From positions 2,480,001 to 2,544,000 of the forward strand of contig NW_004457624.1 of assembly GCF_000203815.1 (NCBI RefSeq): DNA of 64,000 bases, read 5' to 3'. This DNA is from Cavenderia fasciculata (Eukaryota; Evosea; Eumycetozoa; Acytosteliales; Cavenderiaceae). The notes beneath the pieces were generated by a model. The model had not been told where the DNA came from and did no database searches. It worked only from the letters and a program-made list of their open reading frames with translations. Made by a program: the position numbers and the translations under genes. The stretch's first letter is position 1. Every line of letters begins with the position of its first letter. Below are positions 1-64,000 of this stretch, piece after piece.

Positions 1-499
1 CTACCAGGTGCCATCAAATTAAAGTTATTTGGTCAAAATTAAAAGAAATTGAAAATAAAATAAAAAAAAGAAAAGAGAATAACTATAAATATAACTATAA
101 CTATATATAATCAATCGACTAGCTAGAATGAATCTTTCTAAAAAATATGATAATAACTTTAAACAACCAAGACGATTTTATAAAAAAAGATAGATATATA
201 GTTATCGTATCTATGCAGTTGTTAACAGAGAAGAAGAAGAAGAAGAAGAAGTCTGAGTTTATTAAAAAATATATATTTTAAATTTATTGGAAATAGGTGA
301 ACTTCACTTAATGATGAATGATTAAAATTTTTGATAATAATTAAACTATGTCTTTTTTAAAAAATACTACAACACATATATCAATGTGTCGGACAAGTTA
401 ATAGAGAATCAAAATGTAATAAACAGAGAAAGAGAAAGATGTTTAACATTTATTAATCATACATTTATTTTGTTTGTGGTTTTTGATCATTGTTATTAG
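1..499. other. AT-rich noncoding stretch
   Basis: No supported gene. The stretch is A/T-rich with short simple repeats, including a GAA run near 230-250. A TTATTAG acceptor-like end at about 493-499 leads into the coding-like fragment that follows, so the last part may be intron of a decayed gene. Confidence 0.5.
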
Positions 500-652
500 G
501 ATTCAAAGGTTAGTGATGTAATGAATCATCGATTGGCATGGACGAGAATCAAAGATATATTGATGAGATCGAGAAATGAAAAGACACATTACTTTGCACT
601 ATCGATATTGGAACGTGTCATCAAACGACAATGGTCTGATGAGAGGGTGTAG
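500..652 (+). pseudogene. exportin-1 (CRM1)-like N-terminal fragment
   Basis: A 50-codon open stretch begins directly after an AG acceptor and ends at a TAG. Its translation contains AWTRIKDIL, then YFALSILERVIKRQW. This is the HEAT-type pattern of the importin-beta N-terminal region and closely resembles the start of exportin-1, where the human pattern is AWTRVDTIL followed by LQILENVIKTRW. A complete exportin exceeds 1000 residues and I see no continuation in frame, so I read this as a relic or a partial duplicate. The base composition is more GC-rich than the flanks, as expected for former coding sequence. Family recognition is from memory of the motif, not from a search. Confidence 0.5.
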
Positions 653-678
653 GTGCATCTTCACCGATCATTTGTCAA

Positions 679-989
679 ATGATATTATCGGTACACTTTG
701 ACATCGATGAGTTGGTCGACCCTTCTCTACTCGTACAGTCATTCCCACTCTCAACTCGGCCCACTGTGTTTGGACAGTCACGTATGGCAAGTGTCCTCGC
801 ATTGATCGAGTTTGTCAATGTCTTTTCGAGTGCTCTGCCCACCAACCCAACATTCTCGATTAGCGTACCAGAGATATTCACCAATATCGTCAAGACGCTG
901 TCAGAGATTCCTCTTCCCAAAACATTCAAAGAGGTCAAACATCTCCTTATTAATTCAATTGGTCAAATCATTTACACCTATCCTATACC

Positions 990-1027
<38 letters not shown>

Positions 1028-1050
1028 AAAATCCCTGCCATAGTGTATGA
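679..1050 (+). pseudogene. coding-like open frame, unrecognised, ending in a Thr run
   Basis: A 123-codon plus-strand frame has codon choice typical of this genome's genes. It ends in a 12-residue Thr run encoded by an ACA repeat. The middle, roughly residues 35-90, reads as helical and hydrophobic. It may belong to the same decayed gene as the exportin-like fragment upstream, but I do not recognise this part. No matching splice sites join it convincingly to its neighbours. A 87-codon frame overlaps it on the other strand, but its codon use looks less natural. Confidence 0.3.
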
Positions 1051-1199
1051 AATTAAATATAAATAATATTTAGATTATAGATTTATTAATTCTAATTCTT
1101 TTTATTTTTTGTTACTCAACCATTGAGTTTAAATAAATTTAGGTTTATCAAATGTTTAAATTTTATGGAATTTGAAAAAGACTTGACAATTGATGGACA

Positions 1200-1571
1200 A
1201 TCTCTACCAATATAAAGATGAATATGAATGAAAGTACAAAGAATTGGTATACTTGACCAAACACACAAGTATTACCATTCCTCAATCTATTGGATTAATT
1301 GATCAGTTGGATCAATCAATCACCAGCAAATGGTACTGGATCAAATCTATTGGAAATGTCCATTCAAACACTATTGGTCATTTGTAAGAGAAAAGGTCAA
1401 AACTTGTTAACAGAACATAATGAATTTTATGAAATCATAAATCAAACCATTTATTCAAATAATTTAAAATTATCACTTTTTCGGATAAAAGGGATACTGG
1501 CCAACAGTATTATCAACAACAACATTACTCCACCACACCAAATGCCATCTTTATCGATGATCCAAAGTTGA
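1200..1571 (+). pseudogene. decayed coding-like segment, unrecognised
   Basis: Two plus-strand frames each look coding over part of this interval: one at about 1215-1375 (with IPQSIGLIDQLDQS), then another at 1299-1571 (with LLTEHNEFYEIINQTIYSNN). The frame change and internal stops suggest a broken gene. No function is assigned. Confidence 0.25.
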
Positions 1572-1584
1572 ACTACCGATATGG

Positions 1585-1845
1585 CTTAAAACCTATGACG
1601 CTACCTATGGCTCATAACCTATGACCTATCTATGGCTCAGAACCTATGACTGTGGTCTCATCCATCCTCTGGAGCCTATGACCTACATGGCTCCGACCTC
1701 TGAATGACTAGTCATCTGGATCAAATGAATGGTCATCATCTAGAACATATGGCTCAAACCTATGACCCTCTGGAACCTATCAATGTGGTCTCATCTGGAA
1801 CCTAAGACCCTCATTGGTTCATCCGTCATCTAGAATCACCTTAAG
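1585..1845 (+). repeat. degenerate CCTATGAC/CTATGGCTC repeat tract
   Basis: The words CCTATGAC, CTATGGCTC and TCATCTGGA(A/T) recur many times over about 260 bases with irregular spacing. It looks like an eroded tandem repeat with a unit near 20-30 bp. No open frame runs through it. Confidence 0.5.
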
Positions 1846-2156
1846 CAGAGTAAAAGAAATTAAAACATTTTTTTCGGTTTTTTTTTTTTAAAGTAATTCT
1901 TTTCCTGTTCTCTCCCATCGGGAAGAGTAGTACTCAGAAGTTACAAAGTTTTATTAATTTTACTTTTTAATTGACCAGCCAGAAATAAAGATTATCTCAA
2001 GAAGAATTAAAGTTAATTTGTTTTGGGGGTTTGTCCATGTCTATGATACATGTTGTATGGACGTTGATCATGTATCTTTTTGTATAGTGTCAAGCATGTT
2101 GGATTGTTTTGGATTGTTGCTTGTTCTAAAAATAAATTGGTTAAAGATATCGCTAT

Positions 2157-2157
<1 letters not shown>
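1846..2157. other. AT-rich stretch 3' of the retrotransposon
   Basis: No gene seen. It contains T homopolymers and ends at the poly-T block that is the A-tail of the retrotransposon on the opposite strand. It is therefore probably the pre-insertion flank. Confidence 0.4.
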
Positions 2158-2187
<30 letters not shown>

Positions 2188-4794
2188 CTCACTAGCACTA
2201 TAGGCAATAATACTGGGTTGATATAATTATTATTATTCTTATTATTTAGTGAATTATTATATTATTAATATTATTATTGATAGTTGTAGAGAGAATAGAA
2301 GAGGATGGCGGTGGTGAAGAGGATGAGAGGAATGAAGCTGAGGGTGAACGATTATAGATGAAGAGTACGCAGAGTCTTGTACCTCTCTAAATGACTAGGT
2401 AGTGCGATCTTGTAGACAGTAGGATGGTTGTAGTTGGAGGAGAATCGAAGGATGATAGTTTGTATTCGTTCTGTAATCGTATGTATTACTGATTCGTCGG
2501 TTTGGTTCATTAGAGCCAAGTGCCATCGGTTACATAATTCTAACGTCTTGTCCCAGTTTACTTTTATAATATGTCGCATATCACTTATCAATCTAGCTCG
2601 CAGGTATTGTTCAGTGAATGGTTCATCTCTTTGGTGACGTAGATCATTACGTCGGAACCATATTCGTTCTAGTGTTGCAGCGACCAAGTTTATAGTCATT
2701 GGAGTTTGTTTGAGGTTGAGGAGGGTGATGTCCCAGACTGGTGGTGGAATGTTGTTGGCAGCAGTAACCTCTTTCAGTATCTTCACTGGCAGCGTGGTCT
2801 CCTTGCATTGGAAGAACAAATGCTTGGAGGATTCATCTTTGCCACACGTCACACAGGTGGAGGCGACTGGGTCACCCCTGACGAGCGGGAGACATTTGGT
2901 TACGTATTTCCAAACCAGATCTCGACCCTTTGGTAGTACGATGGTAGATAGAGCAGCTAGTGCATTCATTGGATACACTCTGTCATCGGTTGCTAAGATC
3001 TTTTGGCCTGGGGTCGGGTCGTACACGTTCCACTTTTCGTTGGATATGGTCAGCCTTTGGAGGTACACTTGTTTGAGAGGTACTCTTCCTCTTTTGTCTG
3101 GTTCCATTGCTGGCTTGGGTACAGCCTCTCTGCTGACGTCGTAGGGTTGGGTAAGCTTTTCCCACTCGCTGCGGCAGAGGCGGACAAAATCGTTTGGTTT
3201 GTCTTGGTTGAGTTGGTCCATCCATGATTGGGCAAAGGAAACCTTTGCAACTCGGTCGTTCTTTACCTCGTGGAGGAACCTTTCGAACATCCATGCCTTT
3301 TGGGCACGGAGTCTAGCGTTGAGGTCCCAGAGGTTGAGACCACCTTGGTCGATCGATCGTATGGAGCGTTTCTTGGACATGGTTCTTTTGGTTGGCTTGG
3401 TTGGGTCTTTCTGACGGTCGTTGCTGAACATGAACCAATCAATAACCTTTTCCAATCTGGTGATTGCCTCGTGACTAGGTGATTCAAGGTACGTGAAATA
3501 ATTTAATTGTGACAGACCATATGTTTTGAGCAAAGCTAATTTACCTCTATAGTTGTTGTTGTGTTTAGGTTTCCATCTAATCAAATCGTTGATTACCTTG
3601 TCAATACGCTCTGGAAGGTGTGGTACCAAACCAAACTGGTTAAAGTAGTAGCCGAGGTAACGTTCTTTGCTTTCCTTGTCCATCAGTGGGTACGGTAAAT
3701 TGGTTGGACTGCCAGGTGACATGATCACACATTTGTCAGTGTTGACTTTGGATGATGTAGCTTTACAGAATAGCTGAATCCATTCGTCCATTAGTTTAAA
3801 TTCTCGGATGTTTTTGGCAAATGTAGACGTGTCGTCGGCAAACTGGAGTAGCTTTACCCAGTTGAGGTGGACAAGAGGCGGTGGCTTTCTCTGTTTGGTT
3901 CCGAAAGCTGGCGGTGGGAGCATAGAGAGAGAGACTGGTGGCTTTGCAGTTGTGGTATCGATTGGCAAACCTTGTATGCGGCCGTCATTGATGATGCTTC
4001 TCGCCAGTGGCTCGGCGATGAGGGCAAATAGCGTCGGTGATATTGGATCACCTTGCTTTGTGCCTCTGACGGTGTGGAATGGTTCAGACAGCGAGTCTCC
4101 TACTCGTACACGGACTGAAGAGTCTGCTAGCATGGACATAACAGCGTTGACTATCAGTGGTGGAGCACCCATCTTGGTCAAGGTTCGTTGGATGGCAGGG
4201 TGGGAGACAGAATCAAATGCCTTGGAAAAGTCGTAGAGAGTGGTGATGGCCTCTTTGTTGTCCTTGTTTGTCTCGAGTGCTTGCTTCATGACGATCAGAT
4301 TGTCGTGGATCAGACGTCCTGGGACAAAGCCCGTTTGGTAGGGGCTGATGACCTTTGGAAGGACTGCCAGTAGCCGGTTGTTGATAACTTTAGAGTAAAT
4401 CTTGTAATCCACGTTCAGCAGTGTGATTGGTCGGCGGTTGCCGATGTCGAGAGCGTCACCTTTGCCTTTGTAGATGGTGACTAAGATCCCCTTCTTCATT
4501 GCTGTTGGGGTACCGTGATGGAGCATCTGGTTGAACAGTCGGCAGAGAAAGGGGAGTAGTGGTCCTGCATAGTGGTGGTAGAACGACGCGGTGATGCCAT
4601 CCTCGCCCGGCGACTTGTGCTTGGCAGTAGTTACGATTGCTCGATGGATCTCTGCCTCGGTGATGTCGCTTTCCATTTTCTGTTTCTCGACTCTGGTGAG
4701 TTGGGGGTTCCAGTTTGCCAGCAGTTTTTTGTGGATGCTCACATTTTTTTCGGCCGAGTATAAATAGCGCAAAACTCCATTGGGAACAACCGAC
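2158..4794 (-). mobile_element. 5'-truncated non-LTR retrotransposon (LINE, TRE-like) upstream of a tRNA gene
   Basis: The element runs on the minus strand. Its coding region ends at 2352, a 3' untranslated stretch of about 160 bases follows, and an uninterrupted T block at about 2160-2187 is its poly-A tail. The reading frame stays open up to at least 4794, a few bases before the tRNA gene at 4801. There it stops abruptly without the endonuclease domain, so the 5' end is truncated. Dictyostelid TRE elements are LINEs that insert next to tRNA genes, and this arrangement fits that habit. I could not identify a target-site duplication. The element is clearly GC-richer than its surroundings. Confidence 0.85.
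2352..4792 (-). CDS. LINE ORF2 fragment: reverse transcriptase plus C-terminal zinc-finger domain
   Basis: About 810 codons are uninterrupted. The reverse-transcriptase core shows KGKGDALDIGNRRPITLLNVDYKI (fingers), a TGFVPGRLIHDN motif, DFSKAFDSV (catalytic Asp), GTKQGDPISPTLF and the catalytic LLQFADDTS box. Near the C-terminus, CVTCGKDESSKHLFFQC forms a C-x2-C-x7-H-x4-C cluster of the zf-RVT type seen in L1-clade ORF2 proteins. The APE endonuclease domain that normally precedes the polymerase is absent. There is no convincing start: the first residues come from TTG/CTA-type codons, so this copy probably makes no protein itself. The intact frame suggests a fairly recent insertion. Confidence 0.85.
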
Positions 4795-4800
4795 CTTAGT

Positions 4801-4873
4801 GCCCGGTTAGCTCAGTCGGTAGAGCGCGAGGCTTTTAACCTCGTGGTCGGGGGTTCGAGCCCCCCATCGGGCG
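4801..4873 (+). tRNA. tRNA-Lys (UUU anticodon)
   Basis: A complete cloverleaf can be folded. The acceptor stem pairs GCCCGGT with ATCGGGC (one G-T pair), the A box reads TAGCTCAGTCGG, the anticodon loop is CTTTTAA with anticodon TTT, and the T arm is GGGGG-TTCGAGC-CCCCC carrying the B box GGTTCGAGCCC. There is no intron. A T run (CTCCTTTTTT) follows within about 17 bases as a pol III terminator. The LINE upstream ends within about 10 bases of the mature 5' end. Confidence 0.97.
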
Positions 4874-5202
4874 CATTTTGCTCCTTTTTTGCATGGGGTG
4901 GCGAGCTGGGACCTAATTTTTAACATTTCCTGAATCTCCACACTCGTGGCTACAATTATATGCAAGTTTCATCGATTTTGGTTAAATTTACTGACTCTTT
5001 GGTAATAATTGATCCTTGGGAAGTAGCTTATAGATCTAATCTTGTCTTAAACTCTCTAGATATTTGATGAGTTTGCAGTTTGACCAACTATTTTAAAAAC
5101 AAAAAGAACTTGATCATCGGTCAATGCTGCTTGTTGTTTATCTTTTCAAAAGAGAGAGAGAGAGAGAGAGATAGAGATAATTATTAAATATATCTTTTTA
5201 AA
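4874..5202. other. intergenic region, 5' flank of the kinase gene
   Basis: After the tRNA terminator the sequence is unremarkable. A run of AG dinucleotides at about 5151-5170 and an A/T-rich leader precede the kinase start codon. No further gene is seen. Confidence 0.5.
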
Positions 5203-6778
5203 ATGGCAATAGAATATGAAGGATATAAAGTATTGAGAAGTTTGGGAGAGGGTAGTTTTGGTTCAACCTATCTAGTAGAAAAAGAAGGACAAGAATTTTG
5301 TATGAAGAAAATACCCATACCAAAGAAATCAAAACAAGCTGAAATCTTAAAAGAAGTATCAATCCTTCAAAGATTAAAGCATCCCTTTATCGTTGGTTAC
5401 ATCAACAACTTTGTATTAAACGGCTATCTCTATATTATCATGGAATACGCCAACCAAGGTGACCTAGGTACCTTTTTAAAGAAATGTCAACAAGATAATA
5501 CTCCCATTCTTCAAGAAGTAAGAAAAACATTTTAAATTTATATTTATATATATCAATATTAACAGATTTTCTTTTCCTTTCCTTTTTCCTTTTTTTTTTT
5601 TTTTTTAAGACTATAATATTATGGTTTTCACAACTTTGTGCAGCAATTAAATATGTTCATGATCATAAAATCATTCATAGAGATATCAAACCCAAAAATA
5701 TTGTTCTACACGATTATCAAGTTAAACTTGCCGACTTTGGAGGTATGTTCTGATGTATAATATAATATAATATCTTTTTTTTTTTTGAAATAATTAAATT
5801 AATTTTGATTTATATTTTGGATTCTTTCTTTTATAAAGCTGGAAAGTTTTTAGATTTACACCAACAAACCAATACTACGATTGGAACAGTTCTCTATATG
5901 AGTCCTGAAATTTGTAATCGTGAAGATTATGATCATTCAACTGATCTTTGGTCATTAGGTGTTGTACTTTATGAATTATTAAATTTATATAATCCTTTTG
6001 GGTAAAAAAAAAAAAGAATATCTATCTATTCTATTTAATATTTATTTACCTTTTTTATTTTTTAATTTTTAGAGACTCAAAAAGATCAGAAGATAATAAA
6101 ATCATTTGGGAAAGAGTAAAAAAAGGAATATTAAAAAGACCAAACAATCAATACAATGAAGATTTAAATAGAATCACAACATCTTTGTTAAATGTAGCAC
6201 CAAAACATAGATCATCTATTGAATCGATTTTAAATAATAGAATCATCTTTACAATTGTTGAAAAGACTGAAGGATTTATAGAGTTGCTAGCAACCAAATT
6301 AAAGATTGAAAATCTAAAAGATACCAATGGTCCACTATACAAAATCAAACAAGAATGGGTGGAAAAAAGAAACCAAGAAAAGGAAAAGGAGAGATTACAA
6401 GAACAACAAAGATTGGAATTGGAAAAGGTAAATGAAAAACAAGACATTTATGGTTTATTTAAAAGGGTTGAAAAAAGTATTGTCAAACTAGATCAAATCA
6501 ACTATGAAATGGAAAAGGAATTATTGTCAAAACAATTATCCTCACCTCCAACACAATGGGTCATCAATGAAAAGGTAAAAAGTCGTCTTTCAATCAATCT
6601 CAAAGACAATCCAATCAATAGTTGGGCATTTGAAGTTGAATTGATTAGAAGTAAATTGGAAATTGTACCTTCAGATATTAGAATTCAAAGTTTTGGTAAA
6701 ATTGATCAATACGTCAATGGAAGAATTGCTAAATTAATGTATGAAAATATGGGTGGAAATAAAATTTTTGATTTCTAA
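5203..6778 (+). CDS. NEK-like serine/threonine protein kinase
   Basis: Four exons (5203-5517, 5610-5742, 5839-6001, 6073-6778) give 438 residues. The kinase domain fills the first 290 or so: glycine loop GEGSFGSTY (from about residue 14), ATP-anchoring Lys in FCMKKI, catalytic loop [11 protein letters not shown] followed by Ala, GTVLYMSPE in place of APE, and [12 protein letters not shown]. The sequence flavour, with KI(P)IPKK and [11 protein letters not shown], is that of NIMA-related kinases. All residues needed for catalysis are present. The C-terminal third is charged, has a short coiled-coil-like stretch ([16 protein letters not shown]) and shows no domain I know. NEKs act in mitosis and on centrosomes or cilia; the role here is inferred only from family. 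Confidence 0.85.
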
Positions 6779-6812
6779 AAATAAAATAAATAAAGATAAA
6801 TAATATTAAAAT

Positions 6813-7475
6813 TTATTTAATTAATAGTTTTTTCATTGCATCAATGATGAGAGGTTCAGATTTGATCGGATTTGGAAGGTCTTGGATACTTGGCAGTTCT
6901 AAAGACAAAGAAACGGCAGTACACATTTTCTCGGTCAATGAAGATTCATTTGTAATCGATTCATTAGAGAATGCATCAAATTGTACAAAAACAAGTTGGT
7001 TCTTTGGGAGAATTGGTTCAAAGTTGTCAACTTGAAATATCAGACTTGATTTGATGATTGATTCCTTTGGGCGATTCGGAAACAGGGTATTACCAAAACA
7101 AATATGAAAGAGATGATTGGTTTTGGAATCTCTTTCATTTTGTCAAAAGGAGCGATGAATTCTTTGTGAGGGAATGAATGGTTGGCTTGCTCTATGCATT
7201 TCAATGATAATTCGTTTCTTTGACATTGTAGTACAACCAAGATCATAGATGGTTGAAAGGTTGTCCAATCCGGGGTGGATTGGCCCCAAGAAGGTGAGAG
7301 ATTTGATCTTGTCTTGATCTTGAAGACCAAATACATCATTTAGAAATGGTACTAATAGTTTCTTGTCTTTAAAGATTTTCTTTAATCCTTCTTCTCCTCT
7401 ACCATTAATACAAGGATTTTGTTGTTTGGAATAAAAACGATATAAAGATCCAGTAATTGAATTAATTCTATTCAT
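6813..7475 (-). pseudogene. PD-(D/E)XK nuclease/transposase-family (Rpn-like) gene, interrupted
   Basis: From ATG at 7475 a frame of 110 codons ends at a TGA (7145-7143). The same frame then continues for about 109 more codons to a TAA at 6813. The first part carries the pattern of the Rpn/PDDEXK_2 nuclease-transposase family: KIFKDKKLLVPFLNDVFG, then DLGCTTMSKKRIIIEMHRA, where the D and the E belong to the nuclease motif. The later part (LVFVQFDAFSNES, then LSLELPSIQDLPNPI) looks like the family's C-terminal half. The N-terminus, MNRINSITGSLYRFYSK, is basic and free of acidic residues, like a mitochondrial presequence. One in-frame stop with coding sequence beyond suggests a pseudogene or an unrecognised intron. 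Confidence 0.5.
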
Positions 7476-7577
7476 TGCAAATATATATATATAGAGAGAG
7501 AGAGAGAAGAAAAATAAATAATCAACTTTGTTAATTTGTAAACAAACAAAACTTTTCAAAGGTTTTTGACCATAAAG

Positions 7578-7672
7578 ATGAATAAAAAATTAAATTAAAA
7601 TTTTTATTTTATTAAAAGGTTTTGAACAAACCCGCTTTCTTTAATCATTCTTTTTCTTCTTGATACTTTTAA
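7578..7672. repeat. direct repeat, copy 1
   Basis: The stretch from GATGAATAAA through ATTAAAAGGTTTTGAACAA to GATACTTTTAA recurs almost unchanged at 7775-7874. The second copy ends on the stop codon of the cathepsin-like gene, so this first copy is a duplicated 3' flank. A shorter, poorer partial copy lies between them (about 7685-7740). Confidence 0.75.
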
Positions 7673-7774
7673 ATGTTTAAAGGAAAGGGTTGAACAACCC
7701 CCCCATTTTATTTAATCATTCTTCTTCTTCTTCTTTTTAAACAAAAATAAACTAAAACTATAAGAAATTTGTGG

Positions 7775-7874
7775 ATGAATAAAATAAAAATGAAAACATT
7801 TTTTATTTTATTAAAAGGTTTTGAACAACCCCGCTTTCTTTAATCATTCTTCTTCTTCTTCTTGATACTTTTAA
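7775..7874. repeat. direct repeat, copy 2
   Basis: This copy matches 7578-7672 with a few substitutions and extra CTT units. It overlaps the terminal codon of the cathepsin-like gene on the minus strand and would form its 3' UTR or polyadenylation region. Confidence 0.75.
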
Positions 7875-8977
7875 CCCTTGACAATGATATAAGAACTCTT
7901 GGTTGCAATACCACAGTTATTACCTTTATCCTTTGACATTAAAGCGTATCCTAAAAATTTGAAAAAAATATATAAATATATTAATATTTATCTCTTTTAT
8001 AATTATCTCTATTGCCAATTTTTAAGAAACGGACCATTGACACCCCAATCAGTTCCCCACTCATTACGAATGGACCAGTAATTATCATTGTTGAGGACAC
8101 CATAACCAGTAACCAAGACAGAGTGATCGAGATTGGTAGATGAACATTGAGCATTGTAATATACACCAGATTCATAGAATTGGAATTCACCACTGGCATC
8201 AATATAGACCGAGACTGGACCATGGGTGGCGACGGCTTGGGCCATTTCTTGTTCATCGGCTTGAGCAATGGTGGTATAGTTGGAATAGGCAGCGACAGTT
8301 TCGACTGGGTCAGCTTGGCATTTTTGTTGTTTTCCTTTGAATGGATAGGTCTTGGCACTTTGGAGACCATCAACGATCATATACTCAAAAGAGTTGTTGA
8401 TTTCTCCACCATTACACCCTTCATTACCATTTCCACCAGAACAATCAAGGACTTGTTGAACAGAGAGTGGAATGACTGCAAAGTCATTGTAAATGGCCCA
8501 CATACTTTCGGCACAACCAACAGATGAGAATGCATAAGATGATAAACAATCAGCATCAGTGTTTGGTACAGCTGAAACTACTCCTTTTTTGGTCCAATCA
8601 ACTGAAATTGGAATTGGTGATGAAGAGGATGAAGAATCAAAAGTTGAAACTAATTGATTATTATTATTGTTATGATTGATTTGACCCTTGGCATTTGTAA
8701 ATTGCAAGATGAATTCCTTGTTTGAAAGATCGGCAAACTTGTTCAAACCCAATCTAGATGAATGCTTTTGTTGGTTCCAGGTGGTAATGAGGTCAAAGTT
8801 GTTCTTGAAAGTATTGTAAGCCTTGTTAAAGTGACCAGATTCATAACTCTTGTCATGCTTGTTCATCCAGTTTCTAAAAGCATTTTGATAATGACTTTCT
8901 GAAAATAAGTTGGTTGCTATTGATGATTGTACAATCAAACAAATTAAAAATAAAATATAAATTGAGTATCTAAACAT
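7871..8977 (-). CDS. cathepsin L-like papain-family protein, probable pseudoprotease
   Basis: Two exons (8977-8035, 7950-7871) give 340 residues. Layout: signal peptide (FLICLIVQSSIA), I29 inhibitor prodomain (about 25-90, with NKFADLSNKEF), an N/S-rich linker, then the C1A peptidase domain starting at SVDWTKKGVVS. Where papain-type enzymes have the C-G-S-C-W-A-F active-site string, this protein reads C-L-S-S-Y-A-F, so the nucleophilic Cys is Ser and the following Trp is Tyr. The oxyanion Gln is also not recognisable. The partner His is kept (LDHSVLVTGYG) and so is the Asn (IRNEWG). The second exon restores the conserved end, NGYALMSKDKGNNCGIATKSSY. The intron donor is GTCCGT, weaker than its neighbours. 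The protein is secreted or lysosomal and probably non-catalytic. A close relative with an active Cys is expected elsewhere in the genome. Confidence 0.88.
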
Positions 8978-9302
8978 TGGTAAATGAAATGATTATATAT
9001 ATATATATCTATATGAATACACTTAAAAGTTCCAATGTTAAATTTATAGTAAACGGGTGCGTCGTTTTGAAACAAGGGTTGGTCGGAACAAGATCACATT
9101 GGGGGATATTTTATAATTTAAAGGTCGGGATTGAAGGAAAGATTTTTTTTTTATGATTTTTTGGAAAAGTTGTTTGAGTTTTTGGAGACCATGGTCTCCA
9201 ATGCTCCAAAAACAAGGTAAGATGTTGTTGTGTTTATTGTACAATAATAAATAAAAGTTTTGAGCTCGGAAAAGTCTAGACTAGCCCGATACATATCTTT
9301 AA
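8978..9302. other. intergenic region between cathepsin-like gene and RhoGEF gene
   Basis: A/T-rich sequence with a TATATATA tract just upstream of the cathepsin-like start. No supported gene; a 66-codon minus-strand frame has no coding character. Confidence 0.5.
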
Positions 9303-11138
9303 TTAGTCTTTATCCTTAAAGAATAAGCTTTTTCTTGGACCAATAGTACCTTGGGTTTTGTCTTTTTCGTTGTTCTTTTCTTTTGCAGATGCAGACGATG
9401 TTGATTTGCTTAGGATAAAGCTTTTGGAAGATGCTTTGGAAGTTGTTGACGAGGAAGACGAGGAGGAGGAGGAACTCGAAATAAACGAAAGTGACGATTT
9501 ATGTTGGGTGGTATTCTCCTTTTCCTTGATGGCGGGTGTAGTCGTTGTGGCTGATCTCTCTCTCACTGTCAATAGGCCGGGAAGATTTGAAGATGATGCC
9601 AATGCAGCTGCCAATGTTTCTTTGGTCACAGGGATAGGTGGTAAATTCTTACTCATTGCCAATGTCTCCAACAATCTATCCTTTTCATTTAAAGTTGGTA
9701 AATTTATAAAATAACATAATTTTTCTGTAAATATTATTATTCCATTTTTATATCCTAAAGAGAAAAGAGAGAGAGAGAGAGATAAATATTAATATTTATG
9801 TATTTATATATTTCTATTTGTTTCATACCAAAAATATCTAAAACATCAAAAGCTTTAACTTGATCATAAATTGAACAATCAACTATAGAATAGATTTTTG
9901 AGGAATTGATAAAATTTGATATTGAAGATTTTGGAGGTTTGTTTAGGAAAACCAAACAATCATTAAAAATACAATAATTGATGATATTGTTTGGTGTTTT
10001 AAATTCCTCTGGAAAGACAATGTTTTCTTGTTGAGTATCTGCTTTTTTCTGTTTTCTATATTTTCTAATTCTTTTCAATAATTCATCCTTTTCCTTTAGA
10101 GGATAAGTAGAATGAATAGTCACTTGACCTTCCATTACCAATCTTCTACCAGGTTCATTCATATTGACCTTGTCCAACAATGCATCTTGTAATTCTTTTA
10201 ATCTTGCCATCATATCATCGTCCTTTTTAGCGTCATTTACAAATTGTGTAACATTTTTTACTCCTCCAATACAAGATTCCAATGATTTTGTTATATTTGA
10301 ATAAATATTTAAATTTGGTACATTTTTTAATAATTCCTAAAACAAAAGAAAAAAGAAATAAATAAATAAATAAATATATTTCTTTTTTCTTTTTTTTCTA
10401 TTTTTACATTTAATAATAAAACATAACGAGGTAATCTTTGAACAGGCATAATAATAAGAGAATTAATATCTTGACCATTTGATCTTGAATCAGTTCTACA
10501 TTTTTCGATAAAATTATTAAATGAAGATTTCTTTTTTAATCGATTCAATGTTGAAATTGCATTATCATAGGCAACGATATAAGAACTATAGATTTTAAAG
10601 TTTGATCGATGTTTGTTAAATACATCCAAGATTGCCAAGATTGCTTCAAAAGTATTTGTAATCTTTTGTTTTGGTGAAATGGTTGTAGTTGTAGTTGTAG
10701 TGATGGTTGTCGAGTTGGACGTAGTCACAGTAGTGACTCTAGTGGGAGGTGTAACAGTTGAAGAAATCCAAGAAAATGTATTATAGGTGCTTGCCAACTC
10801 TGTAAAAAAGTCTCGATGAAATGAAACAATCTGGTCGACCGTTGAAAAGATTGCTTCTATATTCTCTGTAGATGTTATCTTTTGTTTACGCATTGGCTCT
10901 AAATAAACCTCTTCTATAACACATAGATAGTTTACATAGGTCTTTTCAGTTGATATAATTTCATCTAATATTTGTTCTCTTTTTCTTTTTGTTGATTCAT
11001 CTAGATCAATTGAAACAACAAACAATCAATCTATATATTAATATATATATCTTTGAAAATATCTCTCTTTTCATTTCGTTCTAGATCTTTTTTACCTTCG
11101 TTGTAAGTTGAATTTGATTTTGATGAATTATTTCCCAT
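9303..11138 (-). CDS. RhoGEF (DH-PH type) with N-myristoylation-like start
   Basis: Four exons (11138-11096, 11001-10418, 10336-9829, 9754-9303) give 528 residues. The 43-base first exon encodes MGNNSSKSNSTYNE, a Gly2/Ser6 N-myristoylation pattern. A DH domain follows: REQILDEIISTEKTYVNYL near residue 20, then IMPVQRLPRYVLLLNELLKNVPN with the conserved helix-8 core. A Thr/Ser-rich insert of about 30 residues interrupts the domain. After DH comes a PH-like module (VTIHSTYPLK, then NNIINYCIFNDCLVFLN). The C-terminus is low-complexity Ser/Lys. DH-PH proteins load GTP onto Rho/Rac GTPases to steer actin; a myristate would hold this one at membranes. Joining across each intron restores family motifs, which supports the model. 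Confidence 0.85.
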
Positions 11139-11392
11139 TTTTCTCTCTCTCTGCTCTATATCTATATGAATGTTTTGTAAAAAGAATGAATGAGTATAAT
11201 TTGAGTTGATTCAAGTCTCTCATCGGGATCACTACCTTGATCAGAAAAGTAGCCAAATTTTTTAAAAGAAAAGTAAAGGGGGCGATCAGATTTTACGGTG
11301 CACCAAAAAAAACCCAAATTTGGGTAGGTTACAAATCTTTTTTTTTTGATTATATTATTTTGATTATATGATTTATTTTAATATTTGTTGTT

Positions 11393-14012
11393 TTATCTTG
11401 TATAGGTAAAACTGACAGAATCGGTTGAATAATTTTCACCATCATTTGCAACATTTACATGTACAGGAGACCCACTTTTGACAGATGCATCGCGTTCTGG
11501 TGCATTACAAATAATAGTTCCCTTTTCATAAAATTGTCCACCTGTCGAGGAAGGTCCAAACATTACACTTAAATTATCACTCTTTACAAAATTATTACCC
11601 AAAACTACCATTCTTGTATTTGGTGCGCCTTGACTTGGAATTACTTCTGTCACTGTTGGTGGTAATGGTACTAAAATAAAATAGAAAATTTTAAATTAAT
11701 ACTTTTTTTCTATTTTCTATTTCTATTTCTTTTTCTATTTACCATCTTGTTTATCAGAAAGATAAATAGTATGAGAGAAAACTTCTATTGGATCAGATAA
11801 AACAGAAGCTTTGGAAATGGTTTGGAAATCATTGCCAACATAACGTTTTAATACAAATTTAATTCTAAAAAGGGTTCGCAGTTGAATGGTTGTTGAAAGG
11901 ATCTTTAATTTTTTAAACGGGGCAAATGTACCATTGGAAATTCTGGATATCTTGTTACCATCCAAATAGGTTGGGATTTCAGTTTGATTGTCATGACGCA
12001 ACAATGATGCCTCTACAAAAAAGTTTGACAAGTTTGCATTTTCCACTCCTGGTCCACACAACATGACCGATGGGAATGGTTTTAAAATTCTTTGATAAAC
12101 TGTTGAACTTGGTGGTTGTCTTGCAATCTTTAAATAAAATGGACTAAAAAAATAAAAAAAAGTAAATAAATAATCTAATTTCTTTTTTCTATTTTTTTCT
12201 TTCTTTCTATTATATTTACCAATCATCAGTAGTACTCGAACTAGCTAAAATAGAGGAAGCAGAAGTATTTAAAACTAATGAAGGTGGTTGAGGTGATTGA
12301 GGTGGTGGTTCATTCTTTACAGGTGATTTAGTAAGGTTACTAGGTGAAAGGGTTAATTGATTTTGATTCTGTTGATGATGATATTCAATATTTCCAATTG
12401 AATTTGACAAGTTTAGTGGGAAAAGTGGAGGTAAAGAAAGCGCAAATTCCGATGACATTAGATTTGGTGGTGTTGATGATTGTCTAAGAGATGAAGTTAT
12501 TTGTTGTTCATTATTACTCGATATTGATATAGTTGGATTATTAATATTATTTTGTTGATTATTTTGTAATTGTTGAAGTGAAAGTTGATTTTGTTGTTGA
12601 TATACAGAATTATTTTGATTGTTATTTTGATTGTTATTTTGATTATTATTGATTTGAGGTAAAATTGGTAAATGACTTGAAGCAAGTATACGTTTAAGAT
12701 CATAAACTGTAGATGCTTCCAATTGAAGCATTGCCAATAAAACGGCCAACATTTTCTTTGAGAGTACAACAAACCATTGTTGAAACGTTATCAATTCATT
12801 GACAGGCAATGATACAATACCAGAGATAAATTGCATGATATCGATAGAGATGGTAGGATCTATTTGTAAAAGGCGTTGATTCCCCATCATACTTGTCGGC
12901 GAGGAAGAGGAAGAAGAAGAGCTATCGACAGCTTGATTTAAAAGGCGTAATTGATCGGGTGAACATCGCATAAAGTATTCTTGGATGCGTTGTAGTTGAG
13001 AGAATTGTGATTGAGGTGTGCCTGGTGATACGAGGTTGTTGGTCATTTGGAAAAGTTGAATATAAGAGACGCGACCCAAGAGGTTGGCGAGCTCCTTAAA
13101 GTCGAGAAACAGTTTAAAGGCGTGGTTGGAAGTGTCGGCCGCATAGGCTTGGATGTTGGACAATGAGAGTTGTTCGATAATCTTGGGTACATCGGCAAAC
13201 ATCTTGTTGATCAATGAAAATCTAAGATCCTCGGTCACTTGTGGCTGAAGAGCTCTCGATAAAAAGAATAAATGTTGAAGTGATTCTTGTGAAAGGGTTT
13301 GAAGTGATGAATATACCTCCTTCAACTCTGATTGTAAATCAATTCCTTCAAATAAATTTGATATAGAATTGGTTAATGATGACAAGTTTGGTGAAGTTGA
13401 AGAAGTTGAAGTAGTAGAAGTAGAAGAAGAAGAAGTTGATACATGTTGAATATTTAGATTTTGTTGAAGATTCTGTTGCATATTTTGTTGTATATTCTGT
13501 TGTTGTAGTTGTTGTTGTTGTGGTTGTTGTTGTGGTTGTTGTTTAAATACATTTTGAATCGTAGGTAATATAGGTTGTTGTTGTTGTTGTTGTTGTTGTT
13601 GAAATTGATTAAATGTCATATTATTACCATTATTATTATTACCACTACCATTGTTAACATTTGAACCACTTAATGTTTGTTGTAATTGTTGTAATTGTTG
13701 TATTTGTTGTTGAATTTGTTGTAATTGAAGTTGATCAGAGTTGATTGGTTGTTGCAGTTGTTGTTGTTGTTGTTGCTGATCTAAATTTTGAGATTGTCTG
13801 AGAAGATGGCTTTGAAATGATTGAAAGGTGGCAGTTGCAGGCGAAACACTATCAAATGCATTTACAAACCCGTTCAAATCAAGTAGCTGTGACATTCTCA
13901 TGTTTGAAAATAAGTCATTGTTGACGCCATGGTGATTGGTGGTGGTGGTGTTGATTGACCCGGTCATATTAATGCCCAAGTCCAACAATGAGTTGGTGGT
14001 TGATTTATCCAT
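11393..14012 (-). CDS. Q-rich transcription factor with STAT/CudA-like DNA-binding region and IPT/TIG domain
   Basis: Three exons (14012-12220, 12143-11743, 11670-11393) give 823 residues. The first ~600 are low-complexity, with long Gln, Asn and Ser runs, and include a folded-looking helical stretch at about 220-440. Residues ~600-730 (IARQPPSSTVYQRILKPFPS, then LRTLFRIKFVLKRYVG, then VLSDPIEVFSH) look like a beta-rich DNA-binding module of the Rel/STAT sort. The last 90 residues are an IPT/TIG fold (VTEVIPSQGAPNTRMVVLGNNF). The combination recalls the dictyostelid CudA family, developmental nuclear regulators with a STAT-like DNA-binding core, but I cannot confirm orthology from memory and give no symbol. 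There is no SH2 domain, so it is not a canonical STAT. Confidence 0.75.
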
Positions 14013-14769
14013 AAAAATCGATTCTCTCTCTATGTATTAATTTCAGTAGTCTATCTTCTACTACTACTGCTGCTGCTGCTGCCTATTATCTATACACTTT
14101 TATATGATACTATTATGATTGCTTTGTTGTTGATGGGGTAGGTAGTGTGTGTGGTTGTTGTATATGGTTGTTGCTACGATTATTATTATTATTATGTGGC
14201 AGTCGTCTTTACGTCGTCGTATATATGATGTTGGATGTCTTGTCCAGTGTTGTTGTAGTCGGTATCACTAATACTGATAGGGCCGTCACGGTGATGCAAT
14301 TACCAAATACTTTTTAATTAATTTCTACGATATTTCTCACTATATATGATGATCACAGAGTATTTATATGTCTTTTTTGCCTCTTTTTGAAGTCTTCAAC
14401 TTTTACTTTATCTTTGTTGTTTGTTGTTGTTTGTTGTTGTTGATCTTGAATCTACTATCTTTAAAGAATATGAATGATAATTTATATATTTATATGTATT
14501 ATCTATCTGGCAGAAGCTGTGAGTTGTGAGGAGAGAAACATCCTCCATTTTTTTTTTTAATTTTTTTCAATTTTTTTAAAATTTTTTGTTGAAGCCGTTT
14601 TAACGGCTATAATATTTATATGGTCCAAAAATATGTGACATCATCATCCACATGTAAAAAATATATATGATTGATTAAAAATTTATTTAATTATTTATTA
14701 TTATTATTATTATTATTTATTATTATACAAAAAAAAAAACTATGAACAAAATGACATGATGATTATCTT
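14013..14769. other. long intergenic region 5' of the TIG-factor gene
   Basis: It holds many short tracts (CTACTACTGCTGCTGCTGC, TTGTTGTTTGTTGTTG, ATT repeats, T runs) and no open frame of coding character. As the 5' flank of the TIG-factor gene (minus strand) it probably contains that gene's promoter and leader. Confidence 0.5.
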
Positions 14770-16568
14770 CTAATTAATTAAACATTCCTTTTTCTCTGAT
14801 TTGGGACTTGAATTATTATTACTATCTTTTTCCTTTTCTTTACTATTAATATTAATATAATCATTATCTTTGTCTTTATCTTTACTACTTAGGACTGGTG
14901 AATTTGAAGTGGAACTAGACGATGGAGATTGAACAATGAGAGAGTTGATATCAGTTTCGGATAATTTTCTGGAACTGTCAAATTGATCAAAGGTTTTCGA
15001 GTCCCATAGAGGACTGAGCATGGGAAGGACAAAGGGACGAGCTTTGGCCAAACGATTTCCCTCTGGAAGATCTGGGGTTTGGTCGGGGACGGTTTGGAAA
15101 CCAATGACCTTGTTTTCACGTTCGAAACGAGTTTGATCGGCTTCAATCATCTTTTGGAGGACGGTGATTGGCAGTTTCATAGACTCTACCGATAGTGTGA
15201 TACATGCCAATGGACGGATAAGGGTCAATGCCTTTTTAACGAGTTCACGTGACTGGTTGCCAGTGGCAATGGCAGCACCGTATTGATGTGTCTGGTTCAA
15301 CACATAGGCCTGTTGATTGATTGCCAATGCACGATAGAGTTGTTGTTTGAATCTACAAAACAACATGAATCGCTCCAATCGATTCTCTGTGATTTGGTCC
15401 ATACCTTCGAGCAACGATCCAATTTCACCATAGATGCTGGCAGTGTCTACGGCAAGCTTGGTAATGATACTTCTCGATGTATTCTTTTTGAATGCACGTC
15501 CAATTGATATTTCCTGAGCTTGTCCAATCGATTGGAGATAGAGAGCTCTGAGAATGGTACTATTGAAATCCAAAATGTTGACACCTGCCAAATCCAAACC
15601 AAGTGTTGGTGTCTTTTCCATGATCCATTCAAAAATACCAGCAGCCTTTAACAAATAGTCATAGACCACCTTTCTTTGTTCTTCATCAATCGAGTCAGAA
15701 CCTGCAGTCGTCTGACTCTTTGAAACCAAAAATTCAGAATAACCAAGATACCAAACACCAAGATTCATCAATACACTAATCAATTCTACCACTACATCAG
15801 AAGATTTGCATATTCTTTCTGTTCCAAATATTGTTCCCCATTGAAATTGTAAATTTTTTCTAATTGAATCATTCATTGATGAAGAAGTAGATGAAGAAGA
15901 TGATTTTGAAGAAGTAGTTGTAGTAGTTCCTGATATTTTTGGTAATTGAAATTCTTCTTCTTCTTTGTCTTCTTTATCATCATTGTCTTTTTTCTCTTCA
16001 TCTCCTTCATTATCACTATGATTTGTTGTTGATTCTCCTTCTTCTTGATGCATTTTTGAGGTTGAGTCACCATCTTCATCATCATCATGACTATGATTGT
16101 TGTGTTGGTGATGATGATTATTTGATTGACCAGCAACTACAATGACTTCATTGTCATCAGGTTGTACAATTGGTAATTGGAATAATTTACTACCACCGAC
16201 AAATCCTCCCAACAAGGACACATAATTATTTACACATTCTGTTAATTCTTCAATATTAACTATATTTATATAAATACATAAATTGAGTTAGAATGAATGT
16301 AATTTTGTTGTTTACTTTCTTTCTTTCTTCTTATTCTTTTTCTTTACTTACTTTCAGCTAAATTCTTTGCCTTTTCAGAATAGTAAAAGGTATTATAACT
16401 TTCTGAAGCATCATTCAACTCTTTTGCAATCTTTACAATGAGAGGACTACCAGCCTGATCCTTTGCCAAAGTTGGTAATTTAGTTCGATAGTTTAACGTT
16501 GATCTAAGCTTTAATCTATGAATGAAAAAGCAATATTGATCAAACTGTATCTCTGGTATATTTTCCAT
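14770..16568 (-). CDS. BRO1-domain protein with C-terminal CaaX box (BROX-like)
   Basis: Two exons (16568-16352, 16259-14770) give 568 residues. The N-terminal region (FQLPIVQPDD, then FQWGTIFG) and the helical repeats after about residue 190 (VVYDYLLKAAGIFEWIMEKTPTLG, then LYLQSIGQAQEISIGRA) fit a BRO1 boomerang domain as in ALIX and BROX, which bind ESCRT-III CHMP4. A roughly 70-residue acidic, His/Ser-rich insert (about 100-180) interrupts the domain. The protein lacks ALIX's V domain and Pro-rich tail and ends in KKECLIN, a CaaX-type motif. Vertebrate BROX also pairs a lone BRO1 domain with a CaaX box, so BROX is the best guess. Predicted role: membrane-anchored ESCRT accessory factor. 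Confidence 0.82.
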
Positions 16569-17034
16569 TCTTTCAAACTAAGTTATATATATGTCTCTTC
16601 TTTCTTTTTGAATGCTTGTCTCTCACTCTCCTATCTATCTATCTATCTATCTATATATATCCTCTTCTTTCTTTTCTTTTCTATATACTCTTTTTTGTTT
16701 TTAAAATTATTTGTTTGTACAAAAAGGTAGTTAAGAAAATAAAAAAAAAATAAAGTCAGCTTTGCAAGCAAGGAAAGGAAAGCTTTTGCTGAGTAAAAAT
16801 TCCCTAAAAAGGGAGGAAAAAAAAGTTAGGGACAGCACGAATAAACAAATGCTTTCTAATATCTTGATAATAAAGAAAAGATAAGAATCAATATTGATTC
16901 TTGATTTGTTTTTATAAATAATAATAATAAATAAATATTGACTTGTTCATGATGACGATGACAAGTAGTGGAATATATATAACTCCTTATTCTTTATATT
17001 TAAAATTAATGGTATTCGCGGGGTGGTTCAAGTA
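16569..17034. other. intergenic region with tetranucleotide repeat
   Basis: A (CTAT)n microsatellite lies at about 16632-16660, followed by AT-rich sequence. From about 16949 (GATGACGATGACAAGTAGTGG) the sequence is homologous to the 3' flank of the second small-peptide gene (20287 onward), but with an extra segment of about 60 bases. Confidence 0.5.
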
Positions 17035-17254
17035 TCACACAAGTTCATCACCAGCAACCTTGTTGGAAGCTTGTGATGTTTGCTTGGCAAATAGGTCTTG
17101 GAAATTGAATCCATTAGGGTTGTTGGTGGTAGCAGATGACGAGTATCCACCAGTTTGGATTTGAGAGGGGTTGGCTAATTGTTCTAAAACAAAAATATAA
17201 ATAAATATTATATTATAACATTTTCTAATATTTAATTAACTTACTAAATAACAT
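17035..17254 (-). CDS. small peptide gene, three-member family, copy A (52 aa)
   Basis: Exon 1 (17254-17245) is only ten bases, ATG TTA TTT A. A 61-base intron (GTAAGTTAAT to TTTTAG) leads to exon 2 (17183-17035), which completes MLFK then QLANPSQIQTGGYSSS, a variable T/N linker, GFNFQDLFAKQTS and the end SNKVAGDELV. Two more genes in this window (20312-20561 minus, 46305-46550 plus) share the same exon structure, donor, intron phase and ends. There is no signal peptide and no cysteine. The conserved ends and variable N/T middle indicate selection on a translated product. I do not recognise the family. This copy is linked to a relic of the Rad50-like gene tail. Confidence 0.8.
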
Positions 17255-17339
17255 GATTATAATTATTTGATTGATTTAATTGAATGGAAATAACAATATC
17301 CAAACAATGATTTTATACTTGTTGGTTTCATACAACATT

Positions 17340-17728
17340 TGGGTCTCGAAAAGCCACCACCCAACCCTCAAAACTTTGGCGTGGCGGATCAGTACTACTT
17401 TTTTTGACTTTTGTATGTTGAGGGAGGGAGGGAGGACTTGATTTAAATTTACTATATCTGTTGGGGGGTAGCTAGGGTTTAGGGTTTATTAAAAATCTTT
17501 TAATTATTTTTTTAAATTTCAACAAATTGATGTTTATTATTTAAATCATTAAATTGAAGATTTATAACATTGTCAAATTCTGATTGAACAGATTGATCGT
17601 GATCAATGACGACAATTGAATCTTTTTCTTTGAGATGATTACGAAGCAAGTCACCAGTCAATGTCATCTTGTCCATTTTCATCTCTACTACTATTACTTC
17701 CAATTGATAATGATGTAACTAACTTTCC
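17340..17728 (-). pseudogene. duplicated tail of the Mre11-Rad50 fusion gene, with internal deletion
   Basis: From about 17340 to 17728 the sequence repeats 20680-21288 at high identity. The 17512-17660 part reads LLRNHLKEKDSIVVIDHDQS and on to the same last residues, FVEI. Just upstream the copy jumps, within a short shared CA(A)GTCA-type boundary, to the equivalent of 21215. That removes about 220 bases covering the ABC signature and Walker B region, and homology ends at 17728. It has no start codon or ATPase core. It duplicates together with the small peptide gene, so it marks the end of a segmental duplication. Confidence 0.85.
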
Positions 17729-18191
17729 TCCTCATCAAAAAAATCATGATCATTCTGTGAGTGACTACCAATGAAATGACAGAAATCCCACTCATGTTTT
17801 CCAGTACGAAATTAACCTCCCCTCTCTCATTGTGGGGGTCGAAAGTGTTAAAAATGAATACCAAATGACAACCACTGTCTTTGTTTTTACTCTCAGAATG
17901 AATGATTTTGTTTAGATTCATCGTGGCTTGTTAATATAAATAAATTCTCTCAGTCTTTCAAAATACACAATCAAAAACCCCCTCATAACAAGACTCACTG
18001 TGAAAAGCAACGAGCTCATAGAATGTGAAAATACATTTATTAATATAACGGATCATTTCATTCACTCTACCATTGATCTGCTGATCAAACCAACACTTCA
18101 AATGAATTCAAATTCAATGCACGATAGCTCTCCTTGATTCAAAAGAAATACATACACATTGATAATTAAATACTATCTAGTTTGAGAAAAC
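17729..18191. other. intergenic region
   Basis: No gene seen. The left edge is the breakpoint of the duplication; the right part is the 5' flank of the PA14-like gene. Confidence 0.5.
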
Positions 18192-20136
18192 ATGGTTATT
18201 AAAAATAGACAAAGATTTCTGTTTTTAGTGATCTTTGTTTTAGATGTCCTTTTATGTTGTTCCAATTCTCAACCATTCCCTCCTCGTATGTAAAATCCTG
18301 ATAGATCAAATCATCTACTAACTCAGACCTACTCTTCCTCCTTAAATTATAAAATTTAGCAATCCATCCAATTCAACCTATAGAATTCTTTGATACTACT
18401 CCTCAAAGAAATAGTATGTTTAGATAAATTTCATAATTATTAATTATGATTGGTTTTTTAAAATGAATATTAATATTGTTATTATTATTATTTTAGGTGA
18501 CTTTGAAAATGTATATTGGGAATCACACGATCAAGGAGAAAAGGGGTTGGTTGATTTCAGTTTGGGACCAGATGGAACACCGACCTATATTTAACCTGGT
18601 GCTAGTCCCCTTGGGTCAGTCGCGAGCCCTTCCTCTTTTTACTCGTACTTTCACGAGGTGACAGACATTTCCTTGACCGTCAACAATGGAGATTATATGG
18701 ATTTTTACGTACTCGCCCCCGTAGAGTACCTCTTTGATAGACCCTCTTATTTCCCCATCAATGGTCAAGGTTACGATGACAGTTCTGCCTATCCAGGAGA
18801 AACAGAGTATCTGGATTACAATGGTCAGGCAAAACTTTCATTGGTGCGGTCACACCAAAGTTTTTGCCGACCTCAAATGTCCCAATCCCTCCTATGGAAA
18901 CTATTACATCAAAGGCAATCTCTGGATCTATTCAAATGGCCGACTGGTGGCCGACAATCCCCATTTTTACGATACAACTGATTTTGGTGCAGGTCCCGTA
19001 GAATTGGACATTTTCAGGTGTAATATGGCCTCACCAAGTTCAGACATGTGGCTGAGAATATCGATGTGTCAATGTTTTCAAGAGCAATGTTGTGATGACT
19101 TTGACTGCGACCCCAACATACAAAACCACGGACTCTGTGGATTCCCACGATGCGACTACAACTCATTCCAGTGCTATGGTGAACCTGGTGGTGACTGTTC
19201 CTTTTCCAAGCCAACCAACTCATGTCTCGATGCCTCTTGTGACAATGTCTATCCCTATCAATGCTTACCAAAAGAGTTATGTAATGATGGTCTATCTTGC
19301 ACATCGGATCACTGTGATGAGCCAACAACTACATGTTCCTTTCAAAATACTTGTCCACCAAGTACCGATGCTTGTTTTGTCAATTTGTGTGATGTCGGTG
19401 CAGATACTTGTATTGAAGAACCGATTACCTGTAAGTTGTTTCTATCTTTTTTTTAATACTAATATATAATAATAATATAATGATTGTTTTTTTAATAGGT
19501 GATGATGGTGATGAATGCACTGACGATAGTTGTATCGATGGCAATTGCGCTCATGTTGATAATTGTTCGACAACTGGTGTTGTATCTACGACTGGAGTGG
19601 TCACGACAACCGGAGTTGTATCAACCACTGGAGTGGTCACGACGACCGGAGTAGTGTCGACGACAGGAATAGTTTCAACGACTGGTCCACCAGTAACAAC
19701 AACCACTGGAGTAGTGACAACGACTGGAGTAGTGTCGACGACAGGAGTAGTGACAACAACAGCAATAGTCACAACAACAGGAGTGGTGACGACAACCGAA
19801 GTTGTGACAACCACTGGAGAGCATACGACAGTGCATCCAACGACTGGCACATCATCATCATCCATAACAACATCATCATCATCAATATCATCATCATCAT
19901 CATTGACAGGTGGATCATCAGGAATAACAACTCATCGACCACATGAATGTGACCTTGAACCTAGTCACATCCACCATGCTGGCAATCACCGTCATATTGG
20001 ATGTCCACAAGGATACCTATGTGCTAGTATCAATGGACACCGTCAATGCATCAAAGATGAAAATGCATGTCCCGCCATCAAATGCAACACTGGCAATGGT
20101 CATAATAATAATCACCAACCCCATCCATTATGTTAA
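18192..20136 (+). pseudogene. secreted Cys-rich PA14/fibro-slime-like protein gene, disrupted
   Basis: The gene has four exons (18192-18285, 18360-18413, 18497-19430, 19499-20136) with good splice sites. The product starts with a signal peptide (LVIFVLDVLLCCSNS). A PA14/fibro-slime-like region follows, with GNLWIYSNGRLVADN and PVELDIFRCNMASPSSDMWLRIS. Then come Cys-rich repeats of the C-x-DG-x-x-C-T-x-D-x-C kind (CNDGLSCTSDHCDE, CDDGDECTDDSC), a Thr/Val repeat block built from TTGVV units (about 19563-19830), a Ser run and a final six-Cys segment. Two defects are visible: an in-frame TAA at 18592-18594 and a one-base frame change near 18830. The dictyostelid relatives are extracellular signalling and prespore proteins. 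Either this allele is a recent pseudogene or the assembly has errors here. Confidence 0.7.
19563..19830 (+). repeat. imperfect tandem repeat encoding TTGVV units
   Basis: About twenty variations of ACGACTGGAGTAGT(C/G) run without a break in frame, giving alternating Thr-Thr-Gly-Val-Val and Thr-Thr-Gly-Val-Val-Ser units. The region lies inside the PA14-like gene, and the Thr would be good O-glycosylation sites in a secreted stalk. Confidence 0.85.
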
Positions 20137-20311
20137 ATAATTATAAATAAATAAAATAACCACCCAAAGCTACATATCGATTGTTATTTTTCTAACAAAA
20201 AAAGTTTGTACCAACCAAGTAACTTTACATTTTTTAATATTTAAAATTTATTGTACAATAAATTCTTTGATTGTTTTTCTTAAGGAGATGATGATGATAA
20301 GTAGTAGAATA

Positions 20312-20561
20312 TCATACAACTTCATCACCTGAAAATTTGAAAGCAACTTTGTTGGCACCTAGTGATGTTTGGGTCGTAAATGGATCTTGGAAATTGAATT
20401 CATTTGCGGTGCTAGTTTTGTTTGCAGATGATGAGTATCCACCACTGGTTTGAATTTGAGAGAGGTTGGCTAATTGTTCTAAAACAAAAAAACAAAAAGA
20501 AAATCAACCAATCACAATTTACATATTTATATTTATGTATATATAACTTACTGAATAACAT
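20312..20561 (-). CDS. small peptide gene, three-member family, copy B (58 aa)
   Basis: Exon 1 (20561-20552) is ATG TTA TTC A. After a 73-base intron, exon 2 (20478-20312) gives MLFK, QLANLSQIQTSGGYSSS, a variable linker, EFNFQDPFTTQTSLGANKVA, then an insertion FKFS and the end GDEVV. It differs from copies A and C at the end (GDEVV for GDELV, plus the FKFS insertion), but keeps the frame, stop codon and splice sites. The 3' flank ATATTCTACTACTTATCATC is shared with copy C. It lies about 280 bases from the end of the Mre11-Rad50 fusion gene, both on the minus strand. Confidence 0.8.
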
Positions 20562-20841
20562 GATTATAATTATTTGATTGATTTAATTGAATTAAATGAA
20601 AATAACTATCTGTTATATTTATATATATCCAAAACTATGATTTTATACTTGTTGTTGGTCTAAATTGAACACTTGGTTCTCGAAAAGCCACCCCTCAAAA
20701 CTTTGGCGTGGCGGATCATTATACTTTTTTTGGCTTTTCTATGTTGAGGGAGGGAGGGAGGGAGGACTTGATTTAAATTTACTCTATCTGTTGGGGGTAG
20801 GTAGGGTTTAGGGTTTATTAATAATCTTTTAATTATTTTTT

Positions 20842-23800
20842 TCAAATTTCAACAAATTGATGTTTATTATTTAAATCATTAAATTGAAGATTTAAAACAT
20901 TGTCAAATTCTGATTGAACAGATTGGTCGTGATCAATGACGACAATTGAATCTTTTTCTTTGAGATGATTACGAAGCAAGTCACAAATGACAGGCTTGAT
21001 CGTTTGGTCTAGATGGTTGGTTAGTTCATCTACCACCAATGTTGTGATTCTAGATCCAACATGGTTGAATATAACCTCGCTGAGTGCAAATGGACTGTAT
21101 GACAACTCTACACATCTTCTTTGACCTCCAGATAAAGAGTAGAAAGATCTTTCTGTGATTCTACCTTTATCATTATCATCAATTTCATATACTTGTAATG
21201 ATAAATCACCATTGTCAATGTCATCATGTCCATTTTCATCTCTAGTATTACTAATTGACAATGATGTAAATAACTTTCCTTTTGACAAGATTGATAAATA
21301 TTCATTTGCATAATTTTCAATTTCTTTGACAACAGAGTTTAATACCATGACTGATATACCGTCACTTCCAAAGGCACGTTCCCAAAACACAAGTCTATCC
21401 AATTCCCTAGACTCTGTTTCAATGTTGTTTTGTAGGTTGGTTGAATCTTGTTGTAGTTTATCGATTTGTGCCATTCTTGCTTTTGACTGTGATTCGAATG
21501 GATTGACTTCATTCTCTAGTGCTTGTTTTTGACGTGTTAAATCTTCAATCGTTCTCTGAGAAAATTCGATACGATATCCAAAATTACCCTCTTGAATTTT
21601 AAGTTGTTGTAATGATGCATTGATCCTTTCACTTGTCTTTCCAAATCCAGTCATGGTTGTACGATTCTCTAGATTCAAAGCATCAATCTCTTGATCAATC
21701 GATAATTTTTGGTTATCCAAATCGGCCAATTCACTCTGCTTTTCTTTTACTCGTTGTTGTAGTGTTTCCATCTTGGTCAGTTGCAATGATTGGTCAATCA
21801 GTTGACCGCACTCTCCACATTGTACATTATCCAATCCCTGCTTACTATGCTTTTCTAAATGTTTTTTAGATTTTTGCAATTCTGCTATCTCCTTGTTGAT
21901 ATTTCCAACCTTGAATTCATTGTTGAATAGACGTTTATGTGTCATGGTATGACGTCTATGGTATTCTTCTTGATACTCTTTTCTCTCCAAATCCAAATGT
22001 TTCATATCATTTAATAGTTCGTCTCTTTGTTCTTGTATTTCTTGTTGTTGTTGTTTTTTAAGATTATTTTGAATATCAAGTTCTTCCAATTCCCTTTTCT
22101 CCTTTTCCAATTGATTTTCTATTCTTTTTACTCTTGTTTGACGATTTGAGTCCCATTCAAGAGTTGATTCTTCATAATCGATATCTGTCCAAGTTGATAA
22201 TTGAGCAGTCATTCTATTCAATTTTGTTTCCAATTCGGTTACCAAATTCTCTTGTTTCTTTCTTTGTTCCTTTGCAATCTTGTGAGCGGGTATACATAGA
22301 CCGAGCGAGAAGGCACGTGACAACAACTCTTTTCGACGACGATCACTGTCTGTCACGAAATTACTGATACTACCCTGACCCATATACACACACATTCTAA
22401 AGAGGTCATAGTCCAACCCAATAATATTATTGATCAGCGACTGTTGATCGCTTACACCTTGTCTGAGTGTTGCATCCAATCCATTGATTTCAACCTTGGC
22501 ACCCTTTCCTCTAGTTTTTGAACGAGTAATGGAAATGTCACGACCATCTACCTGTAATCTAACGGTGACCTTGCACATCTTGGCTCGATCATTAATCACC
22601 TCATCACCTTTGATAGAAGATGATGAAGATGCTTGTTTTCTAGGTGAAGTGTTACCATAGATTGCCCAAACCATCGATTCGAATAGACTACTCTTTCCAG
22701 ATCCCATCTGTCCACGAATCATCAACATTCGATAATCAGACAGTGACAATGTCAATGGTCCTGTAATACTACAGAAATCAGTAACTTCAATCTCTTTAAT
22801 TGATACCTTTCTACCCATTGGTCTAATCATTGTATCTTTTACCAAATCCAATACATCCATTCCTTTTTTAACCATCTCTTCATTATTGATACTATCTAAT
22901 GTTGGTTGTTTCAATTTTACATATTCAATTATAAAATCATCCAATGATTTATGATTATTATTATATTTCTCTTTTAATTTTGAAATATCAAAAGTAGTAG
23001 AAAAAGTAGATGAAGTAGATGATGATGAAGAAGATGATGAGGAGGGGATACTATTATTATTATTATTATTTGATTCTTGATTAATCATAACTCTTCTAAT
23101 ATCTAAAAGAGGAGGTAAAGATTCCAAAGTATTGATAAATTCATTAGATTTCATTGATTCTTTGGTTGCTCTAATCTCTACAATATCATTCTTTTGAACT
23201 TTTGATGATAATGATAAAGTTGACTTGAAATCTTGTGGATAGGTTAATCTCCAATGTTTTGGAGTATCATCGAAATTGATAAATTGAGGTTGAATAGAAT
23301 GAGAGGATACAATAGCAACACCATGTGGGTCATTCATTTCACCAAAGTTTTGTTGATATGGACTACCTATATACCAAGAGTTGTTTCCTATTAATTGTCT
23401 CTTGTGATAATGACCACAATAAGTAGCACGTAGACTAGACAATAGAGAAGCATCTACTTTACCACTAGACAAATATCCACCGTTTGAAGTGGCACCTTTC
23501 AATTCTGCATGTGCAAATACAGTCCAATCCTTTGCATTATCAATGCCTCCTTGTTGTTCTACCAAATCCTTGAATAATTGGTTTTGTGCAGAGTTTGATT
23601 CTCTCCATGGTAGATAGGCACATTTCTCTTGTTCATTGATGATTGGGTCTGTAGCCACTTGAATGTTATCAAATAGACGAAAAAACTCTATTCCATGAAT
23701 GATACCATCAACACTAACTTGATCATGATTACCTGGAATAAAGATGGCATCGACACCATCCTTTTTCCAACGATCAAACTCTTTGAGCAATGCATCAATA

Positions 23801-24154
23801 TGACGCACCTGTACAATATTTCTTTGATGCCAAAAATCACCTAAAAAGACAACTGGCAACCCTTTACTAGTCGATAGATCACGTACTCTTGACAATACAT
23901 CGATGGTTCGATCAAGTGTTTTCGATGACACATGTAAATCTGTAAATAATAATTTCTTCCATCTAATAAAGAACATGTTAGAGATTGACTATACATATAC
24001 ATATAATAATTACATACTCGGTTGATGGTTTATTTGAACTACTACTATAGTTTCTTTGTCCAACAAGTACATTTGTAGTTGTATTTGTATTAACTAGTCG
24101 TACTTGATTGACACATGATAATGATTTAGATGAAGATAATAATAATCTATTCAT
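20842..24154 (-). CDS. mitochondrial-type SbcD/Mre11-SbcC/Rad50 fusion protein
   Basis: Two exons (24154-24018, 23962-20842) give 1085 residues. The 46-residue first exon is Ser/Asn/Arg-rich without acids and ends VGQRNYSSSSN, like a cleavable mitochondrial presequence. Next comes a calcineurin-like nuclease domain of the SbcD/Mre11 type: TDLHV (about 53-57), GDFWHQR (87), GNHD (123-126), HAE (197) and GHYHKR (229). A Ser/Asn linker leads to an SbcC/Rad50-type ATPase: Walker A GQMGSGKSS (about 463), short coiled coils around a zinc-hook CGEC (761-764), signature SLSGGQRR (988), Walker B TLVVDE (1020) and H-loop VVIDHD (1056). All catalytic motifs look intact. Nuclease and ATPase are normally two proteins (SbcD+SbcC, Mre11+Rad50, phage T4 gp47+gp46). 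The coiled coil is short, closer to phage or bacterial than nuclear Rad50. Predicted role: processing or degrading DNA ends in mitochondria. Confidence 0.9.
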
Positions 24155-24689
24155 CTCATCTCATTGAGAGTATACTCTATTACTATTTAGATGTGTGATC
24201 TGTGTTAATGTAAATATGAAGATGAAATATTTGAAGTTTCTTTTTTACACTCATGATGACGTACTTTTGCAAATCAAAAGTACCTACTTGCAATTAATCT
24301 ATTAAAAAAGTATGTAACTCTAAATCTATTATTTATAAACCATTTTCCAACCAACTAACATACTGGTTACTAAAGAATATGATAGTTTTCCAGATGATAG
24401 AATTGATTCTATTGCACTCTTATTTCAAAGATATTATATCCTGATCAAAATTTGATTTATAACTAAATTAGCAATTCAATGTTATTTGATCAAAACCACA
24501 ATAACAACTGTACAACAAAAATCAAGAAGAACATATTGGGCGATTCAAAGAGTGGAACTTGTGCATAAAAGAAAAATCGGAGGAGATATACAAAAGAAAT
24601 GGATTGGCTGTAAATATGAAGAGGCAGTAGCTGAGAAAAATAAATAATAAATAATACAATGGTGGCTCTGAATTTAATTAATTTTATTA
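24155..24689. other. intergenic region
   Basis: This is the 5' flank of the fusion gene. A three-codon upstream frame (ATG AGA TGA) sits a few bases before the start codon. The rest is A/T-rich with no gene seen. Confidence 0.5.
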
Positions 24690-25430
24690 AAGGATCAATT
24701 CAAGAACATGGTTTGGTTACTCTTTAAACTTTTTAGCTTGTCTTGTAACTGAGGAAAGTGGTGGAGGTCCGTCCCGAATTCGCTCTTTTAAGACTTTTGA
24801 TACCTAAAACTCCGCGTAGTGACGGAGGAAAGTAGTTGTAAAGTTTGGCAAGGACAATTGGCTCTTTGACCCCTCAACGTCCGGTTGGTAACCAACAATA
24901 ATATTCCTCCACCTTTAGGAAGATTTGCCTTTTTCAATTCCTTCAAGATCTCTTCGAACGTGATTACGACATCTGGCTTGAGAGAGTGTTTACCTTGACC
25001 AGCGATGAATAGACCACCAATATTTTGGAACCAATCATATGGTGCCCCACCACCATTTATATATTCATCGCCATTTTTTTTTCTATCGACAGGAATGTGA
25101 GCATCCCTCTCGGCGTTTGGTTTGATCCAGGAATCTTGGTAGTTAGTTATTTCTCCTTGACAGGAATAAAATCGATTTTGTTCCTGTCAAAGAGGAATAA
25201 CTCCAAAAGTCTAGGCCATCCACCCAAGCTGTGTAACAAAAGGAGGGCAGCGTCAATAGAGGGGTAGTCCCCAGTGATATCTAATTTGGTAAGACCCGGT
25301 GAAAGAAGGTACACCATCGATACCAGATGCGATGATGTCTTGACGACGAGAATCAGTGCAATGTCAGATGACGATGATTGTTTGGTAACTTTTGAGATTG
25401 CGTGTATATATATATATATATACAAGTACG
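24690..25430 (-). pseudogene. decayed gene, unrecognised (leucine-rich-like segment)
   Basis: Minus-strand frames look coding in three pieces. The first is 25400-25147, with LLSPGLTKLDITGDYPSIDA and LLLLHSLGGWPRLLELFLFD, which resembles the LRR-like repeats of some dictyostelid proteins. The second is about 25140-24890, with GGAPYDWFQNIGGLFIAGQG and VVITFEEILKELKKANLPKG. The third is about 24890-24760, with EPIVLAKLYNYFPPSLRG. The pieces lie in different frames without good splice sites and with stops between them. GC content is above the flanks. I read it as a dead gene but cannot name it. Confidence 0.4.
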
Positions 25431-25652
25431 TCACTTGACGTAAAAGACAATACAGCCACAACTTGTGAACTTGAACAAGTCTCAGAGATTGTAAATAAAA
25501 TTGAAAATAAATAAATTAATATTTAGAAAAAAAAACTACTTAAGTTTTATTCGTCTTGTTACCACCCCACTACTAGTTTATAATCATTTTACAAATATAC
25601 CATCTATATCCCTTTCCTTTTTATTTATTTCTATTTATTTATAGAATAGCTG

Positions 25653-27267
25653 ATGAACAGACCAAATACAGTTAGTGAAAGAATAAGAAATGTTGCTACA
25701 GAGGCATTAGCAAAGTATAATGGCAAATTGGGTCAAACCTATGATTGGGATGAGATATCAAAACACAATACAAAGACTGACTTTTGGACGGTTGTAGGTG
25801 CATACGTATACGACTTGACTGCCTATCTCAACTATCATCCTGGTGGATTCAACCTATTGTTTAGAATAGGTGGTCAAAATGGTACAAACGACTTTGAAGC
25901 AATGTTTCACAGTAAGAATGCTCGTCTCATTCTTGAATGTTTTTGTATTGGTAGATTAAAAGGTGGTGCGACCTCTTCTTCTTCATCAAAGTTACAACAA
26001 CCACAATCATCAATGGCTGCACCATCACTACTTTCACCCTCTTATAGAGCTCCTCCTCCTCCATCATCCCTTCCACCAAAGTTGGTACCTTCTTCATCGA
26101 CGTCTTCATCAACTCTGTCAATATCATCTACAACAACTTCTTTAATTTCAACATTAAATATTAAAGATACAAATATTAACAATCATCAAAAATCGTCGAC
26201 GATTTCAACATCAATTTCATTTAAAATGTTTGAAGGAAAGATTATATCAAAAGAAATGGCATCTAGTGATTCATTCCATTTGCAAGTTGAAATACCAACT
26301 GAAAAGACATTCAACCAAGCACATCATTGGGTTCATCCACTTACTCATGTTTCAGTTGCCAACAATAACAATGAATTTAACAGTTATACTCCTATCAATG
26401 CATCTGTTATTGGAAACAAAACTCATCTTTACTTTTTAATCAAAGTATGTAAAATAATAATAATAATAATAATACTAATAATGTTGTATTAATATTTGAT
26501 ATTAATTTCTTATTGTTGTCTGTTTATAGAGTTATACCAATGGTAATATATCAAGATATTTATCAACTAAAACAATTGGAGATACTCTAAGATTAAGAGG
26601 ACCCATTAAAACACACCAAGAATTTAAATTGGATAATTATTCACATCCCTATCTAGTTTGTATTGCTGGTGGTACAGGCATTACACCAATCATTCAAATG
26701 TTGAATGTATTATTCCCACTTGAAGAAAAAGAAAAAGAAAAAGAAGAAAAAGTAGAAATAGAAACCAATCAATCTCTATTTGATTCTCCTCCTCCTCCTA
26801 TCTCTATTTCTACAACATCTTCCTCTTCTTCTTCTTCTTCTTCGACTACAATTTCACTTCAACCAAAACCACATTTAATATTAATCTATTCAAATTCCAA
26901 ATCATCTGATATATTGTATAAAAAAGAATTGGAAACTATTCAACAAAAATATCATACTCATTTCACATTATATCATGTCATAACAAAAGAAGAAGAAGAA
27001 GAAGAAAATAATAATAATATTAATATTAATAATAATAATAATAATAATCAAGATACAACTACTAATAATAATAATAATAGAATTAAAACATTTTATGGAC
27101 AAAGACTTGGATTTGAGTTATTACGTAAATGTTATATGAATCATGAATCGCTGACCTTGGAAAATAACAGTGTAGTATTATGTGGACCATTGGCATTTAA
27201 CCAATCACTAAGTGACCAATTATCAACCATTGGTTATGAAAAGAATAAATTAATTATTTTGGAATAA
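25653..27267 (+). CDS. cytochrome b5 - NADH-cytochrome b5 reductase fusion (Ncb5or-like)
   Basis: Two exons (25653-26444, 26530-27267) give 509 residues. Residues ~40-110 form a cytochrome b5 domain: YHPGG with the first haem His, then AMFHSKNA with the second. A Ser/Pro linker follows. The reductase part begins near residue 195: SYTPIN (the FAD motif, normally R-x-Y-T-P), a TYNGNISRYL-type turn written here SYTNGNISRYL, AGGTGITPIIQML for NAD(P)H, and VVLCGP near the end. Poly-Glu/Asn and Ser/Pro inserts sit between reductase motifs. It has no membrane anchor. The layout of soluble b5, linker and b5-reductase matches the NCB5OR type. The usual Arg of the FAD motif appears replaced (N-S-Y-T-P). 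Likely a redox enzyme feeding electrons to lipid desaturation or similar. Confidence 0.85.
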
Positions 27268-27530
27268 GAATAATAATCCAAGAGGATGATTAATTAATTA
27301 AAAAAAAAGGTTTAGGTTTGTTTTATTTTTACTTTGTACTATTATATAAGGTTTGGTTGTGAGTTGTATAAGGATTGGTTGATTTGGTATGTAATATTAT
27401 CCTCTAATATATAAATAAATAAATAAATAGTTATAGGAGGAATAAATGAATGAAATTGAAAATGTATGTGTGTGCGGCATTTTAAAATGGAAATAAGGTT
27501 TGATAGGTTGATCAATTGTTTCATTATTGA

Positions 27531-28244
27531 TTATTTTTGAACACTAATCATTTGATAAGCACCAATAAAAGCAGAGATGAGACCACAAGTACCAACTGTA
27601 CCTTGATTGGTTTGATAGATTTTAAGGAGATTGGCGGCAATGACAGAGTCTGCACCATTCTTGAAGCAATTGAGATAGAGCTCGTGCTTTTTCTTGAGGA
27701 CGGCAACATATTGGTCGCTATTAATGTCTACGCCGTCCTTGATGAGTTGCTTCTCCTTTCTGAGAGTAACACTGAGTGCATTCATATCGATGATGATCGA
27801 AGACACGAGACCAAACAACCAAGAGATGGAGCTGTACCATCCGAGTCGTGCGGTGTCGAGTTTGGTGAATCCAATGTTGGTCGACCAGATCAAATTGTCA
27901 AACACCCAATAGAAATACATGCCCAACTGACGAATCAATGCCAACATGTTGAGGAATTGGTGACAGTTGCCTTGACGCAACATCTGCAAGATCTTTTGTT
28001 GCTCTTGCATCGTGTTACCCAATCTCCACACCTTACGTGCACTACCACTCGATGTCTCTAGCTTCTTCATCACTTCCATCCAATGTTTGTTCTTTTGTCG
28101 CAATGCTATATATCCAAACAACTTGGCTCCATATTGAAGTATCTTTGCTAACTTGTCTTTACCAGATGTCTGTGCAAACAATTTAACCAATGTCTCTGTA
28201 TATGAATTCATTGATACTATTACTGATTTTGATAAATTTGTCAT
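27531..28244 (-). CDS. pex11: PEX11 peroxisomal membrane proliferation protein
   Basis: A single exon encodes 237 residues, the normal size for PEX11. The N-terminal amphipathic part (SYTETLVKLFAQTSGKDKLAKILQYGAKLFGY) matches the family's membrane-bending helix. The middle has RQLGMYFYWVFDNLIWSTNIG, another strong family signature. A hydrophobic stretch at about 135-155 and a C-terminal TCGLISAFIGAYQMI segment serve as membrane spans. PEX11 elongates and divides peroxisomes. The gene converges on the b5-reductase gene, 260 bases apart. Confidence 0.93.
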   Translation of the reverse strand: MTNLSKSVIVSMNSYTETLVKLFAQTSGKDKLAKILQYGAKLFGYIALRQKNKHWMEVMKKLETSSGSARKVWRLGNTMQEQQKILQMLRQGNCHQFLNMLALIRQLGMYFYWVFDNLIWSTNIGFTKLDTARLGWYSSISWLFGLVSSIIIDMNALSVTLRKEKQLIKDGVDINSDQYVAVLKKKHELYLNCFKNGADSVIAANLLKIYQTNQGTVGTCGLISAFIGAYQMISVQK

Positions 28245-29247
28245 GATTTATTTATATCTTATCTATCTATAGATAATATATAATATATAAATGTGATTAT
28301 TAATGAACTACTCTAATTAATCAGCTGCTTCTTTGCTTGCAACATATATATTTTTGAATAATTTAAAAAAAAGAAAAAGAAAACCGAGATGAGATGGTGA
28401 AGATCATTAGAAACCGTGTATCTTACATTATTAGTATTATTATTTCTTTTTATCTGTTTCTCTGTGTGTGTATGTGTATATATATATATATTACAACTAT
28501 AATTAGTGATTGTTGTTACAACAATGAAATGAAATTGAATTGGCAAATGAAATTGACTTTAGTGTAAATGCGTAATAGGAAAGAGGAAAAGAAGATCCAA
28601 AGTAGAGAGTTTTTGTTTTTTTTGTTTAAATGAATGATACGATTTATTTCCTTTTGTGGAGAGTGAATGCATAATAATAATCAGTAAACATACAAACAAT
28701 GCTTACTTTATTTACTCCTCCTCCTGTACACGGTACTTGGCATTTTACCGTTTTATCTCTACATTGGAAAAGAGTGGCATCCCTTTCTTCTTCAATTATT
28801 TCTCTTTTTGTGTGTGTGTGTAAGAGAGGAGAGAATAGAGAACAACCCCATATAATATAACACATGTGTCTAATTGGTTTGTAGGCAATAGGTTCAACCC
28901 CCACTTATTATTATTATTATTATGTAGGGGTGTGACTAGAAAGAGAGACTGAGGAGGGTGATACCAGCGAGATCAATGATGATGTTGTTTGTTTTTTTGT
29001 TCATGCATTAATAATAATAATAATGACATGGTTCCATGCTAACGTATGTGCAATTGTTAAATTTCTTTTAATAATAATAATTTAGAGACAAAGACAAAGA
29101 GAGAGAGATAGATAGATAGAACAACAGTAATACAATTGTTTTTTTTATCCCTATCTATATAATTTTAAATATATTTTACTACTTTCGAATTTAGAGCAAG
29201 GATAAGGAATAGGAATAGGAATAGGAATAGGAAACCAAGTTTAAAAT
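28245..29247. other. 1-kb intergenic region
   Basis: It contains TG/TA and ATT microsatellites (TGTGTGTG near 28810, ATT near 28900-28922), an AGAGAGAG/GATAGATA block near 29100 and a GGAATA repeat (29205-29232). No frame has coding character. It divides PEX11 (leftward) from the His-rich protein gene (rightward), so it likely holds both promoters. Confidence 0.5.
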
Positions 29248-30380
29248 ATGCAATCTTTGGAGAGTTTTATAACATCTCCATCATCACTATTACATGGAAA
29301 ACAACAACAAGAGACATCAATTGAGTTTCAAAGTTTAGCTGGTATGATTTATTTATTTATTTATTTTGGAATTGAAGACGCTGACCACCATTATTATTAA
29401 TCATTAAATCTTTCTTTTATTTTAGATCATCCAAGTCATCATCATAATCATCCACATAACCATAACCATCATAATCATCACGATCATCATCACCACCACC
29501 ATCCACATCATCACCATCCACATTACGACCATCATCATCACCATGAAGATGAATTTCCATATGATAATACACCCAATGATCATGGAGGTATTGAACTTGG
29601 TAAAGGAACTAATCGAGGAGGAGGAGGAGGAGTAGGAATTAATATACCTCCAATTCAACAACAACAACAACAAGTACAACAATCTCACCCAATTTTCAAT
29701 ACTGGAAGAATGAGAACATCAGGACCAAGAGTAGTACCAGATGTAGTGTTAACTGAACCACCTCGTCCAACAGGTCTCTTGATGAGATTTATTTTCCTTT
29801 TCCATCCAATCCTTTTATTCCTCTTTGTTCTTCCAGGTATCCTATCGTTTTGGATTCTGTTTATCACTGGTGTCAATTCAGTCAAACCATACTTTTATAT
29901 TGTTTTCCTACTCGTACCATTTATATTCCAAATCATCTTATTGATCTACCATTCTAGATCTTGTTTATTCCTAAGTTATGGTAGACAAGCTGTTTCAAGA
30001 AAGTGTAAGAATTAAATAATAATAATAATCAAATTTGAAATCAATAACTATTAATACTAATTTTCTATTTTCTAGTTTATAATGGTAGTCCATTGGATGA
30101 TCAAAGATATCAATTGGTTGATTTACATACACATAGTGTTGTAGCATTATTGGATAAAAGCATTCAAGATGAGAGAGCATTCTATCTCTATCTACCCATC
30201 TCTAATCAAGTATTTAATATGACCTATTATCATACTACCTTTAGAATCAATCCAATTGGACAATGGCAAGTCATCTTTACTTGGAAGGCTCTTTTATCAT
30301 TCCTTGTATTTGGTCTATTGATCACTGAATTTATTCTATTGATTGCTCTTAGATCTTGGTTTGCTGATTTATTTCAATAA
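29248..30380 (+). CDS. multi-span membrane protein with His-rich cytosolic-type N-terminus
   Basis: Three exons (29248-29341, 29426-30004, 30076-30380) give 325 residues. Residues ~33-75 contain 27 histidines in about 44 positions. A Gly run, a Gln run and then three or more hydrophobic segments follow (FIFLFHPILLFLFVLPGILSF with ILFITGV, FYIVFLLVPFIFQIILLIY and LLSFLVFGLLITEFILLIAL). Between the last two lies a conserved-looking loop (SPLDDQRYQLVDLHTHSVVALLDKS). I do not recognise the family. A His cluster next to membrane spans suggests metal (Zn, Ni, Cu) binding or pH sensing, but that is inference from composition. Confidence 0.75.
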
Positions 30381-30739
30381 GTAATAATAATATTAATAAT
30401 AGGAATCATTTAAAATTTAATTTGTATATCTCTTTTTTTTGTTTTTTTCCTTCTCTTCCTCCTCCTCCTCCAATCAATCAAATTCAAATATGAATAATAG
30501 TAATAATTTTGTACTAAAATATAATAGGACAACCTTGTTTGTAAATAATTAAATATATAATAATAACTTAGTAATAGAATAATAACCTATTAACTTGGAC
30601 TACTCCATTCCAGGTTTGTTTTGTTTTTTTTTTTTTTTTTTTTTTTGAAACATTAGAATCGATTTTGAAAATATATAAATAAATATATTAATATTTATAT
30701 TTATAATCAAATATACCCCTGATCTATCGTATAGTAGGA
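30381..30739. other. intergenic region between convergent genes
   Basis: A/T-rich, with a 22-base T run near 30627. No gene seen. It should hold the two 3' ends. Confidence 0.5.
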
Positions 30740-32168
30740 TTATTGTTGTTTTGATTTTTTATTAATATGTTTTGGTGAGTTTGTACCAGATGAATTGGTT
30801 GATTGATCTCCATTGTTATTAATATTTTCTTTTTGATGTTTGGAACCTGTTAATTTGGTGATAATCTTTTTACCGGCATATAGTTTATCGGCATCATGTA
30901 CCCAATATAGACCACCAGATGAAGTAAATCCAAATAATGATTCATGTCCATTGAGTTTGGTGATACCTAACCATCTCGAATCTACACGGATTCCTGCAAA
31001 GTGGTCTGATCCACTGGATCCATCATAGTCACCTGCTAAAATCTCTGAATCCATTCCACTGACATAGCAAACACCTTTTAGTTTATCGGAAAAGTTGATT
31101 CCAGTGATTTCATATTTCAAACAGCCAGACCAATTACCAACATTTGCCCATCTCTTTGATTCATATACATGTATTGTTCTACCTTCACCTCCAACTGCTA
31201 CCAATCCATTTGTTGATGTTTCCAATGAATAAATATTTGATGTTGTTGGCTAAACCAAAAATAAATAAACAAAATAAATTATTATTATTAATAACGTATT
31301 CATTTAATTATTGACAGGTTCTCTCTCTCTATTGACATACAATGAATTTTTGAATGATTTCTTTTGTTTTAGTATCAATGATATTTAATTGATTTTGTTC
31401 AGAGACTGCCAACAAGTGAGAATCGTCTTTATGAAGGTATGCTATTTGAGTTGGATGATTGGCAAGACTATATGAGGATACTAGTTTACCGTTGTCATAG
31501 ATACGAACTTGTTTATCGTAGAATGAACATGATGCAATGATATTGGGTGATGTATGGTTGACTGAAACACCACACCATCCAGGTTCACTCTTGTTGTCTG
31601 ATGTGATACTATATCTAAAGTTTAGTGTAGATATGCCAGTATCACCATTGACAGTATTATCAAACACAGAGATATTTCCTTTGTTATCTATTACTGCCAA
31701 TGTATCTAAGCTGCTACCAGTTCCTCCTCTTGAATATGCAATCGATTGAATCTCCCTTGTCAACTTTGAATCAATGATTGTTTCACCAATACATTCATCT
31801 ATTTGAATGGGTGCAGGTATACCTTTAATCTTTGTACTTTTCTTTGTATAATTGTTTGGGAATTTAATCTATATATCATCCATCATATGAGATAGATGTT
31901 GTAATCAAATGTTAGAGAGATTGTATCTAATATCATTGGATTGATCAACTTCAATTCAATTCACCGGCACACATACATTCAAGTTTACTATATCAGTACC
32001 TGTAGCTATGATGGATGATGTTGGTGATGAAAAGACTGCACGACTCGACAAGATATTAGCAGGTGATGTATTCTTGATTCCTTTCAACTTTGCGCAGAAT
32101 ATAGTACATCCTGTTGACTCTTCTACTACTGCTGTTGTTTCTGCTGTTGTATTATTATTATTCTCCAT
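30740..32168 (-). CDS. WD40-like beta-propeller protein
   Basis: Three exons (32168-31977, 31868-31341, 31249-30740) give 409 residues. Repeats with WD40-type blades are visible: SIAYSRGGTGSSLDTLAVIDNKGNISVFD, GVSVNHTSPNIIASCSFYDKQVRIYDNGK, QIAYLHKDDSHLLAVSEQNQLNIIDTK and LVAVGGEGRTIHVYESKRW. All introns are phase 0. The last 50 residues are Asn/Lys/Ser-rich and end KKSKQQ. I cannot say which complex it joins. The blade sequences are too degenerate to name a family, and nuclear-pore propellers are one possibility. Confidence 0.75.
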
Positions 32169-32812
32169 CTTATAAATATATTTGATCAAATATAATCTAA
32201 TTTAAAATAAAAAGACGAGTCGCTCATCTGTCTGTCTGTCTAATCATGAGTTCATTTTTTTCAACCATTTCTTTTGAAGGATAGATAATATTTAAAGTAT
32301 TATAACTTTATTAAAGTATAACTCTATTAAGTACATTATGTACCTTTCTATATATTAAATACATCATCATCATCATCGTCATCATAGTCAGAGAGAATGT
32401 GAGAGATAATAGAGTAGATGTTCGAAAACACCCAAGCCAAACAACTATATTTCCCACCCACAATCTGACCTATCATCTATCGCATCACTCTATCAAGTGT
32501 TCGGGTTGTCTCGTCTCTACACATTAATTAACAGAACGCAACTCTCACTCTCTTTCGAGAGCCATCCGAACGTAATGAATCTAATCCGGAAGGTTGATAG
32601 CGAGCCAAGTTTGGTTTTTTACACCAAGATCCCATGTTCTTGAAAAGGTGATGAAATTCATAGCCCTTTAATTAAATTCAATATCTCCTCTCTCTTCATC
32701 TCCTCTCTATCATCTCTTTCTCTTTCTTTTATTATCACTTTCTATTTGTATTTATTTATTTAAAAAGATAATTTAATTTATTATTATTTTATCAAAAGAA
32801 AGAAAGAAAGAA
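32169..32812. other. intergenic region between divergent WD40 and GH63 genes
   Basis: It has a TCA(TCA)n tract near 32367, dispersed TCTC tracts and a less A/T-rich island at about 32460-32640. No frame has coding character. The region likely holds both promoters. Confidence 0.5.
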
Positions 32813-32994
32813 ATGATAAAACAAACAACAACAACAACAAATCAAAGTAATTCTAGTCCATCGCCACCATCATTTGAAAGTGATTATACACCATCAGATG
32901 TATCAAATATAATTCCTTACAAAGGTTTAAAGATTGGTGAAAGATTATTAAATTCAATACAAAGAAAATCTGATTGGAAGAAATGGTAAATTTA

Positions 32995-33042
<48 letters not shown>

Positions 33043-35811
33043 TAATGACATGTGACATTCAATCATACATATGATTATAATATTAATTATTTTATTTTGT
33101 TTTAGGGGACCATATGTATCAGATAGAGAATGGAGTACAGTTAGAGAAGATTATAGTTCTGATGGAGATGTATGGAAGTACTTTGACCATGATCAAGCTA
33201 GAAGTAGAGCTTATCGATGGAGTGAAGATGCAATTGGAGGTTATTGTAATCGATTCCAAAATGTGGTTTTAGGACTTGCCTTTTGGAATGGTAATGATCC
33301 AATTATAAAGGAAAGATTGTTTGGTTTGACCGGTCCAGAAGGAAACCACGGTGAGGATGTCAAGGAACACTACTTTTACTCCGATAATACTCCAGACCAT
33401 AGCTATTGCAAAATGTTGTACAAGTATCCACAGAAAGAGTACCCCTATGAACAATTGGTCAAAGAGAATGCCAAGAGAAACAAATTCGAACCAGAGTACG
33501 AGTTGGAAGATACCGGTATCTTTGACAATGACGAATACTTTGATATCTTTATCGAGTATGCCAAGGCTGCCGAAGAAGATATCTTGTGTCGTGTAACAAT
33601 CCACAACCGTGGACCCAATGCCGCCCCAATCAACGTGTTGCCACAGCTGTGGTACCGAAACACCTGGTCGTGGGGTTACAATAACCGTCGTCCCTACATC
33701 AAGACACTCAGAGAGGGTGTATTGGTCGGCGAAGAACACCACATTGGAAAGCGATTCTATGCTGTCACGTATGAAGGAGACAACGATGGTAAATTGGTTG
33801 AAAACGTTCCCTTTCTCTTTACCGAAAACGATACCAACACTGAACGACTCTTTAAATGGCCAAATGCCAGCCCATACGTCAAAGATGGTATCAATAATTA
33901 CATTACAAAGGGTTGGAGTGATGTAGTAAACTATGCAAGTGGAACCAAAGTAGCTGCCAACTGTTACAAGGTTGTTCAACCAGGTGAATCATTTACAGTC
34001 AAGATTAGATTTGCCGATTATGATTTCGAAAATCCTTGGTCCGACTTTGATAAAGTCTTTAAAGATAGAATTGATGATGCTGATGAATTTTATAATAAGA
34101 TTCATGTATGTAAACATAAACAAACAAACAAATAATAATAATTTATTGATTTATTTATATTTTTTATAGGGAAAAGGATTGAGTCAAGATATTAAAGCAA
34201 TTCAAAGACAAGCATTATCAGGTATACTTTGGAGTAAACAATATTATCATTTTGGTGTTGAAATGTGGAAAAAGGGTGATCCAATTCTACCAAGAATCAA
34301 TGAATGTTTGGTCACTAGAAATGCTCACTGGGAACATTTCTATGCCAACGATGTCATTTCAATGCCAGATAAATTCGAGTATCCTTGGTTGGCTCAATGG
34401 GATCTTTGTTTCCATGTTATTTCATTGGTAATGGTTGATGTTGAATGGGCAAAGAGACAATTAATCCTTCTGACAAGAGAGTGGTACATGTCTCGAGACG
34501 GTAAAATCCCTGCTTATGAATTTCAATTTAATGATGTTGTAAGTTTAAAAATATATAAATATAAATATTTTAAAATATTTTCTATATATTAACTTATTTG
34601 TTTCCATTCTATAGAATCCACCAGTACATGCATGGGCAGCATTAGAGATTTATAGATATATATTAAAAAAGACAGGACACAAGGATTTAGATTTTCTTGA
34701 AGAAATCTTTCATAAATTGCTATTAAACTTTACATGGTGGATTAATCTATTTGAAAGTGGATTCTTGGGATTGGATAATATATCGATTTTCGATAGATCA
34801 CAACCACTTCCAGGTGGAGGTAAACTAGAGCAAGCTGATGGCAGTGGTTGGATTGGATTTTATTGTCTCAACATGTTGGCCATCTCGTTGGAAATTGCCA
34901 AGGAAAGACCTGCCTATGAATCAATTGCAACCAAGTTCCTCGAACACTTTGTATACATTGCCAAGGCCATATACTCGGGGAAAAAGCATGGTACACTTGG
35001 ATTGTGGGATGAAGACGCTGGTTTCTTTTTCGATTCTATTCAAATGCCAAACGGATACTCTCAACACATCAAACTGCACTCACTAGTTGGTTTGATCCCA
35101 TTGTTTGCCGTCGACATTATCGAACAATCCACCTTGGACCGTCTGCCACGATTCAAAGAGAGATTGGACTGGTTCATCAAATATCGTCCTCATTTGGTGA
35201 ATGGCATGGCATCATTTATCGTCCCGGGTGAAGAGAAACGTCGTCTGCTCTCTATCGTCAATCGTGATCGTCTCAAACTCATCTTGGAAAAGATGTTGGA
35301 TGAAACCAAATTCTTGTCAGAGTTTGGTGTCCGTTCACTCTCTAAACAACATCAAGCCGAGCCATTTGTGTTTAATCACCATGGTCAATCGGTTACAGTC
35401 GCCTATGAACCTGGTGAATCGACTACTGGTATCATGGGAGGTAACAGTAGTTGGAGAGGTAGTATTTGGCTCTGTGTCAATTATCTCATGATCCAATCGT
35501 TAAAGCATTACCACTCTTATTATGGTAACGACTTTGAAGTAGAGTTCCCAACAGGCTCAAAGAACATGGTCAGTTTGGATGTTGTGCAAAAGGAACTGTC
35601 GCGTCGTCTCATCTCAATCTTTACGTTGAACGGTGATGGTTCGCGTCAATACAACAAATCAAAACCAATTTGGGCAAAGGAACATTGGAGAGACCATATT
35701 CTCTTTAATGAATACTTTAACGGTGACAATGGTAATGGTGTTGGTGCAATCCATCAAGGTTGGACTACTCTTGTAGCTAAATTAATTGAAGATCTTGGTG
35801 ATGATTTATAA
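32813..35811 (+). CDS. GH63-family glucosidase, bacterial-like
   Basis: Four exons (32813-32985, 33106-34105, 34170-34538, 34615-35811) give 912 residues. The start WGPYVSDREWSTVREDYSSD, then DVWKYFDHDQARSRAYRWSED and FGLTGPEGNHGEDVKEHYFYSD, matches the long GH63 'glucosidase' proteins best known from bacteria. The C-terminal (alpha/alpha)6-type part carries PPVHAWAALEIY, LEQADGSGWIGFYCLN, NGMASFI and QGWTTLVAKLIEDL. There is no signal peptide or membrane anchor, unlike ER processing glucosidase I of the same family, so it is predicted to be cytosolic. It probably cleaves terminal alpha-glucose from small glycosides; the substrate is unknown. Confidence 0.87.
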
Positions 35812-35931
35812 ACGATCGAAATCATAAAATAAACCATCATAATTTAAAATAAACCATAATCCAAGAGTAATATATTGTTGTTTTTGATCTATTATTATTA
35901 TTATTATTATTTATTCTATTCTTATATTATA

Positions 35932-36812
35932 TTAGAGATTCTTTAATACAGCTTCAGCATTTGTTGCAGAGCATCTAAATGATGATGATAATGGAGGAGG
36001 GGGTTAATAATGATTCAATAGGTTGTGTATTTCAATTGTGTGTTTACATACTCATTTTGATCCTTTTCAAGACCTTCATAAACAACCTTGCCATTATTGA
36101 CAATCAAAGCGAATCTCTTGAATCTATCAACTGGAGCATTTGAATTGGTGGTTGGCAAGTATTTCTCTTCTGCCAAATTATATTCCTTTGCAAATGCAGC
36201 ATTTGTATCGCTAAGATGAGTGAGCTATAATAGAAATCAATTAGCAGTTAGTAACAATTGTTAATATTAAACTTGTTGTTGAAATAATGATCATTACTCT
36301 GTTTAATGGATCCAAACTAATTCTGTTTGCTCTTAAAATTGGGACATCATATGTAGATCTACAAAAACAAAGAAAAGATTAAAAACTGTTAGAGATATGA
36401 TATGTATTTTGTGGTCAATATATCTTTCTTTCTTTCTTTCTTTCTTACAAACAAACAATATAATCAACACCCTTGGCAAAAATCTTATCGGCGTTCTTTG
36501 TGAATGATGGTACCTAAAGTTGAAGAGTTCTGTCAGATATCTGTATCTAATAATGATCATTCATTATCTATCTTTATCTATCTATCTCTTTCTTACATGA
36601 TGGAAAGTATCTATTGGGTTGTTACCTGGGATACCAACGACAACAACCTTCTTTCCTTCGAATATTTGGTTTGATGAATGAATCTTGTTGAATTGATCGA
36701 CAAAGCTATGTGGTGTAGCTAAAACGTTGGTGCCTACAGCATATGATCTGTTGAATGATGACACTGACTTTTCAAGTGTCAATCTAGTAGCTGATTTTAA
36801 TAACATTGACAT
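35932..36812 (-). CDS. peroxiredoxin-5-like protein lacking the peroxidatic Cys
   Basis: Five exons (36812-36597, 36513-36449, 36358-36298, 36224-36052, 35974-35932) give 185 residues. The N-terminus, MSMLLKSATRLTLEKSVSSFNRSYA, resembles a mitochondrial presequence. The thioredoxin-like core reads GKKVVVVGIPGNNPIDTFHHVPSF. In peroxiredoxin 5 this position is GVPGAFTPTCSKTHLPGF, whose Cys is the peroxide-attacking residue; here no Cys is present in the loop. The rest follows the family (KGVDYIVCLSTYD, FKRFALIVNNGKVVYEG) and the C-terminal ECSATNAEAVLKNL keeps the resolving-type Cys. So it probably cannot reduce peroxides in the usual way. Confidence 0.8.
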
Positions 36813-37059
36813 TGTTCTCTTTCGTTAGATATAGATATATAAATAGATTGATAGTACAATAATAATACTTTGACTAGAGACTAAATCTAAACTAAAACGA
36901 CTGCAGTTCAAGGTGTAGGGGGTGTATACAAGTTTTTTTGATTTTTTGTTGAATATTCGTCTTTTTCCACAACTCTCTCTGGTTAAAATTATTTATTTAT
37001 TTATTTATTTAATTTTAGATTTAATTCATTTCTATGATGATAAAGGAAATGACCAACAT

Positions 37060-38935
37060 TTAGATGACAATTTTCAAAAGCGAACATCCTACATGTCTTT
37101 TATGCTCGTAAATATATTTGACTACACCTAGATGACCCATTTCAATTGCATTGTTCATTGGTGTTTGGGAAATGTTGGAAGAGGACGGTTGATTTAAAAG
37201 GAATTCGACAATATCTAGGTACCCTTGAGTAGCTGCTTCATTTACATCATTGACAGAATGAGCATAGCCTTTTGAAAAGAGAAACTTTAAAATCTGTAAT
37301 TGTCCAAAGGCTGCGGCAAAAAAACATGTATGTGAAAATGATCCAAGTGATAGACCAGCAACTTGGTGATAATAACTATCAAATAGTTTGACCACTTCAA
37401 TATGTCCGTGTTGAGCTGCACTAGACATTGCTTGTACAATATCTCTTTTGACTAAATCTCGAGACATATTTTTCAACAAAAACTCTACCACTTTTAAATG
37501 ACCTTTGGTTGACGCCCATTCAAGTGCATAGTTTGTTGAATGTTTTGGAGCGTGCTCTAAAAGATATTCTAGTATATTTAAATGTCCATTTCTAGCTATA
37601 AAACTAAAATCTGAAACTAAAAATAAACAAACATGTTAGTATTTAATTTGGATTCACTGTACTATTCCTTTTCAATACTTACAACCTGCAAACATAGAAT
37701 CACCTTCTTTTATATTTTGATAAAGATATTTTAAACATTCTAAATGTCCCATTCTTGAAGCATTCTCTCTTGCAACAAAGGTAAATTCGACTGATCTATT
37801 TTCAGTTAGGAATTGAATGACATCAAGATGGCCACCCATAGCGGCATTATCGATAGCTTTCTTTGAACATCCCTCAGTTCTATTGGTGTTTAACCATTTC
37901 ACCATATCCAAATGGCCGTTCGCTGACGCTCCATCCATAGCACGTGTTGTACACCCAATGGTAGAATTGTTTGGATTATTTTCAATCAAATACATTAAAA
38001 TATCCAGACGATTATATTTAGCTGCTGTATCTAATGCCTGACATGTCCATAACACCTTTCCACAATCTTTATAACTTTCATGAATAAGCTAAAAATAAAA
38101 TATAAATTAATTAATTAGATTTCTTTTCTTTTGATTCAATCATACATTCATTTAAATCTCTTTTTACCTTGATTACTTCAAAATGACCTACAGATGCAGC
38201 ATCTATTGCATAATCAGTACATCCTTCAGTACGATTATGATAAAGGTATTGTACAATTGATAGATGATTATTTTTGGCCGAATTGTCCATTGCATCGGCT
38301 GTACAAATAACCTTTTTCTTGTTTTCATGTAACCATTGTACCAAATCAAAGTGACCATTTAAACAGATAACGTTCAATGAAGGTTTCACCCACTTGATAT
38401 CTGGGTACTCTTTATACAACCAACTGACCAATTGAACGTTGCCTGATTCCGATGCTTTGACAATAGCTTGTTTGTCAATTGCACCGCCGTTGCAAACAAG
38501 AGGATACAGCTGTACGAGATGCACCATTATCTCGTATTGACCATTTACCAGTATATTTGGTATTGTCTTGGACCCATCCAATACAAAGTCAGGTGACCAT
38601 TGCAATAGATGAACAAGTGTAGACAGAGTGGCATTTGGGTGACACAGGTATCGGTTGATGAGTGTTGATCTTGCTTGTTGATCGATATGTCCTAATGTCT
38701 CTTTTGGTAGATAGTGTTTGATAAAGTCCCAAGGCAGTGCAAAGTATTCAAACCATTGTACAGGTGATTGAGAGATCAACACCTTGCCTTTGATGTATGC
38801 AGGTCTGTTGGTTTGAAACGATGACACTCTCTTTGTTGTCGTCTTTGGTAGTTCATCAATGAAATCAATTACTTTACTTCTAATATATGGTACTCTAAAT
38901 ATATATTGAAATGTTATTATAGATGATGATTCCAT
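37060..38935 (-). CDS. ankyrin-repeat protein, dictyostelid family (copy 1)
   Basis: Three exons (38935-38168, 38088-37683, 37616-37060) give 576 residues. The first ~200 residues are a family-specific domain (VPYIRSKVIDFI, ALPWDFIKHYLPKETLG, SPDFVLDG). About ten degenerate ankyrin units follow, of the G-H-(L/F)-(D/E)-(V/I)-V-x-(W/F/Y)-L type. The neighbour at 39551-41499 has the same head, exon order and repeat style, so they are tandem duplicates. Function unknown; such proteins bind partners through the repeats. Confidence 0.85.
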
Positions 38936-39550
38936 TTATTTGATTATATATCTTTTATTTTGAACAAAAAAAAAAATGAATGAAGATCATAATGGGTCGA
39001 ACATGATAGTCTATCAAATAGTATCCCAACAAATAATTACTCAGTAATGATGAGCCAGATCGATGCAAATGTTTTACTATCTCCATATTAGTATTAATAG
39101 GTAGTTTGGTTATTAAAACAACTGCAAAAAATTCCACCAATGGTTAGGAGTATCTAGTGATTGTACCAAACCATTTATTTATCGCAAGCAGGCATCATGT
39201 AAAGTATGTGCCCGCACATCTAGAGAACTTCTTTGCTTTGTATGACTGATGATTTACATTGTCATGATACAAGGGATGGTGACAAACAGGATGACAAACA
39301 TTCATCGACCACTTACCACGTCGGATGTGTCTGTCGAGGCAGTGGTATCTTTGGGGGTTGTATTTTAAAAGAATTACAAGATCTTAGCAGTGATTCAGAT
39401 TCATACTACTGTCATCACCCAATCCCACTTGTCTTGTTGAAACAAAATTCAAAAGGTAAGTAAATAATGAATCAACAACAAACAACAATAACAACAATCA
39501 TTCCACTAATATTAGTTTATAACCTATCTATCTATATATATATATTTATA
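38936..39550. other. region between tandem ankyrin genes
   Basis: It contains a short Cys-rich open stretch (39242-39455, listed separately). The rest is AT-rich with a TATATATATATA tract near 39535. Nothing else is seen. Confidence 0.45.
39242..39455 (+). other. short Cys-rich coding-like stretch ending at a splice donor
   Basis: Seventy-one codons from an ATG run to AAAAG followed by GTAAGTAAAT, a good donor. The translation has paired cysteines and histidines (LHCHD, HVGCVCRG, GGCI, YYCHH) reminiscent of a zinc-binding fragment. A neighbouring frame just upstream reads CKVCART and is in the wrong phase. Probably a gene remnant; no family recognised and no downstream exon found before the next gene. 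Confidence 0.25.
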
Positions 39551-41499
39551 TCAATAATAAACTATTCTATTTATTTGACATTCAACTTTGGAATCATGTG
39601 GATAAACACGATTGTTGTTATTATTAAAGAGAAAATGGGCAGTTGATAAATACCCATTTTCTAATGTTTCTTTTAAAGTAGTCTCATCACAGGCATTATC
39701 ACTTTCTGTAGTGTACTGAAACAGATATTGTGCCACCGAGAGATGTCCTTCTTTTGCTGCTTTTCTCATTGCATCGATCACCATTCCTTCGGTTGTATGC
39801 TCATTTAGAAAGCGTACCACCTCCAAGTGCCCGTTTTTTGCGGCATCTTCCATTGCAAATTTTGTACCTTTGTAGCCTGCCGAATGAAGGAACTTGACCA
39901 CCTCGATATGACCCTGTGCCGAGCCCGAGTTGAGAGGGGCGTATGGATAATCCAACCTTTCAATATGGTCATGTAGATATTTAACCATATCCAAATGACC
40001 GTTGTGAGCGGCGGCAGCCAACAAGTGTGTAAAATAAGTGTCATACTTCTTCTCCATCAAATGTTTAGCTACCTCTATATGACCTGCTGAAGCAGCCAAA
40101 TACAGACTATTGGTCGTCGAAAGTTCCACTTGATTCTCTTCAAGATAATGAATTATATCCAACCGTCCATTTTTTGCAATACTATCAATTGGAACAACGA
40201 TTGATTTAAATCCTTCTTTTCTTTTTTGGAATAGATACTCGACAATATTAAAATGTGAATTACTTGCAGCTTCTATTATTGCTTGACCTGACCATTCTAT
40301 TCCATCCTCAACCAAAAACTATTAAAACAATAAGGTATATGTTAATATATATCTATAATATAATTGGTTGATTAATATTTCATTGTATACTTACTTGTAC
40401 AATTTCAAAATGACCATTTTCAGCTGCATTTTGGATAGAATGTTTTGGGAAACGTTCAGTTCTATTTTTATGCAGCCATTTAATCATTTCAAAGTTGCCC
40501 CTACCCGTAGCTGTACGCATTGCATCAACTGTATAAGCAATACCAGAAGGTGCATTATCTTGTAGGTATTGTAAAATATCTAATCGATCATTTAATATTG
40601 CAGCTATAAATGCGTGATTTGTAATTTTGTTTTGACCACAATTTTCAGTTATAAACTAAATATAATAATGATTAATTAATTAATTATTATATTATATTTG
40701 ATTGATTCATTTGATTTATCATTCATACCTTTACAATATCAAGATGACCATTAATAGTAGCTTGAATAATTGCTTGATCAGAACATTTTTTAGTCCCGTT
40801 GGTATAAAGATACTTTATAATGTCTAAATAACCGAAACGAGCAGCCGAATCAATAGCTCGAATTGTACTAGTAACGTTAATACTTTTGTTATTGTCCAAC
40901 CATTTAACAAGCTCCAAGTTGCCTCCAATACACGCACTATCGATTAATTCACCTTGCCATTCAAATTTGGGGTAGGTCTCGATCAACCATCTAGCCAATT
41001 CAATTGATTGATTACTACCAGACTTACAAACACTCTCTAAAGAGTAAACGTCGATATTCAATTGTTGTTGTGTCAATCTTTGAGCCAAGTATAATGTCAT
41101 CTCGTAATTCCCATTACCCAACATGATTTCAGTTGTTGAACCATCATAAATAAAGTCTGGTGACCAATCCAATAGATGAATGAGTGTCTCCAATGTTGCA
41201 TTGGGATGACAAATATAACCATTAATCATTTTTGATCGACATTTCAAGTCCAATGATCCCAATGTTTCTTTTGGTATATAGTGTTTGATAAAGTCCCATG
41301 GCAGTGCATATTTCTGAAACAATACAATTGATGATAGTTTAATCAATTGCTTTCCTTTGATAAAAGTATTTGATTTTAGAGTTTGATGATTAAATAACTT
41401 CTTTTCAGTTTTATATAATTCATTCTCCATCAACCAAAACACTTTGTTTCTTATATATGATATTCTATATATATCTAGAAATGTTATAACTCTATCCAT
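39551..41499 (-). CDS. ankyrin-repeat protein, dictyostelid family (copy 2)
   Basis: Three exons (41499-40729, 40655-40395, 40318-39551) give 599 residues. The head domain shares ALPWDFIKHYIPKETLGSLD, YICHPNATLETLIHLLDWSP and DFIYDGS with copy 1. At least eleven degenerate ankyrin units follow (GHLDIV, GHIEVAKHL, GHLDMVKYLHD, GHLEVVRFLNE and others). An Asn run sits near the C-terminus (FLFNNNNNRV). All introns are phase 0. Copies 1 and 2 are clearly paralogous but well diverged, so the duplication is not recent. Confidence 0.87.
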
Positions 41500-41705
41500 T
41501 ATTATTCTTTCTTATTCTTTCTTATTCTTTCTTATTCTTGTTATTAAAATAATGTGTATTCATTATCTCTTCTCTCTTTGATCAAGAAGTGAAGTTCTTC
41601 TAAAACGAAAAGGAGAAAAATTCCCGATGCAAAATTAAAGTTTATTTCCTTTTTAATCAATTAACACAGATACACAGATATATAGTTGCAACTCTAGTAA
41701 TAAGA
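41500..41705. other. short intergenic region with CTTTCTTATT repeat
   Basis: It begins with four tandem copies of a TTATTCTTTC unit (about 41502-41540) and otherwise shows nothing. It separates divergent genes. Confidence 0.6.
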
Positions 41706-43078
41706 ATGAGTGGATATACATTAGTATTAGTATCAGATAGATCTAATCAAATTGATCATCAATTACACTTTGATCATTTATTAAATAAATTTAATCTAAA
41801 GAAAACAAGTGCTGTGTGTATTATAATCATCAAGTGAACTAACTTTGAACCATTTACTGACATGTCTATATCTATCTATAGGTTGATGATTTATCAAACA
41901 ATAGTTATAATATCAATGTATATAAATTCAATTATCAAGGAACTAGTCATGATGATGGTCAACTATCAAAACAATTTCATGATTATCTAGACAATGTAAG
42001 AAGATAACAGACAGAGTTACTCTTGATTAATGTTAATAATTACTAACCTTGTTTCTTTTTTTTGTTTGTTTGTTTGTTTCATCTTGTTTGAAGAAATCAA
42101 TAGATTTCTATTTTAATAATGATAATCATTATGGAAATCAAAGAAAATTGGCTGCTTTTGTAAATATATAATATGAACATCCACTCACTCTCTTTTGGTT
42201 AATGTAATTAATATATTTATTATTTATTTTAGGATATGGATTCATGTATTATAAAGAATGAATGTATTGATGAAATGGCAGTTATCATGGGAGTATCAGA
42301 CAAGGTATCAGAGATTACTAAAAAGGCAATGGAAGGACACTACAACTTTGATGAAGCATTGAGAGAGCGTCTCAATCTCCTCAAAGGAATGACATGTGAA
42401 CAATTGGAAATGGTTTGGGAAAAGATTGAATTGAATGCCGGTGCCTATACACTCATTAAAACATTAAAATATCTTGGATTCAAGGTTGCTCTTGTATCGG
42501 GAGGATTTACTTATTATTCATATCGTATTGGTTCAAGATTAGGTTTTGATTATGTATTTTCAAATCAAGTAAGTAAAATACATAGACACAAACAACGATC
42601 AGAACGTCACATCACAGTACTTTTATAATTAACCACTACTACTATTTCTGTTTAGTTGGAAATAATTGATAATAAATTAACAGGTAAAGTAATTGGATCA
42701 ATTGTAAATGGACAAATGAAAAAGGCATTGTTAGAGAAATTGACAGAATTGAATGGACTAGAACAAAAACATACCGTCTCGATGGGTGACGGATCAAACG
42801 ATAAACTTATGGTACAATATTCAGATTTGGGTATTGCCTACCACGCCAAGAGTATTTTAAAGGCAGCTACACCCTACCATATCACGTTTACACCTCTTTC
42901 AACACTTTGTATCTATCTACCAAATTACAAAGATATCAAAGATTCCGATATACTAGATGGTTTCCAAAACAAGGAATTAATAACAAAATCTGTACACTCA
43001 ATTCCACAATACCAAACATTAATAGATCAATATAAAAATGATCTATCTATTAAAAATAATCTAATTATAATTGAATAA
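41706..43078 (+). CDS. phosphoserine phosphatase (SerB-type HAD enzyme)
   Basis: Five exons (41706-41813, 41882-41995, 42094-42159, 42233-42568, 42656-43078) give 348 residues. HAD motifs: nucleophile box FDMDSC (Asp-x-Asp) spanning the exon 3/4 join, motif II LVSGGF, a Lys in QMKKALLEKL, and motif III SMGDGSNDKLM. The sequence IIKNECIDEMAVIMG and GMTCEQLE also fits SerB. The first ~95 residues form the small extra domain seen in SerB proteins with an N-terminal extension. It hydrolyses phosphoserine in the last step of serine synthesis. Intron 1 has a GTGTGT donor, the least typical in the gene, but the frame requires it. Confidence 0.9.
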
Positions 43079-43617
43079 ATGTGCTATCACTTGATTTAAA
43101 TTATTCTAAATAAAAAAAAAAAACTACAATAGTACATTATTCATTTCGAAAATAACTAACCAACATTTTGGTTGGTGAACATGGTCGACCATGTTTAAAG
43201 ACCAAATGATTGTCATGAATGATAGACTATAGGGTGGAGAGTAAATAAACAAATATTTGATTTTTTGTTTCTGTGGTCTTTGAAGATCTTTTTCTTTTCA
43301 TTCGTTTGTTCATATGATCATTCTATAAAGAGATAAATATAAGAATCAATCAGATGTATAGAACAAGCAAGCACAAAGATATCTAGATATAGATAGATAG
43401 ATAGAAGCAGAAGCTTCTATGAAGAACTACGGTGAACATGTTCTATGCAGCAAAAAAATCCCAAAACGAAATTGAATAACTTTTTTTTTTATTCTGTTAT
43501 TCTGCAGATATTAATATCTTGCCTATAAATTTCATAGATTTGAACCATGATTTCTTTCATTGTCATTAGTTGTTTGTTCAAAAGATAAAAGATAAAAGAT
43601 AAAAGATAGTAATAATA
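43079..43617. other. intergenic region
   Basis: AT-rich sequence with GATAGATAGATA (about 43390) and a triple AAAGATAAAAGATAAAAGATA repeat just before the next start codon. No gene seen. Confidence 0.5.
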
Positions 43618-44512
43618 ATGGATCCAGCAACTTTAATAAAGAAATTGGTAGTCATTACTGGTGCCTCAAGGTATGTTTGTTATGTTAGCAACTTTGAAGG
43701 AAAGGGTTATTATTTAGAGATATTAATATGTATTTCTGTCTAACTATAGTGGATTTGGTGTTGAACTTGCAAAGTTATTCTCTGCAGCTGGTCACCCTCT
43801 ATTGCTTGTTGCTCGTCGACTTGAACTTATGCAAGCATTGAACTTGCCAAATACCATTTGCACTAAAGTAGATGTCACCGATTACAAGGCATTCGAAGAT
43901 GCCGTCAGAGATGCTGAAGCAGTCTACGGACCAACCGATCTATTGATTGGCAATGCTGGTGTCATGAAGCTTGAAAAGGTATGGGATCAAGATCCAAAGG
44001 AATGGCAAGAGATGCTCAATGTCAATGTTTTAGGTGTTATGAATGGAATGAAGATTGTTCTCAAAGATATGATGGCTAGAAACTCTGGTACCATCATCAA
44101 CATCTCTTCTGTTGCTGGTAGAAAAGCTTTTGGTAATCATGCTGCTTATTGGTATGTATAAATATATTTATATTAATTATAAAAAATGTGAAATGATTGA
44201 TGATTAATTAAACTTTAAATATTTAGCGGAACTAAATTTGGAGTACATGCAATTTCAGAGACAGTAAGAGAAGAGGTATGTGCTACCAATGTACGTGTGT
44301 CTGTGGTTGCACCAGGTGCTGCCGAGACTGAACTTCTTGGTCACACTTCCAATGACTCGATTATCGAAGGTTACAAAGCTTGGAAACAAACCATGGGAGG
44401 AAAGTCAATGGATGCCGTCCACGTTGCCACCTCTTGTAAATTCATTTATGATCTTCCACAAGAAGTCAATCTCAGAGAATTGGTTATTGCTCCAACCAAA
44501 CAAAATGGCTAA
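43618..44512 (+). CDS. short-chain dehydrogenase/reductase (classical SDR)
   Basis: Three exons (43618-43670, 43750-44151, 44227-44512) give 246 residues, typical of classical SDRs. TGASSGFG (cofactor loop, from residue ~15), DLLIGNAGV, a catalytic Ser in TIINISSVAG, and YCGTK (Tyr-x-x-x-Lys, spanning the exon 2/3 join) are all present. VAPGAAETELL follows. The Arg in LLVARRLELM suggests NADP(H) preference. Substrate not predictable; the closest flavour is the NADP-dependent YdfG/serine dehydrogenase group. Confidence 0.92.
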
Positions 44513-44831
44513 CGGGCCCTGTATAATTTATATAAAATAAAAGACTTGGACTACCAACCATAGTTATAAAATAATAATGATTTGATAAAAAAAAAAGTAA
44601 AATTTTATTAATATTAATATTTATTTATTTTTGGAATTGCATCATGATGTTCAGGGATGTTTAAAAACAATCATTTCATTTTATTTTTTTATTTTATTTT
44701 TGTAATTTTTCGTTTCAAGAGATACTCGATTACAACTTGGTTGCAATGAGTTTACAGATACGTTTCGAGTTTAAAGAGAGATATAAAAAAGAACTATAAG
44801 AATCACATTGTATTCAATCAATCAATCAATC
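44513..44831. other. intergenic region
   Basis: AT-rich, with a T-rich block at about 44675-44710. No gene seen. Confidence 0.5.
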
Positions 44832-45143
44832 ATGTACAAGTTATGTTTTTTTGTACCAGAGACACATCTACTGACAGTAAAGAAAGCATTGTTTGCAATG
44901 GGTGCAGGTAAAATAGGAAACTATGATTCTTGTTGCTTTGAATTCAAAGGTCAAGGACAGTTTCGTGCATTGCCCGGTGCAACACCTTTTATAGGTAAAG
45001 AGAATATCATTGAAGTTGTAGAAGAATACAAAGTAGAAATGGTAGTTGAAGATTCACTTATCAAACACGCTGTTCAAACACTCAAACTATCTCATCCCTA
45101 TGAAACAGTTGCATACGATGTCATTAAACTAGAGGAATTTTAA
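44832..45143 (+). CDS. YqfO/NIF3-domain small protein (PII/CutA-like fold)
   Basis: A single exon encodes 103 residues: MYKLCFFVPETHLLTVKKAL, GAGKIGNYDSCCFEF, GQFRALPGATPFIG, VEMVVEDSLIKHAVQTLK and HPYETVAYDVIKL. This is the insertion domain of NIF3-like (YqfO) proteins, occurring on its own as in some bacteria. The fold is related to PII/CutA trimers. Biochemical role unknown. A standalone version in a eukaryote is unusual but full length for the family. Confidence 0.85.
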   Translation: MYKLCFFVPETHLLTVKKALFAMGAGKIGNYDSCCFEFKGQGQFRALPGATPFIGKENIIEVVEEYKVEMVVEDSLIKHAVQTLKLSHPYETVAYDVIKLEEF

Positions 45144-45198
45144 TTATACAATAGATCTTTTATATTCTTTTTTATTTTATTTACAACTACAGATATCT

Positions 45199-45233
45199 TT
45201 ATCTACGACGATTAACACCGTTAACACCGTTAA

Positions 45234-45304
<71 letters not shown>

Positions 45305-45704
45305 AATGGGTTTGTATTATTATTGTTGTTATTATTAAAATGACTTTTAATAGTTGTTTTAATAGATTGTGTTGATTGGTGAATACTCTTGTTGGCTATT
45401 TCAATGGTATAAATAATGGTTCCTGCAACGACATTGATGGTATCACAAAAATCTTTACGAAATTGGATATTTGACGTTTGACAGATAACTTGAACAGAAT
45501 GAGGTCTCTTTTGACAGAGTATTCGAGGTAAAGGCACATCATTCTAACTTCGGTGGCCAACTGGTTGACAAGCATTTGGGACATGGAAATGGGTGGAGCA
45601 CGTTGAGTAGTGAGGACCGAGGTAAGGGCAGCACGGGCAATGATTCGGCCTAGGTGGACAGGTGGAAATACACAACAAGAAATTCCAGTATCAGATTTGA
45701 ACAT
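45199..45704 (-). pseudogene. unrecognised small gene with apparent one-base frameshift
   Basis: From ATG at 45704 one frame reads MFKSDTGISCCVFPPVHLG and QMLVNQLATEVRMMC with good codon use. Near 45510-45500 codon use turns poor and a neighbouring frame takes over (RPHSVQVICQTSNIQF, DTINVVAGTIIYTIEIANKS). That frame ends in a poly-Asn run (about 22 codons) and NGVNRRR, stopping at 45199. No intron fits. Either the gene is broken by one base or the assembly is wrong by one base. No family recognised. Confidence 0.4.
45233..45301 (-). repeat. ATT/AAT microsatellite encoding poly-Asn
   Basis: About 22 uninterrupted AAT triplets on the minus strand lie in frame with the C-terminal part of the frameshifted gene. 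Confidence 0.9.
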
Positions 45705-46304
45705 TTTAGGCGAGGGAAGGGATATTTATGTTTAAATATAAATATTATTACTAGGGTAGTTATTTGTTGATAGTTGTTGAGAGAGTTAAAAGGTTGTTGG
45801 TTGATGATTTGAAATGAAAGGAGAGGCTGGGAGAGGTCCATTATATAGACAGGTGACTGACCGATTTATAGATCCTCAGCCTCTTTTCCTCATAGTAAAA
45901 AATCGTTCAGTCGGTCTCCGACCAGCAGAGCTCTCACAATCAAAAATGCGTGGTGAGGTTCATCAAAAAAAAATATCTTCCGACGAACTCAGAAATCCCT
46001 TTATCAAATATTTGATTTCAACTTCAGGTACAAGAATTACACTTACATACAGGGAGTTGAATTAAATCTAAATAATATCATTAATTTCCTGGGTAGGTTA
46101 AAACCTAACCCATAGGAGGGATGACCCACAGATCGTTGTCCGGATACATCTTTGGTATTTGAAATCTCCGGAATCTAGCGTGGGTAAAAAAGCCAACAAA
46201 AAAAAGCAAGATTAGTCATGCCACAAAGATGTGTTTGGCTTTGACCATCAAGTATAAAATCAATCCAATTCAATAAATTATTATTCTTTCATCTATATTT
46301 CAAA
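45705..46304. other. intergenic region between divergent genes
   Basis: It includes an inverted repeat (45855-45867 with 45900-45912, 12 of 13 pairs) with a 32-base loop, a near-palindrome GGGTAGGTTAAAACCTAACCC at about 46093, and GCC-containing stretches before copy C of the small peptide gene. An 83-codon plus-strand frame (45814-46065) has no recognisable content. Confidence 0.5.
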
Positions 46305-46550
46305 ATGTTATTCAGTAAGTGGTTTTATTTATTTAAATTACATGTTAATTGATTTTGTGTAATTTTTTTTTAATTTTTTTTAGAACACTTAGCCAACCTC
46401 TCCCAAATCCAAACTGGTGGATACTCGTCATCAGCTACCAACAACACTAGTACCAACAGTACCAACACTAATGGATTCAATTTCCAAGATGCATTTACCA
46501 CTCAAACATCACTAGGTGCCAACAAAGTTGCTGGTGATGAACTTGTGTGA
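46305..46550 (+). CDS. small peptide gene, three-member family, copy C (58 aa)
   Basis: Exon 1 (46305-46314) is ATG TTA TTC A, with a 69-base intron from GTAAGTGG to TTTTTTTAG. Exon 2 (46384-46550) gives MLFK, HLANLSQIQTGGYSSS, a 20-residue Asn/Thr/Ser linker, GFNFQDAFTTQTSLG and ANKVAGDELV. Identity to copies A and B covers both ends; the linker length varies. It lies on the opposite strand, 26-29 kb away, so the family is dispersed and not only tandem. It has no signal peptide. Many identical codons with scattered silent changes argue for purifying selection. Confidence 0.8.
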
Positions 46551-47037
46551 TATTCTACTACTTATCATCATCATCATCATCTCCTTTTAACCCTTGAAAA
46601 AAGGATGATCACCATCATTATTGTTTTAGATTTCATTGTTTTGATGTACATATATATAAATAAATAAAAATCAAATCATTTTTACTCTAAAATAAATAAA
46701 AGTTGAAATAAATATTATTATTATTATTATTATTATTTTTATTATCATTCCTAAAACTATTCAAAGAAGATATAAATGATAAGATACAAGAAGATAGCTG
46801 TCTAGATACAACATAACCAATATTTCTTTATGATTGATTGATTGATTGATTGATTGTGTTTTGTTTTTTTTTGTTGTTTCATTGCAGCGCGAGGAATGTT
46901 TTGTGAGAATTATTATTATTATTATTATTATAATATATATAAGATTGCTATTATTATTATGATATGATTATTATTATTTATTATTATTATTAATTAATTA
47001 TTTGTTATTATTATTATTGTTATTTATAAGATTAAAT
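46551..47037. other. intergenic region with ATT repeats
   Basis: TCATCATCATCATC just after the peptide gene, ATT arrays near 46715 and 46910, and TTGATTGATTGATTG near 46830. No gene seen. Confidence 0.55.
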
Positions 47038-50013
47038 TTAATCAAACTTATTTAAATTGAGTTGAGTCGGACCTTGGTACATGAGTGGGATAATCTTTGG
47101 TGGAGTTGCATTTGCTTGGTTGCCAATGGCAATGTAGGTCTTGAATTCAGAGAGTGAAGCAGCTACATAATTTGATAATTTTGGATCGTGGAAACGGAGT
47201 TCTGGTTGACGGAATTGATCAGTCACCTTTTTCTGATAGATTTCAATCTCCATAAACAATTCCAAATCAATAGAAAACTCCTTGTTGTACTTTTCAAATG
47301 TTTCTGGTGCAAGACGTGGCGAACATGGTTCTGCATCATCACCATAACTATTTTTAAGTGGACTAGTAGATCCTCCATTGATATCAGTTGGTTCTTCTAT
47401 TGTTGGAATCGACAATTGATGATTATTATTATTATTACTACTACTATTACTATTGGAGGATGAATTTAAATTGCTTCTTGGTGGGACTGGTGGTGGAATC
47501 TTTTTGGTTCCACTTGAGGATAAAGGTGATTGTGGTTGAGGTGATGTTGACAGTGACGATGAAGGGGATCCAACGCTACGAGGTGATTTTGGTTGTTTGA
47601 TCGATGCCGTAGAAGATGCTAATCGACTCGATGAATTGTAGCTGTGATCATTATTCTTTTCATCCTTGTCTGGGTACTTGGTCGGAGACAATGAATATTT
47701 GGTCGTAGCAGTATTATTATGTGTCAATTTACTAAATTCACCAATTGAAAATCCTGATTGATGTAATGATGATCTTTTAATTCTAACCATCTAAAAAATA
47801 AATAAATTAATATGTATGTTTTTGTTTTTGTTTTTCTTATATATTTTTCTATTTTTCCAACTTACTCTATATAATAAAATATGATGATAAGCATTTCTAA
47901 CAGGTTGATCCCAATGAAGGAACAAATGATAAAAGTATTTGTGTAAAAGTAAATCTCTAAAGAGGACTTGACGCATACTTCCTTGGAAACAGTCAGATGT
48001 GTTGTAGATGAGGTTGAGAAGACGAATGACGACTTGGTGGTGGTCGGCGGCGATGATACTGTCTACCCCGGCACAGAAAAAGTCAATGTCAAAGGTATCG
48101 GGGAGCACACCGTACTCTTTTATCCAAGCCTCTACTATACCAAGTGTCGATGCTACCAACACCAAATCAAATACACATGTCTTGAGGAATATGATTTTAA
48201 TAAAACTGTCGAGCATGGCCGTATCGTTGTGACTGACCGACAAGAGTGCAAAGTGAGCTTCCAAAGCTGGTGTCGTCTTGAATTGTGGAGGAACCACTTG
48301 GTCTCTAGTCTTGATCTCATGAAGTAATGCATAGGTCAACGTAAAGAACCCTGGAATAATCTTCATATCTACATTGTCTCCCATTACATATTTACAAATT
48401 CCTACCCATTCTCTTAAAAATATAAAAAATAAATTCTCTTTTCTTGCTAAATTATCAATCCATCTAGAATAGAAAATAAAATAAATATTAATAGTTAATA
48501 TTGTTTCAAACAAAATATTTCTTTCTTCTTCTTCTTCTTCTTCTTCTTTTTGTTTCATACCCATGAGGAACAATATCCAATTCTTTTTCAATATTATCAA
48601 ATTGCATTAAAAGTGGATGGAATGGTGATTTATCTGGTCTTTCTCCAACTACATTTAAATGTTTTACTAAATATTATATAAAAATGTAAATACAACTATC
48701 AATTTACTTTTACTTTTCTTTTCTTTTCTTTTCCTTTTCTTTTTTTTACTTACAAATTTGAGGACATGGATAATATGATATAATATCAGTGATTTCAGTT
48801 TCTGGTGGTACTAAAGCTTCTAATATTACCTTGGCAACTTTTGGTATTCTAAAAAATGCGGTTGCAATAAACTAAAACAAAAAGATTAATATTAATATTG
48901 ATTATAAATCATGATTGTTTTCTCTTCTTTCTATTTTCTTACCTTTGAACAAAATTGAGTTAATGCTACACTTAAAAATGGAGTGGTAGAGATTGCCATT
49001 CCAACAAATGAAAATGTTTTATACAATTTGGTACGATATTTTAAAATAACATCGTTGGACCAAGGTTTAAAGGTGAGAGGATCAAACGCTGGAGACATGA
49101 GTGTATCAAATTCTTTTCGTCTTGAAATCTGTAGAATAACATTGTAAAAGGCCGAAAGATCCTTGTCAATGGTATAGAATTTTTCGACAAATGGAACAAG
49201 TGCACCCCAAATACCAAGCATAGAGTCACGACACGATGTTGCTACAGCACGAGTAGTTGATTTGGATTCCTTTCCACTGCTACTACTGTTATTTTCACTT
49301 TGGCTACTACCACCTAATGAACTGTCACCCATGGTTCTACCACCACGTCCAATACTAGATTCTCTATCTTTGGTTGGGAGTAGAGGAAGTGGTGGTGCCG
49401 CAGAACTTGTTGAATCCTTGCCATCCGATGATGATGATGATGCAGAGGCAAGACTATGTAGATTGGAATTACTATTTTGTTTGGTTGGAAGTGGTGGTAC
49501 TGTACAAGAGGAAGAGGATGAAGATGGTGGTGACGTCGATAAAAGTTGATCGGTATTGTTTTGTGAGGCTTGTGCCCCGTCTATGGGTGCGGCGCCCTTG
49601 TTGGATGGTCTATATGTTACAATGTCCAGTAGAGTGCCAAGTTCTCCAAGTAATCCGGTCACTTTGACCAGTGATCCACAGGCCTTTTCCTTTTTCTTGT
49701 CGTCTGACGATGACAGCGAGTCGAGTGAAGGCAGAGCAATGACGATCGAGTGGCACTTTCGTTCTACATTGGCACACCAGTTTTTGTACTTTATCTTCTT
49801 TATCGTACCATCTTTGCTGGCGATACCGCCACTTCCAGTCAACAGTTTTGGTGATCCACCATTACTATGTCCTCCATTACTACTACTCGATCCTCCTCCA
49901 CCTCCTCCATTTTGCTGTCGATCCGGTGTTGAACCATACACAAAGTCACTCGATGGATTGGCATCAATGAACTTTGATAACAAGTAATTCATCTTATTTG
50001 TTATTTCGTTCAT
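47038..50013 (-). CDS. DUF1765-like conserved protein
   Basis: Five exons (50013-48943, 48871-48754, 48666-48561, 48463-47866, 47790-47038) give 881 residues. The N-terminal 360 residues are Ser/Gly-rich with short folded parts (NWCANVERKCHSIVIALPSL, STPFLSVALTQFCSK). The central part, especially HKYFYHLFLHWDQPVRNAYHHILLYR at the exon 4 end, matches the core signature of DUF1765 (UPF0592), a fungal/amoebal family of unknown function. The C-terminal exon is Ser/Pro-rich with PxxP runs (KKIPPPVPPRS) that could bind SH3 domains. No transmembrane segments are evident. All joins keep frame and the model closes exactly. Confidence 0.78.
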
Positions 50014-52072
50014 GATTGGTTGTTTTCTCTCTCTCTCTCTCTCACTCTCTATCTATCTTGATCTAATATTTATCTATTTATATCGATTGATTGATTAATT
50101 ATAATCCAAATTTTGTTTATCTAATATATATCTCCTTGACTCTATAACATAACATTTAACTTGTTGTTGTTGTTGTTGTTGTTTGTTCTATTAGTTATCA
50201 ATCTACACTATTATTAATCTTGAATATAATTATATAATGATAACTATTATTATTATTCTGTTCTATAAAAATACTATTATTATTATTATTTAGTGATGAT
50301 GATGGTTTGACTTGTGTGCGTGTGCAGTACACCTATGGGTGTGTGTCAATCGATAGAAGAAAAGTGCTAGTTATATTGTTTGTTTGATTGTTTGATTGTT
50401 TGATTGTTTGATTGTTTATCTCTCTCTCTCTTGTGGTTGTTTTTTTCAGTGTACACTTCAGAAAATATCTGTCTGGTGGTTTGGTTTGATTGAGTGGTTC
50501 TCTGTCTGTTGGGTTTGTCTATGTTATGTTTTGTTTGTTGCCTCTAATTGTTGTAATACGACGAGTCTAGTCTATCTTTGTACACATAAATTCAAAGAAT
50601 GTGACTCTTCTTGCAGTGCTGTTATTCTTGCGCGCTGTATTTGTTTGTTTTTAAAAAAAAAAAATGGTATGGCCCCAACGGAAACCTCTGATTATAATCA
50701 AAAAATGAGGAGAGTGTGGATGGATGTGTTTTTAGACAAGTCAACGCGATTGGTTAGATTTGCCGACGAATAAATAAATAAATAAATAAATATATGTTAC
50801 AAAAATAAATAATAATTATATAAATAAAACTAACACAAACTATGAGGATGTGATGTTAAAATCTTTGCTGCTTGTTGTGGATGATTATGACCGATGAATA
50901 ATGACTACCTTTGCTGTTGTTGTTGTTGTGGCGATTCAGTTAAGTGTGGGATATTGTAAGTTGAAAAAAGATTGGTTCTTTGGTCTATTTAAAGGAATCA
51001 GTTCCAATTAATTCAATTCAAATACACCCCCAATGCAGGTATGTACAACACACACAACTCACACACACAACAATGATATGATGAAAATTGCAATGAAACC
51101 TAAAATTAAAAGTAAGCGATATAGACAGATCGATATCGAAGAAGTTGGTGGCTTTTTAAAAGTGATTTGATCTCTCCTTTCTATCTCTATCTCTTTGTTA
51201 TATATGTATGTAATAATAATAATAAATAATTTAAACAATGAGCTGTGAATGAATCTAAACTTTGTTGTTGTTGAACTCAAGATTGAAGGAGAGGAGGCTT
51301 TCTTTCTTCTCTAATTAATGTGAGCCCCACAACGGACAGAGAGTCAAGTGACAAGATTTTTTAATGAGAGGATTATGATTGTGTTTATTACCAACAACGA
51401 CGATGATGTTGTGGAACAATAGGGGGATGATCGTAACTATGGATGCGATAATGGGGAAGGGGTTTGTCTCTATCCGTGCACTGAATCACTCAATATTAAA
51501 CGAAAATTATCCGTTCATCAAAAGGCAAAAGCTGAAGCCACAGGACAAAAAATCCTTAAGGACAATGTCGATTAACACTTCACAACAACCTCGCATCGCG
51601 ATTAAATCATCGTCAAAAATCAAATGAAATGATCTATTTTTAAGAAGTAAGGAAAATCCCAACCAACATTGTCTTATACTGTCGATAATAATGTAATGTG
51701 TGTTTGTTAACGGATAAATAAGAAGTACTTAAGTCAAAATTTGTTGTTATTGTTGTTGGTCTAATAATATTAATCCTCTTCTTCCTTTTCCAACTCGCAG
51801 GTTGTTATTTATTTATTTATCTGTTTTTGATGATAACTACTACGACCATGCCATGACATCATCAATCAAATGTATAAATAATATATATAGTAGTAAGTCA
51901 GTAGGTTAGATTGGAAGAGAATTTCTAATAAATGGAGATCCATTATATAATACAAGAGATGCTATTCGCATAAAAGTTATTATATCATAGTTGTTGTTGT
52001 TTGTTGTTGTTGTGAGTTGTATATGGATTTGGGGAGCGAATAATTAATTAAGAGTTATTATTATTATTATTC
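50014..52072. other. 2-kb intergenic region
   Basis: The largest gene-free interval. It holds repeats of TTGATTGTTTGATTG (about 50385-50420), TTGTTG tracts, an AATAAATAAATA block near 50772 and CACACACA near 51045. Several frames of 70-125 codons exist but none has dictyostelid codon use or a recognisable motif. No tRNA A/B boxes were found. Nothing supported. Confidence 0.5.
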
Positions 52073-52693
52073 TTAATGGCGAATTAAAGCTAGAATGATA
52101 ATCAGTGAAATGACAGACATGGTAAATAGGATGACACTAGTAATACCAAGGATTTTAGCAACTATGCTGTGCGAATTTCTGAAACGAATACCAATCAACC
52201 AGATGGGAAAGATAAAGAAACCAATGATAAATACAATGATAGAACAGAATAGATCTGAACTACGATGACTGAGGTGATGATGATGGCCACTATGATCTTC
52301 AACCACATAGATTACATTGGGATCGGCATGTCCACCTTGAGGTGGTGGATTATTTGGATAAGAATAATAATGGAATTGTGGATTGTATGGTGGAGGATTT
52401 TGGTGTTGTTGGTATTGAGGTGGATTTTGTTGTCCTTGTTGTCCTTGTTGTGGAGGTGGATTATTTTGTTGTCCTTGTTGTCCTTGTTCTTGTCCTTGTT
52501 GTTGTGGTTGCTGTTGTTGACCTGGCTGTTCGGTTTTCTCAAGTGATACAGGATCAGACATTTTAGTTTTATTATTATTATTATGGGGAGATGAATGATT
52601 ACTAGAATCAGAGGGATAGTTATTATTGCGATTATTGTTTGGACTTATTAATGGTTGTTTTTCATTATTATGATGATCATCATATGTATCCAT
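52073..52693 (-). CDS. Pro/Gln-rich membrane protein with two C-terminal spans
   Basis: A single exon encodes 206 residues. The N-terminal 140 residues are Asn-, Gln- and Pro-rich and may be disordered (QQGQQGQQNPPQ, QNPPPYNPQF with a PPxY motif that WW domains bind). A His patch (HSGHHHHLSH) precedes two hydrophobic segments (CSIIVFIIGFFIFPIWLIGI and ILGITSVILFTMSVISLIIILAL). The PPPY-plus-double-span layout resembles small endosomal adaptors for NEDD4-type ubiquitin ligases, but I do not recognise the family. Confidence 0.7.
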   Translation of the reverse strand: MDTYDDHHNNEKQPLISPNNNRNNNYPSDSSNHSSPHNNNNKTKMSDPVSLEKTEQPGQQQQPQQQGQEQGQQGQQNNPPPQQGQQGQQNPPQYQQHQNPPPYNPQFHYYSYPNNPPPQGGHADPNVIYVVEDHSGHHHHLSHRSSDLFCSIIVFIIGFFIFPIWLIGIRFRNSHSIVAKILGITSVILFTMSVISLIIILALIRH

Positions 52694-53228
52694 TTTTTAA
52701 TGTGGATTATTATATATATATATATATGTAAATATATAACAATGGATAAATGTGGAAATGAATAGTAATAATGATGATGACGGAAATGACTTTATCAGAT
52801 TGTACAACTACCAAAAATGTACAAGTTTTAATTATTATTTCTTGGTTGGTGGGAATGATAGAAGGAAGGATGGATGGATGGATGGATGTTGTCTTTCTCT
52901 GTCTGTCCCTTCTTTTTGTTGTCCTAATAGCTAGCTATGATTTTAATATAAAAAGGGTAGGAATTATAATTTAACATTACAATAATAATAATGATAACAA
53001 CATGTTGTTGAAGAGTATGAATCTAGGGTTAGAATCTATAGAACCGCCTACCCACCATATAAGATTTTGATATTATTATGTGTTTGTTTGTTTGTTTGGT
53101 TGTGGGTGGTATGGTAGAGTGTTTGTTTTACATTTTCAATAATTAAATCTGCAAACCCACACCTGCTTTATCATTATTTCTCGTCAACTCTCCTCGGAGG
53201 TTCATTTCATTTCATTGTCTATTATTAC

Positions 53229-53268
<40 letters not shown>

Positions 53269-53280
53269 TATTATTATTAT
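52694..53280. other. intergenic region
   Basis: It contains GGATGGATGGATGGATG (about 52868-52886) and a long ATT array (53230-53280) next to the following gene's stop. No gene seen. Confidence 0.55.
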
Positions 53281-54356
53281 TTATACAGTATTTGTTAATT
53301 CATGTGGTGATGGAGGATTGGTTGGTGATTGTTGTAAAGTTTGTTGTTGATTCAATTTCTCCTTTTCTCTTTCTCTTTCTCTTTCTTTTTCTTTTTCTTT
53401 TTCCTTTTCTTTTTGTTGATTAGTAGAGGCAGTGGTAGTAGTTGTAGAGGATGTAGCAGATACAGTATTAGTTTGTTGTTGTTGTTGTTTTTGATCACTT
53501 GATAGAAAATCTACTAGGACAGGATCGATTATTTTGCCCTTGGTAGTCAAATAACGTAGTGCGTGATGTTTAAATAGAGCAGGTCTACTGTTAAAGTTTC
53601 TATGTAGTGCTAAAACACCGTCGTCCTTTTCCAAAAGAAGGTCGATGAGGGCGTTCTCTTGTGGTTCTGTCAATTTTTGGTTGGTGGGAGAGTCCATCGG
53701 TGCCTCTCTGCCCATCTTTGTGACAAAGCTGATTGCCTGGTCCAATTTAATCAACTCCTTGTCCTTGACATCGAGTGTCACATTTCTCTTTGGTATTGGA
53801 TCAAATCTGCTCCAAAAGACGACGCCTCCATCGGCTACCCACTTTAGATCTCTATTCTTACTACATTGTTCTGTGAAATGGGGTGGTGTCCATCTTGCCA
53901 AATACTTTACATCAGAGGGACCAAGTTCTACACCAGGGAATAAAGCAGGTTGTTGTTTTATAATCTTTAAAATCAAACATATTAATCAATTAGCGTTAGA
54001 TCTATACAAGTCTAGTTAAATGTGTTGTTTCCATAAACATACTTCATTTTTCAATCTATTAATGTTATTAGTTCTAACTACGATGGATACCATTTCACCA
54101 TCGGGATATTCAATTGTTCGAACCAACTTTCCAAAGATATATGTCTTGACTCCATGAAATACAATAGATGCTCCCTTTTTTTTAAAAAAAAGTCTAAGTA
54201 AATGTGATCTCTCTATCTCTATCTCTATCTCTTTGAGTATTAATGATGATTACTATACACTATACATACACCCATATAACGCCAACTTCCTTCGATAACA
54301 GAAACAGTCTTTGCGACAACTGCCGAAGTCAATGCTAGATACATCCAAGAAGACAT
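53281..54356 (-). CDS. unrecognised protein with charged low-complexity C-terminus
   Basis: Three exons (54356-54270, 54174-54043, 53964-53281), all phase 0, give 300 residues. The N-terminus (MSSWMYLALTSAVVAKTVSV) is hydrophobic and could be a signal or anchor. The middle has a beta-rich piece (SIVFHGVKTYIFGKLVRTIEYPDG) and ARWTPPHFTEQCSKNRDLKW. The end is Gln/Thr-rich followed by (KE)n(RE)n. No family recognised. Confidence 0.65.
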
Positions 54357-54678
54357 GATGACGACAATTTATATATCTCTCTTATCAGAGTCTACCAGAT
54401 CTATGACCACTATACTTGTTTCAAACCACAAATGTTAAACTACTACTAGCTATGACTCATACTGATGAATATCGATATTCAACTCCTATATTCTCCTATA
54501 TCTATCTGTGTGTTTTAAATCCTCATCAATGTGGTAATGATGACCTCAGTCCGCTTTTTTTCGGTGAAATCATCCTCATCCCACATTAATATCTCTAAAT
54601 GATAGAATTGATTTAATAATATATATATTATTATTTAATATACTATAGTATAGCCGTAATAATTTTATTTTATTTTAT
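54357..54678. other. intergenic region
   Basis: A TATATATATATTATTATTTAATATA tract near 54620, otherwise plain AT-rich DNA. No gene seen. Confidence 0.5.
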
Positions 54679-56401
54679 TTATTTTGAGGTAGTTGTAGTC
54701 GTCGATGTGGTAGTCTCAGTAGCAGTGTCTGTTGTTGTAGTACTAGTAGTTTCGTCCAAAGGTTTCATGAATTTTCCTCTAATCCAAACTCTGTACATTG
54801 AAATCATTCTCTTACGATTTCTTAATTCTCTTGTATCGTATTTGTTGACAAGAGTTGTGAATCCAGCCTTTTCAAAGAGACCTTGTAATACTTCGGTCGT
54901 AAAGAAATAGGTTCTGGTACCATCACTACGGAGATAAAAGTTTTGGTCCAACTTGCGTCCCTTTTTGGCGAGGAAACGGAGTTGGGTCATATCATAGAGT
55001 CCATAGTCACGTACATAGATTATACCTCCTGGCTTGAGTGCCTTGAAGAGTGTCGATATGACCTGATCCATTCTTTCAAAACTGATGGCTGACAATACAA
55101 ACACCATCATCATCAAATCAATAGAATTGTCTTGAATGATTGATGGTAATGCTTCCTTTGCAATATCACAAACAAATGCACTTACTCTATCTTCATTATA
55201 TAATGGATGTGACTAAAAAAGAAAAGGAAAAGGAAAAGGAAAAGGAGAATTAATAATTAAGTTAAATACAATACAATATACAATATACAAAATATATATA
55301 TATATTATTTACCTTTACTAAACTAACAGCATGAGGAGAGAAATCAAATGCATAAAAGTATTTTTCAGGATTAAGTTTTAAAAGTGGAAAGACAGTGTTT
55401 CCAACACCACATCCAATTTCCATTACAATCTTTTTAGCAGTTTGTTTGGTACATTCTGGTGTTGAATCCCATTCTGTTTTTAATAATTCTTGTTCCTCTG
55501 AATTGATACTTTGTAAATCTGCTTGATCATTATTATTATTACCACCATTCTCTTCTTCACCACCTTCTTGTTGATTAGTTGAACTATTATCTAAAGTTGT
55601 AGTTGTACTCGTTGTAGTTGATTCATTAAGTTTCATTTGTTTTTCTTTTTCTTCTTGTTCTTGTTGTTGTTGTTTCTTTCTTAGATGGTGAAAGAAGAGA
55701 GTTGTTTGTGGACGAGTAAGATTAAAGTAGTTCAACTCTGGATACTCCATATGCAAGTAGGTTCTATCCTTGAAGAATTTATCTTGATTCTTGTGATAGA
55801 ACAAGTCCCAATAGTTCATTGCCTTTTCTTCATACTCTGATTTCTGATCGTCATTCATGCATTCGGTTTCGGCCGACACCAACGAACTTGCAATTTGTTC
55901 ACGAACGTGATCCCAATCAACGTCTTGCCAACTAGTCTCCTTTTGAATCATATGATCCTCTACCTCTTGTTTCTCCTTTACTTCACAAAACTTGTAATTA
56001 ACATCTACCCATTTCTTTTGTTCTTCTTTACTATTTCCTCCTCCTCCTTTCTTTTTACCATTATTATTATTCTTTTTACCATGATTATGATTATTATTCT
56101 TTTTATTATTATTATTATTATGATTCTTATTTATTTCATTTGGTGGTGTAGTAGTTGTAGTTGTTGTAGAAGTATTATCTGTAGTAGTTGTAGTTGTAGA
56201 TGTAGTAGTAGTAGTAGTAGTATCATTCGATTCTACAGGTGTAGTAGTCGTGTCCATGTTCGTCGTCGTTTCAACAGTTTCTCTTCCAGCTTCTTGTTCC
56301 TCTTCTCTTTCTCTTTTCATCTCCGAATGTACAGTATAAACAAATAGAGAGAGAGAGATAGACGAAAACAAGATAGATGGAATAAAACGAGAAGAGAGCA
56401 T
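54679..56401 (-). CDS. METTL2/6/8-family tRNA methyltransferase (m3C type)
   Basis: Two exons (56401-55313, 55212-54679) give 540 residues. The SAM-binding motif is VMEIGCGVGNTVFPLL and FYAFDFSPHAVSLVK. The family signatures are NYWDLFYHKNQDKFFKDR upstream and YVRDYGLYDMTQLRF, LDQNFYLRSDGTRTYFFT downstream. This set defines the METTL2/6/8 (ABP140) group that makes 3-methylcytidine at position 32 of tRNAs. The N-terminus MLSSRFIPSILFSSISLSLF is hydrophobic, acid-free and arginine-bearing, unlike cytosolic METTL2. It may be a targeting signal, or translation may start at the internal Met (MKREREEE). Long Thr and Asn runs lie between. Confidence 0.87.
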
Positions 56402-56630
56402 TAGGTCGAGTGTGTTTGACGAATTAATTTCTTTTAATTTCGAAAATACCTTTGAATTTTGATGGAGGTGTCGTCATCAAGCTTTTAGGTCAACCATAGT
56501 TTAGGATCAAATACTACTACAAACAAATAGAATGATTGATCTGCGCAGTTGATTCATCACTCTTTATTGCATACATACATATTTATTATTACTATTATTG
56601 AAAAGAAGAAAGAGGAGGAGGAAGAGAAAG

Positions 56631-59094
56631 ATGTCGTCCACTATAGTTAAAAGTCCATTGACACTTGTATTACACAATATTGTGACTTTGAGATGTATCA
56701 TTCAACACGTGTATCTAATACATATCAAGCTATTGCAAGAAAGAGATTACGCCAATAACGATGCAATCGATGAAGCCAACCAAGACACCGTTCTTCCGAG
56801 TAGTAGTAGAAAGTCGCACTTGTTGTTGAACCCAAGTGCAGCGATGGTACCGTCGCGAGCTGGTAATGGCCAGGTGTACGATATCATGACATCGAGTAAC
56901 ATCCATAGAACGTTTAGATACAAGGATATCAAACGAGTCGAGTGGATGGTCGACCACGGATACATCTCGCTGCTCATTGACAAGATCGTTCGCAAGGAGA
57001 CACTCACTTTTACGGAACGTGCTGTCGAGAGACTGTGTAGTTTCGGTTTACCATTGGACCAATTCAAGATTATATTCAATGCACATAGACGAGAGTTTGG
57101 AGATGTCTCTCAATGCTATTTCTTTGCTTCTACAGGTCCCAACTGTAACCTGCCAGTATTACTGTTCCTTCAAGCACAGGTACCCGAGACGAATCCATTG
57201 GCTGCCCAATTTACTACAGTTACAATAGACTTGAAAGATTCGTTCAAGTTGTCACCTGGACCAGTTCAAAAACGTACCAAGGATATACACTATGACGCAC
57301 TGATGAACAGTATTCAAGTACACTTGTACAAACCCACCAAATACCCAGACGAGCCACAACACGACATTATCACCGCCATCACCCCGTTTGTTAGTCCAAA
57401 CCGCGTTGTCAAGGTCCTCTCCAACTATGCATCGTTTATCAAGAGCAAAGACACACTCGGACATTTAATGACTACCTTTGCGTCATTTGATATTGTCTAT
57501 CTACTCGATGAACTATACTTTTTGCATGGCGATGACTATGAATTGTTTAGAAAGTTGGAGAGTATGAGCCCTGTCAATCCAAAGCAAGACCAAACTGCTT
57601 TGTTTTCAAGATACCGTCATCGAGACACTGACATTATCAACAAGGATCGTGTCCGTTCATTGGATTTCATCTTACAAGCTTTGAAAAAGGAGAATACCGA
57701 ACCCATCATCAAATACGAAGTTGTTTACGAATCGATATCAGGTGCTATTAGTGACGAATCTCTACGATGGGAGGCAGTCTATCTAGAGATGGTTACCTTT
57801 ATTTATGGCAATCATTCAGTTATTGAAAGTTTGATTCAAAGAAGTTTAAAATTGGCTATCCAAAATCAAGAGTATTGGAACTATTTATTCTACTTGTACA
57901 AACCTCTTCCAACCAGTTTAATTGATGAATTACTTAAATGTGGTGATATGGTAACTCTAGACCATGTCATCGCCGTAAGAGAAAAAGGATTTTTGGCAAC
58001 AGAGTTTGCACTCAATCATTGCAATCGTGTGGATATTATGAAATATCTCATGCAAGAGTTTGACCTCTCTGTATTGCCATTTGCTATTGCCTTGCAAATT
58101 GGAAATAACAATATGGAGCTAGTTGACTATTCACTTGGTAGAATATCAGAGTCTAGTAGAAAGGGACTGTCAATCCCCATCAGCAAGGCAATCGCAATGG
58201 ACAATTACCCAGTATTCGAGAAAATGATTCTACTGTACACTGGTGAAAAGAAATTAGAGTTTGAATGCAACACTCAAAGGGAACTTGAATTTCTAACAAA
58301 ACATTTTGTCGATGTTTACAATCAAGTAACCCTAAAGGAACCAACTATCATCAAAATATTTGCACATGCCGGATACACCGGAAATATTTCTACAGTCATG
58401 AGAATACATGCTATGCATCCAGAACCATTCTATTCTCCATCAATATTTGATAAAGTTGTTATTGGTGGTCATCCAGAAACTTTAGAATATCTTTTAGAAA
58501 ATAGAAAAGAAGGTAAATAGAAATAGAAAAAAGAAATAGAAATAGAAAAGATAGATAAAAAATGTATTTCATTTATTAATTATTTGATTGATTAACTTAT
58601 TAGGATTTTCATCAACATGTTGGAGAATTGTAGGTAGAATTGGATCAATTCATCTTTATAAAACACTTTGTCAACATTCAATGATTAGCCATAGTTATGA
58701 GATGATCAAAGAGGCCTATGTGTTTGGTCACACGGACTTTATTTTAAATTTAATCATGGAAGGAGCACATCAATTAAATGTATTATATCTCAAACACTCG
58801 ATTGAAGAGAATCACGTTGAACTATTGGAATATTATTTACAAAGAAAACTTGGTAAATTAAAAGAAGCAGAAGAAAAAAGAGACCCAAAGACAAAAAAGG
58901 TTAAAAAGTTTAGAAGAATATTGAATATAATGGAAAGTCAAACTCATCGATTCGTATCAGACAATCTTATTGATTGTTTGGTTAAATATGTACCGGCAGA
59001 GGTAATCAACGCTACAGATCATGATAAATTAAAATCTTTATTAAGAAGTTTGGGTAAATTAAATCCAAAAGAAAAATCTTGTATTATAATGTAA
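56631..59094 (+). CDS. large ankyrin-like protein ending in a CaaX box
   Basis: Two exons (56631-58512, 58604-59094) give 790 residues. I took ATG 56631 because the upstream in-frame Lys/Arg codons have only a TTG start. The N-terminal half is helical and includes FTERAVERLCSFGLPLDQFKIIF. Later segments (GYTGNISTVMRIHAMHPEPF, GGHPETLEYLLENRKEG, GHTDFILNLIMEG, NHVELLEYYLQRK) look like diverged ankyrin units. The last residues, KEKSCIIM, form a CaaX motif whose Met favours farnesylation. It is similar in style to the dictyostelid ankyrin family of this window but lacks that family's ALPWDFIKHY head. Confidence 0.75.
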
Positions 59095-59164
59095 AACAAA
59101 AAAGATAAATAAGAAATAAAAAAAAGACAACAATGTAATAATTATAATTTTGAATATGTCATTT

Positions 59165-61548
59165 TTAATAATTTGTTTCTTCATCATCATCACTAATTTC
59201 GATACTACCTTGACTAGTATTTAAAAGATTGACCATATCTATTTGTTGATGACTAGATTGTCCTAATCCTCCACCTCCTAAATTACTACTTCTTGGAGAA
59301 ATGGGACCAATATTTGTAAGATCGATATTGTTGTTACTGAGAATACTGTATCTGTTTCGTTTGATATAATAAGAGACAATGGCAACCAATAAAATGATGA
59401 CAACCACAAAGATTGACATAAAAGATACAAAGAGTGATCCATAACTAAATCCTCCTCTACTGTTATAGTTACCACCACCACCACCACCATCTGATGATTT
59501 CGGGACGGTTTGAAGATTAAAATGAATCTTGTTTGATATGACTCTATTATTTTCAAATGCACTAATAGTAATGATGGCAGACCGATCTTGACTACATTCC
59601 AATAATGTCTTGACAATTCCATACCTATCTGATGGGACAGAGATGTTGGATGCTTGATTCTCGGCAAACAAACAGTTGCCTTGAACAATGTCAAAGAGGA
59701 CATTGACGTTTGGTGCACCTCCGTCCCTTCCATTGGCATCGATTGCATGTATTTTGACGACGAGTGAATCATTTTCTTGCACCTCTTCTGAAATCATCTC
59801 TACATGGTATTGGTTATTATCTTGACCCATACCACAATTGTCTGTTACTTTTGCAAATCCAATTGAACCATCTTCTCTATTATAATGTACGTTGTATCCT
59901 TGAAGAGCAACGTCACCAATCAGTACAGAGTATGGAGATTTGATAGGCAACTTTTCAAATCCAAAACAATACATGTCATCGATCTTGATCATATACAGAT
60001 TTGGTGGAATGGCCACTTCAAAGAGTCCTCCTTCCGTGTTGGGGAACACCATTGAAATGGTTGGATATTTCTCCAATTGTCTGTCTGACAAGGTAAAACA
60101 TTGATGATTCCAAAGTGATTCAGATTGTGTTGTAATCCCTGGTAAATGACTATAATGTTGAACCAAATAATATATCAAATCATTAAATATATCTAATTTT
60201 AAAAACATAATTGTTGTACCACTATCAACTAAAATTGAGAAAATTAAAAAGTAAACTAAATATTAGAGATCAGGTCAGCAACATTTAGAATATTAATAGA
60301 TATAGTATTACCAATTGAGATGGATTGAAAACTTTTAGAGTTTAAATTGTTTCCATCTATTCTAAGTCCTGTACAATTGACACTATAATATCTTTCATTG
60401 GTGATTGGGGTATATTTCATTAGGGTTGAATTCATTTTTGGGTCAACTCCTCCCAACACCAACATTCCACCTTCATCTGATAAACACATTGAAAATGAAT
60501 TATGTATTTCATGTGTCTTTACCAATAATGAAAATATATCATCTCCATTACTTTGAAAATTCGAAATAATAATAAAGGTTAATTAGTAAATTGTTAAATT
60601 ATATGTTAGTTGTATTTTGTTTGAACATACTTTGGATCCAATGATTGATAAGATAAACCCATAATACCATCTCTTTTTCTTGGTGCTGCAAATGGATCAG
60701 CTGGACACGACGATTGAGAGAAATCTAAATAATACAAATAAAACGTTAATAATAATGTTCACTTTTAGAAAGAAGTATATATACAACATACTAAGAGATT
60801 GAGCTTGCATATTTCCAAAGATTGCTTTAACAGTTAGACCAGCAACAGTTACATAATCTGTAACAAGATCACCACCAATAAATGATCCATCTTGATAGGA
60901 TATTTTGAATCCACAAGTGCTTGGATGAGAGGCATAGGGTGTTATAAAACTACAGCCTCTTTTACACTGAGACGAACGACATGATAATGTTTCGGCAGAT
61001 GATCCTTGTTGATAGAGATCATCCAGAGCTCCTTGATCACATTTACACTTTGTTTTTCTTTGATTGTAAAAATAACAGTTGTCTCCTGGAATGGCCAATG
61101 CAGTGCTTCCAGTATCCACTTGTACCATAAACATTTGTTGCTCTTTTAATGAATTGTCTCCAATCCAAACTGGTATAAAGTATTCAAATGATTTTGACGT
61201 TCCACCTCGAAGATTGATCTTGTGTAACGTATGAGTTGTAGTTGTAGTAGTAGAGTTACCATCAATATCGATATCAATATCAATATCACCCAATGGAATA
61301 GTCGAGTCGTCATATATTGTATTCTCTAATTTTGAAGTATCCAATAATACACAGTCATCATCTTGACTATGGTAATGTTTGATAGTTGATCTTTGTTTTA
61401 AAACAACTTGATTGTCTCTTTTGTACATTGGTACAGTAACTACATTTCTAGATTCTACTCTTTCAATACTACTACTAATAATAGTAATAATAAGAAGAGG
61501 TATATAAAATAATACTACTATAATTGATAAGTATCGGCACCTATACAT
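59165..61548 (-). CDS. type I membrane pepsin-like aspartic protease
   Basis: Four exons (61548-60792, 60724-60631, 60550-60312, 60228-59165) give 717 residues. An N-terminal hydrophobic segment (LSIIVVLFYIPLLIITIISS) is followed by a propeptide. The first catalytic Asp sits in VQVDTGSTALAIPG and the second in VDSGTTIMF at the exon 4 start. TCGFKISYQDGSFIGGDL carries the flap region. After the peptidase domain come an Ig-like stretch (DSLVVKIHAIDANGRDGGAP), a Gly run and a C-terminal membrane span (LFVSFMSIFVVVIILLVAIVSYYI), then a short cytosolic tail. Both Asp motifs are intact, so the enzyme is probably active, at a membrane of the secretory or endosomal system. Confidence 0.88.
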
Positions 61549-62038
61549 AATGTCTCTCTATATATTCTCCTTTTCTATTGAGAAAATGATTTGAAAAACA
61601 ATATAGTAGTAGGTAGTAGTAATGTAGTAATGTAGGTAATGGATAATAATATATATATTATTTGATGCTATGATGATTGAGTAACGGTCTACCAAACCAA
61701 CTAAAAATAATCAAGAAGAGGTTAGTGGTGAGTAGTGGGTGTTGTAGTATGTACACCCCCCCCCCCCACCACGAATACTATCTATTCAATCAAACATTGT
61801 TATTATTATTATTTCGACTTCTTGCTATAATGTGTATAACATTGATTTAAAGAAGAATTTAAATCAATCGATTTATAATTAATATTGATCAAAAAAAAAA
61901 CAAAACAAAACAAAAAGACGAGATAGACGAAAGTTGAGCGGAGATAGGTGATCCCTAATCATTTCATTTGTAGTAGTACTAAACAGTAGTAGTAGTAATA
62001 GTAGTAAAAGGAGATCATTAGAGAGAGTAACACTAAAA
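61549..62038. other. intergenic region between divergent genes
   Basis: Holds a run of 12 C (61756-61767), TAGTAG repeats on both sides and an ATTATTATT tract. No gene seen. Likely promoters for both neighbours. Confidence 0.5.
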
Positions 62039-63092
62039 ATGGATTACGAAGGTACTTTTTTAATAAATGAAATAATAATAAGATACCTCGTCTGACGAGG
62101 GGTAAATTCAATATTGATACTTTATACTATATATATCTAAATCAATATATATTTATCAGATAATAACATGAATTGGATCCCCTACCTTGATGAGTTGGAT
62201 CCTTTGCCCGGTCAATGTGTATGTGTTATTGAACAGACACAGAGAGAGAGAGAGATTTGTATTAGTTTTTGTATTAATAATGATAATGACTTTAGTGCCC
62301 ATATGCAACTAGCTCACCATTTTCAATTGATAGAATGCTACAGATTGCCAATACACAAAAAGATGATGTATTATTGGATATAGGATGTGGTGATGGTAGA
62401 ATTGCAATCTACGCTGCCAAGCATTATGGAATCAGAGCTATAGGTATCGATATTAACCCTGATTTATTAGCCAAGGCTGCTAAAGACGCAAAACAAGAAG
62501 GTGTCGAACATTTAGTTTCATTCAAGTAACTATTATTATCCGATTAATTAATTTATTATTACTACTACTATAGCCAGTAGTTTACATTCATTCAATGGTT
62601 TGATTACTAATCAATATTTCCAATCAATCAATTTAGGATAAAGAGTTTTGCAGATGAATCATTTGATTTTAAATTAAAAAATATAGACGAAACGATAGAG
62701 AGTGTTCATACATATCCAACCATTTTCACATGTTATCTCATTCCACAAGCACTCAAATTAATCGAACAAAGATTAAAGAATATTGTTAGAACTCAACATA
62801 TTTTAAATATTGATAATCAAAATACTAATAATAATAATAATACAACTACCACCGAATCATTAGAAAATAACAAAGTGGTAAGTACTTTCCAACCAAAAAC
62901 TATATTTACTTATTATTAATCTTTATTTCTTTATTTCTATAGTATAATACAAGAGTTGTAGCATATATATTTGATATGGAAAGATGGACACATACATATC
63001 ACGATGAACAATTCAAGATATTTTTATATAATCATACTTCACAAGACAAAGTACCTGTAACTGTGGATTCACAAAATCCATGGATATTATAA
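62039..63092 (+). CDS. small SAM-dependent methyltransferase
   Basis: Five exons (62039-62051, 62160-62218, 62296-62525, 62637-62877, 62943-63092) give 230 residues. The donor of intron 2 is GTATGT at 62219, which restores DPLPGQCCPYATSSPFSIDRML before the SAM motif DDVLLDIGCGDGRIAIYAAK and GIRAIGIDINPDL. Motif IV-like TIFTCYLIPQALKL follows. The layout (short N-terminus, Y-x-P/T-S motif, then LGCGDGR) resembles the small protein-lysine methyltransferases of the ATPSC-KMT/FAM173 kind, though that assignment is tentative. An Asn/Thr run sits at about 160-175. Confidence 0.8.
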
Positions 63093-63194
63093 TATATATA
63101 TATAATACAATAACTATTTTATTATAGTATTTTTATTATTATTATTTATTATTTATTATTTATTATTATTTATTTGGTTGATTTATTATTATTT

Positions 63195-64000
63195 TTATTT
63201 AAAATAAGATTGACCAAATAAAGTTATAAATGATGGATTCATAAGTGCTATTGCCTTTTGATAAAATGGCTTCATTGCCTTATTATCCCACTTTTCTGGT
63301 GTGATACCAAGGAGATATCTTATGATTGGCATGTCATTGTTATGGATGGCAAGACCAACCGATATTTCAATGGTAGCCTGATCATAAGTTCCTATACTCG
63401 TCAGATATTGAACAATGGATAGATGACCTTTAGAGACAACACTAGTCAATGATGCTTGTGTGGTTCTACATTCTTCAAAGGTTTCATAAAGAAACTTTGC
63501 AGTTTCCAAATACCCCTTTTCACAAGCATTGGCAAATGCCTTGTCTGTACATTTGTGTCCCAAATTACAAAGATATTTGATAAATTCCAAATCTCCAACT
63601 GCTGCAAAATGATCCATTACACTTGGAGAATAAGTATGTCCTGATGATAATAATAATTTTACCTAATGTACAAAGAAAAGAAAAGAAAAGAAAGAAATAT
63701 TGGTTAGTTAAAAAACAATTGATTGATTACATATATATTCTTTTTTTAATTTTGTTTACCATTTCATTTTGATGAAGAATTGCAGTTAATACTAATAAAT
63801 CCTTTTCTCTAGTATAGGCGTACGGTAAATAAGATCTATCGTTGATAAAAGGTATATTTGATAGATGACTTTGGTTTTGGTATAAATCATAAAGATAGGC
63901 CATCACCTCTAGGTTGCCTGGTGATGTTGTGGAGCAAGTTGAAATGATAAGTAAAGATTGGAGATTGAATTGGAATCGATGGCGGTTTTGGACCATCCAC
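63195..64000 (-). CDS. ankyrin-like protein, C-terminal part (runs off window edge)
   Basis: Visible exons are from the window end to 63760 and 63662-63195; the gene starts beyond 64000. The join (NEM then VKLLLSSGHTYSPSV) keeps frame. The repeats include GDLEFIKYLCNLGHKC, KGYLETAKFLYETF and KGHLSIVQYLTSIG. The protein belongs to the same broad dictyostelid ankyrin group as the genes at 37-41 kb. The head domain cannot be seen from here. Confidence 0.75.

Follow-up and report, generated by a model that had tools for sequence, protein, structure and literature searches.

A predicted spliced gene encoding a phage-like fusion of SbcD nuclease and SbcC ATPase with a candidate mitochondrial presequence in Cavenderia fasciculata

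Proteins that join an SbcD/Mre11-type nuclease and an SbcC/Rad50-type ATPase in one chain are already on record. Passages of Yoshida, Claverie and Ogata (2011; PMC3175470) describe fused Mre11/Rad50 (SbcDC) proteins in the dictyostelids Dictyostelium discoideum (Q8T663) and Polysphondylium pallidum (D3AVR3) and, beyond this group, in the moss Physcomitrella, in algae (a diatom and the prasinophytes Micromonas, two of them), in Mimivirus, in a Bacillus phage and in five bacterial strains. According to the same passages, every fusion-bearing cellular host except Deferribacter also has a separate normal set, the fusions fall outside the canonical clades, and a viral origin is proposed. They also summarise the biochemistry of T4 gp46/47 and use the word 'mitochondria' once, about octocoral MutS. 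The preliminary description of the C. fasciculata locus had held that known systems keep nuclease and ATPase as two proteins, and this main claim to novelty falls because the fusions were published in 2011. As in those passages, the gene that we describe has the nuclease-then-ATPase order, a dictyostelid host and separate canonical MRE11 and RAD50 genes alongside it. It joins a published family, with an architecture that is already known, and is presumably the orthologue of Q8T663 and D3AVR3. Among the titles, abstract openings and passages searched, no paper placed a dictyostelid fusion in mitochondria or said where the fusion works; passages of papers on Dictyostelium telomeres and nucleases, Physcomitrella organelle stability and Ostreococcus viruses do not mention it.

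Four other systems invite comparison. The tailed-phage gp47/gp46 type (T4 and the SPO1/Twort-like Herelleviridae) provides the best single matches to the C. fasciculata protein and shares its GSPYQQNFGE element, short coiled coil and CxxC hook, but it is unfused. Mimivirus R555 is also a single-chain Mre11-Rad50, there in a virus of amoebae, but it measures 1351 aa and has a coiled coil of cellular length, as given in passages of PMC3175470. E. coli SbcCD resembles the fusion in its two-domain architecture and hook and differs from it in being encoded by two genes, with a 1048-aa SbcC carrying a long coiled coil. The nuclear MRE11-RAD50 pair of C. fasciculata belongs to the same fold families but occupies two genes (MRE11 at C19:419 kb and RAD50 at C8:163 kb), as a search for separate nuclear copies showed. 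The Mre11_DNA_bind domain (PF04152) identifies this MRE11 (4.2e-43), the only match in a genome search, and is absent from the Pfam matches of the fusion. Among phages, Listeria phage LMTA-57 is annotated with a single 1009-aa chain; records 97–98% identical to the query sequence mostly have two or three features, and match lengths vary by one or two bases between records. Direct descent from a fusion that occurs naturally in a phage was rejected, as LMTA-57 is one isolate (two records) whose relatives mostly have separate features.

The window is the whole stretch of DNA that was analysed, 64,000 nt of contig NW_004457624.1 (positions 2,480,001 to 2,544,000). Within it, the fusion gene runs on the minus strand from 24154 to 20842 (contig coordinates 2,500,842–2,504,154; 31.0-Mb, 21-contig assembly) as a 137-nt exon, a 55-nt intron and a 3121-nt exon that includes the stop codon, giving 1085 aa (Table 1). 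The single chain of one frame plus a small intron, as first described, is thus upheld. Four AG acceptors lying no more than about 80 nt from the donor were tried, and one keeps the frame open to a single terminal stop at the full length; the three alternatives bring in 54, 54 and 127 stops. The joining of the two halves is independent of the splice call because both lie inside exon 2 in one uninterrupted frame. Inside the intron, an in-frame ATG at 23976 is a possible start of a leaderless form (MFFIRWKK..., MFFIRWKKLLFTDLH...) and could yield a leaderless protein.

Table 1. Features of the fusion gene and its surroundings, in window positions; residues in exon-2 numbering.
Feature	Position	Strand	Description
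Exon 1	24018..24154	(-)	leader MNRLLLSSSKSLSCVNQVRLVNTNTTTNVLVGQRNYSSSSNKPSTE, 46 aa including split codon; candidate mitochondrial presequence, R-N-Y/S-S site
Intron	23963..24017	(-)	55 nt, GT-AG, GTATGT...TTATTAG; CTAAC 5' of acceptor
Exon 2	20842..23962	(-)	entire fusion body and stop codon
SbcD/Mre11-type nuclease and cap domains	23065..23958	(-)	about residues 3-300 of exon 2; DLH, GDFWH, GNHD, H152, GHYH
Ser/Asn-rich linker, then helical segment	22816..23064	(-)	putative HLH-like region or ATPase link; pLDDT <50 at 296-362
SbcC/Rad50-type ABC ATPase, short coiled coil	20845..22815	(-)	motif, profile and structure evidence
Walker A GQMGSGKS	22713-22690	(-)	residue 418
CGEC zinc hook	21819-21808	(-)	residue 716
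LSGGQ signature	21135-21121	(-)	residue 944
Walker B LVVDEL	21039-21022	(-)	residue 976
H-loop VVIDHD	20943-20926	(-)	residue 1008
Decayed tandem duplicate	17033..17729	(-)	broken downstream copy of fusion 3' end (final ~49 codons, aa identity 92%) and of the following gene; outside working gene

The nuclease half retains its motifs intact (DLH, GDFWH, GNHD, AHAE and GHYH). In an alignment of the fusion with 27 viral SbcD frames (28 rows; exon-2 numbering, to which 45 is added for the whole protein), residues D9, H11, G42, D43, H46, G78, N79, H80, H152, G184, H185 and H187 never vary, and D81 hardly does. Pfam recognizes a Metallophos domain over the cut-off (4.1e-6). In the ATPase half, the Walker A, zinc hook, signature, Walker B and H-loop were all located, in agreement with the initial reading of the metal-binding and ATPase motifs as complete; the short coiled coil is borne out too. 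Pfam finds AAA_23 over the cut-off (1.6e-16) and SbcC_Walker_B under it (0.029). The two halves were modelled separately with AlphaFold2. The SbcD-half model (pLDDT 74.6) matches Mre11/SbcD in a structure search (best E 1.2e-13), and the SbcC-half model, of modest confidence (pLDDT 67.7, pTM 0.43), matches Rad50/SMC heads (best E 5.5e-15). Profile and structure searches of the two halves thus lead to the SbcD/Mre11 and SbcC/Rad50 families that had been named for them.

The gene does not look like a contaminant, a possibility that we rejected because its contig is 3.4 Mb long, the frames of its neighbours appear eukaryotic by eye and third-position GC is similar (0.259 in the fusion, 0.237–0.403 across eight neighbouring frames). 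In our view the gene is nuclear, eukaryotic and, by prediction, spliced, and its product is a phage-like SbcD-SbcC nuclease-ATPase in a single chain. Searching the genome with exon 2 returned the gene itself and one more fragment, the broken duplicate of its 3' end at about 17.0–17.7 kb of the window. A broken partial copy next door would suit a horizontally acquired gene that is decaying or non-functional, but the stop-free 3.1-kb frame, the intact catalytic motifs, a third-position GC within the range of the neighbours and the fusions reported from two other dictyostelids in passages of PMC3175470 make such a fate highly improbable.

Profile searches distinguish the fusion from nuclear MRE11 and RAD50. 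The protein matches the phage profiles PHROG_77 (SbcC; 7.1e-63, residues 251–1027) and PHROG_100 (SbcD; 9.1e-40, residues 5–372), and its best NCBIfam model is SbcC (1.7e-21). Of the five exon pieces into which nuclear RAD50 was divided for scanning, one matches PHROG_77 (2.6e-4), and of three pieces of nuclear MRE11 one matches PHROG_100 (2e-7), such piecewise scans being less sensitive than a scan of the intact protein. Full-length E. coli SbcC and SbcD also match PHROG_77 (8.1e-58) and PHROG_100 (2e-27), as do their methanogen counterparts (2.8e-49 and 1.5e-15), so the two profiles set the fusion apart from the nuclear pair and not from bacterial SbcCD. A third profile, PHROG_19980, is the best fit of both cellular SbcC proteins (1.2e-78 in E. 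coli, 2.4e-73 in the methanogen) and fits the fusion far less well (2.3e-8).

Pairwise searches have their best matches in phages. With tblastn, 1056 of 50,697 phage records match the fusion, 238 of them across at least 80% of the query; 212 of 72,556 plasmid records match, none across 80%. In blastp, with matches kept to E 10 and the database size fixed at 1e8, the SbcD half matches all 53 viral rows and none of the four cellular ones (E. coli, two methanogens and the C. fasciculata MRE11), and neither nuclear MRE11 nor RAD50 matches the fusion at E 10. The SbcC half has its four best matches in phages, three of the Herelleviridae and one of Rhizobium (104, 93, 82 and 78 bits), led by an SPO1-like phage; the fifth viral row scores 58 bits and is followed by E. 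coli SbcC at 52 (1e-5), a score that the remaining 10 viral SbcC rows, of 15 in all, do not reach, or they give no match. Only the top scores and the missing cellular SbcD matches carry weight here, because the viral rows were collected with the same query and are an unfair sample. Furthermore, the back-translated motif PYQQNFG[DE], derived from the fusion protein and one viral relative, occurs at 57 viral-contig loci, every one with an SbcD-type frame (53 uncut), none of which, unlike the fusion, exceeds 424 aa. The bacterial and archaeal collection has two such loci, both in long frames of another kind. When the SbcD half is compared by fold with BFVD, phage proteins come out on top, and the first named giant-virus protein stands at rank 16 (some ranks are nameless). 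Judged by these comparisons, both halves are clearly of prokaryotic or phage type rather than nuclear type. The scores argue against descent from the nuclear pair but do not decide between phage and bacterium. 'Phage-like' is a statement on best matches, which does not by itself fix the donor or the direction of transfer.

Phylogenetic trees bear on the origin, with thin cellular sampling and with the published eukaryotic fusions absent from the sets. The SbcD half falls on the viral side both among 58 rows (92/96) and in a reduced set of 29 (75/78), from which a long-branched row that joined the fusion (L024) was dropped and in which metagenomic viral rows were cut from 39 to 11. For SbcC, we used 20 rows (Walker A was unplaced by the script in four, for which the first 230 residues were taken), 19 without L024, and 18 without the methanogen row 'metha2' as well, a sequence that ends at a contig end and whose C-lobe segment is coiled coil in the two larger sets. 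For SbcD, a position beside SPO1-like phages does not persist; for SbcC it is weak (41/25) in the 19-row set, with 'metha2' included. The best 18-row tree puts the fusion weakly beside E. coli and methanogen SbcC (70/0). Neither best tree places its half inside nuclear Mre11 or Rad50, but AU tests leave such a placement unrejected, both with MRE11 (p 0.163, 29 rows) and with RAD50 (p 0.322 and 0.398 for 19 and 18 rows). A tree that unites the SbcD half and all canonical SbcD/MRE11 (p 0.254, 29 rows) is not rejected either, nor is one that unites the SbcC half and SbcC (p 0.375, 19 rows).

Those last two AU results, the weak 18-row grouping, the good fit of E. coli SbcCD to the phage profiles and the bacterial fusions reported in passages of PMC3175470 would all suit a non-viral origin, in which an ancient SbcCD-like gene (bacterial, endosymbiotic or a paralogue) fused and diverged and took on a phage look from the fast evolution of both. 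We consider this origin possible and on balance doubtful, as phage proteins give the best pairwise matches, neither E. coli nor methanogen SbcD has a blastp match at E 10 to the SbcD half, the fusion prefers PHROG_77 over PHROG_19980 where E. coli SbcC does the reverse, and the SbcD half keeps to the viral side of thinly sampled trees. A viral source is our leading guess. The bacterial or phage derivation proposed at the outset holds as far as the profiles and blastp scores show prokaryotic or phage-like sequence; the trees do not tell phage from bacterium.

Mitochondrial presequences are typically basic, acid-free and Ser-rich and have an R-x-(Y/F/L)/S site. The leader encoded by exon 1 fits this rule and the initial account of it, with five K/R, no acidic residue in its first 45 positions, abundant serines and the ending QRNYSSSS. 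The leader of the succinate dehydrogenase cytochrome subunit (SDHC; PF01127, 8.2e-9) of the same genome contains VQRYYSSS. By comparison, none of 32 background N-termini is acid-free with a net charge of at least +4, and one, from an FtsJ-type methyltransferase, is acid-free; this background takes the first ATG as the assumed start of long frames in the window and three other 10-kb stretches and includes the leaderless exon-2 frame. Among 20,000 upstream sequences simulated from a first-order Markov model, a spliceable in-frame leader of any kind arose in 106; in 14 it also lacked acids and had at least four K/R, and in none did it have R-x-[YFL]-[SA] as well, for a feature list picked after the leader was seen. 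The hydrophobic moment (0.40) is equalled or exceeded by 618 of 2000 shuffles, which counts against the leader; the SDHC control is likewise matched by 1585 of 2000, and the test does not discriminate. We infer that exon 1 encodes a presequence for mitochondria, with cleavage near QRN/YSSSS. This evidence is new relative to the fusions published earlier.

The same protein, made for instance from the intron ATG, might instead act in the nucleus, the cytosol or both and there add another end-processing nuclease to nuclear MRE11-RAD50. That start would give an N-terminus long enough for a phage-type fold, and the leader does not stand out in its amphipathic moment. Nonetheless, a spliced leader with all the listed features is improbable by chance and resembles those of SDHC and RecA, and the canonical pair already serves the nucleus, which makes this location unlikely. 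The fusion protein is somewhat more likely to be mitochondrial than not, with import predicted from the leader. Of the mitochondrial action first suggested, a credible leader stands, and import itself stays a prediction.

A potential partner is a bacterial-type RecA (PF00154, 3.5e-96), whose leader begins MLNLYNLTKRTVHSQVINSLRSSS... and whose upstream sequence reads MLNLYNLTKRTVHSQVINSLRSSSTSISLLNNQNNSSYISSSSFSKKSS up to a GTATGT. Stops then separate leader from body, and these stops, with the GTATGT at the end of the leader, suggest that the two lie on separate exons joined by a putative splice. A second, divergent RecA-family gene (1.1e-22) starts MLRSVVVNIPLLNYTFLKSISSRTTN... and has one acid in its first 45 residues.

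Our preferred reading is that the gene encodes a phage-like single-chain nuclease-ATPase that is imported into mitochondria and processes the ends of mitochondrial DNA, with RecA acting downstream; we give it a probability of about 0.52. The working order follows that of SbcCD and T4 gp46/47. The exon 1 presequence would direct import into the matrix and be cleaved near QRN/YSSSS, after which two chains would dimerise by way of their ATPase heads and CxxC hook. The Mn-dependent nuclease, gated by the binding and hydrolysis of ATP, could then trim or nick double-strand ends and hairpins of mitochondrial DNA to leave 3' tails. The bacterial-type RecA, given its presequence-like leader, may take these tails into recombination-dependent repair or replication restart. 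Fusion would also fix a 1:1 stoichiometry of nuclease to ATPase. To our knowledge, no dedicated machine for end resection or hairpin opening is known in most mitochondria. If mitochondrial, the fusion would provide an SbcCD-type engine for both, give a reason why dictyostelids retain a second Mre11/Rad50 alongside the nuclear pair, and make this role testable in a tractable laboratory amoeba.

More tentatively, dictyostelid mitochondria may run a virus-style, recombination-dependent DNA maintenance in which a gp47-gp46-like fusion acts with a RecA-family recombinase, or with two of them, each of these proteins bearing a presequence-like leader, while an RNA polymerase of phage type and a helicase resembling Twinkle work alongside. 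If true, end resection would be a further virus-derived part of the mitochondrial replication and repair system. A profile search of the genome found no PF00436-type SSB, a search that an intron-split gene could escape. The genome does encode a single-subunit phage-type RNA polymerase (3.8e-163) and a Twinkle-like Toprim protein, whose match to DnaB_C falls under the cut-off and is the sole one in the genome.

A bacterial-type RecA is encoded on the same contig as the fusion gene for the single-chain SbcD-SbcC protein, and its basic, acid-free, Ser-rich leader seems to lie on its own first exon, so that a separate leader exon is apparently common to both genes. In the fusion gene, the intron behind the candidate presequence contains an in-frame ATG (window 23976), from which the predicted leaderless product would begin MFFIRWKK. 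This ATG could possibly act as a switch between two destinations for the protein.

The genome encodes a second RecA-family protein with a presequence-like N-terminal start that includes ITRYYC. Its frame aligns to RecA positions 28–192 of 262, and further parts of the gene may lie downstream. The protein matches the UvsX-like phage family profile PHROG_97 (1.8e-27), as does the ordinary RecA of the same genome.

Features related to the fusion gene and RecA-family genes (L085 and L087, loci outside the window; G000, 21-contig assembly)
Feature	Location	Strand	Basis or character
Tandem partial duplication	window 17033-17729 vs 20310-20984 and 21203-21280		DNA comparison, ~82-85% identity
SbcD + SbcC as one annotated chain	Listeria phage LMTA-57 (KJ591605, NC_047871) 59521-62550		single isolate
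Second RecA-family protein	L087:2337-1354 (G000:C17:821 kb)	minus	RecA profile and PHROG_97 matches
Bacterial-type RecA	L085 (G000:C21:1.095 Mb)		leader basic, acid-free, Ser-rich

Near-identical relatives of Listeria phage LMTA-57 mostly carry two or three features in place of its one chain. Match lengths vary by one or two bases among these records; the single chain therefore points either to an error in sequencing or to a fusion that arose very recently.

From the fusion gene, the tandem partial copy, evidently decayed, repeats the final ~49 codons and a short internal segment; it also takes in the start of the next gene. Another stretch (window about 46305–46575) is 75% identical, in opposite orientation, to 20287–20561, downstream of the fusion gene. 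A long frame at window 2352–4772 was recognised by eye, from its sequence, as reverse-transcriptase-like, of the LINE type.
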